In this document: piece by piece, positions 1 to 64,000 of the stretch
Layout: each line of letters begins with the position of its first letter
Position numbering within the stretch: the stretch's first letter is position 1
Source: Cloacibacillus sp.
Lineage (GTDB): Bacteria > Synergistota > Synergistia > Synergistales > Synergistaceae
DNA: 64,000 bases
Direction of reading: 5' to 3'
Assembly (NCBI GenBank): GCA_036655895.1
Contig: JAVVPF010000005.1
Coordinates: 1 to 64,000 of the forward strand
Made by a program: the position numbers and the translations under genes
The notes under the pieces: generated by a model
Database searches by the model: none
Told to the model about the DNA's origin: nothing
What the model saw: only the letters and a program-made list of their open reading frames with translations

Positions 1-16
1 CAGCGCTGCGCTAAAC

Positions 17-38
17 GGCCGCCATCTTTATGGCGGCC
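17..38. terminator. Terminator-like hairpin at window edge
   Basis: A perfect 8-bp stem (GGCCGCCA / TGGCGGCC) closes a 6-nt loop and is followed by only a short T stretch. It probably ends a gene lying left of the window. Nothing else convincing is visible up to the rnfC ribosome binding site: the stretch is AT-rich, and a weak TTGACC (176-181) lies 17 bp before TTATTT. Confidence 0.5.
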
Positions 39-347
39 TTAAGTATTCAAATTTTTCATAATTAAAAATTCTTTTAAATGTTTTATGAGGTATATTTTAT
101 GCGAAATTGGATAATTTTTTAAGAAAATTATAAAACGGCCCTTTTTACCGTATATATCTTTGGAATTTGGACCTATTGACCGATGCTTTTTCTTTTGTTT
201 ATTTGTGAAAGCGCCTTTTTTCCTTACATAAAATACTTCTGTTTTTCGACATAAATGATAGAATAATGCTTTGGATTTATGGTTGGTTATTCGCTGAGAG
301 TGACTTTACTAAAATTTTTTACCATATATATAAGGAGGAACGATTTA

Positions 348-1685
348 ATGAGGCTTCCGACATTCTGGGGAGGAATACATCCGCCGCAGAACAAAGATTT
401 AACCGTAAATGAGGAGATCGAGTCATATCTTCCAACCGGAGAGCTGGTTTTTCCAATGGCGCAGAACATAGGCGCTCCTTGCTCGCCCGTGGTGGCCAAG
501 GGAGACCGTGTGCTTGTCGGCACACGCGTCGGCAACAACGACGCCTTCGTCTCCGCACCGATACTGTCGAGCGTCTCCGGCACAGTCAAAGAGGTCGCCA
601 TGAGGATGACGACGCCGGGACTCTTTGAGAACTGCGTGGTCGTTGAAAACGACGGGCTTTACGAACTGGCGCCGGAATGGAAGCCCCTTGAAAATTACGA
701 AAGCGCCGACCCGAAGGAATATATCAAACGCGTGCGGGATGCCGGAATAGTCGGCTTCGGCGGCGCCACCTTCCCGGCCGCGGTAAAACTTTCGCCGCCT
801 CCGACCGCTAAGATCAAATGGCTTATCATAAACGGCGTGGAATGCGAGCCGTACCTCAACTGCGACAACAGGCTGATGCTTGAGGAGACGGACAAGATAC
901 TCAAAGGCCTCCGGCTGATGCTGCGTCTCTTCCCCGGGGCGGAGGGCGTAATAGCAATCGAAAACAACAAACCCGCGGCGATCGCCGCTATGAACGACGC
1001 GATCGTAAAGGGCGGCTTCAACAACATGACGGTGCAGCCCCTTATGGTGAAATACCCGCAGGGCGCTGAGAAAATGCTCATAGAGGCTATCACCGGGCAG
1101 GAATATCCGCTTTCAAAGCTGCCGGCCGACGTAGGCTGCATAATCTTCAACGTCCGCACGACGCACCAGATATACGAGGCGATCGTAGAGGGAAAGCCCG
1201 CGGTCGAACGTATAGTGACGGTAACGGGAGACGCGATAGCGCGGCCGAAAAACATAAAGACGCCTCTTGGTACCTGCGTGCGCGAGCTGATAGAGCTTGC
1301 CGGCGGCTTCCGAGAACAGCCTGTGAAAATACTTTCCGGCGGCCCGATGATGGGCACGTCAATGCGCTCCATCGACGTACCTGTCGTAAAGGGCACGTCG
1401 GGCATCCTTGCCCTTACGGCAAATTCGGCGATGCTGCGGCCCATCACGGCCTGTCTGCATTGCGGGCGCTGCGTCACCGCCTGCCCGATGGGACTTGTGC
1501 CAAGCGCGCTCGACCCGCTTGTACACGCGCGTCTTTACGACCGTTTTGAACAGGAGGGCGGCATGAACTGCATCGAATGCGGAAGCTGCACCTACATGTG
1601 TCCGGCAAACCGCCCGCTGACCCAGGGCTGCCGCGACGGCAAGGCTTCGGTCAACGCAATGCGCAGAAAGGCGGCTGCTAAATAA
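348..1685 (+). CDS. rnfC: Rnf complex subunit RnfC (NADH-binding, 4Fe-4S)
   Basis: Peripheral subunit of the Rnf ion-translocating ferredoxin:NAD+ oxidoreductase, where NAD(H) exchanges electrons. The 445-residue protein shows the RnfC start (MRLPTFWGGIHPP) and two ferredoxin CxxCxxC...CP motifs near residues 369 and 408. The ATG at 348 is chosen because AAGGAGGA lies 8 bases before it; an in-frame ATG at 279 would add 23 residues with no ribosome binding site. It is first in the order C-D-G-E-A-B, and its stop codon overlaps the rnfD start (TAATG), so the genes are translationally coupled. Family identification is secure; the coupling ion (H+ or Na+) cannot be read from the sequence. Confidence 0.96.
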   Translation: MRLPTFWGGIHPPQNKDLTVNEEIESYLPTGELVFPMAQNIGAPCSPVVAKGDRVLVGTRVGNNDAFVSAPILSSVSGTVKEVAMRMTTPGLFENCVVVENDGLYELAPEWKPLENYESADPKEYIKRVRDAGIVGFGGATFPAAVKLSPPPTAKIKWLIINGVECEPYLNCDNRLMLEETDKILKGLRLMLRLFPGAEGVIAIENNKPAAIAAMNDAIVKGGFNNMTVQPLMVKYPQGAEKMLIEAITGQEYPLSKLPADVGCIIFNVRTTHQIYEAIVEGKPAVERIVTVTGDAIARPKNIKTPLGTCVRELIELAGGFREQPVKILSGGPMMGTSMRSIDVPVVKGTSGILALTANSAMLRPITACLHCGRCVTACPMGLVPSALDPLVHARLYDRFEQEGGMNCIECGSCTYMCPANRPLTQGCRDGKASVNAMRRKAAAK

Positions 1686-2614
1686 TGGAAAGATTACTGG
1701 TAGTATCAAGCTCCCCGCATATACACTCACCGCTTGAGACGCCCAAGATAATGGGCTGGGTGCTAGCGGCGCTCGCCCCGGCGGGCTTGGCGGGAGTCTA
1801 CTTCTTCGGGCTTCGCGCGGCGGCCGTCATGGCAGTCTGCGTCGCGTCGTGCGTGTTTTTTGAATATCTCTGGGAAAAGCTGACAAAACGTCCCGTGACG
1901 GTATCCGACCTTTCCGCCGCGGTGACGGGACTGCTTCTTGCCTACAATCTGCCGCCGACCATCCCCTTCTGGATGGCGGCGGCCGGTTCTGCCTTTGCCA
2001 TAATAATAGTTAAGCAGATGTACGGCGGACTTGGGGCGAACTTCGTGAACCCTGCGCTTGCCGCGCGCGCCGCGATGCTGACAAGCTGGCCCGTGCCCAT
2101 GACTACATGGACGCTTGACGGCGTATCCGGCGCGACTCCGCTTGCCCTCATCAAAATGGGCGCGGTGGACAAGCTGCCGAGCCTTCAAAACCTCTTTATC
2201 GGCAACATCGGAGGCTGCATCGGAGAAACTTCGGCTATAGCGCTGCTTATCGGCTTTGGCATCCTGCTTGCGAAAGACATCATAAAATGGCAGATACCAG
2301 TCATCTACGTGGCGACGGTGGCGGTGCTATGCACGGTATACGGCAGACCGGTCGGCCCAGTTTACGAGGTGCTGACGGGCGGCCTGCTGCTTGGCGCCAT
2401 CTTCATGGCAACCGACTACACGACGTCGCCGATAACAGTCAAAGGGCAGATGATCTTCGCCGCGGGCTGCGGACTTCTGACCGCGCTCATACGCACATGG
2501 GGCGGATATCCAGAGGGCGTCTCCTACTCTATTTTGATAATGAACCTCGTTGTGCCGCTCATAGACCGTTTTACAAAGCCGCACATCTTTGGAGAGGTGA
2601 AGAAAAATGGCTAA
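1685..2614 (+). CDS. rnfD: Rnf complex membrane subunit RnfD
   Basis: Integral membrane flavoprotein of the Rnf complex, 309 residues with about nine hydrophobic segments. The motif GVSGATPL near residue 150 holds the threonine that carries covalently bound FMN in RnfD/NqrB relatives. The start shares one base with the rnfC stop, and the end overlaps rnfG by eight bases. Length is usual for the family. Together with RnfG it passes electrons through the membrane arm. Confidence 0.95.
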   Translation: MERLLVVSSSPHIHSPLETPKIMGWVLAALAPAGLAGVYFFGLRAAAVMAVCVASCVFFEYLWEKLTKRPVTVSDLSAAVTGLLLAYNLPPTIPFWMAAAGSAFAIIIVKQMYGGLGANFVNPALAARAAMLTSWPVPMTTWTLDGVSGATPLALIKMGAVDKLPSLQNLFIGNIGGCIGETSAIALLIGFGILLAKDIIKWQIPVIYVATVAVLCTVYGRPVGPVYEVLTGGLLLGAIFMATDYTTSPITVKGQMIFAAGCGLLTALIRTWGGYPEGVSYSILIMNLVVPLIDRFTKPHIFGEVKKNG

Positions 2615-3227
2615 AATCTTAAGGCTGGGACTTGTGCTTTTTATAATAACGGCCGTCACCGGCATCATTCTTGGCGGCGTCTACACTCTGACGCTTGAAC
2701 CTATACGCCTGACGCAGCTTCGCGAAAAGAACGAAGCTCTGGCCTCGACGCTGCCGGGCGCAACAGCGTTCAAAGAAATACCCGTCAAGCCAGGCTCCGG
2801 CATCGTAAAAGACGCCTACGAAGGCACGGCCGACGGAAAACTGATAGGCTACAACTTCACTGTGACGCCGAAGGGATACGGCGGCCTCATCACTCTCGTA
2901 GTAGGCATGACGCCCGACGCCCAGGTGACAAACATCAAGATACTGGCGCACACGGAAACTCCGGGACTCGGCGCGAAGGCGGTAGACGCGGCCTTCACCG
3001 AACAGTTCAAGCTGAAGAAGGTCGAGGAGATATTCGTCTCCAAGACTCCCGTCGAAGCGGATGATCAGATACAGGCCATATCGGGAGCCACGATAACCTC
3101 GCGCGCCGTGGCCTCCGGAGTCAACGCGGCCACCAAATATTTGAAGCGCGACATACAGGGCGCCGCTGCGCCTGCGGAAGACGATAAGCCCGACGCCGCA
3201 AGCTCGGCAAGCCAGAAGGGGGAATAG
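2607..3227 (+). CDS. rnfG: Rnf complex FMN-binding subunit RnfG
   Basis: Membrane-anchored subunit with a single N-terminal transmembrane helix (about residues 7-30) followed by an FMN-binding domain outside the membrane. The SGATITS motif near residue 160 contains the threonine to which FMN is phosphoester-linked in RnfG/NqrC. The 206-residue length fits the family. The C-terminal 20 residues are acidic and Ala/Ser-rich, probably a disordered tail. The gene overlaps rnfD by eight bases and sits four bases before rnfE. Confidence 0.95.
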   Translation: MAKILRLGLVLFIITAVTGIILGGVYTLTLEPIRLTQLREKNEALASTLPGATAFKEIPVKPGSGIVKDAYEGTADGKLIGYNFTVTPKGYGGLITLVVGMTPDAQVTNIKILAHTETPGLGAKAVDAAFTEQFKLKKVEEIFVSKTPVEADDQIQAISGATITSRAVASGVNAATKYLKRDIQGAAAPAEDDKPDAASSASQKGE

Positions 3228-3231
3228 GACG

Positions 3232-3981
3232 ATGCAGAATCCTCTTAAACTGATCACAAACGGCATAATAACGGAAAACCCGACCTTCGTGCTGGTGCTC
3301 GGCATGTGCCCGACGCTCGCAGTAACGTCGAGCGCCATAAACGGCATCGGCATGGGCCTTGCGGCTACCGCCGTTCTGATGGGCTCAAACGTCGCCGTCT
3401 CCGCCATCAGGAAGTTCATACCGGACGAGATACGCATCCCGGCCTTCATCGTAGTGATAGCGGGCTTCGTAACGGTGGTACAGCTTCTGATCTCAGGATA
3501 TGCTCCGGCGCTGAACCAGTCGCTTGGCATATTCATACCGCTCATCGTCGTCAACTGCATAATTCTCGCGCGCGCTGAGGCCTTCGCCTTCAAAAACGGC
3601 GTCGTAGACTCGCTATTTGACGGCCTTGGAATGGGGCTCGGCTTCACTTTGGCCCTCACCGTCATAGGCGCTATACGCGAACTGCTCGGCAACGGCAGCG
3701 TCTTTGGACATACGCTGCTTCCCGCCGCGCTCTACCAGCCGGCGCTTCTCGTCATCCTGGCCCCTGGCGGCTTCATCACGCTGGGCATACTGATGGCGCT
3801 CTTCCGCAATCATCAGATAAAAAAAGAAGAGAAGGCAAACGAGGGCATCCCGTCGTCATTTGACGGCTGGCAGCAGCTCAGCGCCTGTTCCGGCTGCTCG
3901 CTGAAAAATATCTGCGGCGGCGGCGACGCAAAGGTCGTCTGCGCTAAATCGGCCGCTGAAACAAAGGAGGCCGTTAAATAA
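3232..3981 (+). CDS. rnfE: Rnf complex subunit RnfE with Cys-rich C-terminal tail
   Basis: Integral membrane subunit forming the RnfA/RnfE pair that holds an intramembrane iron-sulfur centre in the Rnf/Nqr families. The N-terminus (ENPTFVLVLGMCPTLAVT) includes the conserved membrane cysteine. The protein is 249 residues, longer than the roughly 200-230 I expect. The extra part, from about residue 210, is soluble and holds a CxxC-x5-C pattern and a further cysteine (near residues 219-236), a possible extra metal site. Its stop overlaps the rnfA start by one base. Confidence 0.93.
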   Translation: MQNPLKLITNGIITENPTFVLVLGMCPTLAVTSSAINGIGMGLAATAVLMGSNVAVSAIRKFIPDEIRIPAFIVVIAGFVTVVQLLISGYAPALNQSLGIFIPLIVVNCIILARAEAFAFKNGVVDSLFDGLGMGLGFTLALTVIGAIRELLGNGSVFGHTLLPAALYQPALLVILAPGGFITLGILMALFRNHQIKKEEKANEGIPSSFDGWQQLSACSGCSLKNICGGGDAKVVCAKSAAETKEAVK

Positions 3982-4559
3982 TGTCCTACCTCGCACTGTT
4001 TATAAGCTCCATTTTCGTACAGAACATACTGCTCGCGCGCTTTCTCGGCTGCTGCCCCTTCCTTGGGGTCTCAAGCCAGCTTGAGACGGCGAAGGGCATG
4101 GGCGTCGCGGTCGTATTCGTAACCACCTTCGCCGCGATAATGACATGGCTGGCCTATGAGTTCATCCTCGTTCCGATGGGGCTCGAATATCTCTACACGC
4201 TGGCCTTCATACTGATAATAGCGGCGCTCGTCCAGTTCGTAGAGATAGTGCTCAAAAAGGTGATGCCGGGGCTTTACAAGTCGCTTGGCATCTTCCTCCC
4301 GCTCATTACGACAAACTGCGCCGTGCTCGGCGTGGCAGTCATAAACATGAACGAAAAATACGGACTGCTTGAGTCGATCGTAAACGCGGTAGGCTCATCC
4401 GCGGGCTTTTTGCTCGCCATCGTGCTGATGGCCGGCATCCGCGAACGCATTGAGATGAACACGGAGATGCCGCGCTGCCTGCGCGGGCTTCCGATAGCGC
4501 TGGTGACGGCGGGGCTCATGTCGATAGCCTTCATGGGCTTCAACGGCCTCATCAAGTAA
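3981..4559 (+). CDS. rnfA: Rnf complex membrane subunit RnfA
   Basis: Partner of RnfE in the membrane core, 192 residues, six hydrophobic segments, with the conserved stretch QNILLARFLGCCPFLGVS near the N-terminus supplying the cysteine that coordinates the intramembrane Fe-S cluster in homologues. The ATG overlaps the rnfE stop, and rnfB follows after a few bases with its Shine-Dalgarno touching the rnfA stop. Length and sequence match the family closely. Confidence 0.95.
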   Translation: MSYLALFISSIFVQNILLARFLGCCPFLGVSSQLETAKGMGVAVVFVTTFAAIMTWLAYEFILVPMGLEYLYTLAFILIIAALVQFVEIVLKKVMPGLYKSLGIFLPLITTNCAVLGVAVINMNEKYGLLESIVNAVGSSAGFLLAIVLMAGIRERIEMNTEMPRCLRGLPIALVTAGLMSIAFMGFNGLIK

Positions 4560-4571
4560 GGAGGAATGATT

Positions 4572-5438
4572 ATGGAAGGTATGCTCTATCCAATGCTTGT
4601 AATGGGCGGCCTGGGAGTAGTCTTCGGCGGCCTCCTTGCTTTCGCCTCCGAAAAATTCAAGGTCGAGGTCGACCCGCGCCAGAGTGAGATACGCGCGAAA
4701 CTTCCCGGCGCCAACTGCGGCGGCTGCGGATTTCCCGGCTGCGACGGCTACGCCGACGCCTGCGTCAACGCCGGCGCGAAACCTAACCTCTGCGCCGCGG
4801 CAGGCCCCGAAGTAGCGGCGGAAATAGCCGCCATTTTGGGCGTAGCGGCCGAGGAGGCCGAACCGATGGTGGCCTACGTAAAATGTCAGGGCACGACGCA
4901 GAAGACCGTCAAGGACTGCGTCTATATGGGCGTCCACGACTGCCGCGAGGCCGCTGTAGTGCCTGGCAAGGGCCCCAGCGCCTGCACCTTCGGCTGCATG
5001 GGCTTTGGCACCTGCGTCTCTGTCTGCGCCTTTGGCGCAGTGAAAATAGCGGACGGCGTAGCTAAAGTCGACCCGGAAAAATGCGTCGCATGCGGCGCCT
5101 GCGTAAACGAATGTCCGCGCAGCGTCATCACGCTCGTCCCCAGGAAATCAAAGGTCCAGGTCGCCTGCAGTAACCCGCTGAAAGGCCCGCTGGTAAAACA
5201 GGTCTGCTCCGTGGGCTGCATAGGGTGCGGCATCTGCGCCAAGGTCTGCCCCGTCAAAGCCGCTACGTTAAACGGCGCGCTTGCGCAGATAGACCCCGCG
5301 ACCTGCATAAACTGCGGCCTGTGCGCCACAAAGTGCCCCGTAAAGGCCATAACGGACTCACGCCCGCCGCGCGTGCTGCCCCCAATGCCGCCTGTGAACG
5401 CTGCGGAAGAAAAAAGCTCGCAGCCCGTCTCCGCATAA
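4572..5438 (+). CDS. rnfB: Rnf complex ferredoxin-type subunit RnfB
   Basis: Electron-entry subunit that accepts electrons from reduced ferredoxin. A hydrophobic N-terminal anchor (residues 1-25) is followed by the CGGCGFPGCDGYADAC cluster near residue 49 and then four ferredoxin-like cysteine motifs, more than the two of E. coli RsxB but usual for anaerobe RnfB. The start at 4572 is preferred over the ATG at 4566 because GGAGGA (4560-4565) abuts the earlier one and lies 6 bases before the later one. The protein is 288 residues with a proline-rich, charged tail. It is the last gene of the operon and is followed by a terminator. Confidence 0.95.
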   Translation: MEGMLYPMLVMGGLGVVFGGLLAFASEKFKVEVDPRQSEIRAKLPGANCGGCGFPGCDGYADACVNAGAKPNLCAAAGPEVAAEIAAILGVAAEEAEPMVAYVKCQGTTQKTVKDCVYMGVHDCREAAVVPGKGPSACTFGCMGFGTCVSVCAFGAVKIADGVAKVDPEKCVACGACVNECPRSVITLVPRKSKVQVACSNPLKGPLVKQVCSVGCIGCGICAKVCPVKAATLNGALAQIDPATCINCGLCATKCPVKAITDSRPPRVLPPMPPVNAAEEKSSQPVSA

Positions 5439-5457
5439 ACAATACGATACCAATAAT

Positions 5458-5495
5458 AAAAGGCGTCCATGATATATCATGGATGCCTTTTGCCT
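5458..5495 (+). terminator. Terminator of the rnf operon
   Basis: A 15-bp stem (AAAGGCGTCCATGAT paired with ATCATGGATGCCTTT, one G-T pair) with a very short loop ends in TTTT directly after rnfB. Confidence 0.85.
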
Positions 5496-5544
5496 TGTGT
5501 ACAGCGGCGGGCTGCGCGCCCTTTTCCTTTAGCGCAAGAGATGA

Positions 5545-5573
5545 AAAAAGCCGCTATCTAGCGGCTTTTATTT
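5545..5573. terminator. Bidirectional terminator
   Basis: AAAAGCCGCT (5545-5554... ) pairs with AGCGGCTTTT across a short loop, with A and T runs on both sides. It can stop transcripts from rnfB and from the convergent small membrane-protein gene on the minus strand. Confidence 0.8.
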
Positions 5574-5585
5574 GTTGTGACGGTT

Positions 5586-5858
5586 TTACTTTTTCTCAAG
5601 CGGCGGCAGCGGCTTTATCTCTTCGTCTTCCTGGAACTCCGTGTGCGGCTGGGCCGCCTCAACTTTGTCGTCCACCCATTTTTCAACCTTGTCGTAGAAG
5701 GCGTCGGACCACGACGGATTTTCCCACAGCTTCTTTTTTGCAGTTATGGAAAAACAGGCGGACATCATCGCGCCGAAATAAAAGTATGGGTGCTGCGTCG
5801 CAAGCGCTATTGCGAAAAATATAAAACATAACGATGCAAACAAATCTCTGTAAAACAT
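5586..5858 (-). CDS. Small membrane protein of unknown function
   Basis: A 90-residue protein I do not recognise. The first 35 residues are hydrophobic (one or two membrane segments); the remainder is soluble, acidic and proline-rich, ending in PLPPLEKK. An AAGGA ribosome binding site lies about ten bases upstream of the ATG, and a bidirectional terminator lies just past the stop, which supports a real gene. It is transcribed alone, convergent to rnf. Confidence 0.6.
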   Translation of the reverse strand: MFYRDLFASLCFIFFAIALATQHPYFYFGAMMSACFSITAKKKLWENPSWSDAFYDKVEKWVDDKVEAAQPHTEFQEDEEIKPLPPLEKK

Positions 5859-5949
5859 TTTTTTTGCCGTCCTTCATCTATCGATTTAACTTGATCTAGC
5901 CGCCTCTTATACCGGGCCTCTTATTCTCTATTATATCCTAAAGGCCATT

Positions 5950-5979
5950 AAAAAAGCGCCCCGATGAAGGGGCGCTTTT
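5950..5979 (-). terminator. Terminator of the TRAP transporter operon
   Basis: An 11-bp perfect stem AAAAGCGCCCC / GGGGCGCTTTT with a 6-nt loop. On the minus strand it is followed by a run of T, just past the dctM stop. Confidence 0.88.
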
Positions 5980-5995
5980 GTTGTTTTGATTCAGA

Positions 5996-7312
5996 TCACC
6001 ACGGCACGCCGAGAATGAAGTGCGGCATGAAGAGAACGAGCTTCGGTATGTAGGCCGTTACGAGCAGCACCGGTATCCAGCAGAGCACCATGAAGGTGAG
6101 CGCCGGTTTCATTATCTCGTTGATGGCGGCCCCTCCAACTCGGCCGGAGAGGTACAAGACTGGCGCCGCAGGCGGCGTTATGCAGCCAAGCGCGGTGTTG
6201 ACGCCAACGACCGCCGCGTAATGGACGGGGTTGATGCCAAGTTCCATTATTATCGGCAGCAGTATCGGCGTAGTGAGTACGACGACGCTGATGTCGTCCA
6301 TGAGCATCCCCATCAGAACGAGGAAGACGTTGATCATGAACATGATGACCCACTTGTTGGTGGAGATGGAATAGAAGAGGTAGAGCACCTTTCCGGGAAG
6401 GTCCTCAAGTATGTAGAGCCTTGAGAGCATTGAGACGGAATAGAGCATTACCATGATGACGCCTGTCGTAATGGAGCATTCCACGACGATGAGATAGAGC
6501 GACTTCCATGTGAGCCCTTTATAGACGTAGAGGCCTATCGGGATGCAGTAGAGCACCGCCAGCGCCGAGGCTTCCGTCGTCGTCATTACGCCGCCGTAGA
6601 TGCCGCCAAGCACCATTACAGGCATAAAGAGGGCGGGGATGGCGAGGCGTCCGCGTGAAAGGAACATATCCATACGGTCTTTGCCTGTGCGCTTCTGTGT
6701 GACGAAGACCTGCTTATTGTCGCGAAGCATCCAGACGTTGACCAGCGAGATAAGGATCGTGGTCACGATGCCTGGGCCTATCGTCGAGAGGAAACAGGCC
6801 AGCACCGAGATGCCGCTTATCCACGCGAAGATGATGAGCGTGGCGTTCGGCGGGATGAGCAGTCCAAGCAGAGAGGCGTTTGCCATCAGCGCGCAGGCGT
6901 GTCCCATAGGATATCCGCCCTGCCTGAAACGCGGGAACATGATGGCGCCGATGCAGGAGAGCGTCGCGCAGGCGGCGCCGCAGATCGAGCCGAATACCGC
7001 GCAGGAGACTGTGCCGACGATACCGAGTCCGCCCTTGATGTGTCCAACGAAGACGTCGACCATATCGATTAGCTTTTCAGCGATGCGTCCGCGCTCCATG
7101 ATGCCGCCGGCCAGTATGAACATCGCAATAGCTATGAGCGAGACGGAATTCATCTGAGTGAAGCCATAAGGCAGAAGCTGGGTCGGCTGATAGCCCGTCA
7201 TATCTGGGCCGCCGAAGAATATGAGCCACGCGCATGAAGCCATGAAGCTTACAGGCACTGGAACGCCTATTACGAGTGTTGCTATGAGTATTATCAATGC
7301 TATATAAATCAT
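5996..7312 (-). CDS. dctM: TRAP transporter large permease (DctM family)
   Basis: Twelve-helix membrane subunit that moves the substrate using a cation gradient in tripartite ATP-independent periplasmic transporters. It is 438 residues, highly hydrophobic, and contains the family pattern of glycine-rich loops (PPNATLIIFAWISG near residue 160, CITPPAAPVLY near residue 365). It overlaps the start of the small-subunit gene dctQ by four bases (ATGA) and is followed by a strong terminator. Substrate is not deducible; carboxylates are usual for the family. Confidence 0.93.
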   Translation of the reverse strand: MIYIALIILIATLVIGVPVPVSFMASCAWLIFFGGPDMTGYQPTQLLPYGFTQMNSVSLIAIAMFILAGGIMERGRIAEKLIDMVDVFVGHIKGGLGIVGTVSCAVFGSICGAACATLSCIGAIMFPRFRQGGYPMGHACALMANASLLGLLIPPNATLIIFAWISGISVLACFLSTIGPGIVTTILISLVNVWMLRDNKQVFVTQKRTGKDRMDMFLSRGRLAIPALFMPVMVLGGIYGGVMTTTEASALAVLYCIPIGLYVYKGLTWKSLYLIVVECSITTGVIMVMLYSVSMLSRLYILEDLPGKVLYLFYSISTNKWVIMFMINVFLVLMGMLMDDISVVVLTTPILLPIIMELGINPVHYAAVVGVNTALGCITPPAAPVLYLSGRVGGAAINEIMKPALTFMVLCWIPVLLVTAYIPKLVLFMPHFILGVPW

Positions 7313-7911
7313 TTGTTTTTACCTCCCGAAATCAGAGCTTGAGCCGCCCTTATAAAGTCCCAAAGGAAATAGTAGGACATGGACAGAAGCCCCAGGAAAA
7401 TCGAGATATATGCTGTCCACAGCGGAATACGCCAGGCGACTGTACGCGGTATCGCGACGCCAGTGCCAAGCGGTCCCATAAATCCGAAGACGAGATAATC
7501 CCAGCCGTATTTTGTGAAAAGAAGCGTCACGGTAAGCGTGATAAATGTCTTCACGCACATGAGCAGCCTTTTTGGGGTCCCCTCTTTGACGTAGGACTGG
7601 ACAAGGTCCGCGGAAACGTGCGAACCCGCGAAGGCTCCGTATCCCGCGCCCATGAAATAGAGCCAGAAGGCGAATATCTTTATCCATTCCTCATAGCCGT
7701 AAAGGTCCATTTCAAAAACGTATCTCATTACTGTAGCGGCGCTTATTATGACGGTAAGCAGCATGCACATCGTAAAGCAGATCATTGAATAGATGCTTAT
7801 GGTGAGCTTATCAAAAAAGCATTTTGGTTTTCTTACGGACGACTGAACCTCTTCATCCGCCGGTATACAAGGCTCCACCTTGATATCCTTTATCTCTTCT
7901 CCCAAGGACAT
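7309..7911 (-). CDS. dctQ: TRAP transporter small permease (DctQ family)
   Basis: Four-helix membrane subunit that joins DctM in the TRAP translocator. It has 200 residues with an unusually long charged N-terminus (about 40 residues) before the first helix. The ATG at 7911 is supported by AAAGGAG nine bases upstream. It is translationally coupled to dctM and separated from the binding-protein gene by a hairpin that probably lowers its expression relative to dctP. Confidence 0.9.
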   Translation of the reverse strand: MSLGEEIKDIKVEPCIPADEEVQSSVRKPKCFFDKLTISIYSMICFTMCMLLTVIISAATVMRYVFEMDLYGYEEWIKIFAFWLYFMGAGYGAFAGSHVSADLVQSYVKEGTPKRLLMCVKTFITLTVTLLFTKYGWDYLVFGFMGPLGTGVAIPRTVAWRIPLWTAYISIFLGLLSMSYYFLWDFIRAAQALISGGKNK

Positions 7912-7930
7912 GTACGCAACTCCTTTCAGA

Positions 7931-7978
7931 AAAGAAAAGCCTGAGGCCCTTTATATATGGGCGCTCCGGCTTTTCTTT
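7931..7978 (-). promoter_or_regulatory. Intercistronic hairpin between dctP and dctQ
   Basis: Perfect 11-bp arms (AAAGAAAAGCC / GGCTTTTCTTT) around a 26-nt loop. Such hairpins after a binding-protein gene usually act as partial terminators or 3' mRNA stabilisers, letting DctP outnumber the permease. The role here is inferred. Confidence 0.7.
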
Positions 7979-8027
7979 ATTGTTACCATTACGGCAAATA
8001 TCGTTTGCCCATAAGTTTTATTAAATA

Positions 8028-9029
8028 TTATTTGCCGCCGAGATTTTTCTTGAATTCCTTCATAAGCTCTACACCGGTACCGGCCTTGCCGACTTCTTCC
8101 CATGTCGAAACGCAGGCGTCCTTTATCGGCTTCAGCTGTGCTTCTGTGTACCTGTGGACTTTGATGCCCTTCTTCTCCATGAGCTTCATGTACTTCTCGT
8201 CTTCAGCCTTCGCGTTGTCGATGGATTTCAGCGTGTATTTCTTCGCTACGTCCATGAAGACCTTCTGATCTTCGGGGGTCAGTTTCTTCCATGACTTGTC
8301 GCTTACCATGTAGGCAAGATATTCCATCGAGTAGTTCGTCGCGTACCAGTTTTTGATAACGTCGCCAAGGATCGTGTAGGCGGCTGCTGTCGGATATCCG
8401 TCAACTGCGTCGCAGACGCCGGTCTGCATTGACTGATAAACGTCGGGATACGGGATGGTTATCGGACGATAGCCCATTGCTTTTGCGCCGAGCGTATAGA
8501 CTACCATGTTCGGTACGCGGGTGAGAACGCCCTTGTCGACCTTCGGGTTGAGCGGCTCTTTGACGGGCTTCGTTGAACCGATTCCGATGAATCCTTCAAC
8601 GTAGGAGCCGATAAGACGCACGCCGAGCTTTGACGTGAATTCATTTAGTTTTTCCGGAAGCCACGCCCCAGGGACGAGCTCCTTCTTCGCTGATTCATAA
8701 CCTGTTACAAATCCGTTTGTGTAGATTATTTCAAGGCGTGGGTCAAAGTCCGTAGCGACCGACATGCAGGCCATGTCGACTGTGCCGCGGATCATCTCTT
8801 CCATGACCAGCGAATAGTTTCCAAGCTGGCTTGCGGGATATACTTTGATCTCTACGCGTCCGTTTGTCTTCTGAGTGATTTCCTTCGCCATGGCGTCCAT
8901 CGTCTTCGTCGCCATGTGATCAGGCGGCGACTGGCCCGCGAAGCGGAATGTTACAGGGGCGGCCGTTGCAGGGCATACTGTGGCTACAAACAGGAACAAT
9001 ACTGCAAGCATAAGTGCAAATTTTTTCAC
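8028..9029 (-). CDS. dctP: TRAP transporter substrate-binding protein (DctP family)
   Basis: Secreted or periplasmic solute receptor of the TRAP system. A signal peptide (MKKFALMLAVLFLF... ending near ATAA, residue 23) is followed by the DctP fold with VYPASQLG near residue 65 and the conserved arginine in LTRVPNMVVY near residue 170 that usually binds a substrate carboxylate. It has 333 residues. The start is GTG at 9029 with AAGGGAG nine bases upstream. First gene of the dctPQM operon; a hairpin follows it. Confidence 0.94.
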   Translation of the reverse strand: MKKFALMLAVLFLFVATVCPATAAPVTFRFAGQSPPDHMATKTMDAMAKEITQKTNGRVEIKVYPASQLGNYSLVMEEMIRGTVDMACMSVATDFDPRLEIIYTNGFVTGYESAKKELVPGAWLPEKLNEFTSKLGVRLIGSYVEGFIGIGSTKPVKEPLNPKVDKGVLTRVPNMVVYTLGAKAMGYRPITIPYPDVYQSMQTGVCDAVDGYPTAAAYTILGDVIKNWYATNYSMEYLAYMVSDKSWKKLTPEDQKVFMDVAKKYTLKSIDNAKAEDEKYMKLMEKKGIKVHRYTEAQLKPIKDACVSTWEEVGKAGTGVELMKEFKKNLGGK

Positions 9030-9541
9030 GAAAAAACTCTCCCTTCAGAATCGTAAATATTTGGTGACTCTGTTAAAGTTTCGGATCAGAAAAAACTCTT
9101 GCTTACAACATTACGCAGCCCAAACGCGCCTCCTTCCCTCTGCCTGAAATTGTAATGTGTAAAACAGTATATAAAAAGCACTGACTAAAAATAAGTTACA
9201 ACAAACATCCTATTTCGTCAATCTATTTTACACAATTACATGGCCGTTCCTAAAGCCGTTTTGCCATAAATTATAAAAAATAAACTTTCATATTATTTTT
9301 TTCACAATGGCAAAGACGGGCGCAACACTTTCACCTATTAAATTATCATGGTTCGAAAATCTTTGGCACCAAACTCAGGTCACAATTGGTCAGAGAACCT
9401 TCTCTTTCTTGTTATCCCCCTTTTTTAGTGCAGATTTTAAAATTTCCCCCGGCAGCATAGTCTAAAAAAATACTATTTAGCTCTTTTGTTCCAAACCAAA
9501 AATAAAAAGTAAAATTTTATTTACTTTTCATTTTTCGCGCG
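9030..9541. other. AT-rich intergenic region upstream of dctP
   Basis: No credible gene. It is AT-rich with several poly-T and poly-A runs and must hold the promoter of the minus-strand TRAP operon; TATATA-like stretches lie around 9169-9175 (plus-strand numbering), but I could not fix a convincing -35/-10 pair. The right part lies beyond the end of the chromate-type transporter genes and shows no clear terminator. Confidence 0.4.
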
Positions 9542-10078
9542 TCACGAAAGAAAAATCGCGCCTATCGCTCCAAACGATACGAGCATAGCGGCGGGATGAT
9601 CCTTAAAAAACTTACAGTACTTTATCAAAAGAACGCCGGCGCAGAAGAGCGCTACCGCGAAAAATCCATTTCTTAATGTCGCCGAAAACGGCGAAACGAG
9701 AGACAGAGTAAGCAGCCCAGCTACGACTGGGCGCAGCATCATCTTAAAGGCGCGGCTGCCCTCCGGGGAGACGCGTTTGAGCACGGCTAGGACGACGCAG
9801 AGGGCGGCGACTGGCGCCGCTACGAGCGCAAGAGTAGCGGCGAACGACCCAATGACGCCCGCCTTTTCGTAGCCCGCGAAGGTGGCCGCGTTTATAGCGA
9901 TAGGCCCCGGCGTCACCTGAGAGACGGCGACCATCTGATTGAACTGTTCGGCCGTCATCCACGCGTTTTTGGTGACAAGCTGATATTCTATGAGCGGCAG
10001 CGTGGAAAGGCCGCCGCCGAAGGCGGTGATGCCGACCTGCATAAAGGCCCAGACGAGTTCAAGGATGACGCGCCCCAT
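9542..10078 (-). CDS. Chromate-transporter family protein, second half
   Basis: A 178-residue membrane protein of the short-chain CHR family. It shows the family's N-terminal FGGG motif (ITAFGGGLSTLPL) and VTPGPIAINAA motif. Short-chain CHR proteins work as pairs of oppositely oriented subunits, and this gene overlaps its partner by one base (TGATG). Natural substrate in an anaerobe is uncertain: chromate or another oxyanion is inferred only from the family name. Confidence 0.85.
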   Translation of the reverse strand: MGRVILELVWAFMQVGITAFGGGLSTLPLIEYQLVTKNAWMTAEQFNQMVAVSQVTPGPIAINAATFAGYEKAGVIGSFAATLALVAAPVAALCVVLAVLKRVSPEGSRAFKMMLRPVVAGLLTLSLVSPFSATLRNGFFAVALFCAGVLLIKYCKFFKDHPAAMLVSFGAIGAIFLS

Positions 10079-10608
10079 CAGGAGACGAACCTTTCATGCG
10101 CGAACTGCAGCGCGATGACTCCGGCCATGGCAAAGAGCGGATGGATATGCAGCACTCCTATGAGCGATATGACGAGCAAAAAGGGCACGAGGTTCCACCA
10201 CTTGCCCAAAAGCGCAGACTTTACGTTGTCGAAAATTACAAGCACGATTATAGCGCTCGTGCCGGCGAGCACGCCGTGAAAAAAGCCGCGGACCGCTGGC
10301 AGGTCGGAATATTTGATGATGAACGGAGAAAGAAAAAGTATGATGAGAAACGGAGGAAGAACTGCGCCGGCTACGGCCGCAAGGCTGCCTGAAAGCCCCT
10401 TGTAATGGCGCCCCATGAGCCATGCTATGGATACGGCGATCGGCCCCGGCATCGAGGCGGCGAGGCTCACCATATCGGCAAAGACCTCCGGGTCTATATC
10501 GCCTCTTTTTTCCTCTTCGAGCTGGACCATGCCGAGTATGACGATGCCGCCTCCGAAGGTGACGGCGCTTATTCTAAAAAAGAAAAAGAATAATTGAGTC
10601 AGGCTCAT
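10078..10608 (-). CDS. Chromate-transporter family protein, first half
   Basis: A 176-residue CHR-family membrane protein with AVTFGGGIVILG near residue 17 and ASMPGPIAVSIAW near residue 52, followed by hydrophobic segments. TTGGAG lies a few bases before the ATG. It is the promoter-proximal member of the pair. The upstream spacer (10609-10765) is AT-rich with the 10-bp palindrome TATCTAGATA at 10681, a possible operator. Confidence 0.85.
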   Translation of the reverse strand: MSLTQLFFFFFRISAVTFGGGIVILGMVQLEEEKRGDIDPEVFADMVSLAASMPGPIAVSIAWLMGRHYKGLSGSLAAVAGAVLPPFLIILFLSPFIIKYSDLPAVRGFFHGVLAGTSAIIVLVIFDNVKSALLGKWWNLVPFLLVISLIGVLHIHPLFAMAGVIALQFAHERFVS

Positions 10609-10835
10609 ATTTCAATCTCCAATTTCATTTGCTGGTTTAGGCGGCAATCATTCGATCAACTCAACCATTTCGCGCACATATATCTAGATAACAGATATAT
10701 CAGATAATATAACATATATCGTGAAAAAAACAAATCTTTGACACCTTCGTTTATTTTAAGGCCAAATGACTAAAGAAGGAATAAGTAATAAAATAGACGG
10801 GTTAATACTAACAGGAAGCTGGGGGCATATCATTG

Positions 10836-11555
10836 ATGAAAAAAACTGCGGCGATACTATGCGCGCTGATTTTCGCCTGCTTTGCGCAAGGAGCCTGCGC
10901 GGCGGAACGCGGCGCGGCGGCGGCCGAAAAAATTGGAACGATGCTCGCGGCGGAGCTGGCGCCGGAAAAAATCGAAGTGACGGTGGCGGAGGATGAAAAA
11001 GAGGCGTGGGTCGAATGCACGGGCGCCCTCCTTTCCGGCATAAGGGTAGAAAGCCTGAAGCTGAGGGCGCAGCTTAGAAAACTTCCCGACGCAAATACCG
11101 CAGGCGGCGAGGCGCTTGCGGACCTCATCACGGCCTCAAAGGGCGAGATGACGCTCAAGGTATCGGACGTCAACAAATATTTTGCGGCGGGCCCGGAGGT
11201 GCGGGGTTTCAAGGAACTGCGCTTTTCATTCGCGAAAAACGGTTATACGGCAAAGGGCGTCTTTGAGATGAACGCAGTATTTATTACGCTGAAGCTGAAC
11301 TTGATGGCCACAGGACGCCTCGGACTGAAAAAAGACGGCGTATATCTTGAAGAGACAGAGCTGTACGCGGAAAATATCAAGCAGCCGCAGAACATAACGG
11401 AGCTGGTGACCGGACGCGTCAATCCGCTTTTGGCCTTTTCAAAGATCACCTTCCCGGTGGAATTTGAAAACATAACGATGAACCAGAACGAGGCGATACT
11501 TACCGGGCATCCGCAAAAAATAGAAAAAGGCTGGCGCTGGAGCTGGAAAAAATAA
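10836..11555 (+). CDS. Secreted DUF2993 (LmeA-like) protein
   Basis: A 239-residue exported protein with a clear signal peptide (cleavage near ACA-AE, residue 22). The body alternates beta-strand-like segments and contains EVTVAEDEKEAWVECTG-type patterning reminiscent of the DUF2993/LmeA lipid-binding fold; that assignment is by impression of pattern. The ATG at 10836 is chosen over the upstream TTG at 10833 because a GGAAGCTGGGGG stretch sits at normal distance. It stands alone, ending in a strong terminator before the origin. Confidence 0.6.
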   Translation: MKKTAAILCALIFACFAQGACAAERGAAAAEKIGTMLAAELAPEKIEVTVAEDEKEAWVECTGALLSGIRVESLKLRAQLRKLPDANTAGGEALADLITASKGEMTLKVSDVNKYFAAGPEVRGFKELRFSFAKNGYTAKGVFEMNAVFITLKLNLMATGRLGLKKDGVYLEETELYAENIKQPQNITELVTGRVNPLLAFSKITFPVEFENITMNQNEAILTGHPQKIEKGWRWSWKK

Positions 11556-11605
11556 TAACTCCACCGGCGTTTTTGCTTACATAAATACTCACAGGCCCCT
11601 TAAAG

Positions 11606-11655
11606 GCGGGAAGATAGATCAAAGAGCTTCGATTTATCTTCCCGCGATTTTTTTC
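11606..11655 (+). terminator. Terminator after the DUF2993-like gene
   Basis: A 15-bp stem (GCGGGAAGATAGATC / GATTTATCTTCCCGC with one G-T pair) and a run of seven T. Confidence 0.88.
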
Positions 11656-11779
11656 TTTATATTCATCAGCATTAATCAATCTCTTATAACGCTTTTGTTT
11701 CCTTATCCGAGGCAGAAAACGACGGGAAGTAAATGGAAAAGGCTTAGTTTTCTGAATTGGGGAAAACTAAACACAAAAT

Positions 11780-12098
11780 CTATTCACATCATGTGTATAA
11801 TATTCCCCTATTTGATAAAAAGCTGCGTAATTTACGTGAGCGCCGCGCTTTATAGTTTTTACTGAGATAAAAATAGTAAGTGTTTCTAGTTCAATAAAAA
11901 TATATAGTATGTATATTATCCACATCATCCCCATATATCCACAGACTACTGTGATTTTCCATTTTTCCCATCGCAATGTAGGAAATCAACAAAAATCAAA
12001 TTGTCTGATTTTTACATTTACAAAATTTTTACGTTGAGACGACTGGATTTTTAGATTTGTCTACAGCTCTGTGGATTATAATGTGGATATGTGTATAA
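11780..12098. other. oriC: Replication origin, DnaA-box cluster upstream of dnaA
   Basis: Exact matches to TTATNCACA or its complement lie at 11792-11800 (TGTGTATAA), 11916-11924 (TTATCCACA) and 12090-12098 (TGTGTATAA). One-mismatch boxes lie at 11780-11788, 11935-11943, 12070-12078 and 12082-12090. The surrounding sequence is strongly AT-rich. With the second cluster after dnaA this forms a bipartite origin as in Bacillus and Helicobacter. The rest of the spacer up to dnaA holds no gene. Confidence 0.85.
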
Positions 12099-12321
12099 GT
12101 TTTGTGTATTTCTTTTGTTTTTTCGGCTTGCGGTGTTGACGCGTCGCCCTCTATGTGCTTTCCTACCTATGAACGCCGAAGATAAAGAGAGGGGCGCCAA
12201 AATCAAAAAATGACCGCCTTGTCGTTTGAAGTGAGCATTTTTATTTTTTTGTTTGGCCGATTCATGATAAAATCTTTAGTTGGAAGAATATCAATAATGC
12301 TCTTCTTTTGGAGTGAAGTGA

Positions 12322-13671
12322 ATGTCGAAAGATTTAGATATAATTTGGAAAGAGTATTACAAATATTGTCTTGAGAAACTCGGGCCTGAGGACAAGACCG
12401 CCGAGATATATCTCCAGACCTGTATGCCCATCTCCCTTGACGGGGGGGTGCTGGTGCTGGACGTGGCCACACAATTCGCAATGGATCAGATAGCGAAACG
12501 GTATCTGCCGCGGATGAAGGAGCTTTTGGTCGAGACGAGCTTCGGGTCGGACATACAGCTCAAGGTGCCTGTTGAGACCGCCTTTCCAACCGATAAGGAA
12601 AGCCGGCTCTCAGAACCTCGCCTTCCGGAACCGCAAAAAACGTCGGCCGGACGCAACGGGCTCAATCCAAATTATGTATTTTCCTCCTTCGTAGTCGGCA
12701 AGTCAAACAGGCTTCCGCACGCCGCGAGCCTTGCTGTCGCCGAATCTCCAGGCAACACCTACAACCCTTTCTTCATCTGGGGAAAGGTCGGCCTTGGCAA
12801 GACGCATCTTATGCACGCCATAGGACATCACATCGAGGCCGCGAACCAGAATACAAAAATACTCTACGTGAGCGCGGAAAAATTCACAAACGACCTTATC
12901 ACGGCAATAAGAAACAATACAAATCAGGAGTTCAGAGCGCGCTATCGCGAGCTGGACGTGCTGATGATAGACGACGTGCAGTTCATCGCCGGCAAAGAGC
13001 AGACGCAGGAGGAGTTTTTCTGGACCTTCAACACTCTGCATGACGCAAAAAAACAGATAATAATAAGCGCGGACCGTCCTCCAAAGGACATAGACGGCAT
13101 AGCCGACAGGCTCGTTTCGCGTTTTGAATGGGGTCTAGTGACCGACATCCAGCCGCCGGATCTTGAAACGCGCGTCGCAATCCTCCAAAAAAAGGCCGAG
13201 ATGAAAAAATACATGAACATCCCGGACGACGTCATTATGTTCATAGCGCAGAACATCCCAAGCAACATAAGGGAGCTTGAAGGCTCTTTGAACAGGATCG
13301 TCGCCTGCTCCGACCTCAACCACGAGCCGATAAACATCGAAAACGCCGGCGTCTGGCTGAAGGACCTCATAAAAGAGCACCCGACAGGCGCGGTCAGCAT
13401 AGGCCTCATACAGCAGCTTACAGCGGAGGCGTTCGGCTTTTCGATGGACGAACTGCTTTCCAAAAAAAGAACGGCAGATCTCGCGCTCGCACGCCAGACC
13501 GCTATGTACGTCGCGCGCAACAAAACAAGCGAGGCGCTTATCCAGATAGCCTATGCGTTCAACAAGAAAGACCATACTGTTGTCATCCACGCATGCCGGA
13601 AAATAACGGAGCTTATCAAGAGCGACCTTCGCGTCCGATCATTTGTGGATAACATTGTGAATAAATTATAA
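12322..13671 (+). CDS. dnaA: Chromosomal replication initiator DnaA
   Basis: Initiator that binds DnaA boxes and opens the origin. In 449 residues it shows domain I (1-80), a short linker, the AAA+ domain with Walker A GKVGLGKTH (residues 154-162) and Walker B LMIDDVQF (near 213), and domain IV with the DnaA-box-binding motif DHTVVIHACRKI near residue 420. The start has GGAG at 12310. The 3' end of the gene itself contains two perfect DnaA boxes, so the downstream part of the origin begins inside the coding region. Confidence 0.98.
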   Translation: MSKDLDIIWKEYYKYCLEKLGPEDKTAEIYLQTCMPISLDGGVLVLDVATQFAMDQIAKRYLPRMKELLVETSFGSDIQLKVPVETAFPTDKESRLSEPRLPEPQKTSAGRNGLNPNYVFSSFVVGKSNRLPHAASLAVAESPGNTYNPFFIWGKVGLGKTHLMHAIGHHIEAANQNTKILYVSAEKFTNDLITAIRNNTNQEFRARYRELDVLMIDDVQFIAGKEQTQEEFFWTFNTLHDAKKQIIISADRPPKDIDGIADRLVSRFEWGLVTDIQPPDLETRVAILQKKAEMKKYMNIPDDVIMFIAQNIPSNIRELEGSLNRIVACSDLNHEPINIENAGVWLKDLIKEHPTGAVSIGLIQQLTAEAFGFSMDELLSKKRTADLALARQTAMYVARNKTSEALIQIAYAFNKKDHTVVIHACRKITELIKSDLRVRSFVDNIVNKL

Positions 13672-13876
13672 TTTTTCACCACATTTTGGTGGATTATTTT
13701 GTGGGCAGTTTTACTCTCGCAATTTTCCACACAAAAAATGTGTATACTGTGGATAAGTTTTGAGGATAACTAAATACTTCTCCACATCGAAAAAGTCGGC
13801 AGGGAGCGGATTTACACGAGAAATCCACATTTCCACAGCCACTACTACGACGAATACGATTTTTTATTTAAATAAG
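13644..13876. other. oriC: Replication origin, downstream DnaA boxes and candidate unwinding element
   Basis: Exact boxes lie at 13644-13652 (TGTGGATAA), 13656-13664 (TGTGAATAA) and 13748-13756 (TGTGGATAA), with weaker ones at 13723-13731, 13739-13747, 13778-13786, 13821-13829 and 13829-13837. The last boxes are followed by a run of trinucleotides, CTA CTA CGA CGA ATA CGA (13842-13859), and then by an AT-only stretch (13860-13876). This box, spacer, DnaA-trio, AT-rich order matches the basal unwinding system described in Bacillus subtilis. Confidence 0.75.
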
Positions 13877-13899
13877 GTGTATTAATAGGAGGGGACGTC

Positions 13900-15066
13900 A
13901 TGAAGCTTACCATCAATAAAAAACTGTTTCTCGCAAGCTGGGGTCTTGCCGAGAGGAGCACCTCGACAACCGGGTCCGTCAGCATTCTTTCATCGATCCT
14001 GCTTAAGGCTGGGCCTGATGAGGTCACTTTGCAGGCGACCGACATCAAGACCTCCGTAATCTGCCGCACCTCCGGGATAACCGTCTATGAACCTGGAGAC
14101 GCGGTATTTCCGATAAAGATGGTGAGCGACCTTTTCAAAAAGGCGCCTGGAGAGGAATTTACGCTTGAGGTCAAAGAGGGCAAGGTCACTCTGCGTGCCG
14201 GCAAGAGCAAATATAATTTCTCGACCTATCCGCTTGCTGAGTTTCCAGTGCTTCCAAGCTCCGAAAAAGCACGTCCGTTCTGCACCGTTTCCGCCTCAGA
14301 GCTTGCGCGCGTGCTAGACGAAGGTACGCTTGCCGCCTCTTCCGGCGAGGAATTTCCGCTTTACCTCTCCTCCGCTAATCTCCAGATAGTTCAAAACAGG
14401 CTGGACGTCGTCTCCACCGATACGAGACGCCTCGCGCTTGCCTCCGTATCTGTAACGGAACCAGGCGGAGACGCCTCAGCGCTGCTTCCGATGAAGGGCG
14501 TGAAGGAGCTTCAGCGCATCCTTTCGTCGCTTGCTCCAGATACGACTGTCTCCGTCCTTTACGACAGCGCGCAGTTTTATTTCAAGACCGACTCACTTGA
14601 ATTTACCGTGCGCCGCGTCGAATCAAAATTTCCCCCCTACGAGAAGATATTGCCGAAAGGCAGCACGCTTGAGGTACTTACAGACCGCGGCGCGCTCATC
14701 TCCGCGCTTGAACGCGCAGACGTAATCGTCCGCGATTTCAACCGAATGGTAATCATGGACATAGTTCCGGGAGAGAGCCTGATGCTCCGCGCGAAGGCGC
14801 CTGACTTCGGACAGGCCAAGGAAGAGGTGGCGGCGGACATAAGCGGCGCGGAACTTCGCATTGCAATAAATTCCAAGTTCTTCCTTGAAGCGCTTAAGGT
14901 GCTCCGCGAGCCTGACGTCAAGCTTTCCTTCAACGGACAGGCGGGCCACATGGCGGTCAAACGAAGCGCAAGCGACGATTTCCTCTGCCTTATAGCGCCG
15001 ATAAACCTCACCGAGGCCGAGCTCAGAGCGGCCGATCCTGATTCAGACGGGACAGATGGGATTTAG
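13900..15066 (+). CDS. dnaN: DNA polymerase III sliding clamp, beta subunit
   Basis: Ring-shaped clamp that tethers the replicative polymerase. The 388-residue protein has three repeated clamp domains and the usual family stretches (VVSTDTRRLALASV near residue 170; the C-terminal end differs from the canonical PMR/PMRL motif, reading LCLIAPINLTEAEL). AGGAGGGG precedes the ATG. It follows dnaA in the classic origin order and overlaps recF by 11 bases. Confidence 0.96.
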   Translation: MKLTINKKLFLASWGLAERSTSTTGSVSILSSILLKAGPDEVTLQATDIKTSVICRTSGITVYEPGDAVFPIKMVSDLFKKAPGEEFTLEVKEGKVTLRAGKSKYNFSTYPLAEFPVLPSSEKARPFCTVSASELARVLDEGTLAASSGEEFPLYLSSANLQIVQNRLDVVSTDTRRLALASVSVTEPGGDASALLPMKGVKELQRILSSLAPDTTVSVLYDSAQFYFKTDSLEFTVRRVESKFPPYEKILPKGSTLEVLTDRGALISALERADVIVRDFNRMVIMDIVPGESLMLRAKAPDFGQAKEEVAADISGAELRIAINSKFFLEALKVLREPDVKLSFNGQAGHMAVKRSASDDFLCLIAPINLTEAELRAADPDSDGTDGI

Positions 15067-16114
15067 TCGGGTAAGATTCAACAACTTTAAAAACATAGAG
15101 CCCCGGGAGATGAGATGGTCCCCGGGGCTCAATCTGCTAACGGGCAAAAACGGCGCCGGAAAGACGAACATCCTTGAAGGCATAAACATAATATCCGGCT
15201 GGGGCCCGCTTGACGGGGGGGCGAAAGCCTCGTCTCTTGCCTCGTGGAACAGCGGCTCGCAGGAGATACAGCTTACCGGCGAGCTTGAGTCAAAAGAGAT
15301 AATCAGAGTCAAAATAGCAAAGCGCTTCATGCTGAAAATAGACGAAAAGACGACGAGCGCCTCGGACCTCAGGTGGAAGATACCGGTACTCACCTTTCTT
15401 CCCGAGGACATGTCGATAATCGAAGGCGCCTCCGCGTCAAGGCGCAGGCTGATAGATATGCTGCTTGCGATAATCATTCCGTCATACGCTCTGCGGCTTT
15501 CGGAATACAGGCGCGGAGTCCGCCAGAAGGCGCAGTTTTTAAAACGCGGAATGCCTTCACTTGTCGCGGACCGCGTCCTTATGCCTCTTGCCTCCTGGAT
15601 ATGGAAGATGCGCGAAGAGGGAGTCCGGCTGCTTTCTTCGTGCCTCGACGACCTTTCGGATCTTACGCCGGCGAAAATAGAGCTTTCCTTGAAGCGCGGA
15701 GGCGCTGGATTTTGTCAGGAACACGAAGAGGATTACGCAAGAGCCGTTTTTGCCAATAGGGAGCGGGAAAGCGCTTTGAAATTTCCGCTTGTAGGCCCGC
15801 ACCGCGACGACGTCATAATCACCGCGGGAGGACGTCTTGCCGCCGACTCGCAAAGCCGCGGGCTGCGGAGGCGCACCGCGATAGCGCTTTTGCTCTGCGC
15901 GGCGGACGGAGTGAGGCGAAAGACGGGCCGCTCGCCAGTGCTGCTTTTGGACGAGGTGACGGCGGAGCTTGACGACATCGGGCGCGCGCTGCTTTTTGAC
16001 GCGCTCACTGCAAGGCGTACGCAGGTATTCGCAGCTACTGCTGAATCTGCGGCCTCGTTTCCAGGCGCCGTCTATACCGTGACAAACGGCGCGGTTTCTG
16101 AGAATTTTTCTTAA
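15056..16114 (+). CDS. recF: DNA replication/repair protein RecF
   Basis: SMC-like ATPase that loads RecA at single-strand gaps through RecOR. The 352-residue protein has Walker A GKNGAGKTN (about residues 30-38) and the signature/Walker B end VLLLDEVTAELDDIGR near residue 298. The start lies inside the end of dnaN (11-base overlap), implying coupled translation. Length and order dnaN-recF are typical for origin clusters. Confidence 0.95.
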   Translation: MGFSRVRFNNFKNIEPREMRWSPGLNLLTGKNGAGKTNILEGINIISGWGPLDGGAKASSLASWNSGSQEIQLTGELESKEIIRVKIAKRFMLKIDEKTTSASDLRWKIPVLTFLPEDMSIIEGASASRRRLIDMLLAIIIPSYALRLSEYRRGVRQKAQFLKRGMPSLVADRVLMPLASWIWKMREEGVRLLSSCLDDLSDLTPAKIELSLKRGGAGFCQEHEEDYARAVFANRERESALKFPLVGPHRDDVIITAGGRLAADSQSRGLRRRTAIALLLCAADGVRRKTGRSPVLLLDEVTAELDDIGRALLFDALTARRTQVFAATAESAASFPGAVYTVTNGAVSENFS

Positions 16115-16131
16115 AAAGAAGTGTGATCTAA

Positions 16132-18024
16132 GTGAAAATAAACGACAAATACGACGTAATAGTGATAGGAGGCGGACATGCCGGATGTGAGGCGGCGCTT
16201 GCCGCCTCAAGAATGGGCTGCCGCACCCTCTTGCTCTGCCTCTATCTTGAAAGCATAGCGATGATGCCCTGCAATCCATCGATAGGCGGCCCCGCAAAAG
16301 GCCACATGGTGCGCGAGATAGACGCGCTTGGCGGCGAATGCGCGGCTGCGGCGGACGCAGCGACCCGCCATCTGCGTTGGCTGAACACCTCAAAGGGCGC
16401 GGCTGTACGCGCGCTTCGCGCCCAGTGCAGCCCAAGAAGGTACAGCGACCATTACCGCTGCGCGCTGCTGCGCCAAAACAATCTTGAGCTCCATCAGGCT
16501 CAGGCGTCAGAGCTTATAGTTGAAAACGGCGCGGCGCGCGGCGTAAAAATAAAGACGGGACAGAGCTTTTACGCCTCGTGCGTAATACTTGCGACAGGCA
16601 CATACCTCGCCTCAAAGATCCACATAGGCCTCACCTGCCACAAATCCGGGCCGCTTGGAATGGTCTCCGCCTATGATTTTTCGCGCAGCCTGAAAAAAGC
16701 CGGCCTTGAAACTGGGCGTCTGCGCACGGACACGACGCCGAGGCTGCACCTTGACACCATCGACTGGGAGTCGCTTGAATGTCAAAAAAGCATAACGGAG
16801 CCGCAGGCGCTATCTTTTTTTGGCGAAAAAAAAATCTACGACGAGATGGTCTGCGGCATGACGCGCACAAATGAACAGACTCATTCCATCATAAGAAAAT
16901 ATTTTGAACAGTCGCCCCTTTGGACGGGCAGGCTCGGCACCGAAGGCCCCAGATATTGCCCCTCCATCGACGACAAGATAATCAAGTTCCCTGAAAAGGA
17001 CAGCCACCCCATCTTTCTCGAACCGATAGCTCCTGAGGGCAAAGAGGTCTATGTACAGAATTTTTCGACCTCTATGTGCTTTGAGGCTCAGCTTGAATCT
17101 GTACGCACCATAAAAGGCTGCGAAAAGGCGCACATCCTGCGTCCCGGCTATGCGATAGAATATGATTTCGTGCAGCCTACGCAGCTTACGGCGTGGCTTG
17201 AGGCAAAACCGGTAAAAAATCTCTTTTTGGCGGGCCAGATAAACGGCACCTCCGGCTACGAAGAGGCGGCGGCGCAAGGGCTCATAGCCGGCATCAACGC
17301 CGCTATGAGGGTGAAAGAAAAAGAGCCGTTTGTGCTTAGGCGCGACGAATCATACATAGGAGTGCTCATAGACGACCTTGTTACGAAGGGTACGAAAGAG
17401 CCGTACAGAATGCTTACGAGCCGCTGCGAATACAGGCTTTTGCTGCGTCACGACAACGCGGCCGACAGGCTTTGCGAAAAAGGATATAAGGCGGGGCTTC
17501 TTCCAGAGGAAAAATGGAGCCGTTTCTTAGAGTCCCAAAAACTTACCGAGGCCGAGGCCGCCCGCATCAAGCTCTTTAGGATAGAGCCAACGCCTGAAAA
17601 CAACGAAAAAATTACCGCAGCCAGCTCGTCTTCGATAACGGAACCGACATCCGCGGAAAATCTGCTAAGACGTCCTGAGATATCATGGGATCTGATCGCT
17701 TCGATGACCGGTTCCGAACTGGAAAAAGAATACGGCGAAAAAATAGCGGATGGCCTAAAATACGAGGGGTATATAGAACGCCAGCTTCGTCAGGTCGAAA
17801 AATTCAGGCGCATGGAGCTGCTGAAAATACCGGACTATATAAACTACGAGACTTTGACCGGCCTCTCAGCGGAGGGCCGCGCGAAGCTGCTGAAAATAAA
17901 GCCGGCCGCGCTTGGACAGGCCTCGCGCATCCCCGGCGTCCCGCCGACGGACATACAGCTTTTGTGGGTAGCCATTGAAGGCGGAAGAAGAGAAAAAAAC
18001 GATGAGCGGCGCGAAAGAGGATAA
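16132..18024 (+). CDS. mnmG: tRNA uridine-5-carboxymethylaminomethyl enzyme MnmG (GidA)
   Basis: FAD-dependent enzyme that, with MnmE, modifies the wobble uridine of several tRNAs. It has 630 residues with the dinucleotide-binding motif VIGGGHAGCEAA (residues 11-22), CNPSIGGPAKGH near residue 45, and the C-terminal helical domain ending in SRIPGVPPTDIQLL. The start is GTG at 16132, consistent with the MKINDKYDVIVIGGG N-terminus. It is located near the origin as in many bacteria. The 3' end overlaps the next gene by 23 bases. Confidence 0.96.
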   Translation: MKINDKYDVIVIGGGHAGCEAALAASRMGCRTLLLCLYLESIAMMPCNPSIGGPAKGHMVREIDALGGECAAAADAATRHLRWLNTSKGAAVRALRAQCSPRRYSDHYRCALLRQNNLELHQAQASELIVENGAARGVKIKTGQSFYASCVILATGTYLASKIHIGLTCHKSGPLGMVSAYDFSRSLKKAGLETGRLRTDTTPRLHLDTIDWESLECQKSITEPQALSFFGEKKIYDEMVCGMTRTNEQTHSIIRKYFEQSPLWTGRLGTEGPRYCPSIDDKIIKFPEKDSHPIFLEPIAPEGKEVYVQNFSTSMCFEAQLESVRTIKGCEKAHILRPGYAIEYDFVQPTQLTAWLEAKPVKNLFLAGQINGTSGYEEAAAQGLIAGINAAMRVKEKEPFVLRRDESYIGVLIDDLVTKGTKEPYRMLTSRCEYRLLLRHDNAADRLCEKGYKAGLLPEEKWSRFLESQKLTEAEAARIKLFRIEPTPENNEKITAASSSSITEPTSAENLLRRPEISWDLIASMTGSELEKEYGEKIADGLKYEGYIERQLRQVEKFRRMELLKIPDYINYETLTGLSAEGRAKLLKIKPAALGQASRIPGVPPTDIQLLWVAIEGGRREKNDERRERG

Positions 18025-18556
18025 ATTTAAGAGCGCGGCCGACATTGTAAGCTCCGCCATCTTTGGAAGCGACGCCTCGCGCGCGCTGCCTGACGCTGGA
18101 CGCTGGGCGCAGCTGCGGCTCGCCCTCAAAATGGCCGAGCTTGAAGAAAAATGGGAACAGGCGGCGGGCACAGCTCTTGCCTCAAAAAGCCGTCCCGCAG
18201 CCTGCGACGCCTCAGGCGACGTGATGACAGTGCTCATACACGTTGCCGACCAGACGGTGCTTTCCTCTGTGCGCTTTCGCAAAAATCAGTTGGAGCGCCG
18301 TCTGGCCGGTTTTTTCGGCGTGCCAAGCGTCAGGGCTGATTTCAAAGTAGGCCCTGTAGTTCGGCCTCCAGAGACCAAAGAGGCTGCAGCCGCTGCGGAC
18401 AGAAGGCCTCCCGTGCTGCTTTCCGACGCCGAGGTGCGCGATGAGACGCTTAAATTTTCCGACGAGGGGCTCTCCGTCGAGGCCGCGGAAAAATTCGCGC
18501 GCATAAAGCTGTCGCTTGAAAAACTTGCAAAGCGAAGAGATACCGGGCAAAAATAA
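18002..18556 (+). CDS. dciA: DUF721 / DciA-like protein
   Basis: A 184-residue protein with a DUF721 core (about residues 35-110: LEEKWEQAAG... VLIHVADQTVLSSVRFRKNQLERRL), the domain of DciA, the ancestral loader or partner of replicative helicase DnaB in bacteria without DnaC/DnaI. The C-terminal half is charged and probably flexible. ATG 18002 is preferred over TTG 17975 because GGAAGAAGAG precedes it. It sits at the end of the dnaA-dnaN-recF-mnmG run, which fits a replication role. Function is inferred from the family and position. Confidence 0.75.
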   Translation: MSGAKEDKFKSAADIVSSAIFGSDASRALPDAGRWAQLRLALKMAELEEKWEQAAGTALASKSRPAACDASGDVMTVLIHVADQTVLSSVRFRKNQLERRLAGFFGVPSVRADFKVGPVVRPPETKEAAAAADRRPPVLLSDAEVRDETLKFSDEGLSVEAAEKFARIKLSLEKLAKRRDTGQK

Positions 18557-18763
18557 AAATCCGCGCCTCCCACAGGCTGCGGCGTTTATTTAAGAAGAAA
18601 ACAGAAACATCAGAGGTTTTCTTAACTATTTACGCCTCGTATAACTATATCCGCAAAAATCTATGTATTTTTACCAATACCCACACAAACTAAATCATAT
18701 ATGATAGAATATATCCAGTTAAACGATAATAAATTTAAATTTCTAACAATGGAGGAATTAAAG

Positions 18764-19159
18764 ATGAAATTAGGCGAAATAATGAAAGACGGAGATTTTA
18801 AAGCGGAGAAGCACGTTCCGACCATCGAAGCGCCGGAGTCAATAAAAAAGGGTGAAGAGGCGCTCGTCAAAGTGATGGTAGGCAAAGAGATCAAGCACCC
18901 GAACACGCCGCTTCATCACATAAGCTGGATACAGCTCTACTTCAAGCCCGACGATGCGACTCCGGCAGTAGACGTAGCGAAGTTCAGCTTCAACAGCCAC
19001 GGCGACACGATGGATCTTGAAAAGCCCGGATGCGCCGTCACCGAACCCGCAAGCTGCGTAAGATTCAAGCCTACAAAGTCAGGCACGCTCATCGCGGAGA
19101 GCTTCTGTAACGTCCACGGGCCGTGGGAGTGCTCAAAGAAAATCGAGGTCACGGAATAA
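18764..19159 (+). CDS. sor: Superoxide reductase (one-iron, neelaredoxin type)
   Basis: Reduces superoxide to hydrogen peroxide without releasing oxygen, a defence typical of anaerobes. In 131 residues, all ligands of the catalytic iron are visible: His17 (in EKHVP, with Glu15 and Lys16), His45, His51, Cys115 and His118 (CNVHGPWE). The N-terminal desulforedoxin domain of two-iron desulfoferrodoxins is absent. GGAGGA lies 7 bases before the ATG. A 12-bp palindrome ATCATATATGAT (18694-18705) is in the likely promoter region and may be an operator. A strong terminator follows. Confidence 0.95.
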   Translation: MKLGEIMKDGDFKAEKHVPTIEAPESIKKGEEALVKVMVGKEIKHPNTPLHHISWIQLYFKPDDATPAVDVAKFSFNSHGDTMDLEKPGCAVTEPASCVRFKPTKSGTLIAESFCNVHGPWECSKKIEVTE

Positions 19160-19206
19160 CGCACCGCGCGCCACAACAGATAAAGTTTTAAAAATTGCAT
19201 TTTAAC

Positions 19207-19234
19207 AAAAGAGCGGGCAAATGCCCGCTCTTTT
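19207..19234. terminator. Terminator after superoxide reductase
   Basis: Perfect 12-bp stem AAAAGAGCGGGC / GCCCGCTCTTTT with a 4-nt loop. Confidence 0.92.
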
Positions 19235-19431
19235 GTGCGCTTACGATATTTAAGATCATGGGCTTTGCTTTGCGAAAAGCTTTAAATATTGCCGCTTACA
19301 TTTTTAATATTAAAATCATTAAATAAGGGATGCCGCGCGCCGCAAAAGCGGTAAAAACAACTTATTCACATCGGAGCTTTTTAAAATGCCGGCAAATAAG
19401 AGCGATATCGTCCGCAAAAACCGCGTTGCTC

Positions 19432-19464
19432 ACATTCTTATACACATTATGTGTATAAGAATGT
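19432..19464. repeat. Perfect 33-bp palindrome containing two DnaA boxes
   Basis: Arms ACATTCTTATACACAT (19432-19447) and its exact reverse complement (19449-19464) flank one central T. Each arm contains TTATACACA, an exact match to the TTATNCACA DnaA-box consensus, so two boxes face each other. It lies alone in a 320-bp non-coding stretch between superoxide reductase and a cupin gene, about 6 kb from the origin. It could be an operator, a DnaA-binding control site or a hairpin; the rest of the spacer shows nothing else. Confidence 0.8.
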
Positions 19465-19557
19465 AGATAAGTACGTGGATAGACGGCATCTGCCGCCGCG
19501 CTTTTCTTTATAAAGCGGGGCAACTTCTTCCGCTTGTTGTTTAAGCGAACAACTGGC

Positions 19558-19905
19558 CTATGAACGTTTAGCGATAGCGGCTCCGATCTTAAGCGTCTCC
19601 GCTTCCGTGTTTTCTATGCCGTGCGAGTTGCCGCGGCGGCACAGCAGTATGTCCCCCGCCTTTACCGTTCTTTTTTCGTTCTCTTCGCAGTAGAGGCCGC
19701 TTCCAGCCATAATGAAGTAGACCTCTTCGTTGTCCTCGTGCTTGTGGTAGCCGATCGACGCGCCTGGTTCAAGTTCGAGCCGCGTCGTCATTATGAAGGC
19801 GCCGTTTGTGTCAGGTATATCTATGGGGAAGGCAAGCGCGCGGCCGTTTCCCGTTCCTCCAAGTTTTTCCCTCTGTATTCCCTCTTCCTGATTTTTCAAT
19901 ATCAT
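19558..19905 (-). CDS. Cupin-domain protein
   Basis: A 115-residue single-domain cupin. Motif 1 reads GYHKHEDNEEVYFIMAGSG (about residues 52-70) and motif 2 GDILLCRRGNSHGIEN near residue 84; the two His of motif 1, the Glu and the later His are the usual metal ligands. The start at 19905 is chosen because AGGAG precedes it; the upstream TTG at 19929 lies before that site. Small cupins of this kind can be isomerases, dioxygenase-like enzymes or binding proteins; the substrate is unknown. Confidence 0.8.
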   Translation of the reverse strand: MILKNQEEGIQREKLGGTGNGRALAFPIDIPDTNGAFIMTTRLELEPGASIGYHKHEDNEEVYFIMAGSGLYCEENEKRTVKAGDILLCRRGNSHGIENTEAETLKIGAAIAKRS

Positions 19906-20115
19906 CTCTGTCGCTCTCCTAAAATTCAAGATAATGGCCGATTAAGGCAGTCAATAACTAAAATTATATTTAAAAAGGCCGGCTTGTCTATTAAAATAAG
20001 ATAAGTTATGTGTGAAATATAATTGACTAATATTGATTAAATTTGGGCCGGCAAGCAGCATGATAAAATATACCAAGACTGGGCCGTGTACGGCCCTTTG
20101 TGAGGAGAAATGGAT

Positions 20116-21234
20116 ATGTGCGATAGCTCTAAGGTATACTTTACAAATATGCGGGCGGCGCCAGAGATGAATCTGCTTCAAAAGCTTGATATGCTGATGC
20201 GCAGGGCCGGGATCGAAAAAATCAGCTTTAAAAATCAGTTTGTCGCGATAAAAATGCATCTTGGCGAACCAGGCAACATCGCCTATCTTCGCCCGAACTA
20301 CGCAAAGACCTGCGCGGACCTTATAAAATCGCTTGGAGGAAAGCCCTTTCTGACGGACAGCAACACCCTCTACGTAGGACGCAGAAAGGACGCGCTCGAA
20401 CATCTTGAGGCGGCCTATGAAAACGGGTTCAATCCGTTCTGCACCGGCTGCCACGTCATCATAGCCGACGGACTGAAAGGTTCGGACGAGGCGCTTGTTC
20501 CGATAAAGGGCGCGGAACTTGTGAAGCAGGCGAAAATAGGCCGCGCTATAGCCGACGCGGACGTCATTTTTTCACTGACGCACTTCAAGGGGCACGAACT
20601 GACGGGCTTTGGCGGCGTCATAAAAAATATCGGAATGGGTTCCGGCTCGCGAGCCGGAAAAATGGAGATGCACTGCGACGGAAAGCCCTCCGTTTCGGAG
20701 GATAAATGTATCGGCTGCGGAAGATGCGCGAGAAACTGCGCGCAGCACGCGATATCCTTTTCCGGCGGCAAGGCTGCCGTAAAAGAGGACAAATGCGTCG
20801 GCTGTGGCCGCTGCATCTCGGCCTGCCCCTTTGACGCGATCTCAGAAAACAATTACAGCAGCAACGAGAATCTCTGCAAAAAGACGGCGGAGTACGCAAA
20901 GGCCGTGCTTGACGGAAAACCTTCCTTCCACGTAAGCATAGTGGTGGACGTAGCACCCTTCTGCGACTGCCACGCGGAAAACGACGCTTCGGTGATTGCG
21001 GACATCGGCTTTTTCGCCTCGTTCGACCCTGTGGCGCTCGATCAGGCCTGCGCGGAGGCGGTCATGGCGGCGCCAGCCGTCTGCAACACCTATCTTTCTG
21101 AAAAAATAAAGGAAAACGGCGTGGACGGCGACAACTTCCACGCGATGCACCCGTCCACGCACTGGCAGACGATGCTTGAGCACTGTGAAAGGCTAGGCGT
21201 GGGAACAAGAAAATATGAGCTTATAGAGGTATAA
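20116..21234 (+). CDS. DUF362 protein with two 4Fe-4S clusters
   Basis: A 372-residue protein with a DUF362 domain interrupted by a two-cluster ferredoxin insert (CIGCGRCARNC and CVGCGRCISACP, about residues 196-240). Proteins of this type are common in anaerobes and are assumed to act in electron transfer; the partner is unknown. ATG 20116 has GGAG 8 bases upstream; the ATG at 20110 is too close. Just upstream, GGGCCGT (20081-20087) pairs with ACGGCCC (20090-20096), a small hairpin or operator next to the ribosome binding site. Confidence 0.85.
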   Translation: MCDSSKVYFTNMRAAPEMNLLQKLDMLMRRAGIEKISFKNQFVAIKMHLGEPGNIAYLRPNYAKTCADLIKSLGGKPFLTDSNTLYVGRRKDALEHLEAAYENGFNPFCTGCHVIIADGLKGSDEALVPIKGAELVKQAKIGRAIADADVIFSLTHFKGHELTGFGGVIKNIGMGSGSRAGKMEMHCDGKPSVSEDKCIGCGRCARNCAQHAISFSGGKAAVKEDKCVGCGRCISACPFDAISENNYSSNENLCKKTAEYAKAVLDGKPSFHVSIVVDVAPFCDCHAENDASVIADIGFFASFDPVALDQACAEAVMAAPAVCNTYLSEKIKENGVDGDNFHAMHPSTHWQTMLEHCERLGVGTRKYELIEV

Positions 21235-21282
21235 GCTCATATTAAATTTAAATTTTTGACGTGCGGCTTTGGTTTTTGTTTT

Positions 21283-21852
21283 TTACATAGCCTGCACGTC
21301 GAAGATTATTTTTGCGGCTATCAAAAGCAGCACGGCGCCGCCGAAATATTCAGCGTTCTTTCCAAAGCGCTCGCCGAGCCTTTTTCCGACGAGCGCGCCT
21401 ATTACCGAAAGCGCGAATGTTATGACGCCCGCAATGACGGATAGCCTCCATGCGGAACCGCCGGTGCTTTCTATTGAAAAGCCGACGGCGAGCGCGTCAA
21501 GCGACGTGGCGAAAGCAAGCAGGATGACGTTTTTCACAGTTACAGTCATACAGCTGTTGGCGCACCCGTCCTGTTTGCCGGCCTCGCGTATCATGCCTAT
21601 CGCCACCCAGACGATGAGCGCGGCGGCCATCCACGGCGTCCAGCTCCCGAAAACGCCGGAGGTGTGTTGCGCTATCTGGCCGCCAAGAAGCGGCATGAAA
21701 AACTGAAAGCCGCCGAAGGCCGTCCCCAGTATGAGCGCCTCGCGCTTTGTCAGATGTTCGTGACAAAGCCCAAGACAGATAGAAACGGAAAACGCGTCCA
21801 TCGCAATAGAGGCCGCGGTCGCTGTTACAGCGAGATTTTCAGAAAACAACAT
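21283..21852 (-). CDS. mntP: Manganese efflux pump MntP family protein
   Basis: A 189-residue, six-helix membrane protein. It contains the duplicated MntP pattern with conserved aspartates: SIAMDAFSVSICLG near residue 15 and ATSLDALAVGFS near residue 115. MntP exports Mn2+ to prevent overload. The ATG directly abuts the end of the upstream AI-2E-type permease gene, so both are probably cotranscribed. No yybP-ykoY-type riboswitch is visible ahead of the pair. Confidence 0.88.
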   Translation of the reverse strand: MLFSENLAVTATAASIAMDAFSVSICLGLCHEHLTKREALILGTAFGGFQFFMPLLGGQIAQHTSGVFGSWTPWMAAALIVWVAIGMIREAGKQDGCANSCMTVTVKNVILLAFATSLDALAVGFSIESTGGSAWRLSVIAGVITFALSVIGALVGKRLGERFGKNAEYFGGAVLLLIAAKIIFDVQAM

Positions 21853-22950
21853 CTACCGCTCAAGCCATCTTTTTTTGTATAGATCGCAGACAGAGACGAA
21901 AAGCACAAGCACAAGAGGGCCGATGAAAATGCCAAGAAAGCCCCATTTTATCAGGCCGCCGAAGATGCCAAGGATTATGAGCAGCGTCGGTATCTCATGT
22001 TCTTTGGCGCCGCCCCCGCTTATTAGAAAAGGCCGCAGCACGTTGTCCGCTACGCTTACGACGCAGGCGCCCCAGATAAACAAAAAGACAGCCTGTTTCG
22101 CGTCGCCGGAAAGTGCGAGGTAGAGAGCGCCTGGCCCCCATACAACCGCCGTTCCCATCGGAAACATTCCAAAAAAGAACATCAGCATCCCAAACAGCGC
22201 GGGACTGCCGAGCCCGACGAACCACCAGCCAAGAGCGCCAAGGATGGCCTGCGCCGCAACTGTAAGGATTGCGCCGTAGATTATAGAGTTCATGATAGAG
22301 GCCGTCCTTGTGAAAAAAGTTCCCTTTTCATCCTCTGAAAGCGGCACGATCTCCATTATCCACGTTATTATCCTGCCTCCGTCCCTTATAAAGAAGAAGG
22401 AAACCATCAGAGTAACCATCGTGCTGAACAAAAAAGAGGAGCCCTGTTCTATGACGGAGGCCGAAAGCGAGCTCAGCGCCTTTGCGCCCCACTGCGCGGC
22501 GCCGCTTAAGAGGTTCTTCACCGCCGCCGAATTTTCTAAAAAGGACCGGATGTAATCAGAGGCCCAAAGAGGCATCCACGCCGGAGGGTCGATACTCTTT
22601 CCTGAAAAGGCCTGCGCCTGCAGCGCCGATAAAAAATGCGTCAGCTTCACGCCCATGCCGGCCGCCTCGCTTCCGAGCGTCGTGATTATATAGGCCACGG
22701 GCACGACGCAGAGAATAAGCAGTACAAGAAGCGTAAGCATCGCGGAGAGAGTCTGGGCGTGTCCCCTTAACATTTTTTTATTTATAAAATGAAATATCGG
22801 CATCGATACAAACGAAAGCATCGCGGCCCAAATTATTGGAGAGGTCATAGTTGACGCCACATCCCACGCAAGCAGCGCAAAAAAGCTGAAAAAAATCAAA
22901 AACGGCAGATTTTGTGATATAAAATTCTCGTTCCCGCACTTAGTACTCAT
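21853..22950 (-). CDS. AI-2E family transporter (PerM/TqsA type)
   Basis: A 365-residue membrane protein with about eight helices of the UPF0118 family, whose members export autoinducer-2 or act as Na+(Li+)/H+ antiporters. The C-terminal half has the characteristic GLGSPALFGMLMFFFGMFP-like stretch and a GGLIKWGFLGIFIGPLVL end. GGTGGAGG precedes the ATG at 22950. It is transcribed divergently from ftsZ across an 80-bp spacer and coupled to mntP. Substrate cannot be told from the sequence. Confidence 0.85.
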   Translation of the reverse strand: MSTKCGNENFISQNLPFLIFFSFFALLAWDVASTMTSPIIWAAMLSFVSMPIFHFINKKMLRGHAQTLSAMLTLLVLLILCVVPVAYIITTLGSEAAGMGVKLTHFLSALQAQAFSGKSIDPPAWMPLWASDYIRSFLENSAAVKNLLSGAAQWGAKALSSLSASVIEQGSSFLFSTMVTLMVSFFFIRDGGRIITWIMEIVPLSEDEKGTFFTRTASIMNSIIYGAILTVAAQAILGALGWWFVGLGSPALFGMLMFFFGMFPMGTAVVWGPGALYLALSGDAKQAVFLFIWGACVVSVADNVLRPFLISGGGAKEHEIPTLLIILGIFGGLIKWGFLGIFIGPLVLVLFVSVCDLYKKRWLER

Positions 22951-22969
22951 ATAATATTGCCTCCACCAA

Positions 22970-22978
22970 TGCTATAAT
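22970..22978 (+). promoter_or_regulatory. Extended -10 promoter of ftsZ
   Basis: TGC-TATAAT, an extended -10 element, lies about 50 bp before the ftsZ start; no good -35 is visible, which is usual for extended -10 promoters. Confidence 0.6.
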
Positions 22979-23028
22979 ATAAACGGAGTTTATTATACAT
23001 CAACCACTAACAGAAAGAGGTGGGTGTT

Positions 23029-24396
23029 TTGAGCATGCCTGCAGAGGAATTATCTTATCGTGATGAAACGGAGGCGGCCGTCCCCCGAATGGAACATAAA
23101 CCTGAAGAAAAAGCACAAAAAAAGGCAGGCATTTCCGCAGAAAGCCAGGCCTTCTTTAAAAACGCAATAAAGATCATAGCGATCGGCGGAGGCGGCGGAA
23201 ACGCGCTGAACCACATCATCTCCCACGGGATAGACGGCGTGGACATGCTCGCCGTCAACACCGATATACGTTCGCTCGACATGTCGCTGTGCAGCGCAAA
23301 AATCGTGCTGGGCGAATGCGCGACGAAGGGGCTGGGCGCCGGCGCGATGCCGGACGTAGGCGCGAAGGCGGCGCTTGAATCGCTTGAGGACATCCGTTCC
23401 TACCTCAAAGGCGCAGACATGGTCTACCTTACGGCCGGAATGGGCGGCGGCACTGGCACGGGCGCAATCCCGATCATAGCGCGCGCCGCGAAGGAGATGG
23501 GCATCCTCACTGTGGCGGTGGTCACAAAACCGTTCTCGTTCGAGGGCAGACGCCGCGGCCGCTACGCCGAAGAGGGCATCTTAAAGCTTTTCCCCGAGGT
23601 CGACGCGCTGATAGTCGTCCCCAACGACAGGCTTCTTGACATGGCGCGCGCAAATACGCCGATAACGGAATCATTTGCCCTGGCCGACGAGATACTGCGC
23701 CAGGCGGTGCAGGGAGTCACCGACCTTGTAACGCGCCCCGGCCTGGTAAACGTCGACTTCGCCGACCTTAAAGCGATTATGAAGAGCGCCGGACATTCTG
23801 TGATGGGCATAGGCTCCGGCACAGGCGAGGAGGCCGTCGTCAAGGCGGTCAAAAACGCGCTCGAAAGCCCGCTCATGGAATGCTCCATGCACGGCGCAAA
23901 AGGCGTGCTCATGAACATCACCTACAAAGGCGAGCTTCCGCTCTATGAAATAAGCCGCGCCTCCGAAATAATAGAAGACGTTAAATCCACTGACGCAAAC
24001 TTCATCTGGGGCTGCATCGAAGACGACACCATAGCAAACGACGTAGAGGTGACGCTTATCGCGGCCGGCTTCGACGACGTTGAAAGCTGCACGCCGTGTG
24101 CGCCGAGCGTTCCCAAAACGGTTCAGGCCGCGCCCACGATGCGCGTAAGAACGCAGCCGGCGCGCCGCGCGGAGCCGGAAGCGCCGCAGGTGCAGACGGC
24201 CGAGGTCTGCGAGCCAGTCCGCGCGCCCATAAAAGAGACGCATACGCCAGCGTGGCTGCGCGAAGACAACACAATAGCCGAAGACCGCGCCGCGGGAAAC
24301 AAAAGACCGGCAAACAACAGCAAGGTCTCGACCTATGACATCTACGAAAGTCCGGCCTTCGCAAGAATGGGTCACAAACTCAAAAAACAGCAGTAG
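23029..24396 (+). CDS. ftsZ: Cell division protein FtsZ
   Basis: Tubulin-like GTPase that forms the division ring. It has the nucleotide-binding GGGGGNALNHI stretch, the tubulin signature GGGTGTGA and the T7-loop NVDFADLKAIM. Unusual parts are an N-terminal extension of about 40 charged residues and a roughly 100-residue tail with two motifs resembling the FtsA/ZipA-binding peptide (TPAWLR and SPAFARMG). Start choice is uncertain: GAGGTG (23017-23022) best fits TTG 23029, while GTG 23020 and ATG 23035 are alternatives. It stands alone, not in a mur/fts cluster, with its own promoter and terminator. Confidence 0.93.
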   Translation: MSMPAEELSYRDETEAAVPRMEHKPEEKAQKKAGISAESQAFFKNAIKIIAIGGGGGNALNHIISHGIDGVDMLAVNTDIRSLDMSLCSAKIVLGECATKGLGAGAMPDVGAKAALESLEDIRSYLKGADMVYLTAGMGGGTGTGAIPIIARAAKEMGILTVAVVTKPFSFEGRRRGRYAEEGILKLFPEVDALIVVPNDRLLDMARANTPITESFALADEILRQAVQGVTDLVTRPGLVNVDFADLKAIMKSAGHSVMGIGSGTGEEAVVKAVKNALESPLMECSMHGAKGVLMNITYKGELPLYEISRASEIIEDVKSTDANFIWGCIEDDTIANDVEVTLIAAGFDDVESCTPCAPSVPKTVQAAPTMRVRTQPARRAEPEAPQVQTAEVCEPVRAPIKETHTPAWLREDNTIAEDRAAGNKRPANNSKVSTYDIYESPAFARMGHKLKKQQ

Positions 24397-24430
24397 TCGG
24401 CTATGCGGCATAAATCAATAAGATGAAAGA

Positions 24431-24457
24431 AGGGCCCCGCAGGGGGCTCTTTTTTTC
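24431..24457 (+). terminator. Terminator of ftsZ
   Basis: Stem AGGGCCCC / GGGGCTCT with a 4-nt loop followed by eight T. Confidence 0.9.
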
Positions 24458-24476
24458 TGTCTTCTGTCTTCTGTCT
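24456..24476 (+). repeat. Short tandem repeat
   Basis: Three head-to-tail copies of the 7-mer TCTGTCT directly follow the ftsZ terminator. Such tracts may vary by slippage; no function is evident. Confidence 0.6.
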
Positions 24477-24522
24477 TCGCGCGCGGCGCGGTGTTTTAAG
24501 ATAAGTCAGTATAAATCAAAAC

Positions 24523-24604
24523 TAATATACACATTTTTTATGTGGATATAGTGGATAAATGGCCTAATTATGGCATATTTGCCGCGGCGGACAGATGGTA
24601 TAAT
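24523..24604 (+). promoter_or_regulatory. Promoter with DnaA-box-like sites
   Basis: An extended -10 TGG-TATAAT ends at 24604, about 60 bp before the next gene. Upstream, TGTGGATAT (24541-24549), AGTGGATAA (24550-24558) and an inverted ATACACA (24527-24533) each differ from the DnaA-box consensus by one or two bases. DnaA control of this gene is possible but only inferred. Confidence 0.5.
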
Positions 24605-24662
24605 AAACGAGCTTCAAGACGGCGCACAAAAGGCGCAAAGCTGTACTGACGGAGGGGTCAAA

Positions 24663-25163
24663 ATGTCCGCAAAGGTAGATTCGGAATTCGATTACGAAAT
24701 ATGTTCAAGCAAGATCCGGCCAATAGCCGAGGCCCTCATAAAAAAATATGACGAGCTGCACCACATTGATATAGATAAGATCCTCTTTGTGGTGAATCAT
24801 AAGAGCGCCGGCAGCAAAAAGCAGATGACGCTTGCGAAGACCAGCAAAATATCTCCAAAATGGACGGAGCTGCTCTATCAGCTCGGCTCATGCAGCTATT
24901 TTTATATGATAGAGTTCTATTCAAAGACTACGGCCGCGATGGATGAAAACCAGATGGTGGCGCTCGTCTACCGCGAACTTCGCCGCATAGGGCCGGAAGG
25001 AGAGCTGCTGACGCCTGACGTTCACGACTGGTGGCAGATACTTATGGGGCTGGGCCGCAAATGGTTCTACCCCGACAGCAGCTGTCCGAATCTGCTGGAC
25101 GACAACGTTGACTGGCGAAAACTGATGGGCACCTACTACGAGGAAAGCCGCGACGCAGAGTAG
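24663..25163 (+). CDS. Putative metallopeptidase-like protein with degenerate active site
   Basis: A 166-residue protein whose layout matches the family annotated as putative (phage-type) metallopeptidase: an N-terminal helix, a strand region ending in YMIEFYSKT, then the helix where HExxH is expected, and a downstream PDVHDWWQIL. Here the zinc-binding helix reads YRELRRIG, so both histidines are arginine while the later His of PDVHDW is kept. Peptidase activity is therefore unlikely; it may be a scaffold or binding protein. GGAGGGG before ATG 24663 fixes the start. Family assignment is from memory of the motif pattern. Confidence 0.6.
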   Translation: MSAKVDSEFDYEICSSKIRPIAEALIKKYDELHHIDIDKILFVVNHKSAGSKKQMTLAKTSKISPKWTELLYQLGSCSYFYMIEFYSKTTAAMDENQMVALVYRELRRIGPEGELLTPDVHDWWQILMGLGRKWFYPDSSCPNLLDDNVDWRKLMGTYYEESRDAE

Positions 25164-25202
25164 CGGCGCCCGTTCGTTTGCGCAACGATTTGACTGTTAT
25201 CA

Positions 25203-25240
25203 AACAAGCTCCCGCACGTTTACGGCGGGGGCTTGTTTTT
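25203..25240. terminator. Terminator after the metallopeptidase-like gene
   Basis: A 13-bp stem (AACAAGCTCCCGC / GCGGGGGCTTGTT, one T-G pair) followed by TTTTT. Confidence 0.9.
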
Positions 25241-25370
25241 TGACGCGGCTTTAGTTTGAATAGGCCTCTTCACGCGCCCGCGCATAAGCAAAAGAGCCTT
25301 GAGAAGAGAGACCTTCCTCCTAGAATTTTGTTTATGATTTTATAAACATGAGCGCTGGGAGGAGTCTACT

Positions 25371-25766
25371 ATGAAAACAATAAAAATGAGGGGAATAACG
25401 GCGGCGGTCGCCGCGCTGCTTTTGCTGGCCGCGGGGCCAGCCTGCGCGTGGCAGCAGGGCCCGCAGCCCTGGGCTGGAATGGGCCCGGGCCCGGTAAGGC
25501 TAAATCCGTCGATGCCTATCATGCACGGCGGCTATTACGGTCCCGGCGCGGGAAACCCTTGGATGGCGGGAGGCCCCGGCCCCGCAGTCTATCCCGCACA
25601 ACAGACGCCCTACTTCGGGCGCCCAGGATGGATGGGGCACACACGTCCCTATCCGCGTCCGTACTATTATTACAATAACAGAAACAACGGCAGCGACGGC
25701 GGAAAATTAATGCTCGGGCTTTTAGGCGGAATGATTTTGGGCGGCATAATCAGCAACAATAGTTGA
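25371..25766 (+). CDS. Secreted Gly/Pro/Tyr-rich small protein
   Basis: A 131-residue exported protein with a signal peptide ending near PACA (residue 26). The mature part is rich in Gly, Pro, Tyr, Trp and Met without a recognisable domain, and ends in a glycine-zipper-like hydrophobic helix (LMLGLLGGMILGGIIS). This could insert into a membrane or oligomerise. GGGAGGAG precedes the ATG. It is a single gene. I do not recognise a family. Confidence 0.6.
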   Translation: MKTIKMRGITAAVAALLLLAAGPACAWQQGPQPWAGMGPGPVRLNPSMPIMHGGYYGPGAGNPWMAGGPGPAVYPAQQTPYFGRPGWMGHTRPYPRPYYYYNNRNNGSDGGKLMLGLLGGMILGGIISNNS

Positions 25767-25793
25767 TGAAGCGACGCTCAGGCGGCGGGAGCG

Positions 25794-26456
25794 TTACGCT
25801 CCGCGCCGCCGTTTTGGTCTTGTAAGCGGTGTGTCGGACCACAGCATCGCAGTAAGCAGCCCTCTTTCGCGCAGTTCTTGCAGCGTCTGCGACATCTCTT
25901 CCCGCATGAAGACCGGCGCTTCAAGGCGCGCGGTGACGTCGCTTTCGTATTCCCAGCTTACGCAGTCATCGGCAAAGCCCCATTTTCGCAGAGTGTTCGT
26001 CAGCGTCTTTGAAAAATCATAGCCGCAGTGCAGCGTGAGGTCGTTGTAAAACTCCATCTCGGCAGCGCCCGCCTCCTCGACCGCAAGTTCGGCCGCGTGT
26101 TTGTAGGCGTCGATGAGGCCGCGCACGCCGAGCTTTATTCCGCCGTAGTAGCGCGTTACGACAAGCAGCGTATTTGTAAGCTCATATTTTTTGAGCACGC
26201 CGACAATAGGACGCCCCGCCGTGCCGGCGGGCTCTCCCGCGTCCGAACAGTGTTCAAGGGGATCCTTCACGCCTATCCTGTAGCCCCAGCAGTGATGGTT
26301 TGACTTTGGATAAATGAGCGGGAAGCCCTTTATTATCTCCGCCGCGGCCTCCGCGGAGGCCACCGCACGCACGGAGCCGATGAAGCGGGAACGCTTTTCC
26401 GTGAACTCAGCGTCCGCCTCGCGCAGCGGCGCGCGAAAGGTTATATCTTCGCCCAT
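25794..26456 (-). CDS. yigZ: YigZ / IMPACT family protein
   Basis: A 220-residue protein of the UPF0029 family. The signature region is present: CSDAGEPAGTAGRPI near residue 70 and LLVVTRYYGGIKLGVRGLI near residue 100, followed by the ferredoxin-like C-terminal domain. The family is linked to translation or stress control in other organisms, but the bacterial activity is not settled. The start is placed at 26456 (MGEDITF), not at the upstream alternative, since the extra 31 residues are arginine-rich read-through of the HIT gene. It overlaps the HIT gene by 16 bases. Confidence 0.88.
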   Translation of the reverse strand: MGEDITFRAPLREADAEFTEKRSRFIGSVRAVASAEAAAEIIKGFPLIYPKSNHHCWGYRIGVKDPLEHCSDAGEPAGTAGRPIVGVLKKYELTNTLLVVTRYYGGIKLGVRGLIDAYKHAAELAVEEAGAAEMEFYNDLTLHCGYDFSKTLTNTLRKWGFADDCVSWEYESDVTARLEAPVFMREEMSQTLQELRERGLLTAMLWSDTPLTRPKRRRGA

Positions 26457-26941
26457 GTCTCTTTCAGGCGCCCATAGGCCGAGGCGAGCGACTCGGAGAC
26501 GACGCGCACGGAGCCTATGACCGGCATGAAGTTTGTGTCTCCGTTCCACCGCGGTACGACGTGCATGTGCAGATGCTGGTCGATTCCGGCGCCCGCCACC
26601 TTGCCCAGGTTCATGCCGATGTTGAAGCCGTGCGGCTGCATAAGCTCAGTGAGCGCCTTTACAGATTTCTGCACAAGCGCGGTCATCTCCGCCAGTTCCT
26701 CCGCGGTAAGTCCGGTTATGTCCGCCGTGTGGCGGTACGGCACCACCATCAGATGCCCCGGGTTGTACGGGTATGCGTTCAAAATGACGAAGCAATATTT
26801 TCCGCGTTCGACGATGAGCCTCTTTTCGTCCTCGTCCAGCTTCGGGAATTTGCAGAAGATACATTCCTGTGAGCGCGGTTCTTTATCGTCCGAGTTTGAT
26901 AATATATACTGCATTCGCCACGGAGCAAAAATTTTATCCAT
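26441..26941 (-). CDS. HIT family hydrolase/transferase
   Basis: A 166-residue histidine-triad protein with the catalytic motif HLHMHVVPRW (about residues 118-127) and CIFCKF near residue 27, as in Ap4A phosphorylase or adenylate hydrolase-like HIT proteins. NPGHLMVVPYRH is the second conserved region. It likely cleaves nucleotide phosphoanhydrides or phosphoramidates; the exact substrate is unknown. It is cotranscribed with yigZ. AAGGGA precedes the ATG. Confidence 0.9.
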   Translation of the reverse strand: MDKIFAPWRMQYILSNSDDKEPRSQECIFCKFPKLDEDEKRLIVERGKYCFVILNAYPYNPGHLMVVPYRHTADITGLTAEELAEMTALVQKSVKALTELMQPHGFNIGMNLGKVAGAGIDQHLHMHVVPRWNGDTNFMPVIGSVRVVSESLASAYGRLKETWAKI

Positions 26942-27013
26942 TTTCAGCGCGTCCCTTCATAGTTTATTTCACGCGGCGCATGGCCGTATACTAATTATAT
27001 TTGTTTTTACGGT

Positions 27014-27072
27014 TTTTGACGCGCACTCTTACATAACATGATAATATAAACGAACGTAAAGGTGCGTCAAAA
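27014..27072 (+). promoter_or_regulatory. Promoter of the SYLF genes with inverted repeat
   Basis: TTGACG (27016-27021) and GATAAT (27040-27045) are 18 bp apart. TTTTGACGC (27014-27022) recurs inverted as GCGTCAAAA at 27064-27072, so a 9-bp inverted repeat brackets the promoter and could bind a regulator. Confidence 0.55.
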
Positions 27073-27099
27073 TCAATAGTTAATATGAGGAGGATCATT

Positions 27100-27795
27100 A
27101 TGAGGATAGGAAAAAGGATAACGCTTTTTGCTCTGGCGGCGCTTTTGGTCTTCACCGCGGCCTCTGCCGCATTTGCGGAGAAAGCTCATGAAAGACGCAT
27201 CAGGCTCGCAACCGACCTGATAAATAAAATGGCGGCGCAGGACGATTCCGGTTCGCTTGCCGACGTCATAAAGTCCGGCAAAGGAGTGGCCATCTTTCCT
27301 GCCGTAACGAAGGCAGGCCTTGGCTTTGGCGGTCAGACCGGAGAAGGACTTGTATTCATCAAAAAGGGAAACGGCTGGACGGGGCCTGCTTTCATGGGGA
27401 TATCCGGCGCCTCTGTGGGCTTTCAGATAGGCGTTCAGTCCGTTGGACTGGTGCTTGTAATAACGAATGAAGAGGGGCTTCACGCGTTTACCGGCGGCAA
27501 CAGCTTCAAGCTCGGAGCGGATGTAGCCATCGCCGCGGGCCCCGTGGGACGCGACGCCTCCGCTGCAACCGACGGACGTGCGAAAGCCTCGATCTACAGC
27601 TACTCGATAGCGAAAGGGCTGTTTGCCGGAGTCTCGATAGAGGGCTGCGTCATCAACCAGAACCGCGACGCAAACCGCGCCTACTGGGGGCGCGACATGT
27701 CGGCGGCAAACGCTCTGAAAAAGCCGGCGACGGGAGCCAAGGTGAGAGGGCTCATCCAGGCGCTCAACAATCTCCAGAAAAAGGCTCCGAAATAG
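27100..27795 (+). CDS. SYLF-domain lipid-binding protein, copy 1
   Basis: A 231-residue secreted protein with signal peptide (cleavage near AFAEK, residue 26) followed by a complete SYLF/Ysc84 domain: the characteristic GKGVAIFPAVTKAGLGFGG, the repeated Gly-rich strands and AFTGGNSFKLGADVAIAAGPVGR. SYLF proteins bind phosphoinositides or other lipids in eukaryotes; the bacterial role is unknown. AGGAGG is 6 bases before ATG 27100. The next gene is a close paralogue. Confidence 0.88.
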   Translation: MRIGKRITLFALAALLVFTAASAAFAEKAHERRIRLATDLINKMAAQDDSGSLADVIKSGKGVAIFPAVTKAGLGFGGQTGEGLVFIKKGNGWTGPAFMGISGASVGFQIGVQSVGLVLVITNEEGLHAFTGGNSFKLGADVAIAAGPVGRDASAATDGRAKASIYSYSIAKGLFAGVSIEGCVINQNRDANRAYWGRDMSAANALKKPATGAKVRGLIQALNNLQKKAPK

Positions 27796-27840
27796 ACGGG
27801 ACTAAGTAAAACAACATAGCCAAAAACAGGCACAATCAAC

Positions 27841-27872
27841 GGGCGGTGAGGCGTATATTTCCCTCGCCGCCC
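27841..27872 (+). promoter_or_regulatory. Hairpin between the SYLF paralogues
   Basis: GGGCGGTGAGG pairs with CCTCGCCGCCC (one T-G pair) across a short loop, without a T run. It is likely an mRNA-processing or stability element rather than a terminator. Confidence 0.55.
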
Positions 27873-27936
27873 CTTCGTGTTGGTGTAAAAATAAAGACGT
27901 TTAAAATACAGACATCACCTCAGGAGGTACTTGATA

Positions 27937-28635
27937 ATGAAGAAAATTTTCGCGCTTTTGGGCGTCATCATCGCGCTCACCTTTACGGTCATTCTGGAAG
28001 ACGCGGCAAACGCCGCGGAACCTCTTTACATGAAGAGGATAAATCTGGCGACGCAGCTTGTAAACGAAATGTCCCAGCAGTCCGACGCGGCGGCGATGGC
28101 CTCCGCCATCAAAGACGCAAAGGGCATCGCCCTCTTCCCGCACGTTACAAAGGCTGGGTTCATCTTCGGCGCGGAAGACGGACAGGGCCTTGTGCTGCTC
28201 CGCACACCAAACGGAGGCTGGACCGGCCCCTCCTTTGTCGGCATATCTGGCGCGTCGTTCGGCTTCCAGGCGGGAATTGAATCAATAGGCCTGCTTCTTG
28301 TCATCAACAACCAAAAGGGACTCACCGCGTTCACCGGAGGCAACAGCTTCAAACTCGGAGCCGATGTCGCGATAGCGGCTGGGCCGATAGGCCGCAGCGT
28401 AGGAGTTGGCACGAACGCTCCGATGAAGGCTTCGATATACAGTTATTCCATGACCAAGGGCGTCTTTGCCGGAGTTTCCGTCGGCGGCTCCATCATCAAC
28501 CAGAACCGCGATTTGAACCGCGCCTATTGGGGAACGGCCATCTCCGCGCAGAAGGCGCTCTCAAAGCCCGCCAAAAATGCAAAGATACTCCCTCTTATCC
28601 AGGCGCTCAACAGCCTGCTGACACAGGCGAAATAA
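27937..28635 (+). CDS. SYLF-domain lipid-binding protein, copy 2
   Basis: A 232-residue paralogue of the preceding protein, aligned along its whole length with the same signal peptide layout and the nearly identical stretch AFTGGNSFKLGADVAIAAGP. The regions around the predicted surface (residues 85-105) differ more. AGGAGG lies 9 bases before ATG 27937; the TTG at 27931 is too close. Tandem duplication followed by divergence is the simplest history. The pair is closed by a terminator. Confidence 0.88.
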   Translation: MKKIFALLGVIIALTFTVILEDAANAAEPLYMKRINLATQLVNEMSQQSDAAAMASAIKDAKGIALFPHVTKAGFIFGAEDGQGLVLLRTPNGGWTGPSFVGISGASFGFQAGIESIGLLLVINNQKGLTAFTGGNSFKLGADVAIAAGPIGRSVGVGTNAPMKASIYSYSMTKGVFAGVSVGGSIINQNRDLNRAYWGTAISAQKALSKPAKNAKILPLIQALNSLLTQAK

Positions 28636-28680
28636 CAGCGCGGTCAAAAGCCCGTTTAGCTGGCGCGTCTCATATAATTA

Positions 28681-28716
28681 TAAGGGAGGCCCCCAAAGGA
28701 GGCCTCCCTTATTTTT
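28681..28716. terminator. Terminator after the SYLF pair
   Basis: Stem TAAGGGAGGCC / GGCCTCCCTTA with a 9-nt loop and a following T run. Confidence 0.88.
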
Positions 28717-28740
28717 AGATTTTTATGTAAAGCCGTGAGG

Positions 28741-30093
28741 CTAGAAATGCCCTTCCGACTTCATTTCCTTGAAGGTATCCTCAACTATATTGAGAACCTC
28801 AGTAAATTCTTCCTTTGTATGCTGCAGGCAGGGGCAGTGGTGCAGACCGTTCGACGACGTGACATAGAGTCCGCGGCAAAGGAGTTTATTTGCAAATACC
28901 TGGTATTTTTCCTTATCCGCAAAGGCGGCGTAATCTCTGACGTCGTTTATAGCCTCTTTTTCAGTAAAGTAATACTGAAGCATTGGCCCGCAGCCCTGCA
29001 CGATAACAGGAATATTTAGATCCTTGATTATCTGCCTTGATCCATTTATGAGCGTTTCTCCAAGTTCGCGGATATGTTTGTATCCGGCGCAGTCGTCTTT
29101 CGTCATTTCCGTCATGTTCACATAGGAGACTTCCATAGGCAGCCTCGCCGAGTTAAAGGTGCCGTAGCTAAGCGCCTTGCCCCACTGCATCTCCTGCATA
29201 TATTCTTCTCTTCCCGCAATGGCCGAAACTGGCAGTCCCGCGCCCAAGGCCTTTCCGAACGTGGAAATGTCAGGGTTTAAACCGGCCATATCCTGATAAC
29301 AGCCGTTACCGTAGCGGAACCCGGTTACAACTTCGTCCAAAATGAAGAGTACGTCGTTTTCCTTCGCTATCCTCTGAAGCCCTTCAAGATAACCCTTCTT
29401 CGGAAGAATGACACCAACGTTTGCCATTATCGGCTCTGTGATTATCGCGGCAAGCTCGTGCCTGTGCGTTTTAACCGTTTTCTCAAGGACCTCGAGATCG
29501 TTCCAGGGGCATATCACAAGATTTTCGATGTGCTCCTGCGGTATCCCTGAACCTTCGACCATCTTCACGGGATCCATTTTCGCCCCCATGGTATCTACCG
29601 GACGCGTGTGGCAATTTGCCAGAAGGCCGTCATACCAGCCATGATACTGTCCCTCAAACTTGAGGATCTTTTTCTTTCCCGTTACCGCGCGCGCAAGCCT
29701 TACCGCCATCATGACAGCTTCCGTGCCGGTATTGCCAAAACGGACCTTGTCCGCGTTTTTGATCATGCTGAGGAACTTCTCGCCGCATTTTACTTCGATT
29801 TCTGTGCAGGCGGCAAAGTGCGACCCGCCTTGAATTGCCCGCGTTACAGCCTCCACGATTTTAGGATGCCCGTGTCCCATGATGTTGGCGCTGAAGCCAA
29901 GCATCAAATCTATATATGAGTTCCCGTCTGCGTCAACCACCGTTCCACCCTTGCCGTCCTGAATATAAATCGGATAGGGCTTACACGTAGCTATCCCGCG
30001 GGAAGGAGAATTAGCGCCTTCGACAAAAACCTTCATCGCCCTGTCAAAAAGCTGCTTCGATTTTACATTTCTTTTTTCGAACAATTCATACAC
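28741..30093 (-). CDS. Class III PLP aminotransferase (glutamate-1-semialdehyde aminomutase-like)
   Basis: A 450-residue fold-type I PLP enzyme resembling HemL and related class III aminotransferases. Visible are the N-terminal VEGANSPSRG stretch, FGNTGTEAVMMAVRLAR, the DEVV motif (FILDEVVTGFR) that holds the PLP pyridine nitrogen, and the Schiff-base lysine in STFGKALGAGLP near residue 275. It is not in a heme cluster but next to a GntR regulator and shares an operator-like site with the saccharopine-dehydrogenase-like gene, so a catabolic omega-aminotransferase or aminomutase for a diamino acid seems likelier than heme synthesis. An AGGAGGAATG region precedes the GTG/ATG start area. Confidence 0.82.
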   Translation of the reverse strand: MYELFEKRNVKSKQLFDRAMKVFVEGANSPSRGIATCKPYPIYIQDGKGGTVVDADGNSYIDLMLGFSANIMGHGHPKIVEAVTRAIQGGSHFAACTEIEVKCGEKFLSMIKNADKVRFGNTGTEAVMMAVRLARAVTGKKKILKFEGQYHGWYDGLLANCHTRPVDTMGAKMDPVKMVEGSGIPQEHIENLVICPWNDLEVLEKTVKTHRHELAAIITEPIMANVGVILPKKGYLEGLQRIAKENDVLFILDEVVTGFRYGNGCYQDMAGLNPDISTFGKALGAGLPVSAIAGREEYMQEMQWGKALSYGTFNSARLPMEVSYVNMTEMTKDDCAGYKHIRELGETLINGSRQIIKDLNIPVIVQGCGPMLQYYFTEKEAINDVRDYAAFADKEKYQVFANKLLCRGLYVTSSNGLHHCPCLQHTKEEFTEVLNIVEDTFKEMKSEGHF

Positions 30094-30132
30094 TTTTCAT
30101 TCCTCCTACTATACTATTTCCGGCCCATGGTT

Positions 30133-30195
30133 CTTGTAGGACATGTTCTTCATGTAGCACATGATTGTTATATACCCTTTTTTTATCGTTGTCAA
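30133..30195 (-). promoter_or_regulatory. Promoter and twin operators of the aminotransferase gene
   Basis: On the minus strand, TTGACA (30190-30195) and TATAAC (30167-30172) are 17 bp apart. CATGTAGCACATG (30151-30163, plus strand) covers the predicted start point, and a second copy CTTGTAGGACATG (30133-30145) lies 18 bp further in. The same motif recurs at the promoter at 31223, pointing to a common repressor, most simply the GntR protein. Confidence 0.75.
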
Positions 30196-30216
30196 CATGG
30201 CGTCTCTTTTTATTTC

Positions 30217-30246
30217 TTGACACCTAGGCTAATTACCAGATAATAT
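30217..30246 (+). promoter_or_regulatory. Promoter of the gntR gene
   Basis: TTGACA (30217-30222) is followed 16 bp later by GATAAT (30239-30244). Transcription would begin near 30252, which argues against translation from the ATG at 30261. Confidence 0.6.
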
Positions 30247-30353
30247 GAGGTGTACGTGAGATGACCCTGGCTCAACCACAAAGGCCTCGGCGGGTGGAGT
30301 ACATACTCTTTTCTAAGGCGGTGAATTGGCTTTTGAGTACAGATTATCAAGCA

Positions 30354-30980
30354 ATGGGCTCCACCGCGGTAGATAGTATCTACTCGGAGATACGGAAGAA
30401 AATCATTTGTAAAGAGCTGCAAAAGGGCCAAAGACTGGCCGAAACGGCCATCGCAAAGGAATTTAACGTAAGCAGGACTCCGGTGCGCGAGGCGCTGCGG
30501 CGCTTGGCAAATGACGGGCTTGTAAACATAATACCTCGTTGGGGAGCGCACCTTGTTTCGCCGACGCAGGAAGAGGTCACCGATACCAGCATGATGCGGC
30601 GTGTACTGGAGGAGCTTGCCATCAAGAAGGCCGTCCAGCTCATTACCCCCGTTTATATCTACAAGCTGCAGGAACAGATCCTCCTTGAACAAAAAGCGGC
30701 CGAAGAGCATGACGTCGACGCCTATATCGCCGCAAACAACAATTTCCATTTGGTCATCGCAGAAGCGTCAGGAAGCAAAACGCTTTTGGAGCTGCTGGAA
30801 CAGGTGCTTGCCAAAGTTGTCACGCAGCTGCTCTTCTTTGACGATTCTTTGTTTAAATTTGACACGAACCCGACTCTCAACCAGCACAAAGAGATTGTGA
30901 AGGCGCTTGAGTCCAGAGATGAAGAGCTCTGCGTCAAGTTAATAAAGCAGGATATATATCCCTGGTCGCAGGAGCAATAG
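30354..30980 (+). CDS. GntR-family regulator (FCD domain)
   Basis: FadR-type transcription factor. The winged helix (about residues 8-72) contains FNVSRTPVREALRRLANDGLV, and the C-terminal FCD effector domain contains the usual acidic/His pattern (Asp and NNNFHLVIAEASGS). The length from ATG 30354 is 208 residues; an in-frame ATG at 30261 would add 31 unlikely residues but has a GAGGTG nearby, so the start is uncertain. It lies between two divergently promoted catabolic genes that share a palindromic operator, making it the probable repressor, with an amino-acid-derived inducer. Confidence 0.85.
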   Translation: MGSTAVDSIYSEIRKKIICKELQKGQRLAETAIAKEFNVSRTPVREALRRLANDGLVNIIPRWGAHLVSPTQEEVTDTSMMRRVLEELAIKKAVQLITPVYIYKLQEQILLEQKAAEEHDVDAYIAANNNFHLVIAEASGSKTLLELLEQVLAKVVTQLLFFDDSLFKFDTNPTLNQHKEIVKALESRDEELCVKLIKQDIYPWSQEQ

Positions 30981-31222
30981 AGGTCCGCTTTACAGCAGCC
31001 TTGACTCAGCAAAGCCTATAGTTTTTATTTCTGGGCGTTTCCGCGTGAAATGCCCATCTTTTCTTTTATGCCTCCTACATATTCCATTCAACTATTTTAA
31101 AGACGCCGCGCCTCGCAAAAGAGCGGCCGCCTCTTTGCCCGTGCGGTGCCGCGCTGAAAGCCTCTCTCCAGCTCGTAATATTTTTATCCGATTATCTATA
31201 TTTTCAAGATTATTGAAAACAC

Positions 31223-31281
31223 TTGACAAGCAAAATAAGGATGTGTATTATGTTTTCATGTAGAGCATGAAGTACAGGTAC
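31223..31281 (+). promoter_or_regulatory. Promoter and operator of the saccharopine-dehydrogenase-like gene
   Basis: TTGACA (31223-31228), 17 bp, TATTAT (31246-31251). CATGTAGAGCATG (31257-31269) covers the start point, matching 11 of 13 bases of the operator at 30151. A palindrome AGTAC-AG-GTACT follows at 31270-31281. The position is as expected for repression. Confidence 0.78.
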
Positions 31282-31351
31282 TACAGGTAGCAACTAGAGG
31301 CATTTTTTAATAGCGGATGCTATTGGAAAAAATTTGTGAGGAGGTAGTAAC

Positions 31352-32533
31352 ATGGCAGCAAAGAAAAAGGCACTTCATATTGGCGCAGGTATGGTAGGTC
31401 GTTGCGTAGTTCACAACTTGCTTCCTTATTTCGATGTTCGCGTGCTCGATATGAGCGACGAGAATTTGGAAGAGGTCAAAAGGCTTTATCCTTCTGTTGA
31501 AGTAGTGAAGGGTTCTGCTCTCGATAAGGATTTTGTCGGCAAGGTATCTGAGGACTGCGATATCATCACAGCCGCAATGCCCGGGACCATAGGTTATAAA
31601 GTCACCAAACTCGCTATAGAACTTGGAAGAAAAATAGCCAGCGTTTCCGCTATGAACGGCCGTTCTGATGCAGCTTACCATGAAATCGGCCTCGCCACAG
31701 GCGGCCTCGGTATCTCCATGGTCGGCTTTGAACCCGGAATGAGCAGCTTCTTCGCCGGCCGCGGGTATTCCAAGCTGGATACCTGCGAGGAGATGTACCT
31801 CTATGTCGGCGGCGGACTTCCCATCAAACCGCGCCCGCCCTTCAACTATTTCACAACCTGGTCGCTTTATGACAACATCAACCAGTTCAACCAGCCCGCA
31901 ATGGTTGTGCGCGGCGGTGAAACACAGCGCATCCCGGCTCTCAGCGAGGTCATGCCCTTTGAGATAGAGGAATACAAGAACCTTGAGTGCTTCACCAGCG
32001 ACGGACTTGGCGGACTCTTCCGCTGCTTCAAAGACGTGCCTGAAATGGCAGCCTATACAGTCCGCTGGCCCGGAATTGCGGACCAGATGCGTTTCCTCAA
32101 CGACCTTGACCTCTTTGACGAAGAAGAGCGCAGGCTCGGCAAGGTCGATCAGGTTCCCCGCGACATCCTGATGGATATTTTTGGCAAGAAATACCAGAGA
32201 CAGCCCGGCGAAGCTGACATGTCCATCTTGAGGATAGTCACAAAGGGCCTTAAGGGCAACGACCGCATCACATATACATTTGAAATCGCGCAGAGAGAGA
32301 TACCGGAGACTGGCTACACGTCAATGGCATGGACGACGGCGACGACATGCGCCATCTTCGCGCGCGCGATGGTCGACGGCAAACTTACGGGCAAAGGCAT
32401 CCTCAACTGCGAACAGCTCGCAAAGGACGACGCGTTCTATGACTGGGTGCTGGAAGAGCAGCGCAAGCTCGGCATGTTCTATAAAGAGAAGGTCGAGATC
32501 GAAAAGAACGCAAAGCTCTGGGACAACAAATAG
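31352..32533 (+). CDS. Saccharopine dehydrogenase-family oxidoreductase
   Basis: A 393-residue NAD(P)-dependent enzyme with the N-terminal Rossmann motif HIGAGMVGRCVVHNL (residues 9-23) and a C-terminal substrate domain like saccharopine dehydrogenase and lysine 6-dehydrogenase. AGGAGG precedes the ATG. Context with a class III aminotransferase, a FadR-type regulator and an amino-acid symporter suggests oxidation or reductive deamination of an amino acid such as lysine or another diamino acid. This is inference; the substrate is not known. Codon usage resembles the neighbours. Confidence 0.78.
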   Translation: MAAKKKALHIGAGMVGRCVVHNLLPYFDVRVLDMSDENLEEVKRLYPSVEVVKGSALDKDFVGKVSEDCDIITAAMPGTIGYKVTKLAIELGRKIASVSAMNGRSDAAYHEIGLATGGLGISMVGFEPGMSSFFAGRGYSKLDTCEEMYLYVGGGLPIKPRPPFNYFTTWSLYDNINQFNQPAMVVRGGETQRIPALSEVMPFEIEEYKNLECFTSDGLGGLFRCFKDVPEMAAYTVRWPGIADQMRFLNDLDLFDEEERRLGKVDQVPRDILMDIFGKKYQRQPGEADMSILRIVTKGLKGNDRITYTFEIAQREIPETGYTSMAWTTATTCAIFARAMVDGKLTGKGILNCEQLAKDDAFYDWVLEEQRKLGMFYKEKVEIEKNAKLWDNK

Positions 32534-32575
32534 CGCCTTACGCACGCAGAAGCTTTAAAAAATAGATAAAACACT

Positions 32576-32630
32576 CTGTGCAGGGCTCTCAAAGAAAGCC
32601 GGCGAAGTAGCCGGCCCGAGCCCTGCACAG
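32576..32630 (+). promoter_or_regulatory. Two-tier hairpin in the intergenic region
   Basis: A perfect outer 13-bp stem (CTGTGCAGGGCTC / GAGCCCTGCACAG) encloses an inner GCCGGC / GCCGGC hairpin. It is followed by an A-rich stretch rather than T, so it is not a classical terminator. It may be a structured RNA or an mRNA boundary; a smaller hairpin GAAGCC / GGCTTC (32644-32670) follows. Confidence 0.6.
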
Positions 32631-32854
32631 AAATAAAAAAATGGAAGCCTTTCACTGTGTGACTGGCTTCTAAAAGAACAAATCTTATTGATTCCACTAT
32701 CCAAAGACCGCAAATAAAAGACCACGCCACTTTCCTCAGCTCCGGTTTTTGAGTTTCAACCTCTTCCCACATGTCCGACTCGTTTTACAGGGAGCCGGCT
32801 TACCACGCCCGCTCCTCGCTCAGTTGGTTTCACAGTGTTATTTGTTTTTGCGCC

Positions 32855-32869
32855 ATTTGTTCGACAAAT
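32855..32869 (+). promoter_or_regulatory. Palindromic site before the symporter gene
   Basis: ATTTGT-TCG-ACAAAT has perfect 6-bp arms and lies just ahead of the ribosome binding site AGGGGGTG. It is a possible operator, different from the CATG-type sites. Confidence 0.5.
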
Positions 32870-32890
32870 AATCAGGGGGTGTATTTTTAT

Positions 32891-34384
32891 ATGAATATCG
32901 GGGATCAAGTCCAACATGTGCTTGAATATGTAGCATGGACAATATTATGGAATAAGTATTTTGCTGTAATGTTCCTTGTGCTGGGGCTATATCTTACAAT
33001 AGGCCTTCGCTTCTTCCAGTTTCGCCGTTTTGGGGATATTATGCGCAACACGGTCGGGACACTGTTTGTTAAAAATGACGGCGCAAGGAAAAATGGCGAC
33101 AGCAAGGTTTCGTCCTTCGGCGCCTTTGCTACGGCTCTTGGGAGCACGGTGGGCAACGGAAACATTGCGGGAGTCGCAAGCGCCATCGCGTTAGGCGGCC
33201 CCGGCGCCATATTCTGGATGTGGATGTGCGCTTTTGTCGGCATGGCGACGAAGATGAGCGAGATCGTCCTCACCCAGACCTATAGACAGACGGACAACAC
33301 CGGCATTCCCCGCGGAAGCGCGGCCTACTATATCCAGAAGGGGCTTGTCGAAGAAAAGGGCTGGAAATGGTGCAAAGTCCTTTCCCTCATTTTTACAACG
33401 GCGATGCTATGCGCCTTCTACTTCACGCCCGGACCGTATGTCGTAGCTGAATCTATTCAGGCCGGATTCAACCTTTCCCCCATGGGCGCGATCGTTTTCT
33501 CTTTCATCTATGTAATATTACAGTTCACCATAATTCTCGGCGGCATAAAGCGTATAGTCAAGTTTGCCGAAAGCGCCGTGCCCTTTATGGTCATAGCCTA
33601 TTTTGGCGTAGCGATCTTTATTTTCCTGAGTGATATCCCAGCTACGGTCGAGGCGTTTAAACAGATTTTCTACTATGCGTTCAAACCGGCGGCCGCGATC
33701 GGCGGATTTGCCGGAGCCAGCATCATGATGACCCTGCAGGTCGGCGTCGCAAGAAGCGTTTACAGCAATGAGGCCGGCTGGGGAAGTTCTCCCATCATCC
33801 ACGCCGCGGCCGACGTCGACCATCCTGCGCGTCAGGGGATGTGGGGCGCCTTTGAAGTGTTCGTCGATACGATAATCGTCTGCACGATCACCGGTTTGAT
33901 CGTCGTCATAACGGGCGTATGGCAGACGGGAGAGGGCGGCGCGGGTTCCGTTGGAAAGGCGCTCAGTCAGGTGTTCGGGCCCATCGGCGGAATTACTTTG
34001 GCCATCTTCATCTTCGTCTTCTCGCTTACAACTTCAACGGGCTGGTACTCCTATCTTGAAGCTCTTGTAGGATATCTGACCCGCGACAAACCAGCCGCCG
34101 TCCGTATGAAGATCGTTAAATTCATTACGTTTACAGGCCCGCTCTTCGGCCTTGGCGCCACGATGTTCTTCTTTGCGCACGGCACCGTGCCGGCCGTAGC
34201 CTGGATGGTTCTTGACATCCAGTCCGCGATACCTGTCTATGTCAACGTTATCGCGCTGACGCTGCTCTCGCCTGTCATCTTTAAAAAGGTCAGGGAATTT
34301 GAGACGGATTTCCTTGATCCCGAACGCGTGGCTCGCAAAGAGCGCAAGTCCGCGGGGAAAAAGGCAGACGAAGAGGCGGCGTAA
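32891..34384 (+). CDS. Sodium:alanine symporter family protein (AGCS)
   Basis: A 497-residue membrane protein with about eleven helices. Family signatures are visible: GSTVGNGNIAGVASAIALGG near residue 80 and EAGWGSSPIIHAAA near residue 297. AGCS carriers import alanine or glycine, sometimes other small amino acids, with Na+. ATG 32891 is chosen because AGGGGGTG lies 8 bases upstream; the upstream in-frame ATG at 32771 has no such site. It follows the saccharopine-dehydrogenase-like gene and probably supplies its pathway's substrate. A terminator closes the unit. Confidence 0.92.
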   Translation: MNIGDQVQHVLEYVAWTILWNKYFAVMFLVLGLYLTIGLRFFQFRRFGDIMRNTVGTLFVKNDGARKNGDSKVSSFGAFATALGSTVGNGNIAGVASAIALGGPGAIFWMWMCAFVGMATKMSEIVLTQTYRQTDNTGIPRGSAAYYIQKGLVEEKGWKWCKVLSLIFTTAMLCAFYFTPGPYVVAESIQAGFNLSPMGAIVFSFIYVILQFTIILGGIKRIVKFAESAVPFMVIAYFGVAIFIFLSDIPATVEAFKQIFYYAFKPAAAIGGFAGASIMMTLQVGVARSVYSNEAGWGSSPIIHAAADVDHPARQGMWGAFEVFVDTIIVCTITGLIVVITGVWQTGEGGAGSVGKALSQVFGPIGGITLAIFIFVFSLTTSTGWYSYLEALVGYLTRDKPAAVRMKIVKFITFTGPLFGLGATMFFFAHGTVPAVAWMVLDIQSAIPVYVNVIALTLLSPVIFKKVREFETDFLDPERVARKERKSAGKKADEEAA

Positions 34385-34431
34385 CGCAGCCTTCGCAGAG
34401 AACCGCATAAAGCGGCAAAAGATCATAAAAG

Positions 34432-34466
34432 TTAAAAGGAGAGGCTCTCATGGCCTCTCCTTTTAA
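34432..34466. terminator. Bidirectional terminator
   Basis: A 14-bp stem TTAAAAGGAGAGGC / GCCTCTCCTTTTAA with a 7-nt loop lies between the convergent symporter and ppx genes. Confidence 0.9.
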
Positions 34467-34513
34467 TTGGCTGCGCAGGTTGGTTTCAGGCGCGCTTTGC
34501 ACGGCTCCGGCCT

Positions 34514-35551
34514 TTATTTTGCGGGCGCAGCCTTTTCTGCGGTTTCAGTTATCTCCGCCGCCTGAGCGGTTTCTGGCGTTTCGATGGCTGGGAGGACGGC
34601 TGAAGGCTGGGCCTCCGGCTGATGCTGGTGCTTATGGGCCTTTTTGTTGGCGGCGGCCGCTTCGTTTTTCTTTGCGCGCAGCATCGAGATGATGCCGTCG
34701 GCAAGCCCCACCTGCGGCACTATTATCGTAGGCGCCAGGCAGAGTTTGCTGATACTGAGGAATATTTTCAGCGCCGGTACGATGACGTCTGCGCGGTAGG
34801 GGTTCAGCTTGAAATTTCGTATCCTCTCCTCAAAGCTCATTTTTTTCAATGTGTCATAGAGCATTTTAAGCTCGATACGGTCTATCGGCTGTCCTTCGCG
34901 TTTGTTGAGCAGCTTCTGCGCCTTGTTTATGTTGCCGCCTGAGCCTATTATCGTAAGTCCGCTGTATTTTTCGCCGATTTTTTTCATCTCAGCCTTGAAG
35001 AGGTCGTGGTCTTCGTCTTTTACGGCGTTGTTCAGTATTCGCACAGTGCCGAGCCGGAAGGAACGCGATTCGGCGACATGGCCGTCCGCGTATACGACCA
35101 CCTCCGTACTGCCGCCGCCTACGTCTACGCGGAGGGAGTTCTTCCACGCCTCGCTTCCGGCGCAGGCCTCGCCCGCGGCGTATATTATCTCAGCCTCTTC
35201 GAGTCCGGTGATTATCTCTATTTCGATGCCGCTTTTTTGCTTTATCTCCTCCATGACCTCCGTGCCGTTTTTCGCCTCGCGCATGGCACTTGTGGCGCAG
35301 GCGCGGTACTCTGTGACGCCGAAGGCCTTCATGGTGTGCGCGAAGCCCTGCATCCCCTCGCAGAGGATGCCCCGCCTTCTCGCGCTTATTTTCCCGTCGG
35401 TGAAGACGTCTTCGCCAAGGCGCACCGGCAGGCGCATAAAGGCGACTTTGCGGCATTTTTTTTCGTCACAGGTCGGCTCTATGCTGCATATCATGAAGCG
35501 TACCGCGTTGCTGCCTATGTCAATGGCAGCTATTGTGTTCATATCTCTCAT
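34514..35551 (-). CDS. ppx: Exopolyphosphatase (Ppx/GppA family)
   Basis: Hydrolyses polyphosphate or pppGpp. The 345-residue protein has the actin/hexokinase-like phosphate motifs AAIDIGSNAVRFMI (near residue 9), LRVDVGGGSTEVVVYADG near residue 142 and the IIGSGGNINKA stretch near residue 198. The last 60 residues are Ala/Pro/Glu-rich and low complexity, a tail not found in all relatives. The ATG overlaps the ppk1 stop by four bases (ATGA), so synthesis and breakdown enzymes are made together. Confidence 0.92.
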   Translation of the reverse strand: MRDMNTIAAIDIGSNAVRFMICSIEPTCDEKKCRKVAFMRLPVRLGEDVFTDGKISARRRGILCEGMQGFAHTMKAFGVTEYRACATSAMREAKNGTEVMEEIKQKSGIEIEIITGLEEAEIIYAAGEACAGSEAWKNSLRVDVGGGSTEVVVYADGHVAESRSFRLGTVRILNNAVKDEDHDLFKAEMKKIGEKYSGLTIIGSGGNINKAQKLLNKREGQPIDRIELKMLYDTLKKMSFEERIRNFKLNPYRADVIVPALKIFLSISKLCLAPTIIVPQVGLADGIISMLRAKKNEAAAANKKAHKHQHQPEAQPSAVLPAIETPETAQAAEITETAEKAAPAK

Positions 35552-37608
35552 TTTTCATCACTCTTTTCCGCCGTTTTTTTGTAAAATTCATGAAGCGCCA
35601 GTTGGGAGCGGCATTTTTGTTCTCCGATGGGCTTTACATATTCGTTTGCCCCGAAGACCGCCATATCGCGCGCCTTTACGTTGTCGCTCCACTGCAAGTC
35701 AAAGACCTTGTTCAGCTGCCTGCGTATCGCGGGGTCGAAGATTGGAACGCCGACCTCTATCCTTCGGCTTAAATTCCTCGTCATCCAGTCGGCGCTCAGG
35801 ATATACATTTTTTCCGCGCCGCCGCCGCCGAAAATTACCATTCGCGCGTGTTCAAGATAGATGTCGACGATGCTTATCACCCGGATGTTTTCGCTGAGCC
35901 CTTCGACACCGGGCTGGAGAGAGCAGGCCCCGCGCACTATAAGGCTGATCTTAACGCCGGCGCGGCTTGCCTTATAGAGTAGATTTATCATTTCCGGGTT
36001 GGTAAGGCTGTTGAATTTCGCCTTGATGTAGGCGTTTTTGCCTTTTTTCGCCAGCTTTATCTCATTTTCAATAAGTTCCTCAAAGCGTGAGCGCATGTTG
36101 TAGGGCGCGACCAGAAGCTCTTTGCAGGACATCGGCGTGTGCGAGATGATAGAGTCAAACACCGCGCGCGTTTCGGAGACGACCTCGCGCCGCGTCGTAA
36201 GCAGGCCGAAATCTGAATATATCTTTGCCGTCGATTCGCTGAAATTGCCAGTGCCGATATAGGCGTAGCCTTTCAGGCCTCCGCGCTCGCGGCGTTCGAC
36301 CAGTATCAGCTTGCAGTGCACCTTAAGCCCGGCCACGCCGTCTATGACGCGCACGCCGGCGCGCTGAAGGATGTCGGCGTACTCGATGTTCTGCCCCTCG
36401 TCAAAACGCGCCAGCAGCTCGATGATGACGGTGACGCACTTGCCGTTCTTCGCCGCGCCAATGAGCGCGTTTATCACCTTGGAATGTTCCGCCGTCCTGT
36501 ACAGCGTGATCGCGATGCTTTCCACCTTTGGGTCGATGGCGGCCTCCCGCAGAAAATCTATAAGGTGGTTGAAGGTATGATAAGGAAAATGCAGCATCAC
36601 GTCGCCCTTCGCAATGACCTTCAGAATGCTGGAGAACGGCGCGATGGCCGGATGGCGCATCGGAGCGGGCAGCTTTTCTTCAAGCCGGTCGCAGACGCGC
36701 GGAAACTTCATAAGGTCGTGCTTTAAGTGATAGCGGCCGCCCGGGTCGAGCGACGGGCCGCCCTTCAGTGAAAGCTTTGAGACGATCAGCGAAAGCAGAT
36801 CCTCCGGCATCTGTCTGTCATAGATGAGCCTCACGGGATTGCCGCGGTATCTGTTTTCTATGCCCTCTTCCATCTTTTCCATCAGGCTTTTGGAGATATC
36901 GTCGTCCAAGTCTATCTGGGCGTCCCTGACGACGCGGAAGGTGTGGGCCGTTATGGTTTCGCAGTTGAACATAAAGAATATCTCCCGCAGGCAGAGCCGT
37001 ATGATGTCGTCGATATAGATTATGTCTTTCTGTCCGGGAGCCGAAGGCAGCTCCACAAAACGCGGGCATGCGCTGCTGACCGGTATATGTATGAAGGCGA
37101 AGCGTTTGTTTTTTGACTTTGGCCCAGTCATTTTCACGCCGAGGTAGATGCCCCCGTCGCTTAGAAAGGGCATCGTCGTCGTCTTGCGTATCAACACGGG
37201 AACGATGCGCTCACTGATGACGGATGAATAATAGTCTACGCAGAACTTCTCCTGCTCCTCCGTCAGCTGCCGCTCGTTCACTACGCGTATCCCTATTTCC
37301 GCCATCTCTGCCAAGATGCCGTCGTAGGCGGCGTCAAATTTTTGCTGCGATTTCGCCATCAGCGCGTATATCTGCGGCAGCGCCTCGGCCGCGGCGCGTA
37401 TCTTGGCAGCCTGCCCGCCGCGCAGCCCCTTCATGCGGCTCATGCGGATCAGCTTCGCTACGCGCACCTTTACAAATTCGTCCTGGTTATTTGAAAAAAT
37501 CCCAAGGAACCTGAGACGCTGCATAAGCGGAACGTCGCCGTCCTGCGCCTCCTGCAGCACCCTGTCGTTGAAAACCAGCCAGCTCAGCTCCCTGTTGTTC
37601 ATTATCAT
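35548..37608 (-). CDS. ppk1: Polyphosphate kinase 1
   Basis: Transfers the gamma phosphate of ATP to polyphosphate reversibly. The N-terminus NNRELSWLVFNDRVLQEA is diagnostic. The two PLD-like active-site motifs are present: KVHCKLILVERRE near residue 432 (the phosphorylated histidine) and YLEHARMVIFGGG near residue 590. It has 686 residues. ATG 37608 is preferred because GGGGAGG lies 8 bases upstream; the 37635 alternative precedes it. Upstream are three PHO-box-like repeats, in line with phosphate-starvation control, and a second gene, ppx, follows in the operon. Confidence 0.95.
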   Translation of the reverse strand: MIMNNRELSWLVFNDRVLQEAQDGDVPLMQRLRFLGIFSNNQDEFVKVRVAKLIRMSRMKGLRGGQAAKIRAAAEALPQIYALMAKSQQKFDAAYDGILAEMAEIGIRVVNERQLTEEQEKFCVDYYSSVISERIVPVLIRKTTTMPFLSDGGIYLGVKMTGPKSKNKRFAFIHIPVSSACPRFVELPSAPGQKDIIYIDDIIRLCLREIFFMFNCETITAHTFRVVRDAQIDLDDDISKSLMEKMEEGIENRYRGNPVRLIYDRQMPEDLLSLIVSKLSLKGGPSLDPGGRYHLKHDLMKFPRVCDRLEEKLPAPMRHPAIAPFSSILKVIAKGDVMLHFPYHTFNHLIDFLREAAIDPKVESIAITLYRTAEHSKVINALIGAAKNGKCVTVIIELLARFDEGQNIEYADILQRAGVRVIDGVAGLKVHCKLILVERRERGGLKGYAYIGTGNFSESTAKIYSDFGLLTTRREVVSETRAVFDSIISHTPMSCKELLVAPYNMRSRFEELIENEIKLAKKGKNAYIKAKFNSLTNPEMINLLYKASRAGVKISLIVRGACSLQPGVEGLSENIRVISIVDIYLEHARMVIFGGGGAEKMYILSADWMTRNLSRRIEVGVPIFDPAIRRQLNKVFDLQWSDNVKARDMAVFGANEYVKPIGEQKCRSQLALHEFYKKTAEKSDEK

Positions 37609-37687
37609 TAGAGTATCCTCCCCCGCGTGGGGCACAACGTTAATGTAGCCATTACCCCATTATCTTAAGGCCGCGAAGGAAACGCAA

Positions 37688-37715
37688 AGTTAAAAGAACG
37701 TAAAATTAATGTTAA
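37688..37715 (-). promoter_or_regulatory. PHO-box-like repeats upstream of ppk1
   Basis: On the minus strand, TTAACA (37710-37715), TTTACG (37699-37704) and TTAACT (37688-37693) are spaced exactly 11 bp apart, matching the periodicity of PhoP-binding direct repeats (TTAACA-like) in Firmicutes. Confidence 0.6.
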
Positions 37716-37785
37716 ATTTATGTATTTTGCGAAAAAACCAACCAACCACGCTCAAAGAAAGGAGCTCCCGCGTTATAGTGCGCTA

Positions 37786-38442
37786 TCAGTGCAACCGGCT
37801 TATGCCGTTTGGGGTTGCGCTTAGCACTTCGGGGAGTTTGTTCAGTTCCTCGATGAAGGTCATGGTCTGTTTGTCTGTTTTTGAGCGCAGGTGGAGCATT
37901 ATCAGCATTTGCGGGGGCACGGAGGCGTCGGCCACCGGCGTGAAGGTCTGTATTATCTCCGCTGCAGCTTTGGCGGCGGTGGTTTTGGCCGTTTTTTTCA
38001 TAGAGCGCTCTGCGCGTTTTTTATCCGCCGCATATTGCTCTGCCAAGACGCCGCTTTTGAGGACTACGAGCGCTTCGCCCGGCGCGTATTGCGGGGCGGC
38101 TTCTTTTTTTGCACAGAGCGCGGCGCGGGCGTATTCCGCGCCGGTGACGGCCCCTTTTGGAGCGCGGACGCCGTCTTTTGCGTGAATGCATAGCGACATG
38201 ACCTTGCCATCTTTGAGGCCGGCGTAGTTCCACCATTTTGTCGCCTCGTCATAGAGCAGCACGAAGCCTTCTTTATTTTGTATCCAGTGCGCCCGCTCGT
38301 CGCCGCAGTTTTTTATTGTAATGGAGCTTCCGTCCGGCTGCATTGGGGTGCGTTCCATGCGGAGGTCCGCGCCTGCGAATGCCGGCGTCACGAAGGCCGC
38401 CGTAAAGAGGACGGCCGCCAATAATATCAGTCTGATATTCAT
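37786..38442 (-). CDS. Secreted protein resembling protease propeptides, without a protease domain
   Basis: A 218-residue exported protein (signal peptide cleavage near AFA-GA, residue 23). Residues 30-85 resemble the N-terminal prodomain of M6-type metalloproteases (MQPDGSSITIKNCGDERAHW). Residues 118-218 resemble the inhibitor-I9/fervidolysin-like prodomain of subtilases (YAPGEALVVLKSG ... VLSATPNGI). No catalytic domain follows before the stop. It may be a stand-alone protease inhibitor or chaperone, or the remnant of a longer gene. Confidence that it is a real gene is good; the domain reading is by pattern. Confidence 0.55.
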   Translation of the reverse strand: MNIRLILLAAVLFTAAFVTPAFAGADLRMERTPMQPDGSSITIKNCGDERAHWIQNKEGFVLLYDEATKWWNYAGLKDGKVMSLCIHAKDGVRAPKGAVTGAEYARAALCAKKEAAPQYAPGEALVVLKSGVLAEQYAADKKRAERSMKKTAKTTAAKAAAEIIQTFTPVADASVPPQMLIMLHLRSKTDKQTMTFIEELNKLPEVLSATPNGISRLH

Positions 38443-38628
38443 TTAAGCCGCTCCTTTCACCGTTGTCTTTTTGTAAATAGATTTCGCGCGCTGGCCGCGC
38501 GCGGCCATTTTTTAAGATTCCGCCGTATCTACAGTCTATTCCAATAAATTGATGAAATCAAGACGGAGCCTCTTATATTGCGCAGGGGTGACGGAAAGGC
38601 GGCGTGATGTTTATATAAAAAACGAGGC

Positions 38629-38661
38629 AAGCCGCCCGTGAGCCATGGAAAGGGGCGGCTT
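38629..38661 (-). terminator. Terminator of the pst operon
   Basis: AAGCCGCCC pairs with GGGCGGCTT across a 15-nt loop; on the minus strand a TTTTTT run follows after a few bases, about 80 bp past pstB. The rest of the spacer between this and the propeptide-like gene holds no gene. Confidence 0.7.
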
Positions 38662-38742
38662 TGTTATGGGGCAAATCGCCCGTTTTGTTTAAAATTTCGG
38701 CGCCGCGCTGGTTTTGCGCCGTCCTTCGTTTAAGGCCGCTTT

Positions 38743-39498
38743 CTACAACAGCGTCTCCAGAAAGGCCTCGCCCTCTTCTTTTGGCAGTTCGTCTTTGCTA
38801 AGTTTTTTTATTATTCGGCCTTCGCCCATGACGATGAAGTGTTCACCAAGTTTTTTTGCCTGGGTCAGGCTGTGCGAGACCATTATCATGGGGATGCGTT
38901 CTTTTAATTTCATCAGGTGTTCTTCTATCAGCTCTGTTGATTTTCTGTCCAGCGACGCGGTCGGCTCGTCAAGCAGCAGCAGGTCGGGCTCCATCGCAAG
39001 CGTCCGCGCGAGGCAGAGGCGCTGCTGTTGACCGCCCGAAAAACTTGCGGCGCGCTGGTTCAAACGGTCTTTTACCTCGTCCCAGAGGCCGACTTCGCGC
39101 AGGCTTTTTTCCATGCGGCGCGCCGCCTCCGCGCGCGAAAGGCCCAGCACCAGCTCCAGCGGCATCGTTATGTTTTTTGCAAGAGAAAGCGGCAGAGGGT
39201 TTGGCGTCTGAAAGACCATTCCGGCGCTGCGGCGGATGTACGTTAAATCCGGTGCGTCGCTGCCGTAAACGTTTGTCAGCGCTCCTCCCAAACGCACCTG
39301 GACCGAGCCGCCGCCTTCGTATCCGGGAAAGCTTTCGTTTAGGCGGTTCAGCGAGCGCAGCAGCGTCGTCTTTCCAGAACCGGAACGCCCAAGCAGCACC
39401 GTGACGCCCTCCTTTGGAATATCGGCGCTTACGCCGCAAAGCGCAGGCTCTTTATTGAAGGCCACCCAAAGGCCATCTATCTTGGCGCAAAGTTCCAT
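38743..39498 (-). CDS. pstB: Phosphate ABC transporter ATPase PstB
   Basis: ATPase of the high-affinity phosphate importer. The 251-residue protein has Walker A GRSGSGKTT (near residue 37), the signature FSGGQQQRLCLARTL near residue 150, and Walker B LLLLDEPTASLD. It is the last gene of pstSCAB, one base from pstA. No phoU follows, which is less usual: phoU often ends this operon. Confidence 0.9.
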   Translation of the reverse strand: MELCAKIDGLWVAFNKEPALCGVSADIPKEGVTVLLGRSGSGKTTLLRSLNRLNESFPGYEGGGSVQVRLGGALTNVYGSDAPDLTYIRRSAGMVFQTPNPLPLSLAKNITMPLELVLGLSRAEAARRMEKSLREVGLWDEVKDRLNQRAASFSGGQQQRLCLARTLAMEPDLLLLDEPTASLDRKSTELIEEHLMKLKERIPMIMVSHSLTQAKKLGEHFIVMGEGRIIKKLSKDELPKEEGEAFLETLL

Positions 39499-39499
39499 C

Positions 39500-40426
39500 T
39501 CAATTCCCCCTGAATCTGCGTTCCATGCCGCGCTGGCAAAGCCACGCGGCGCCCATCAGCGCCGCCGAAAGCATCAATAAAACCAGCGACGCGCCGAATC
39601 CGCGCAGCAGTTCGCTTTCGTCTGCGTACTGCGCCGCCGTATAGTATATGAGAAAGGGCAGAGCCTCAAACTTTGAGGCAAGCCCCGCGGGAAGCCCTGA
39701 ATTTACTACGACGCCGGTGAGCATGATCACGGCGGTGTCCTCTGCGGCGCGTCCCATGGCGAGCATGACGCCGCCCAGGATGCCGCGCGCCGCGGCGGGA
39801 ACGAGAAGCCGAAGCATTATCGCGTTATGCGAAAACCCAAGCGACGCGCCGGTGATCTCAAGCATCGGCGGCAGGCTTTCTATCGAGGCGCGCGTCGTGA
39901 CGACAAGCGCCGGCATGACGAGCAGCGCGAGGCAGAAGGCGGCGAGCGCGATGGAGGTTGTGGCGTCGGGCGCTATGGTTCGGCGCAGCGCTATGATGAG
40001 CACGAAGCCGAAAAGCCCCATCACGATCGACGGGACGCTTGCCAAAAGCTCTATGCCGGAGGAAAGTGTGCGCGCGAGGCCGCTTTCGGAATAACGGGCG
40101 AGGAAGAGGCCGCATCCGATGCCAGGGACAAGCGCCATAAGCATTGTGAGCGCCACAAGGCAGAAGGTTCCGGCGAAGGCTGGCCATATCCCCTCCCATA
40201 CCGGAGCCGCGTGAAAAATGGCTTCAAGGGGCGGCGTGTCGCCGAAGAAAAGTCTCACGTCAAGCGTCTGAAATCCCTGCTGGAAAATGAAGAAAATGAG
40301 CGCCCCGCAGCCTCCGGCGACTACGGCGGCGCTTGCAAAGGCAAGCGCTTTCAATGCGTAAAATTTTATCCGCAGCGTTGACCGCGTTCTTTTTTCTTTA
40401 GTTATCTTAGTTAGCAGCTTTATCAT
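39500..40426 (-). CDS. pstA: Phosphate ABC transporter permease PstA
   Basis: A 308-residue six-helix permease with the binding-protein-dependent transport motif near residue 230 (MGRAAEDTAVIMLTG). It forms the channel with PstC. The start overlaps the pstC end by four bases (ATGA). Confidence 0.9.
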   Translation of the reverse strand: MIKLLTKITKEKRTRSTLRIKFYALKALAFASAAVVAGGCGALIFFIFQQGFQTLDVRLFFGDTPPLEAIFHAAPVWEGIWPAFAGTFCLVALTMLMALVPGIGCGLFLARYSESGLARTLSSGIELLASVPSIVMGLFGFVLIIALRRTIAPDATTSIALAAFCLALLVMPALVVTTRASIESLPPMLEITGASLGFSHNAIMLRLLVPAAARGILGGVMLAMGRAAEDTAVIMLTGVVVNSGLPAGLASKFEALPFLIYYTAAQYADESELLRGFGASLVLLMLSAALMGAAWLCQRGMERRFRGN

Positions 40427-41259
40427 TCTTCGCCGTCTCCTCTTAACGATCGCAGGAGCAGATTTGCGCCCGCGCTTAACGCAAGCAGAATGCCCCCCGC
40501 CACGAACAGCGAATAGTAGGCCGTCCCGCCAACGTCAGACGAGAGCGCAAGGCCGATGTGCGCGGTGAGCGTCCTGAATGATTCTATAGGCGAGCCGGGG
40601 TACTGCACCGCGTTTCCGGCAAGCATCGTTGGTATCATCGTATCTCCCGCCGCACGCCCGAAGCCCAAAAGAGCGGCGCCTCGCAGCCATTTTCGTGATG
40701 CGGGCAGCACCACCCAGACGAAATTTTCAGCCTTCGAAAGCCCCAGCGCCGCCGCGGTAAGAGAGGTTTCCGCCGCCGTCTGTGCGGCTGCGCCCTCCAT
40801 AGCGATCGCCATTGTAGGCGTTATGAGCAGCGACAGCACCAGAGTTGCCGTAAGCCACGAAAAGCCGGAGCCGCCAAAGGCGTCTCGGATGAGCGGCACC
40901 AGCAGGAAGACGGAGGCGAAGCCAAATACGACGGTGGGAATGGCGGTCATTATGCGCAGCAGCGCCGAAAGCAGCGACGCGCTCGTTTTTCCGCCAAATC
41001 CGTGTATGTAGCAAAGACAGCCGAGCGCCAAAAGCCATCCGATGATGAGCGAGGAAAAAGAAAGCGCAAGGGTGGCCGCAACCATCGGAAGAATACCGAA
41101 CTGCTGTGAGTCTGGCGCCCAGACAGAGGAAAAGAGCGTGGGGCCGCTCATAAAAAGCCCCTCCGCCGCGCAGAATATTATAAAGACGAATACTGTGGAA
41201 AGCAGCGCCGTCACGTAAAGCGCGGACGCCGAAAGCCACAGCGGTTTTTTATCGTTCAT
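40423..41259 (-). CDS. pstC: Phosphate ABC transporter permease PstC
   Basis: A 278-residue six-helix permease with the conserved loop GFGRAAGDTMIPTMLAGN near residue 200. It pairs with PstA. A strong hairpin lies between it and pstS, which likely reduces permease expression relative to the binding protein. Confidence 0.9.
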   Translation of the reverse strand: MNDKKPLWLSASALYVTALLSTVFVFIIFCAAEGLFMSGPTLFSSVWAPDSQQFGILPMVAATLALSFSSLIIGWLLALGCLCYIHGFGGKTSASLLSALLRIMTAIPTVVFGFASVFLLVPLIRDAFGGSGFSWLTATLVLSLLITPTMAIAMEGAAAQTAAETSLTAAALGLSKAENFVWVVLPASRKWLRGAALLGFGRAAGDTMIPTMLAGNAVQYPGSPIESFRTLTAHIGLALSSDVGGTAYYSLFVAGGILLALSAGANLLLRSLRGDGEE

Positions 41260-41267
41260 TACGGTAT

Positions 41268-41287
41268 GGGGCCGCGGTTGCGGCCCC
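41268..41287 (-). promoter_or_regulatory. Intercistronic hairpin between pstS and pstC
   Basis: A perfect 8-bp stem GGGGCCGC / GCGGCCCC with a 4-nt loop and no T run; likely an mRNA-stabilising or partial-termination element. Confidence 0.7.
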
Positions 41288-41303
41288 GCCTCTTTTCCCG
41301 CAG

Positions 41304-42134
41304 TTACTTTCTTTTGAGGGGGATATATTTGCTCTCTTTGATTATCTGTTGCCCCTCCGGCGAGTAGATGTAATCAATGAAAAGAGCAGTGAGACCCGAG
41401 GGCTCGCCCTTTGTGTTCATGTAGAGGTCGCGAACGACGGTGTATTTGCCGTTTGCGGCGTTTTCCTGCGTCGCGGTCATTCCGGCAAGTTTCGGCGCTT
41501 TGACCGACTTGTCAATATGGCCGATGCCGACGTAGCCGATGGCGCGCGCGTCCTTCGCCACCGCCGTCTTCATCGCGCCGTTGGAGCTTACGACGTTTGC
41601 CTTGGCGGAGACGGCGCCCTTGTTTATCGCCTTCTCTGTGAAGACCTCGCGCGTGCCGCTGCCGTCCTCGCGCACATACAGGTTTATCTCCGCGTCCGCG
41701 CCGCCAACCTGTTTCCAGTTTGTTATTTTGCCTGCGTAAATATCGCCGAGCTGTTCAAACGAAAGCTCCGCGACTTTGTTTTCCGGGTTGATGACGACGG
41801 CCACTCCGTCTATCGCAAACGGGAAGGTCTTAAGGCCGTATTTTTCTATTTCATCCTTCTTAAGGGCGCGCCCCGTGTTGCCTATTTCGACCAGTCCTTC
41901 GCCCACCTGCTTCACGCCGACGCCGGAACCGCCGCCCGCCACTGTGATGCGGATGTCGCGGTTTGCGCTCATGATGCGTTTTGCCGCTTCCTGCATGACG
42001 GGGATGTGCGCCGTGCCGCCGGCTATGTCTATCTTGCCCTTCTGCCCTTTAAAGGAATCAAGCGGCGCCGCCGTTGCGGCCGATGCCGTAAGAATACAAA
42101 TCATTGCTGTCATAACGATATTTTTCATCTTCAT
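41304..42134 (-). CDS. pstS: Phosphate-binding protein PstS
   Basis: Exported phosphate receptor. The signal peptide ends near ATAA (residue 22). The mature domain has the phosphate-binding segments GGTAHIPVM, GGGSGVGVKQVGEG near residue 66 and YVREDGSGTREVF near residue 152. The 276-residue length is usual. It is the first gene of pstSCAB. Confidence 0.93.
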   Translation of the reverse strand: MKMKNIVMTAMICILTASAATAAPLDSFKGQKGKIDIAGGTAHIPVMQEAAKRIMSANRDIRITVAGGGSGVGVKQVGEGLVEIGNTGRALKKDEIEKYGLKTFPFAIDGVAVVINPENKVAELSFEQLGDIYAGKITNWKQVGGADAEINLYVREDGSGTREVFTEKAINKGAVSAKANVVSSNGAMKTAVAKDARAIGYVGIGHIDKSVKAPKLAGMTATQENAANGKYTVVRDLYMNTKGEPSGLTALFIDYIYSPEGQQIIKESKYIPLKRK

Positions 42135-42418
42135 TTAAAATTTCTCCTTCACTGTTTTTGATAGGATGATCGCGAATGCGCGGCACAGCGCCGCGGCGCC
42201 TGTTGTTATTGGCGCGCAGTATAGGACGTATTTTTAATGCCGAAGAAAGCCGAAAGACTCCGTTTTTCGTTTAGAGAATAGGAGAAAGAGAGAGTTCGGA
42301 CAGGAAATGAATATCTTCGGCGCTTAAAAAATGCAGCCCGTGCATTTTATTTGGATAAGATCAAGACTGCGCCAAAATTTTTCACCCTTTCCGAGAATCG
42401 TTTAGTTTTTACCGGGAA

Positions 42419-42449
42419 ATAATATCACACTGAATCGGACAAATGTCAA
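42419..42449 (-). promoter_or_regulatory. Promoter of the pst operon
   Basis: On the minus strand, TTGACA (42444-42449) and GATATT (42421-42426) are 17 bp apart; TATTAT lies two bases further. The leader to pstS would be about 280 nt. No PHO-box-like repeats are evident here, unlike ppk1, and I see no other feature in the leader. Confidence 0.6.
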
Positions 42450-42585
42450 TGGCGTAATCTTGAATTATTTCAAAATTTGGGCGCAGCGACAAATCAGGCC
42501 ACTAATCGCGCAAAAAACGGCGCTGGCTGGCTCAACGCCGCGCCTGCGCCGCAGAACTTGATAATTTATGCCGGCCGCAGCGCGG

Positions 42586-42870
42586 CTAGGCTTTTTTATG
42601 ATGACGGCAGCCGCCGCCTTCGGTCATCATTTCGTAAATCGGCACGTAGACTGCAAGCAGCGCCGCCACATTTTCATGGCAGCCGCGCCCGGATGGATTG
42701 TGAGCAGAACAGCTGTTGTCGCCGCAAAGCGGGACGGCAGCCGCAACCGTCTCGTAATCGCGCGCGCCGTTTGTGATTGCGACAAGCACCATGTTTTTTG
42801 TAGAGCCGGTCGTGGTGCAGACCTTCATATCGGCTCCGGCCTGACGCCAGAGGCCCTCCAAATCGATCAT
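42586..42870 (-). CDS. Small cysteine-rich protein, possibly BFD-like [2Fe-2S]
   Basis: A 94-residue protein with cysteines at about residues 18, 49, 54, 64 and 87 and a pattern (KVC...VLVAITNGARDYETV...LCGDNSC) reminiscent of the helix-turn-helix [2Fe-2S] domain of bacterioferritin-associated ferredoxin, though the usual CxC is only one Cys here. AGGAGGGG before the ATG supports a real gene. It ends in GGGCRHHKKA, a possible metal-binding tail. Family assignment is weak. Confidence 0.5.
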   Translation of the reverse strand: MIDLEGLWRQAGADMKVCTTTGSTKNMVLVAITNGARDYETVAAAVPLCGDNSCSAHNPSGRGCHENVAALLAVYVPIYEMMTEGGGCRHHKKA

Positions 42871-42887
42871 TTTTGACCCCTCCTAAA

Positions 42888-43655
42888 TTAAATATTCGCC
42901 GACGTTGAATATATGGCGATTTTGTCTATCATTTTGAAGCCGTGGCTGATATAGAGCTTGAAGCCTTCCTCTGTGGCGAGCAGGCATAGCTCTTTGTCAG
43001 CTTTGAGCGAGAGGCCGCCGAGCGCCTCCAAAAGACGTCCCGCGTGCCCACGTTTGCGGTATTCCGGCAGAGTGGCGAAATAATAGAGCCCCATTGTCTC
43101 CGCCGTTTCGTGCAGAAGCGCCGTCGTCACTATCCTGCCCTCGTCGCGGAGCACCAGCGCGCGGTTTCCAGAAGCCTGCGCCAAATATTCCCCAAAGGAC
43201 CTATATCCCGCGATGCCCTTTGCGTCAGCGCCGTCTCCGCCGAATGCAAGCCAAAGCGCCTCGGCCCAGTCGCTGCGCTGCGCGCCGGAAATGTCTTCAA
43301 AGCAGCCCGCGCCGTCAAGCGGCGTCATGTTTTCGCGCGGCAGGTACATAGAGGTGTAGATGCGCCTTCTGAGCAGTCCGTTTTCTTGAAAGGCCTCCGC
43401 CAGCTCGTAGGGCGTGCTTGGAAGCCACGGCGCAATGAAAGAGGCGCCGCGTTTCTCAAAAAAGGCCTTCGCCTCCGCCACATCTTTCGGCCTCGCCTCT
43501 TCGTTGAAAATGACATAATTTTCGCCGGCCGACGGCTCGCCGCTCGCCGCGGCAAGCGATCCGTCCTTGAAATGAAGAGAGGCTCCATGCGGAGCGCCCG
43601 CTATCATCTGCAAAAAAGAACGGAAATTATTATTAAACTGAGATGCTGCGTCCAT
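42888..43655 (-). CDS. GNAT family N-acetyltransferase
   Basis: A 255-residue protein with a C-terminal GNAT domain: the acetyl-CoA pyrophosphate-binding stretch YRKRGHAGRLLEALG near residue 200 follows a beta-strand, and LYISHGFKMIDKI closes the fold. The N-terminal half (1-115) is a divergent GNAT-like or accessory domain. It lies just upstream of the small Cys-rich gene, 17 bases apart, so the two are likely cotranscribed. The substrate is unknown. Confidence 0.8.
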   Translation of the reverse strand: MDAASQFNNNFRSFLQMIAGAPHGASLHFKDGSLAAASGEPSAGENYVIFNEEARPKDVAEAKAFFEKRGASFIAPWLPSTPYELAEAFQENGLLRRRIYTSMYLPRENMTPLDGAGCFEDISGAQRSDWAEALWLAFGGDGADAKGIAGYRSFGEYLAQASGNRALVLRDEGRIVTTALLHETAETMGLYYFATLPEYRKRGHAGRLLEALGGLSLKADKELCLLATEEGFKLYISHGFKMIDKIAIYSTSANI

Positions 43656-43860
43656 AGTTTTCTCCTTATAGGTGCGGTATGTATATGCGCCGTATATGCT
43701 TTAAAATTTTCAAAATCAGGCAAAGAAAAGAGACTTCAAAAGGATTTTACAGGAGAAGCGCCCCGTTGATGCAATCCGCACAAGCCTCCTTTATAATTAA
43801 ATACGATATTCCTGAAAATAACAATGACCTAATTTCGTAAATAACCGGGAGAGTGCTGAT

Positions 43861-44334
43861 ATGAGAGAGAAAAAGGAAAAGAAGATAAAAGAACAAGAGG
43901 GCTTCACGCTGTCAAACGCAGCGCCGCTTGAGCTTTCGCTCGGCGCGCTGCTGGGCGGCGCATCTTCCGCGCCGCGCGCGCGCGGCGCGGAAAATTCTGT
44001 TGACGCAGCAAGCGGCGAACGCGCCAAAAACGCAGCTGACGCCGCCGCCTCTTTCGCGCCTGAGGAGCGGCCGGCGCCCGCGGCAAAAGAGGCTAAGATC
44101 TCACGCGTATCGCTGAAGCGCGAGCGCGCGGGGCGAGGCGGACGCACCGTCACTCTCGTCATTCTGCCGGCAGGCTACAGCGGCGACAAAGAACTGCTTG
44201 CGAAGGAGCTGCGCAAAGGGCTCGGCTGCGGCTCCTCTATAGAAGAGGGAACGATAGTCTTGCAGGGCGATATTGCGGACAGAGCGGAGGCATGGTTTGC
44301 AAAAAAGGGCGTCGCAAAGATAGTCAAAGGGTGA
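43861..44334 (+). CDS. yciH: SUI1/YciH-type translation initiation factor homologue
   Basis: The C-terminal 70 residues form a SUI1/eIF1 domain (GRGGRTVTLVILPAGY ... LRKGLGCGSSIEEGTIVLQGD). Bacterial YciH proteins affect start-codon discrimination. The N-terminal 85 residues are low complexity, rich in Ala, Glu and Arg, longer than the 20-30 residue leader of E. coli YciH. GGGAGAG lies before the ATG. Single gene; no clear terminator. Confidence 0.85.
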   Translation: MREKKEKKIKEQEGFTLSNAAPLELSLGALLGGASSAPRARGAENSVDAASGERAKNAADAAASFAPEERPAPAAKEAKISRVSLKRERAGRGGRTVTLVILPAGYSGDKELLAKELRKGLGCGSSIEEGTIVLQGDIADRAEAWFAKKGVAKIVKG

Positions 44335-44467
44335 TTTTTGGCAAACGCGCGGCGACCGTGTGTTAAAAAAAGAGTTTATATGATTTGATTTATATTGACT
44401 AATTTAAAAGAGCATAATGCAAAGTAACGGCTTTACGGATTACCGGCCGTGCCGCCGCCTGCGGCGG

Positions 44468-47299
44468 TTATATTTTGTTTTCGAAGTCGTCTATCTTCAT
44501 AGGACGTGCGAAGTAGAATCCCTGTATGACGTCGCAGCCTACCGAACGCAGGAACGAAAGCTGGTCGTCGGTCTCCACGCCTTCGGCCACCACGAGGAAG
44601 TCAAGCCCGTGCGCGAGCGTGATGATCGTCTTTATCACCTCGTCGGCGCGAGCCCTGTCTGTGTCGCGCTGGAGCAGAAAGCCGCGGTCGAGCTTGATGA
44701 CGTCAAAAGGTATTTTAAGGAAGGTGCTGAGCGAGGAGTAGCCGCTTCCGAAATCGTCCATAGCTATTGAGAAGCCGGCTTTTTTGAGCCTCATGAAGAC
44801 GGGGATTATCATCGCCGTGCCGTCGGTGAGGATGTTTTCCGTGCATTCCACCTCAATGAGACCGTTTGGAAGGCCGTATTTTGCGGTCACCGCCTCAAGC
44901 TTCGCCGTAAAGTCGTGGTCGTAAAGGTGCATCCTGGAAAAATTGACCGCGATCGGCACCACGGCGCAGCCCGCCTTGATGCGCCGGCGCAGCATTTCGC
45001 AGACCTGCTCCAGTATGCAGAAATCAAGCCGTATTATCTGCCCGCTCTTTTCAAGCAGCGTTACGAAGCGGTCCGGCGGTATTGCGGCGGAGCCCTCCGG
45101 TATCCAGCGCGCGAGCGCCTCGCCGCCTATTATTTTTTCGGAAACGCTGTCATATTTGGGCTGGATGTAGGCTACGATCTCGCCGGCCGTCACCGCTGCG
45201 TCGAAGCTTGCGATAAGGGCCGCGTCCTCCATCAGCCTTCGGTGTATATCACCGTCAAAGACAGCGATATAGTTTTCAGTCTGCCCCTTCACCATGCGTT
45301 TTGCGGCGGCGGCGCAGTTCATCATCGTCTGCGGCGAAAGCGAGCGTTCTTCTATCTTATAAAGGCCGTAATTGATCGTGACCGACCTTTCATCAAGCTG
45401 CGATTTAAGTTCCTCCGTCATTTGTATGAGCCTGTCGCTCAGGCTTTCCGCGTCGTCCGAGCGCACGAGCGCCACAAAATGGTCGGCGTATATTCTTGAA
45501 AAGAGGTCGTTTGGAAAAGCCGCCGCGAATTTGTCCGCGATGAACTTCAGCAGCTCATCGCCGCTTTCCTTGCCGAATATCTCGTTGTAGAGCTGGAAGG
45601 TGGAGATGTCGAAATCTATGAGCCAGAGGCTGTCGTTTGCGCCGTCTTCGAGCCTTGCAGTAAGCGCTCGCTCAAAGCCTGCCTGCGAAAGCCTGCCGGT
45701 GAGGGCGTCGTTATAGAGCAGTCCCTGTATCTTTTTCATGGAGCCGTTTTTGGTGACGAAGGCAAAACCGAGCGCTACGGTAAGAGTGGCGAGGATGACG
45801 ATGCAAAGAAGCATGATGTCGGGCGGCATCTCGTCGATGACGGCGCGGATGTCGACCTTATTCTTTTCAACTATCTGGCGTATTACGATATTGTCTATCT
45901 CCTGCGAGGAGATGGCGTTCACGGTCTTGTTGAGAATGCTGAAAAGGTCGTGCGGGGCGCTCTTTCTGATGGCGATGGCCGCGTTCAGACTGTAGCCCTG
46001 CAATGCGACTGCGGAAAGGTCTTTATATTTTGCTTTTTTCAGCAGCATCTCCGCGGAGAAGGAGGTGAGCAGCGCCTGGTCCGTCACATTGTCGCAGACG
46101 CTGTCGGCGCATTCCCAAGCGGTTGTGAAATTTTTAAACTTGAAATTTTTGGTGGAGAGCTCTTTATAGGTGGAAAACCTGTCGACCACGGCTGTTGTGA
46201 GCTGCTCAGCCTCCAGGTACGGGACGCCGCTTTTGCGTACCACCACCCACGGCACCCTCATATAGATGTCTGTAAGGTAGAGGCCGTTCTGCTGCGCCTC
46301 CGCATAATCGTGGTTGAAGCTGGTGATTATGTCCGCCTCTTTTACGGAAAGCGTCGAGTGCGTATAATATTCGAAGCGCAGTCCAGTAGTCTCCGATATG
46401 CGCTCGAAAATATCCGCAACTATGCCGGAAAACTGACCGTTCTCGTCAAAGTATTCATACGGCTCCCAGTTGTCGTGGCAAAGCACCTTGAACGGCTTTG
46501 AGAGCCGGATATATTCCTTTTCATTGTTCGTGAAGGTGACAAAAGTGCTGTTGGTAGGCAGATGCTTGTCCATAAGCTCCTTGCTGAAAAATGGCCGCTG
46601 TATCTTTATCTCCGTAAGAGCTGCGCCAAGCTCTTTGAAAAGTTCCTTTTTCTTCGGGGAAACTGCGAAATAAAAGGGCTGCGGCGCGAACTTTGATAGC
46701 ACGCGGAAATCTTTTCCGGTGCGAATGCCTCCTGTGATGCCGGCGTCTATTTTTCCAGCGCCGATATCCTCCATCATGCGGTCTACGGTGTCGTAGCTTT
46801 TGGGAATGAAGGTGAATTTATTTTCCACGGCGAAGTCTTTGAATCTGTTAAGATTCAAATCGCTCGTATAGCCTACGGTCATGCCGTCGTAGGCGGAATA
46901 ATCGTTTTCTGCGATAGGGCTAGTGGCCGCGGTGAAAAGCGAAACGTGTCCTTCGCCGGCCGGTAGGGATGGAAAGAGCGCCTCCTTTGAGCGCCGGTTG
47001 GTCATAAACATACATCCGAGGAGGTCTATCTCGTCTCTTTGCAGCGCCTCGTAAAGTTCCGTAAGCGAGCCGTCGACGAATTGATATTTCCAGCCCGTAA
47101 AACGCGCGATATTTTGAAGGTAGTCGTAGTTATAGCCGCTGCGTTCGCCGCTTGCGCTCGTCTCCATATAGCCCGGCTGAGCGTACCAGCCTACGCGGAC
47201 GACGGAGCCGTCGCGCGCCTCCGCCGCGCCATGCCAGATCAAAAAGAGGGCGCAGAGGGCTGTGGACAAAAACGCGAATTTTTTTATGAGCGCGCGCAT
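44468..47299 (-). CDS. Periplasmic-sensor c-di-GMP phosphodiesterase (SBP3-SBP3-degenerate GGDEF-EAL)
   Basis: A 943-residue membrane sensor. After a signal peptide (to about residue 28) come two solute-binding-type (SBP_bac_3) domains (about 33-255 and 270-510), a transmembrane helix (about 520-545), a GGDEF-like domain whose signature reads YADHF and is therefore inactive as a cyclase, and a C-terminal EAL domain. The EAL domain keeps the residues of active phosphodiesterases: [31 protein letters not shown], the Lys in IKLDRGF and EGVETDDQ. Ligand binding outside the membrane would control c-di-GMP breakdown. The ligand is unknown, likely an amino acid by analogy to SBP3. Confidence 0.88.
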
Positions 47300-47640
47300 C
47301 GTTTACCTGCGGCCCCAAACGGGGCGCGGAGGAGGAAAGCAGAAAACCTGTATGGGGTTTTTTGATATTTTGCGAACCATTGTAGATTTCATGCCGTTCC
47401 CTTTCATATCAGCCGCAGTAATCGGCTCAACCTGGGATAATTTCGCGCGGGACACTCTCTCTACCTATTATATATCAGAAAGTGGTAAAATTTTTGCCGC
47501 GTTGAAACGACGTTCGCAATAACAATACGCGTTACGCTGCCCCCGACGTTCTTTTGTTATTAAAAGTAGTATACAATTTTCTATATGTAACAAAAATTTA
47601 TAAAATCTGGTCATCATAACAGATAATTATGTCAGCTTTA
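47300..47640. other. Non-coding region upstream of the sensor gene
   Basis: No credible gene. It should contain the promoter of the minus-strand sensor; TATAAT on the minus strand (47467-47472) is a candidate -10. A GC-rich hairpin GCCCC / GGGGC (47312-47325) lies just before the sensor start. No other structure stands out. Confidence 0.45.
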
Positions 47641-47659
47641 TCTTTTGTGGGATTGTATC

Positions 47660-47688
47660 TTGACATTTAAAAATATCTAGAATATATT
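47660..47688 (+). promoter_or_regulatory. Promoter of the riboswitch-controlled operon
   Basis: TTGACA (47660-47665), exactly 17 bp, TATATT (47683-47688), placing the transcript start near 47695, right before the riboswitch. Confidence 0.8.
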
Positions 47689-47702
47689 ACGAATCGTAAA
47701 AA

Positions 47703-47850
47703 TTTAGCGTCTGAAACGCCAGGGAATTTGGTTGAACGCCAAAGCGGCCCCGCCACTGTAGCCATGACGAAATCGCGGTATCACTGAAAAAGCGGCATTT
47801 TTTGGGAAGATGCGAGAGTAGGGGGATTGGAAGCCAGGAGACCTGTTTCA
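47703..47850 (+). promoter_or_regulatory. Cobalamin riboswitch
   Basis: The conserved core of cobalamin (AdoCbl) riboswitches is visible: GCGTCTGAAACGCC stem, GGGAA, GGTTGAACGCC, the nearly invariant CCCGCCACTGTA (47749-47760) and the B12-box-like end AAGCCAGGAGACCTG (47831-47845). It is on the plus strand, just after a strong promoter, and the first gene downstream is the aconitase-family hydratase. No typical T-run terminator follows, so control may work through structure near the leader or ribosome binding site. B12 riboswitches normally turn expression off when B12 is present. Confidence 0.93.
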
Positions 47851-48204
47851 GCCGACGAGAAAAGAATTCGCGCGGGCGGATGCTGTTTTTTGGACATCAC
47901 TGCATGTATTTGCAGAGGTCTTTAAGTGTTGTCTGCGCGGATATGGCAGGCGGCATTTTTTTTAGCTCCAGTTTGTGGAGCGCGCCTTTAGCATCTATCA
48001 CAATTAAATATATGACCGGATAAATGTAAGTAATAAATAATATACCAACGTATATTTTAGAGTTTACAAGACGTCTGGGTCATCAAATAAAAAGAAAGGA
48101 GCGCGCGGCTGTCGGATAAGTTCGGTCAAAAGGAATGTAAATAGTGTGAATTATTTAGCAAATTAGGGGAAATTTAAGAGAACAGCAAAAGGAGCTGGAA
48201 AAAT
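47851..48204 (+). other. Leader region between riboswitch and hydratase gene
   Basis: No convincing gene. It contains a small hairpin GCTCCA / TGGAGC (47965-47981), an AT-rich stretch and the ribosome binding site region AAAAGGAG before 48205. The 47-residue reading frame at 47879-48022 has no ribosome binding site and does not look like a protein. The leader may be the expression platform, or mark a gene lost between riboswitch and hydratase. Confidence 0.4.
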
Positions 48205-50541
48205 ATGATCAGGCTTATTGAAAATGGCGCTTATCTGCTTCATGGGAACGTGCTGGTGGAAGATATTGAAAGACAAAGCCTTGCGGAGATAGACGCGAAG
48301 GTGAGCGAAGCTGGTTTTACGCCGCTTGGCCTGCTGCCTGACGATAAAAGGAAGGCAGCGCGCGGGACGATATCCGCGGGCATCATAGCCGACCATAACA
48401 GCTCCGGCACGGAAGAGGATTATAAGATCCGCTTCGACAGCCTTGCGTCGCACGACATCACCTATGTCGGCATCATCCAGACGGCGATCGCAAGCGGAAT
48501 GAAAAAATTCCCCGTCCCCTATGTTATGACCAACTGTCATAATTCCCTCTGCGCCGTCGGCGGCACCATCAACGAGGACGACCACCTCTTTGGCCTCTCC
48601 GCCGCGAAAAAGTACGGCGGTGAGTTTGTACCGGCGCATCTTGCGGTCATCCACTCCTATGTGAGGGAGATGATGACAGGCTGCGGCAGAATGATATTAG
48701 GCTCGGACAGCCACACGCGCTACGGCGCCCTTGGAACGATGGGCGTGGGCGAAGGCGGCCCGGAGCTTGTAAAACAGTTGGTGGAGCGCACCTATGACTT
48801 CCCGCGCGCGGACGTTGTAGCCGTATACCTGACTGGCGCGCCGCACCCCGGCGTAGGCCCTCAGGACGTTGCGCTTGCTCTTATTGGCGCCGTTTTTAAG
48901 AATGGCTTTGTGAAAAATAAGGTGATGGAGTTTGTCGGCCCCGGCGTATCCAGCCTGCCCGTAGAATTTAGAAACGGCGTCGACGTGATGACGACGGAGA
49001 CTGCCTGCTGGACCTCGGTCTGGCGCACGGACGACAAAGTAGAAGAATATTTCCGCGTCCACGGCCGCCCCGAAGCCTACAAGAAACTCGACCCAGCTGA
49101 CGTCGCGTGGTATGACGCGGCCATCGTGGTGGAGCTCGACAAGATAAAGCCGATGATAGCGCTTCCGTTCCATCCCAGCAACGTCTATACAATAGAAGAA
49201 CTGTGCGCGAACCCGTACGAGATACTGAAAAAGGTCGAGGACGAGGCGCGCGACAGCCTTGAAAATCCAAATATAACGCTGAACCTTACGGACAAGATCT
49301 CAAAGGACGGCAAGATACATGTCGACCAGGGAATAATAGCCGGCTGCTCGGGCGGCACCTTTGACAACGTCGTAGCCGCCGCTCAGATACTTAAGGGACG
49401 CAACGTAGGCTGCGGGGAATTTTCCCTCTCCGTCTATCCGGGAAGCCAGCCCGCGATGCTTGAGCTTATAGGCAACGGTTCCATCGGAGATTTGATGGAG
49501 GCCGGGGCAGTGGTGAAGACGGCCTTCTGCGGCCCGTGCTTCGGCGCTGGCGACACTCCCTCGAACCACGGTTTCAGCATCCGCCATACAACGAGGAATT
49601 TCCCAAACCGCGAAGGCTCAAAGCCGGGAGACGGACAGATATCCTCGGTCGCGCTCATGGACGCGCGCTCCATCGCGGCGACCGCGGCAAATGGCGGCGT
49701 CCTCACTTCGGCTGCGGAGTTCTGTTCGCTGCTGCACGACGAGCCGTATAAATTCCGCGGCGACATATATGAGAAGAAGGTCTATCACGGTTTTGGAAAG
49801 GCCGACGAAAGCCAGGAGCTCGTCTACGGGCCAAACATACGCCCGTGGCCTGCCGTCTACCCGCTTACGGAAAATATCCTTCTCCGCGTCGCCTCAGTCA
49901 TAACCGACCCGGTCACTACCACCGACGAACTTATCCCCTCCGGCGAAACCTCGTCGCTGCGTTCCAATCCTATAAAGCTCGCGCAGTTCGCCCTTTCGCG
50001 CAAAGACCCCAAATATGTGGGGCGTGCTACGGCGGTGCAGGCGCTCAACGAAAACCGCATGGCGGCGCTTGACGAAAGAGAGCCGCTCAACGCGGAGACC
50101 AGGGCGCTGCTTGAATCCGTCGGCGAGAGCGAGATGCTCGGCAACACGATGATAGGGAGCGCTATCTTTGCGGTGAAGCCGGGAGACGGCTCCGCCCGCG
50201 AACAGGCCGCCTCCTCGCAGAAGGTGCTCGGCGGGCAGGCGAATTTCGCGGAAGAATACGCCACAAAGCGCTACCGCAGCAACCTTATCAACTGGGGCAT
50301 GATCCCCTTCATCGCGGACAAGGCTGACAGAGAGAAGTTCCGTGTCGACGACTGGGTGTTTATCGAGGGCATACGCCGCGCCGTAAAATACGGCGATGAG
50401 AGCGTCGAGGCGCTGATAATCGGAGCGGACGGCAAAAAAGAGACCATCACGCTCAAGATGCCCGGCCTTACGCAGGACGACCGCGATATCATCCTTGCCG
50501 GATGCCTGATGAACTACTACGCGAACGAAAACAAAGAATAA
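48205..50541 (+). CDS. Aconitase-family hydratase
   Basis: A 778-residue enzyme of the aconitase superfamily (4Fe-4S lyase), interconverting citrate and isocitrate if it is a true aconitase. Cys ligand motifs are seen in [12 protein letters not shown] (near residue 379) and [11 protein letters not shown] (near residue 440), and an N-terminal stretch [20 protein letters not shown] and the swivelling C-terminal domain complete the fold. Genomes often label this subfamily simply hydratase, so substrate is inferred from the neighbours: isocitrate dehydrogenase and citrate lyase follow. AAAAGGAG precedes the ATG. Confidence 0.88.
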
Positions 50542-50578
50542 CGCACGACGAAAATTTAAGGACGGGGAGATAAATATA

Positions 50579-51784
50579 ATGGAAAAAATCAAAATGACCA
50601 CGCCCATCGTAGAGATGGACGGCGACGAAATGACGAGAATACTCTGGCAGCAGATAAAGGATACGCTCATCCTGCCCTATGTAGATTTAAAGACGGAATA
50701 TTATGACTTGGGCCTCAAACATCGCGACGAGACGGACGACCAGGTGACGACAGCGTCGGCCGAAGCGACAAAGAGGCTCGGCGTCGCGGTGAAGTGCGCC
50801 ACAATCACCCCGAACGCGCAGCGCGTCGAGGAATACGGCCTTAAAAAACAGTGGAAGAGCCCCAACGGTACAATAAGGGCGATCCTTGACGGCACTGTAT
50901 TTCGCGCGCCCATCATGATAGACGGCATCAGCCCGACGGTGCGCACGTGGACGAAGCCCATCACAATAGCGCGCCACGCCTACGGCGACATCTATAAGGA
51001 CGTTGAGATGAACATCCCCTGCGCCGGGACGTTAAAGATGGTCTTTGAACCGGCAGACGGCGACGCCGCAAAGCGTCAGGAGGAGACGATCTTCGACTAT
51101 AAGGCGCCTGGCATCGCGATGGGTATGCACAACCTCGAAAAATCAATATCGAGCTTTGCGCGCGCCTGCTTCAAATACGCGCTCGACACCAAGCAGGATC
51201 TCTGGTTTTCAACAAAGGACACCATCTCAAAGAAATACGACCAGACCTTCAAGCTCATCTTTGAAGAGATATTCGAGAAGGAATATAAGGATGCCTTTGA
51301 GAAGGCCGGCATCACATACTTCTATACCCTTATCGACGACGCGGTGGCGCGCGTCATCCGCTCCGAGGGCGGCTTCATCTGGGCCTGCAAAAACTACGAC
51401 GGCGACGTAATGTCCGACATGGTGGCGACCGCCTTCGGAAGCCTCGCAATGATGACCTCAGTTCTCGTCTCCCCGAGCGGCATCTATGAATACGAGGCGG
51501 CTCACGGAACGGTGACGCGCCATTATTACCAGCATCTTGAGGGACGCAGCACCTCGACGAACCCGATGGCCACCATCTTCGCGTGGAGCGGCGCGCTGCG
51601 CAAACGCGGAGAGCTGGACGGCAACGCAGAGCTGGCGCAGTTCGCGGACCGGCTCGAAAAAGCGTCGATAGCCACGATAGAGGTCGGTGAAATGACGAAA
51701 GATCTATTCACCATAGCTGACATTCCCAATAAGAAATCGCTGACCTCAGAAGAATTCCTTAACGCGATAGCGGCGAGGCTCTAA
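50579..51784 (+). CDS. icd: NADP-dependent isocitrate dehydrogenase (eukaryotic-type)
   Basis: A 401-residue type II isocitrate dehydrogenase, interconverting isocitrate and 2-oxoglutarate plus CO2. The start [17 protein letters not shown] and the coenzyme-binding region [23 protein letters not shown] near residue 305 are diagnostic of NADP-specific, eukaryote-like enzymes. The reductive carboxylation direction is feasible thermodynamically when NADPH is plentiful. GGGGAG precedes the ATG. It follows the hydratase by about 37 bp and precedes citDEF after a hairpin. Confidence 0.93.
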
Positions 51785-51789
51785 AAATC

Positions 51790-51823
51790 AAAGGGCGCGC
51801 CCGCAGGACGGGACGCGCCCTTT
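51790..51823 (+). promoter_or_regulatory. Intercistronic hairpin between icd and citD
   Basis: A perfect 10-bp stem AAAGGGCGCG / CGCGCCCTTT with an inner CCG / CGG pair; followed by TTTCG. It may partially terminate transcription, so citDEF could be expressed less than the first two genes. Confidence 0.65.
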
Positions 51824-51849
51824 CGCTCATCTGAAAGGTGGCCATAACG

Positions 51850-52113
51850 ATGAAACTGCTAAAGAATGCGGCGGCGGGAACGCTTGAATCCTCCGACTGC
51901 CGCGTCTGCGTATCTCCGGCAGACGGCGTGATCCTGGAATACAACGGAGCAAACAGCGTCATCTTTGCCGACAGGACAAAAAAACTTGTCGACGATGTGC
52001 TGAAAGAAAATGATTTAAGCGGCGCAAAAATCACCATACAGGACCAGGGCGCCATAGAGATAACGATAAGGGCGCGGCTTGAATGCGCCTTAGAACGCGC
52101 GGCGGAGGAATAA
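51850..52113 (+). CDS. citD: Citrate lyase acyl carrier protein (gamma subunit)
   Basis: An 87-residue carrier. Ser14 in GTLESSD is the attachment site of the phosphoribosyl-dephospho-CoA prosthetic group. GAAAGGTGG before ATG 51850 supports that start over the GTG at 51838. It is followed by citE after four bases. The genes for prosthetic-group synthesis and attachment (citG, citX) and acetyl ligase (citC) are not nearby and must lie elsewhere. Confidence 0.92.
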   Translation: MKLLKNAAAGTLESSDCRVCVSPADGVILEYNGANSVIFADRTKKLVDDVLKENDLSGAKITIQDQGAIEITIRARLECALERAAEE

Positions 52114-52117
52114 AGAT

Positions 52118-53002
52118 ATGAAAGCCACTCGTTCAATGCTCTATATCCCCGGGGACGCTCCGGGGATGATCCAGCACGCGCCCATCTTCGGCTGCGACAG
52201 CATCCTGCTCGACCTGGAGGACGCAGTCGCGCTCACAGAAAAGGACAGCGCCCGCAAAATGGTTGCGACCTTCCTTTCGAGGTTCGATTTTAAAGACCTC
52301 TTTGTAACAGTCAGAATAAACGGCGCCGACACCGAATTTTTTGAAAAAGATCTGGAAGCGGTGGTCCCCTGTCGTCCCGACGCCGTGCGGCTGCCCAAGT
52401 GCAACGGCCCGCAGGATATTCTCGCCGCCGACAGGCGCATCTCCGAAATAGAAGAAAAAAACGGCATCGAACCCGGAACGGTGAAGCTTCACGCCATGAT
52501 AGAGACGGCGCTCGGCCTTGAGCGGTGCTTTGAGACGGCGACGGCCTCCCCGCGCGTCACGGCGCTCACGATAGGCGGGCAGGACTTCACCGCCGACATG
52601 GGCGTGCAAAAGACAAAAGAGGGGCGCGAGCTTTTCTACGCAAGATGCCGCATAGTCGCAGCCGCCCACGCAGCGGGCGTTGATTCCTACGACACCGTGT
52701 GGGCCGACCTTCAGGACAACGAAGGACTGCTGCGCGAATCGAAAGAAATAGTCGGCTTAGGCTTCACCGGAAAAGCCTGCATCCATCCCAGCCAGGTGGC
52801 GACCATCCACAAGGCATTCATACCAGCCGAAAAAGAGCTGCGCCGCGCGCTGCGCGTCGTCGAGGCGGCGGAAGCCGCAAAACGCGAAGGCAAGGGCGTC
52901 ATCTCCGTCGACGGCAAAATGGTCGACGCGCCGGTAGTCGCGAGATCCGTGCATCTTCTCGAACTCGCCGAGCTTTACGGCATTGAAAGAGGTGGATTCT
53001 AA
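52118..53002 (+). CDS. citE: Citrate lyase beta subunit (citryl-ACP lyase)
   Basis: A 294-residue TIM-barrel lyase that splits citryl-ACP into acetyl-ACP and oxaloacetate. The N-terminal RSMLYIPGDAPGMIQHAP, the acidic EDAVA metal region (residues 34-40) and the GQDFTADMG segment near residue 153 are typical. AGGAATAAAGAT precedes the ATG. The end overlaps the citF start by one base (TAATG). Confidence 0.93.
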   Translation: MKATRSMLYIPGDAPGMIQHAPIFGCDSILLDLEDAVALTEKDSARKMVATFLSRFDFKDLFVTVRINGADTEFFEKDLEAVVPCRPDAVRLPKCNGPQDILAADRRISEIEEKNGIEPGTVKLHAMIETALGLERCFETATASPRVTALTIGGQDFTADMGVQKTKEGRELFYARCRIVAAAHAAGVDSYDTVWADLQDNEGLLRESKEIVGLGFTGKACIHPSQVATIHKAFIPAEKELRRALRVVEAAEAAKREGKGVISVDGKMVDAPVVARSVHLLELAELYGIERGGF

Positions 53003-54564
53003 TGAAAAATGTTATAAATTCGCTTGGCCGGCTTGTTCCGACGGAAGTCCCCGGCGTCGGCGCTTTCATGCCCTACTCCGCGCCCTTTGATCGTATCGCG
53101 GCAATGCGTGGAGCCGCCGCCGCGCAAAAACCGCTTCGCGCAGCGCTCCCAAGCCGCGACAAACGCGCCGCCTCTCTTCGCGCCGCGATAGAAAACTCCG
53201 GCCTTCAGGACGGCATGACCATATCTTTTCACCATCATCTTAGAAACGGAGACGCCGTCATCCCTATGGTGCTTGCTGAGCTTCAGGCGATGGGCTTCAA
53301 AGGCCTCACCTTCGCGCCAAGCTCCATACCGGACGCGCACGACTGCGTCGCCGACTACATAAAAAGCGGCCTCATAAACAAACTCTACACAAGCGGAGTG
53401 CGCGGCAAACTGGGACAGCTGCTTTCAAGCGGCGAAGTAGATATCCCCGTCGTTATCCGCAGCCACGGAGGACGCGCGCGCGCCATCGAAGAAGGCTCCA
53501 TAAAAATAGACGTAGCCTTTTTAGCCGCTCCATCCTGCGACTGTCTTGGAAACATCAGCGGCTGCACAGGCCCATCAGCCTGCGGCTCGCTCGGATACGC
53601 CATAACTGACGCAAGAAACGCGGCCCATGTCATAGCCGTAACAGACAACCTCGTCGAATATCCGCTTTCACCCAAAATCTCCATCCCGCAGTACCATGTA
53701 GACCAGGTGGTGACCGTTGAAAGCATAGGCGACCCCGCAAAAATAGCGACGGGTGCTGCGCGCATCACAAGAAGCCCCGTAGACCTCCGCATCGCGCAGG
53801 ACTCCTTCCGCCTAATGAAGGCGGCGGAGGTCGTGCGCCCCGGCTTTTCCTTCCAGATGGGAGTTGGCGGCGCGAGCCTTGCCGCAGCCGTCTACCTTGA
53901 GGAATACATGGCCGAAAAAGGTATCACGGGCAGCTTCGGCTTGGGCGGAGTTGGAGGCTACATGGCCGCAATGCACGACAAAGGCATGTTCCGCACCGTA
54001 TTTGACGTGCAGTCCTTCGACGCCGTCGTCACAAAATCAATGGCAGCAAACCCGAGCCACATAGAGATAGACGCCTCATGGTACGCGAACCCGTTCAACG
54101 CGGGAGCGCTCGTCAACAACCTCGACTGCGTCATACTGGCCGCGCTAGAAGTAGACACAGACTTCAACGTAAACGTCCTGACTGGCAACGACGGAGTTCT
54201 GCGCGGCGCCTCAGGCGGACACCAGGACACGGCGGCCGGCGCTGCGCTTTCGATAGTGGTTCTGCCCTCCTTCCGCGGAGGCGTGCCCTCAATAAAAGAT
54301 AAAGTGACGACCATAACCACCCCCGGCGAAACGGTAGACGCCATCGTCACCGAGCGCGGCATCTGCATAAACAGCCGCCGCCCCGAGATAACGGAGGCCG
54401 CGCGAAAGGCGAAGCTTCCAGTAATAGAGATAACGGATCTAAAAAACGAAATAGAAAAACTGACCGGCGTCCCCAAGCCGATAGAATTCAACTACGACAA
54501 ACTACTGGCCGCCGTGGAATACAGAGACGGAACTCTGATCGACGGGGTGTACGCGGCGAAATAG
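53002..54564 (+). CDS. citF: Citrate lyase alpha subunit (citrate:ACP transferase)
   Basis: A 520-residue CoA-transferase-type subunit that exchanges acetyl for citryl on the acyl carrier protein. The glutamate/glycine-rich motifs of the family are seen (FHHHLRNGDAVIPMV near residue 75, AGAALSIVVLPSFRGGVPSI near residue 415). It completes CitDEF. A strong bidirectional terminator follows. Confidence 0.94.
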   Translation: MKNVINSLGRLVPTEVPGVGAFMPYSAPFDRIAAMRGAAAAQKPLRAALPSRDKRAASLRAAIENSGLQDGMTISFHHHLRNGDAVIPMVLAELQAMGFKGLTFAPSSIPDAHDCVADYIKSGLINKLYTSGVRGKLGQLLSSGEVDIPVVIRSHGGRARAIEEGSIKIDVAFLAAPSCDCLGNISGCTGPSACGSLGYAITDARNAAHVIAVTDNLVEYPLSPKISIPQYHVDQVVTVESIGDPAKIATGAARITRSPVDLRIAQDSFRLMKAAEVVRPGFSFQMGVGGASLAAAVYLEEYMAEKGITGSFGLGGVGGYMAAMHDKGMFRTVFDVQSFDAVVTKSMAANPSHIEIDASWYANPFNAGALVNNLDCVILAALEVDTDFNVNVLTGNDGVLRGASGGHQDTAAGAALSIVVLPSFRGGVPSIKDKVTTITTPGETVDAIVTERGICINSRRPEITEAARKAKLPVIEITDLKNEIEKLTGVPKPIEFNYDKLLAAVEYRDGTLIDGVYAAK

Positions 54565-54585
54565 GCATAGGCAGTTTTTACAATC

Positions 54586-54639
54586 AAAAAGAGCAGGAGG
54601 CCGCGCCGGTATCTGTCCGCGCGGCCTCCTGCTCTTTTT
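54586..54639. terminator. Bidirectional terminator after citF
   Basis: A 20-bp stem from 54586-54605 to 54620-54639 with A and T runs on both sides. Confidence 0.95.
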
Positions 54640-54651
54640 GGAGAAAAGGGA

Positions 54652-56097
54652 TTATGCCTGTGATTTTTCCAGAGCGGGGGCCTGTGCAAAAGCCGCGCAG
54701 AGCGCAAATACCGCGGCGGAGATCAGCACTCCGGGGACTATCGGGTGTATCGCGCCAAGAAGGGCGGGGGCGGCAAGGCCTGTAATTGCCTTTGACGTTG
54801 AGGCGTAGGCCGCGGCGTACCAGGCTATGGAGCCGAAGAAGCCTCCCAGCGAACTGAAAAGCGCCGCCTGCGGGCCGGCTTTTGGGCCGAAGGCGAGCAG
54901 TCCGAGGTATGGGACCATTATCGCGCAGGCAAGCAGCGTCCAGCTCGTCGCACAGATGACGGCGATTATTGACGAGCTCTTGAGAGCAAAGAGGCCGCTT
55001 CCCAGAGTGCAGAGGATAACCACCGCGCGCCACGACCAGCCCTTCAGCTCCTTTTTAAAGACGTCGCGTCCGAGGCTGCCGCTTGCTATATGAAGCAGCG
55101 CAGAGGCCGTCGAAAGGGAGGCGGAGACGATGGCCAGAGCGAAAAACTGTTGTCCCAGCGCGGGAAGCAGCAGATGAACCAGCGTCGGAAGCACAGTATC
55201 GGGGTTTGTTATGCCGTCGCCGAGCATTACGCGTGAAAGGGCGCTTGCGAAATATGCTCCGCCTACGACGACGGAAAGCGCAAGCATCGCAAGAGGGGCC
55301 GCCTTCTTCGTCTCTTCAACGCTGCGCAGCGCGAAATGGCGCTGTATAAGCTGCGGCTGCGCCCAGATTCCGACAGAGGTCACTATCGTGAGGAAGATCA
55401 CATTGAGGCCGCCCGCCCCGCTGCTTAAGGCGAGAAATCCGTTGTCCGCGCCCTTAGCCGGCGGAAGAGCTGCAAGCTGCTGCAATCCGGCGACGGGGCC
55501 GCCCACCGCTTTGAGCAGCGCGATAAGCAGCGCGCCTACGCCTATTATCATCACAAGTCCCTGAATGGCCTCCGTATAAAGCACCCCGCGCAGACCGCCC
55601 CAGATCACCGAAAGTCCTACCACGGCGACCAGCGCAAAAAGCGCCGCGCTTTCTGAGATTGGAAGAACCCCCGCCACCATCACAGCTGCGCCTTTGAAGA
55701 CCGCAGAGCCGTAAATGACCAAGAGAACGACGGATATAGCGCCGATGAACGTCTGTAGCACCGGTATCTGATAGGCCTTTGCAAGCAGCTCCGCGGGCGT
55801 GCGCGCGTCAAGCTTCCTCTGCCAGAGGCGCGTCGGCCAAGCAAGGTATTTGTACACGAACCACGTTCCGAACCATACGTTGCCCGCCGCCACAAGAAGC
55901 ATCTGAAGCCCGAAAAGGTAACAGAGGCCGCCGAAGCCTACGAGCGCCACCGCTGAAATATAGGTGGCGACGTATGCCAGCGCCTGCACCGCGACGCCGA
56001 CCTTTCCTGGAAGCAGCGCGTCGTGGCTGCGCGAGTATTTTGCTATAAGGACGAGTATAAGAGCGTAGCCTATCCAAAGCGGCGCGAAGGTGAACAT
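54652..56097 (-). CDS. Sodium:solute symporter (SSS family), likely tyrosine-regulated
   Basis: A 481-residue permease with about 13 hydrophobic segments of the SSS (PutP/PanF-like) family: GGLRGVLYTEAIQGLVMIIG near residue 185, and ALAIVSASLSTASALLHIAS near residue 330. It lies two bases downstream of a 31-residue membrane subunit and behind a leader with a tyrosine-rich peptide and terminator, which points to tyrosine or another aromatic amino acid as substrate. Substrate is inferred from regulation, not the protein sequence. Confidence 0.88.
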   Translation of the reverse strand: MFTFAPLWIGYALILVLIAKYSRSHDALLPGKVGVAVQALAYVATYISAVALVGFGGLCYLFGLQMLLVAAGNVWFGTWFVYKYLAWPTRLWQRKLDARTPAELLAKAYQIPVLQTFIGAISVVLLVIYGSAVFKGAAVMVAGVLPISESAALFALVAVVGLSVIWGGLRGVLYTEAIQGLVMIIGVGALLIALLKAVGGPVAGLQQLAALPPAKGADNGFLALSSGAGGLNVIFLTIVTSVGIWAQPQLIQRHFALRSVEETKKAAPLAMLALSVVVGGAYFASALSRVMLGDGITNPDTVLPTLVHLLLPALGQQFFALAIVSASLSTASALLHIASGSLGRDVFKKELKGWSWRAVVILCTLGSGLFALKSSSIIAVICATSWTLLACAIMVPYLGLLAFGPKAGPQAALFSSLGGFFGSIAWYAAAYASTSKAITGLAAPALLGAIHPIVPGVLISAAVFALCAAFAQAPALEKSQA

Positions 56098-56098
56098 T

Positions 56099-56194
56099 TT
56101 ATACGGCCCTCCTTGCGATCATTACGACCGACCAGGCCGTACTCCAAAGAAGCGAGGCTCCCGCGCAAACTACCCAAAGATCCGTTCCAAACAT
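56099..56194 (-). CDS. Small accessory membrane subunit of the symporter
   Basis: A 31-residue hydrophobic peptide (MFGTDLWVVCAG... ending MIARRAV), one membrane helix with a positive end. GAGGAG lies 8 bases before the ATG, and the stop is followed almost at once by the symporter start. Tiny partners of this sort occur next to SSS symporters in many bacteria (as MetS with MetP). Too short for most gene finders. Confidence 0.75.
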   Translation of the reverse strand: MFGTDLWVVCAGASLLWSTAWSVVMIARRAV

Positions 56195-56251
56195 ATTACA
56201 TTCTCCTCTCAAATTCTCTATATAAACTATAAAATTCTTTCGCGAGCATAC

Positions 56252-56288
56252 AAAAAAGGGCCGCTGCCCCTGCGGGCGGCGGTCCTTT
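56252..56288 (-). terminator. Attenuator terminator in the symporter leader
   Basis: On the minus strand, AAAGGACCGCCGCCC pairs with GGGCAGCGGCCCTTT (two mismatches) across a short loop and runs into TTTTTT. It lies between the leader peptide stop and the accessory-subunit gene, where an attenuator terminator is expected. Confidence 0.85.
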
Positions 56289-56324
56289 GAAGTGGCACTC
56301 ACATGAATTACTCTATGCGGTCTG

Positions 56325-56426
56325 TTACTTCGCGGAAAACACCAAAAGCCCCGAGGCATCGTATGTGCGGGGATAAGCATAAGAGTAATAATAGTAATAA
56401 CGTTTTTTAGATATTGCCTCTCCCAT
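56325..56426 (-). CDS. Tyrosine-rich leader peptide
   Basis: A 33-codon reading frame with AGGAGG about 8 bases before its ATG. Eight of its residues are tyrosine: 10-14 consecutively, then 16, 18 and 22. It sits between a strong promoter and a terminator, ahead of the symporter genes. In transcription attenuation, ribosome stalling at scarce charged tRNA-Tyr on such codons prevents terminator formation. The arrangement predicts induction by tyrosine starvation. Too short for gene finders; coding is supported by ribosome binding site, position and composition. Confidence 0.85.
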   Translation of the reverse strand: MGEAISKKRYYYYYSYAYPRTYDASGLLVFSAK

Positions 56427-56482
56427 CACAAAAGCCTCCTTTTCGCGTCGAAAATCTTTACCGCTTTTCGTAAGTAAAGTGA

Positions 56483-56511
56483 ATAATACACGAGCCGCAA
56501 AAAGATGTCAA
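56483..56511 (-). promoter_or_regulatory. Promoter of the leader-symporter unit
   Basis: On the minus strand TTGACA (56506-56511), 17 bp, TATTAT (56483-56488). It is a near-consensus sigma-70 promoter placed just after the serine dehydratase stop. Confidence 0.88.
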
Positions 56512-56542
56512 GCTAAACTTTTGAACATCTTTCTGACGGCAG

Positions 56543-58069
56543 CTATCTCAGCCGTTTCATCGCTTTTGCTTCGGGTGCCGCAGCTATTCCGCCAAGCGAG
56601 GTGCATCGCAGCTCCGGCGGCAGCATCATTCCGCTTGAATAGACCGCGTCCACCGTGCCGTCGATGCCTATCGGGTTGACGTAGCCGCCCAGAATGAGGT
56701 CTGCACAGACGAAGGCCTGCGAGGCGAACGAGGCGTTGCGCGTGTGGCACGGCAGCTCAACGGTCGTCTGCACAAGGTCGCAGACCAGCCCCATCGCGTT
56801 CTGGAACATTATAGCTGCCGCGTCCGCAGCCTGCGCGGCCGTGCCACCTGCGGCGCAGGTCACAGCGGCTGCCGCCATTGCGCCCGCAGCTCCGATCTCC
56901 ACCTGGCAGCCGCAGACCTCTGCGGCAAAAGTGCCGCGCTTTGCAAGCACCCATCCCGCCGCCCCCGCCGCCCACATCGCGTTAAGCACCGTTTTGCGCG
57001 GCATCTTTAAATCTTCAAGCAGCGTCACCGCCACGCCCGGGAGCACCCCGGCAGAGCCGCCCGTCGGCGCGGCGCAGACTATCCCCTGTCCGCTGTTGAC
57101 CTGCATCGCAGCCATAGCGCGCGCCGCGGCCTTAGTGTGAATGCCGCCAAGCGCAAGGCGGCCGGCGGCCTCCGCCTCCATTATTTTTTTCGCGGAAGGT
57201 CGCAGCAGGAACATGCCCGGGCAGTCGTCAGAAAGCCCAAGCGCCACCGCTGCCTCCATAACTGCAAGCCGTGCGTCCATAGCCGCGTTTAATTCTTCCT
57301 TTGATTTCCCAAGGAGGCGCGACTCGTATTCAAGCGCCGCCTCCCCAAGAGAGAGCCCCGTCTCTGTGGCGTATTTCACCATCCCCGCGCCGTCCGTATA
57401 TATCTCATAGCCTACCGGCGGGAAGAAGACCGCCTCCGCGCGCTTGATATCAACCACGCTCTCCTCCTTGCGCAGCTTTTCTATCAGGTCGGGCGAAAAG
57501 CGCGTGTAAGATGAAAGCAGCGTGAAGAATTTGCCGTCGGCCTGTGACGTGTGGACTTCACCCGCGCCACCTGTCACCCCTGCTTCAAGCTCCTCCTGAG
57601 ACTCTATAAAGAGGTAATTCGCGCCGCCGTCGATCTCAACGGGGCAGCCGTTGAGCCGGCGCATCAAAAAAGCGCCCCCGCCCGTGGAATCGGCAACGGC
57701 GGTAAGCATCGCCCCAAAGCCCATTTCGGCGCTTATCTTTATACTGTTTGGATGACATGCCTCCGAGAAGGGCGCAACGTCAAAGAGGACGGCGACGCCA
57801 GCCTCACGGCATAATTCCTTTGCCCGCTTAAATCTATGGTCAGTTAAAGGCAATCCTAAAATACCCATAATAAGAGCTAAATCGCTGCCCTGTTCGCGGC
57901 AGCACCCGGCAATCGAGCTTCCCGGGGCAAAAGTAAAGGTTATCTGCTCCGGCAGCATCCCCGCAAAGCCTCTAAAAAGCTTGGCAATATGATACGGCCC
58001 CGCCGTGTGCGAACTGGAAGAGCCAGGCATAACAGGCCCTATCACATTGTTAAGAATACTAACGGCCAT
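56543..58069 (-). CDS. sdaA: L-serine ammonia-lyase, iron-sulfur type, single chain
   Basis: Converts L-serine to pyruvate and ammonia with a 4Fe-4S cluster. In 508 residues the beta-like domain is N-terminal (VMPGSSSSHTAGPYHIAK, residues 13-30) and the alpha domain C-terminal (CPGMFLLRPSAKK, VCGCQVEIGAAGAMAA, ELPCHTRN), where the cysteines bind the cluster. The fused beta-alpha order matches single-chain enzymes. GAGGAG lies before the ATG. It is transcribed divergently from the CRISPR operon and is followed by the tyrosine-leader unit. Confidence 0.93.
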   Translation of the reverse strand: MAVSILNNVIGPVMPGSSSSHTAGPYHIAKLFRGFAGMLPEQITFTFAPGSSIAGCCREQGSDLALIMGILGLPLTDHRFKRAKELCREAGVAVLFDVAPFSEACHPNSIKISAEMGFGAMLTAVADSTGGGAFLMRRLNGCPVEIDGGANYLFIESQEELEAGVTGGAGEVHTSQADGKFFTLLSSYTRFSPDLIEKLRKEESVVDIKRAEAVFFPPVGYEIYTDGAGMVKYATETGLSLGEAALEYESRLLGKSKEELNAAMDARLAVMEAAVALGLSDDCPGMFLLRPSAKKIMEAEAAGRLALGGIHTKAAARAMAAMQVNSGQGIVCAAPTGGSAGVLPGVAVTLLEDLKMPRKTVLNAMWAAGAAGWVLAKRGTFAAEVCGCQVEIGAAGAMAAAAVTCAAGGTAAQAADAAAIMFQNAMGLVCDLVQTTVELPCHTRNASFASQAFVCADLILGGYVNPIGIDGTVDAVYSSGMMLPPELRCTSLGGIAAAPEAKAMKRLR

Positions 58070-58230
58070 TTACAACACTCCTCTTTATAAAAATGTCTGT
58101 CCATATTTTTTAATAGAAAGCCCAGAAACAAAAAACGCTGATTGTCTGATTAGATTATCACATAGCAACTTGCAATGAAATAAAGGTTTTATAAAACGCT
58201 CAATTGTTTCAATATCTTAAAATCATCCTT

Positions 58231-58260
58231 TTGCTGATTGAGTGTAAATTCTGATATAAT
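58231..58260 (+). promoter_or_regulatory. Promoter of the csm operon
   Basis: TTGCTG (58231-58236), 18 bp, TGA-TATAAT extended -10 (58252-58260), about 58 bp before csm6. Confidence 0.7.
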
Positions 58261-58317
58261 CATGCAAAGAGACCGGCAACTTATTCACTTTTTTAGACGA
58301 CAAAAAGGAGGATAACG

Positions 58318-59670
58318 ATGCAAAAGAACAAGAAAGTTCTCTTCTCTCCTGTAGGATCTACAGACCCCATAGCAAACTGCCGCGACGGAGCGTTGCTCCA
58401 TATCGCGAGATTATACAGGCCGTCAAAAATCATCATTTATTTTTCTGATGAAATGCTGGCCTATGAAAACAAAGATCGGCGTTATACGGCCGCTCTTGAG
58501 CTGCTGGGCGAAAAGCTGGGGCATAGCTTTGAAATAGAAATCCAGCGCTGCCCATTTAAAAAGGACGTACACAAATTTGACCCATTTTATGAAGACCTGG
58601 AAAAGCGCCTGTTAGATATAAAAAAGGAAGACAGCGACACCGAAATACTCCTGAACGTCTCCTCCGGCACCCCTGCAATGAAGAGCGCCCTCCAGATGCT
58701 GTCGGCCCTTGGCTCAATAAGGGGGATGAAGGCGATTCAGGTTGCCACTCCTGAAGAAAAAAGTAATACATGTAAAGACGTTGCCCAAATTTTCGACTTA
58801 GAAACTGAATGGGGTTGCAACGCAGACAACGACGACGCGACATTTATAGACAGGTCGGAGCTCTCAAGCAGCCTAAATCTTACGGCGAGAATAAAAAAAG
58901 AAAGTATTTTTAAACACATTGCAGCTTTTGACTACACCGCCGCCCTTTCTATCGCGGAGGAGATGGAAGACAAGATAACACCTGACGCCATGAACCTTTT
59001 GCGAGCGGCCGCCGCTCGTCAGCAGCTCAACCTAAACGCCATCCCCTCTTATTTAAAAAATTCCCCCTTTAAAATCATCCCAGTGGAGGAGGCGGGGCTG
59101 AAAAATATTGCCGAATATCTGCTGTGGCTTGACATAAAAATAAAGCGTCAAGAATTAGCTGATTTTATCCGAGGCATCACTCCGCTCATTGCGGATCTGT
59201 TTGAATATTATATGCAGAAACATTTTAAGATCGATATGAAAAAATATTGCGAGAAACGCGGCGAATACAGCCTATGGCTTACCCACGCCAAGCTCGAAAC
59301 TACAAAAGAGGGCGTAAGGATACTTGAAGCCCTTGACTGTCAATTCAACGGTTTTAAAGACGGCTACCTTTCCTCGGAAAACCTTCTTTGCGCTGTAAAG
59401 GCCTTTTGCTCAGACAAGAAGACCCTGACTCTCCTAGAAAATATAAGAAAAATAGAATCTGCCGTCAGAAATATCGCGGCTCACGAAATCATAGCCATTA
59501 CGCCGGAATTGATAGAGAAAAAGATAAAAGAAAAAGGCCTCTCCGCCACCCCTAAAGATATTTTGAAAATGCTCTTTGAGGCGGCGGAACTTTGCGGCAT
59601 CCCAAAAGGCAGAATAGCCGGCTCTTATAGCGATATGAACAGGCAACTAAAAGACGCGCTCATAGCATAG
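58318..59670 (+). CDS. csm6: CRISPR type III-A accessory ribonuclease Csm6 (CARF-HEPN)
   Basis: A 450-residue cyclic-oligoadenylate-activated RNase. The CARF domain (about 1-165) shows VLFSPVGSTDP near the start and LLNVSSGTPAMKSA near residue 112, the ligand-binding loops. The HEPN domain is C-terminal with the catalytic R-x4-H motif RNIAAH at residues 384-389, intact. AAGGAGG precedes the ATG. It is the first gene of the operon, ahead of cas10; in many III-A loci csm6 comes last. It would degrade RNA when Cas10 makes cyclic oligoadenylate. Confidence 0.92.
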   Translation: MQKNKKVLFSPVGSTDPIANCRDGALLHIARLYRPSKIIIYFSDEMLAYENKDRRYTAALELLGEKLGHSFEIEIQRCPFKKDVHKFDPFYEDLEKRLLDIKKEDSDTEILLNVSSGTPAMKSALQMLSALGSIRGMKAIQVATPEEKSNTCKDVAQIFDLETEWGCNADNDDATFIDRSELSSSLNLTARIKKESIFKHIAAFDYTAALSIAEEMEDKITPDAMNLLRAAAARQQLNLNAIPSYLKNSPFKIIPVEEAGLKNIAEYLLWLDIKIKRQELADFIRGITPLIADLFEYYMQKHFKIDMKKYCEKRGEYSLWLTHAKLETTKEGVRILEALDCQFNGFKDGYLSSENLLCAVKAFCSDKKTLTLLENIRKIESAVRNIAAHEIIAITPELIEKKIKEKGLSATPKDILKMLFEAAELCGIPKGRIAGSYSDMNRQLKDALIA

Positions 59671-59735
59671 AAAGTCGTTAAAGCTGTTTGACCGTAGTTG
59701 TCTACAGCAGATATTATGAAGCGGAGGGTGATAAA

Positions 59736-62132
59736 GTGGTCGAATCTAAAAAGACGGCGGCGATAGGCGGCCTGCTCCATGATATAGGAAAGGTCGTCTA
59801 CCGAGCTGAAATAGACAGCGGCACTCACAGCGCGGTCGGTTATAGGTGGCTGAAAAATATAGCCCCATTTTCCGAGGCCGGCGACATTCTGGACTGTCTG
59901 CGCTATCATCACAAAAAGGCGCTTGTAGGAGCCAAGCTTTCCCCATCTTCTCCGGCCTATATAGTTTACATCGCCGACAACATCGCAGCCGGAACCGACC
60001 GCCGCGAAGAGGCGCAGGAGGAGGGAGAGAATGCCGCGCAAGCGCCGTTTATAAAGACTCTTCCGCTAGCCTCCGTATTCAATCTGATGAACGGCGGCCG
60101 CCGCGCGTTGTCATACGAACCGCTTTCTCTTTCCCCTGCGGCAAACTATCCCACGGAAAAGGTGGCAAAGCTGACGGCTCCGCTCTACCAGCAAAAGACC
60201 AGAGCGCTGAAAGATGAATTGGAGAGCATCGGCTCCAGCAGCTCTTATATTAATTCTCTCCTATGCCAGCTTGAAAACATCCTCTCTTTTGTACCGTCGA
60301 GCACCTGCACAAAAGAGGTGGCGGATATTTCACTGTTTGACCACAGCAAAATAACGGCGGCGGTAGCCGCTTCGATATGCGCCTATTTGGATGAATCCGA
60401 CAGAAAAAACTATAAAAAAGAACTGTTAGAAAACGAACGGGAATTTATGAAAGAAGAGGCATTTCTCTTCTTCTCCTGTGACTTCTCCGGCATCCAGAAA
60501 TTCATCTACCAGGTAGGCTCAAAAGACGCGCTAAAGTCGCTGCGCAGCAGGTCTTTCATCCTTGAACTGCTCATGGAATATCTGATGGACGAAATATTGG
60601 AAGAATGCGGGCTCTCGCGGGCCAACCTCATATACACAGGGGGCGGGCACAGCTATCTGCTGCTGCCAAACACAAGTAAAACGCGGGACGCGCTTCAAAA
60701 GTTTGAAAGAGGCGTCAACCGTTGGCTTAGAGAGCAGTTTGACAACCTCTTATATCTAGCCTGTGCATGGAGCCCCGTCTCCGCAAACACCTTGAAAAAC
60801 ATACCCGCGGAAAAATCGCCGTACAGCGCCCTATACAAAACCTTAAGCCGCACGGTCGCCGAGAAGAAGCTGCGCCGGTATGACGCGCAGGAGCTGCGCG
60901 CCCTAAACAAAGCCGGGAACCAAAGCGGAGCTCGCGAATGCAGGATATGCGGAAAATCTGAAACGCTGCGTCTGGAGGAGGATATCTGCTCCTGGTGTGC
61001 GTCCTTTGCGGAAATATCCTCCGACATCCTCAAAACGGACATATTCGCAGCAGTTAGTGAGACGAAGCCGGAGCGAGGCAAATGTATAAACCTCCCCAAT
61101 ATCTATAACAACGAAAAGCCCAGGTACATACAGTTTAAAAGCTACGAAGAGGCACTTGCTGAAATAAAAACCGGCGGCGTCATAAGAATATACAGCAAAA
61201 ACAACCCGCATACCGGCTGGAACTACAGCACCAACCTATATATGGGAGACTATGTTTACGACAAAAACCTTGACAGGCTTGCAACGGAGGCCGCCGGAAT
61301 CAAAAGGATAGCCATACTGCGCGCCGACGTGGACAACCTCGGGCGCGCCTTCACCTCCGGCTTTGAGCGCGCAGGCTCCGCGTTGAGCGCAGAAGAGAAA
61401 GAACGCTACAAAACGCTTTCGCGCACCGCGGCTCTTTCCAGACAGCTTTCTATGTTCTTCAAATATCATTTAAATACGTTATTGAATGCAAAAGACGAAG
61501 GCGCTCCTTGCTTCTCGCTCTTTGGAGCCTCCCCCCACGCCAAAAAAGCGCTCATCGTTTATTCCGGCGGCGACGACGTTTTCATGGTGGGAGCATGGGA
61601 CGACATAGTGGAAAGCGCGGTCGAAATACGCGACGCCTTTAAAAAATTCACAGGCGGGAGCCTTACCCTATCGGCTGGCATAGCCGTCTACCCCTATAAA
61701 TTTCCAATATACCGGGGGGCGCGACTTGCTGCGGAGCTTGAAGCAAAATCAAAGCAGGCGGAAGGAAAAGATTCCATCACGCTCTTTACAGCGGACGGCA
61801 GCCACACCTATAAATGGGACGATTTTTCCGCGGGCGTTACGCCAAAACTGCGCCTGATAGGCGGGTTTCTTGACGCAGAAGATTCTGAGCGCGGCCGGGC
61901 CTTCCTATACAAACTGCTCCAACTATTGCGGGGAGCCGATAACAAAATCAACATTGCGCGATGCGCCTACCTGCTGACGCGGCTGGAGCCCAAGAGCGAC
62001 GAGACAAAAAAGGAGGCCTACCGCCAGTTCTCACAAACAATTTATGAGTGGGCGACGGAGCCAAAGGCAAGAGGCGAACTGATCACCGCAATACAAATAT
62101 ATGTCTATCTAACAAGAGAGAGGGGAGCATAA
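59736..62132 (+). CDS. cas10: CRISPR type III-A Cas10/Csm1
   Basis: A 798-residue large subunit. The HD nuclease domain (GGLLHDIGK at residues 11-19, HSAVG, YHHKK) is intact. Zinc-binding cysteines (CRICGK ... CSWC) lie near residues 403-425. The cyclase palm has YSGGDDVFM with GGDD at residues 611-614 and the accompanying ADVDNLG near 527. So ssDNase and cyclic-oligoadenylate synthesis are both predicted. The start is GTG 59736, with GGAGGG 7 bases upstream, instead of an ATG at 59688. Confidence 0.95.
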   Translation: MVESKKTAAIGGLLHDIGKVVYRAEIDSGTHSAVGYRWLKNIAPFSEAGDILDCLRYHHKKALVGAKLSPSSPAYIVYIADNIAAGTDRREEAQEEGENAAQAPFIKTLPLASVFNLMNGGRRALSYEPLSLSPAANYPTEKVAKLTAPLYQQKTRALKDELESIGSSSSYINSLLCQLENILSFVPSSTCTKEVADISLFDHSKITAAVAASICAYLDESDRKNYKKELLENEREFMKEEAFLFFSCDFSGIQKFIYQVGSKDALKSLRSRSFILELLMEYLMDEILEECGLSRANLIYTGGGHSYLLLPNTSKTRDALQKFERGVNRWLREQFDNLLYLACAWSPVSANTLKNIPAEKSPYSALYKTLSRTVAEKKLRRYDAQELRALNKAGNQSGARECRICGKSETLRLEEDICSWCASFAEISSDILKTDIFAAVSETKPERGKCINLPNIYNNEKPRYIQFKSYEEALAEIKTGGVIRIYSKNNPHTGWNYSTNLYMGDYVYDKNLDRLATEAAGIKRIAILRADVDNLGRAFTSGFERAGSALSAEEKERYKTLSRTAALSRQLSMFFKYHLNTLLNAKDEGAPCFSLFGASPHAKKALIVYSGGDDVFMVGAWDDIVESAVEIRDAFKKFTGGSLTLSAGIAVYPYKFPIYRGARLAAELEAKSKQAEGKDSITLFTADGSHTYKWDDFSAGVTPKLRLIGGFLDAEDSERGRAFLYKLLQLLRGADNKINIARCAYLLTRLEPKSDETKKEAYRQFSQTIYEWATEPKARGELITAIQIYVYLTRERGA

Positions 62133-62135
62133 TCA

Positions 62136-62627
62136 ATGCCTGATCATGTATGCAACAGAAACAATTCCGAGTCTCAGCAGCAACCACACACATCGGGCGC
62201 TCAGCGAACAGGCGCGCAGCAGCAGCCGTCCGCACAGCCGATTGCGGCGGAAAAACTGCCGTCCGACTATGTAGACAAGGCGGAAGAGGTGATGCTTTCC
62301 TTAATGAATTTAACAGGCGGCAGGACAAAATTTGACATCACCGTCACAAAAATCAGAAAGATGCTCACCCTTATAACAGAGATCCTAAACGATGAGCGGC
62401 TCAACAAAAACGCTGAATTGAAGCCGCAAAACGTCCAGAGACTGCAAATGGCCCGTGTACGCATAGCCTACGACGCGGGACGGGACTCCGACGTCAAAAA
62501 GTTTGTAGAAAAAGCCAAGCTGCTCAATTATATAAAAGGAATACAGAACAGGGCAGAGTTTTTAAAATTTGCCGAATATATGGAAGCGCTTGTTGCGTGG
62601 CATAGATATCTTGGCGGAGAAAACTAG
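62136..62627 (+). CDS. csm2: CRISPR type III-A small subunit Csm2
   Basis: A 163-residue helical protein forming the inner filament of the Csm complex. The C-terminal 120 residues match Csm2 (LTGGRTKFDITVTKIRKML... VRIAYDAGRD...FVEKAKL). The first 42 residues are Gln/Ala/Ser-rich and probably disordered, longer than usual. The start follows cas10 by 3 bases. Confidence 0.92.
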   Translation: MPDHVCNRNNSESQQQPHTSGAQRTGAQQQPSAQPIAAEKLPSDYVDKAEEVMLSLMNLTGGRTKFDITVTKIRKMLTLITEILNDERLNKNAELKPQNVQRLQMARVRIAYDAGRDSDVKKFVEKAKLLNYIKGIQNRAEFLKFAEYMEALVAWHRYLGGEN

Positions 62628-62644
62628 AAGGAGGCTGGCAAATA

Positions 62645-63322
62645 ATGAATGGAAAAATAAAAATAAACACCACGCTTAAAGTGCTGACAGGTCTGCATAT
62701 CGGCGGAAACGACGCCTTCTCTCCCATCGGCGCGGTAAACAAACCCGTGGCGGAAGACCCGCGCACCGGCAAGCCGATAATCCCTGGAAGCAGTCTAAAA
62801 GGAAAACTGCGCACGCTGCTTGCCGCCCAGATGCAAGGCAGCCAAAAAGCCGCGGAGCCTAACAAAGACTGCGATGAAATCAAAAGGCTTTTTGGAGCGA
62901 GCGAGCCCAAGGTAATTAGGTCCAGACTGCAGTTTGCGGATTCTTTCGTTGCAAACGCAGTCGAGCTGGCGGCGGTGGGGCTGCGCGAGGTCAAGTATGA
63001 AAATTCGCTTGACCGCATTACATGCGCACCTAACCCTCGCCAAATAGAGCGCGTCATAAGCGGCGTAGAATTTTCCGTAGTCATCACCTACGACCTGCCC
63101 GAGAGCCCGCAGGAACTCGAAGAGGACATGAAAAATCTAGCGACCGCCATGCGCCTTTTACAGATAGACTACCTTGGCGGCCATGGAAGCCGCGGGAGCG
63201 GCCGCGTCAGCTTTAAAAAAATAAACTTCTCTTTAGTGGAAAGCAGCCTCAAGAACGAAGAGCTTGAGCCAATAAGAGCATTCTTCAAGGAAATAGAGGA
63301 TTATGAACTGCTATCTTTATAA
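62645..63322 (+). CDS. csm3: CRISPR type III-A Cas7-like Csm3, with catalytic Asp replaced by Asn
   Basis: Backbone subunit that binds crRNA and, in active complexes, cuts target RNA every six nucleotides. The 225-residue protein aligns closely with Streptococcus thermophilus Csm3 (TGLHIGG, IIPGSSLKGK, YLGGHGSRGSG). Where that protein has Asp33 in GAIDSPV, this one has Asn32 in GAVNKPV (codon AAC). Asp33 is the slicing residue, so target cleavage is predicted to be lost. Everything else in the fold looks complete. GGAGG precedes the ATG. Confidence 0.94.
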   Translation: MNGKIKINTTLKVLTGLHIGGNDAFSPIGAVNKPVAEDPRTGKPIIPGSSLKGKLRTLLAAQMQGSQKAAEPNKDCDEIKRLFGASEPKVIRSRLQFADSFVANAVELAAVGLREVKYENSLDRITCAPNPRQIERVISGVEFSVVITYDLPESPQELEEDMKNLATAMRLLQIDYLGGHGSRGSGRVSFKKINFSLVESSLKNEELEPIRAFFKEIEDYELLSL

Positions 63323-64000
63323 GCTCTCATTCCGGACGCCTCTGCACTGCGGCGCGGGAGAAAGCGCAAAATCACTGGACAGCTCCAGCGCCTCAATATG
63401 CGCGGACACGCTCTTCTCCGCGCTTTGTTCACAGGCCGCCGTAGACGGTGGGCCGGAGGCCGCATCGGAGCTGTGCGCCGCCGCGAAAGAGGGAGAGGCG
63501 CTCTTCAGCGACCTTTTTCCGTATCACGGAGAGGAGCTCTATATTCCAAAGCCGGCCATGCTCCCTGCGGCGTTCAGTGAAACGCTTGCGGCTGACAAAA
63601 AGAAAGTTATGAAAAGCCTTGAATACATCCCCATTCTGAAACTCGATGACTATGCAAGTTCAATGCGGGGCAAAGCGGCCTTCGAAATTGACGGCATATT
63701 CAAAGATTTTGCGTCGGCCGAAAGCATAGAAAAAGTTTCCTTAAAAGGGCGGGAGGAAAGCAGCCCTTACTGCGTGGCAGCCACAGTATTCAACGCGAAA
63801 TGCGGCCTCTACGGGATCGTCCTGTCTGAAAATCAAGAAATACTGACAAAAATAAAGCGCCTGCTGCGCCTTTTAGGAGCTGGAGGAATAGGCGGCAAAG
63901 TAAGCTCCGGATACGGCAAATTTAAAATCCTGGGCGACGAAATAGAAATGGAAAACGTAAACGAGGCTGTTGATGCACAGACGACGGCGCTCTGGCGTAT
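63303..64000 (+). CDS. csm4: CRISPR type III-A Csm4 (partial, runs off window)
   Basis: Reading frame open to the end of the window, 232 complete codons. It begins MNCYLYKLSFRTPLHCG and contains the glycine-rich loop GAGGIGGKVSSGYGKF near residue 195, typical of the Csm4 RAMP protein that caps the crRNA 5' end. The ATG lies 20 bases inside the end of csm3, implying coupling. csm5 and the array should follow beyond the window. Confidence 0.9.
   Translation, partial: MNCYLYKLSFRTPLHCGAGESAKSLDSSSASICADTLFSALCSQAAVDGGPEAASELCAAAKEGEALFSDLFPYHGEELYIPKPAMLPAAFSETLAADKKKVMKSLEYIPILKLDDYASSMRGKAAFEIDGIFKDFASAESIEKVSLKGREESSPYCVAATVFNAKCGLYGIVLSENQEILTKIKRLLRLLGAGGIGGKVSSGYGKFKILGDEIEMENVNEAVDAQTTALWR

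Follow-up and report, generated by a model that had tools for sequence, protein, structure and literature searches.

The closest described relatives of the locus analyzed here are ribosome-mediated attenuators with leader peptides. The E. coli pheL-pheA and pheST systems, together with the trp and his attenuators (PMC11802643, PMC9413887), have in common with it a leader ORF rich in codons for the cognate amino acid, alternative 1:2, 2:3 and 3:4 helices and a U-tracted terminator. However, they control biosynthesis or tRNA-synthetase genes, whereas the leader described here has Tyr codons and an unrelated sequence, is hosted by Synergistota and is directed at a transporter. The nearest case is the aroR leader of C. 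glutamicum aroF, which also has aromatic codons including Tyr: according to PMC11802643 (citing Neshat et al. 2014), it contains Phe-Tyr-Phe, responds to Phe but not to Tyr, and controls a DAHP synthase, while the Tyr leader precedes a symporter. The Salmonella mgtL/mgtCBR system (PMC3641672) is likewise a leader attenuator with regulatory (Pro) codons ahead of transport genes, but its transporter carries Mg2+ and not the sensed amino acid.

As regards phyletic distribution, the authors of PMC2965389 (2010) stated that leader-peptide systems were until then, to their knowledge, restricted to Proteobacteria and Actinobacteria, and added the Firmicutes. The Firmicutes His leaders (PMC9413887, PMC2965389) resemble the present case in being ribosome-mediated, in lying outside those two phyla and in having been found by comparison; they differ in their His codons and unrelated sequence. 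For Synergistetes, PMC9413887 describes the HisR repressor, in passages that make no mention of a leader-peptide attenuator in that group. Our search, which covered the open-access literature, recovered no Tyr-specific leader-peptide attenuator, so that priority can be claimed only tentatively, and none of the Rfam covariance models of the His, Phe, Trp, Leu and Thr leader families matched the Tyr leader. The mechanism is already known; to the extent that this could be verified, its novelty lies in the amino acid (Tyr), the type of target and the phylum.

Layout of the Tyr leader locus

The window, i.e. the entire 64,000-nucleotide stretch of Cloacibacillus sp. DNA that was analyzed, encodes on its minus strand, in this order, a promoter, a Shine-Dalgarno sequence, a Tyr-rich leader, a terminator, a 31-aa ORF and a symporter of the SSS family. 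Their features, leaving the terminator and the other RNA segments for the next section, are:

56483-56511, minus strand: sigma-70-type promoter TTGACA-17-TATTAT, from sequence and conservation in relatives
about 56441-56433 (approximate to a few bases), minus strand: Shine-Dalgarno AAAAGGAGG of the leader ORF, from sequence and kept in relatives
56325-56426, minus strand: leader ORF MGEAISKKRYYYYYSYAYPRTYDASGLLVFSAK of 33 codons with 8 Tyr (ATG at 56426, stop at 56327-56325), from sequence
56373-56399, minus strand: regulatory Tyr codons Y10-Y14, Y16 and Y18, from sequence, with Tyr kept in orthologous leaders
56361-56363, minus strand: eighth Tyr codon of the leader, Y22, from sequence
56099-56194, minus strand: 31-aa ORF MFGTDLWVVCAGASLLWSTAWSVVMIARRAV, single-TM-like, with a small ORF in the same place in orthologues
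54652-56097, minus strand: SSS-family Na+/solute symporter of 481 aa (PF00474)

The promoter boxes (TTGACA at 56511-56506 and TATTAT at 56488-56483, with a 17-nt spacer) match the consensus at 11/12 positions and form the sole promoter-like site between 55800 and 58600; as about 1.7 such sites are expected by chance in this region, the real support for the promoter comes from its conservation in relatives. The start codon of the leader ORF is immediately preceded by a GTG. Between this promoter and the terminator, the initial annotation had read a 33-codon frame with eight Tyr codons, five of them consecutive, and a good Shine-Dalgarno sequence, and our examination of the sequence agrees. Among 20,000 dinucleotide shuffles of the ORF, none had at least eight Tyr codons and a single one had a run of five; the Tyr richness is beyond chance. 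In the genome from which the window derives, a covariance model of the leader matches nothing but the Tyr leader below E = 0.1. The minimum free energy of the full leader is mildly unusual (z -1.92). As for other Tyr runs, the genome contains eight TAYTAYTAYTAY sites, two of which overlap within the Tyr leader, with a control pattern being equally frequent.

Just upstream of the attenuator, on the same strand, lies a gene for a 508-aa fused L-serine dehydratase with the beta and alpha parts in one chain (56543-58069). Further away in the window is a cobalamin riboswitch on the plus strand (47697-47864; RF00174, 79.6 bits).

Exclusive helices and the modelled position of the ribosome

We propose that the locus is very probably a ribosome-mediated transcription attenuator, which monitors the charging of tRNA-Tyr and governs a transcript of two genes, those of the 31-aa partner and of the symporter, the cargo of the latter likely being tyrosine or a direct precursor. 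The proposal is built on sequence and comparison, namely the layout, the conservation of the Tyr codons, the covariation of mutually exclusive helices and the re-specification of codons in paralogues; from these we infer that the ribosome stalls, that the locus responds to tyrosine and what the symporter carries. The RNA elements of the predicted switch are:

56368-56372, minus strand: segment 1, CCCCG directly 3' of Tyr codon Y18, pairing with CGGGG at 56349-56353
56327-56353, minus strand: segment 2, CGGGGC....GGTG....TCC..GAAGT, from folding and covariation
56274-56293, minus strand: segment 3, ACTTC...GGA.CCGCCGCCC, the 3' half of the antiterminator, containing the terminator 5' arm
56252-56288, minus strand: intrinsic terminator hairpin (3:4) and T-tract, from folding and covariation

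Segment 2 serves both as the 3' half of the 1:2 hairpin and as the 5' half of the antiterminator, and covers the end of the leader ORF together with the initial base of the stop codon. As long as Tyr-tRNA is abundant, the leading ribosome would pass the Tyr codons and reach the stop codon in which segment 2 ends, where it would keep segment 2 off segment 3, allowing the 3:4 terminator to end transcription. When Tyr-tRNA is scarce, the ribosome would instead stall at the Tyr codons and cover segment 1; segments 2 and 3 would then pair, no terminator would form and the symporter would be made.

RNA folding, which had been suggested as a check along with the initial annotation, did uncover a competing antiterminator, and its pairing covaries. 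The covariation figures, which lean towards the structure since relatedness is not kept in the shuffles and the window sequence itself supplied the structure, come from an alignment of 23 leader sequences with 500 shuffles per helix: the antiterminator (2:3) shows changes on both sides in 10/16 pairs and scores 0.278, a value reached by 0/500 shuffles (0.185 +/- 0.016), while the cells with a change on both sides number 26, the shuffles having 8.7 +/- 3.5 (0/500); the terminator has 90.6% of cells paired, both-side changes in 7/13 pairs and a score of 0.271 against 0.134 +/- 0.014 (0/500); and the 1:2 hairpin, with 83.5% of cells paired and both-side changes in 3/5 pairs, is more weakly supported (7/500 shuffles). 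The stronger argument for the antiterminator is offered by the controls in which the partner was slid by 1-3 columns, breaking the pairing and dropping the score to 0.07-0.19, and by the wholly different sequences of distant members. For instance, GAAAGC pairs with GCTTTC in locus L064, and GGGAAAGG with CCTTTCCC in family f11. Moreover, relatives folded singly without segment 1 are predicted to adopt much the same 2:3 register (13 sequences).

The terminator stem of the window leader (56288-56255) has a dG of -21.6 kcal/mol and is followed by the T-tract. When the RNA is folded at full length, all 13 leaders computed (13/13) have the terminator in their minimum-energy structure; hence, the decision of the switch must be kinetic, as in classical attenuators. 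We modelled how accessible the terminator 5' arm is at the stage when its 3' arm has yet to be transcribed: accessibility averages 0.27 with the ribosome stalled on the Tyr codons and 0.66 with the ribosome at the stop codon, and is lower in the stalled state in 22/22 leaders, although the RNA in the at-stop state is shorter, which by itself raises accessibility. With no ribosome the modelled mean is 0.36, and the terminator arm is not clearly freed. Measured against shuffled upstream segments, the effect across the family is moderate (mean z -1.25); for the window leader, 23/60 shuffled upstream segments hide the terminator arm equally well, its own antiterminator not being unusually strong.

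Conservation and codon changes across Synergistota

Orthologues of the symporter at >=56% identity are present in 26/188 Synergistota genomes. One of these 26 loci ends at the symporter; each of the 25 with upstream DNA (symporter identity 100% to 56%) has a Tyr-codon leader and a terminator in the same place, counting that of G023, which is visible only from inside the Tyr run onward owing to a contig end. The comparative search envisaged at the outset thus finds Tyr codons retained in the homologous leaders of 25/25 loci, with 2-8 in each full-length leader: the maximum of 8 is reached in the window and G020, and the minimum of 2 in the distant G005. Tyr accounts for 128/832 codons (15%) of the orthologous leaders, as TAT in 91 cases and TAC in 37. 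An SD-like stretch precedes every full-length orthologous leader, and a TTGACA occurs within 130 nt upstream of the start in all of them except the contig-end fragment L053. A further, similar leader, MKLLRAVRDNRYYFTGVIY, occurs on L042, a contig that bears the label Desulfovibrio, ahead of a symporter fragment with 57% identity. These conserved Tyr codons, along with the covarying exclusive helices, bear out the initial description of the locus as a classic attenuator layout placed before a transporter.

They also bear on two readings in which the Tyr codons have no role. That a constitutive terminator merely separates transcription units next to a chance Tyr-rich ORF is scarcely credible: while terminator-like hairpins are indeed frequent in the region (9 found against 3.7 expected), this reading is already contradicted by the phylum-wide conservation of the promoter, the SD, the Tyr codons and the two exclusive helices. 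The second, in which the region is a T-box, a metabolite riboswitch or a protein-bound leader with an incidental Tyr ORF, draws on the prevalence of T-boxes in the phylum (35/41 genomes), including five matches in the window genome. Tyr T-boxes sense the charging of tRNA-Tyr and act on a terminator by binding the tRNA directly, with no translated leader; the present leader would share their signal and terminator target, but has a translatable ORF and no T-box match. We regard this reading as highly improbable because a scan of 56050-56550 against the Rfam families gives no match even with E <= 1 as the limit, the conserved core is that of a short attenuator, and the Tyr codons, SD and start codon are all conserved. 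The T-box model (RF00230), which does detect T-boxes elsewhere in the same genome, has no match in this region, and the T-box reading was rejected.

Running the leader covariance model over the phylum, we examined the matches beyond its training set. In G008 and G177, Tyr leaders precede a different SSS protein (28% identity) with no small partner in between. In G044 and G042 (L110, L113; family f11, outside the order of the window genome), Tyr leaders containing as many as ten Tyr codons (SYYAYYYYYYLYPARLRE) precede a DctP-type TRAP system, which makes the latter a second, unrelated candidate for the uptake of tyrosine or a Tyr precursor. Other matches differ in their codons:

L107:753-1059, plus strand, and L108 about 5195-5335, minus strand: mixed aromatic leaders in G015 and G159, with the RNA core in common with the Tyr leader
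L111:840-1018, plus strand, and L112 about 4190-4330, minus strand: Trp/Phe/Tyr leaders before aroE-aroD and the gene of a TctC-type binding protein, from a family of Synergistota that belongs to a different order
L116:930-1090 region, plus strand, and L117, L118, L114 and L115, minus strand: short Pro-codon ORFs before pyrroline-5-carboxylate reductase

The mixed leader of G015 and G159, FYFYWFFTFPR (MGKALLNKNFYFYWFFTFPRSFDASGFLAFFAK), precedes shikimate dehydrogenase (aroE), which is followed 3' by TctC transporter genes in G015 and by a TRAP system in G159. In G044 and G041, mixed aromatic leaders stand before aroE-aroD with a TctC-type gene, and this arrangement (L111, L112) suggests that an intermediate of the shikimate pathway is taken up and used under the control of attenuation. 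Within G015, the Tyr leader and the aromatic leader have 69% identity, with the RNA core kept and the codons differing. Such a change of codons in step with the regulated gene, on a retained RNA core, would be difficult to account for if the codons did not serve as the address. The Pro-codon ORFs (e.g. MARTFIINTNPSPCPSVVPGRCVFREGLVLS), which are weaker matches of the model and are also followed by a terminator, are candidate proline attenuators of proC.

The close relatives share, 3' of the Tyr codons, DNA coding for ...YPR....ASG.LVFSAK, and this apparent conservation of YxYPR followed by ASG..VFSAK would fit a TnaC-like arrest peptide, one responding to a ligand within the ribosome tunnel, whether free tyrosine or some other compound, and not to the charging of tRNA-Tyr. 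However, G013 (L051) and G009 (L056) keep the same DNA in another reading frame, to give RLGASGVFFEV and RLGANGVFCEF, and L064 and L065, the leaders of Thermovirga type, read the CCCCG one base out of frame (TTT ACC CCG). From these frame changes it follows that the region downstream of the Tyr codons is conserved at the level of RNA and not of peptide, the shared peptide stretch being a by-product, whereas the Tyr stretch is conserved as codons. The divergent leader peptides have only their Tyr codons in common, and the paralogues keep the RNA while altering codons with the regulated gene. Given the frame changes and the codon swaps, we rejected the arrest peptide, which we consider very improbable, in favor of an attenuator responding to tRNA-Tyr charging.

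The symporter, its small partner and the probable cargo

The symporter matches PF00474 (SSF) at 2.1e-28 (99.8 bits against a cut-off of 22.8) and the TIGR00813 superfamily below its cut-off. It is neither a PutP (proline) nor a PanF (pantothenate) symporter by the NCBIfam equivalog models, whose cut-offs it does not reach (panF 94 against 328, putP 67 against 515). The 31-residue partner that the initial annotation had assigned to it proves to be conserved: its stop codon lies one base before the symporter ATG, and a small ORF occurs between terminator and symporter in the orthologues, inclusive of the most distant members. The protein displays the pattern xxDxWVxxxGASLLWSxxWSxxxIxR and belongs to no family in an NCBIfam search.

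With regard to the cargo, tyrosine is our best guess, with a Tyr precursor as its main rival; it is from the Tyr-tRNA sensor that we infer tyrosine as the substrate. The window genome has no match to the prephenate dehydrogenase models PF02153 and PF20463, for which controls were positive, and the organism may consequently need tyrosine from outside. The idea that the symporter marks tyrosine auxotrophs is nevertheless not supported, as its presence does not track the loss of PF02153 (present in 11/19 near-complete symporter-bearing genomes against 61/116 near-complete genomes overall).

It is possible, if rather unlikely, that a Tyr-tRNA attenuator here governs the entry of something other than tyrosine, such as a precursor (4-hydroxyphenylpyruvate, prephenate), a tyrosine peptide or another nutrient. 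In the same phylum, the aroE or aroE-aroD genes that Phe/Tyr/Trp leaders precede have TTT or TRAP transporter genes after them, which fits the uptake of pathway intermediates, and a Tyr-only leader also stands ahead of a TRAP system, a class of transporters often carrying organic acids. The symporter itself has no solved relative in a single-sequence (phmmer) search, and its profile matches to solved structures are weak and limited to NIS and SGLT1. On the other hand, Tyr-only codons disfavor a general aromatic precursor, and a precursor is further opposed by the apparent lack of prephenate dehydrogenase in the window genome and by the gene neighborhood, where no tyrosine-synthesis gene adjoins the symporter and the upstream neighbor is the serine dehydratase.

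With tyrosine as the favored cargo, it appears reasonably probable that a single switch core has been copied in Synergistota and re-addressed by codon swaps, on the one hand to Tyr uptake and on the other, with Phe/Tyr/Trp codons, to aroE with transporter genes; that this is the first Tyr-specific ribosome-mediated attenuator; and that the SSS subfamily with its partner, the second SSS protein and the TRAP system are routes of tyrosine uptake. SSS substrates are hard to predict from sequence, and for this orphan SSS subfamily with its small partner a codon-addressed attenuator provides a specific and testable substrate hypothesis. Tyrosine would thereby join the amino acids sensed through leader-peptide attenuation, and the mechanism would extend to Synergistota, a phylum of amino-acid fermenters in which T-boxes are in use as well, where it would represent a natural case of one switch core being re-targeted through codon changes.
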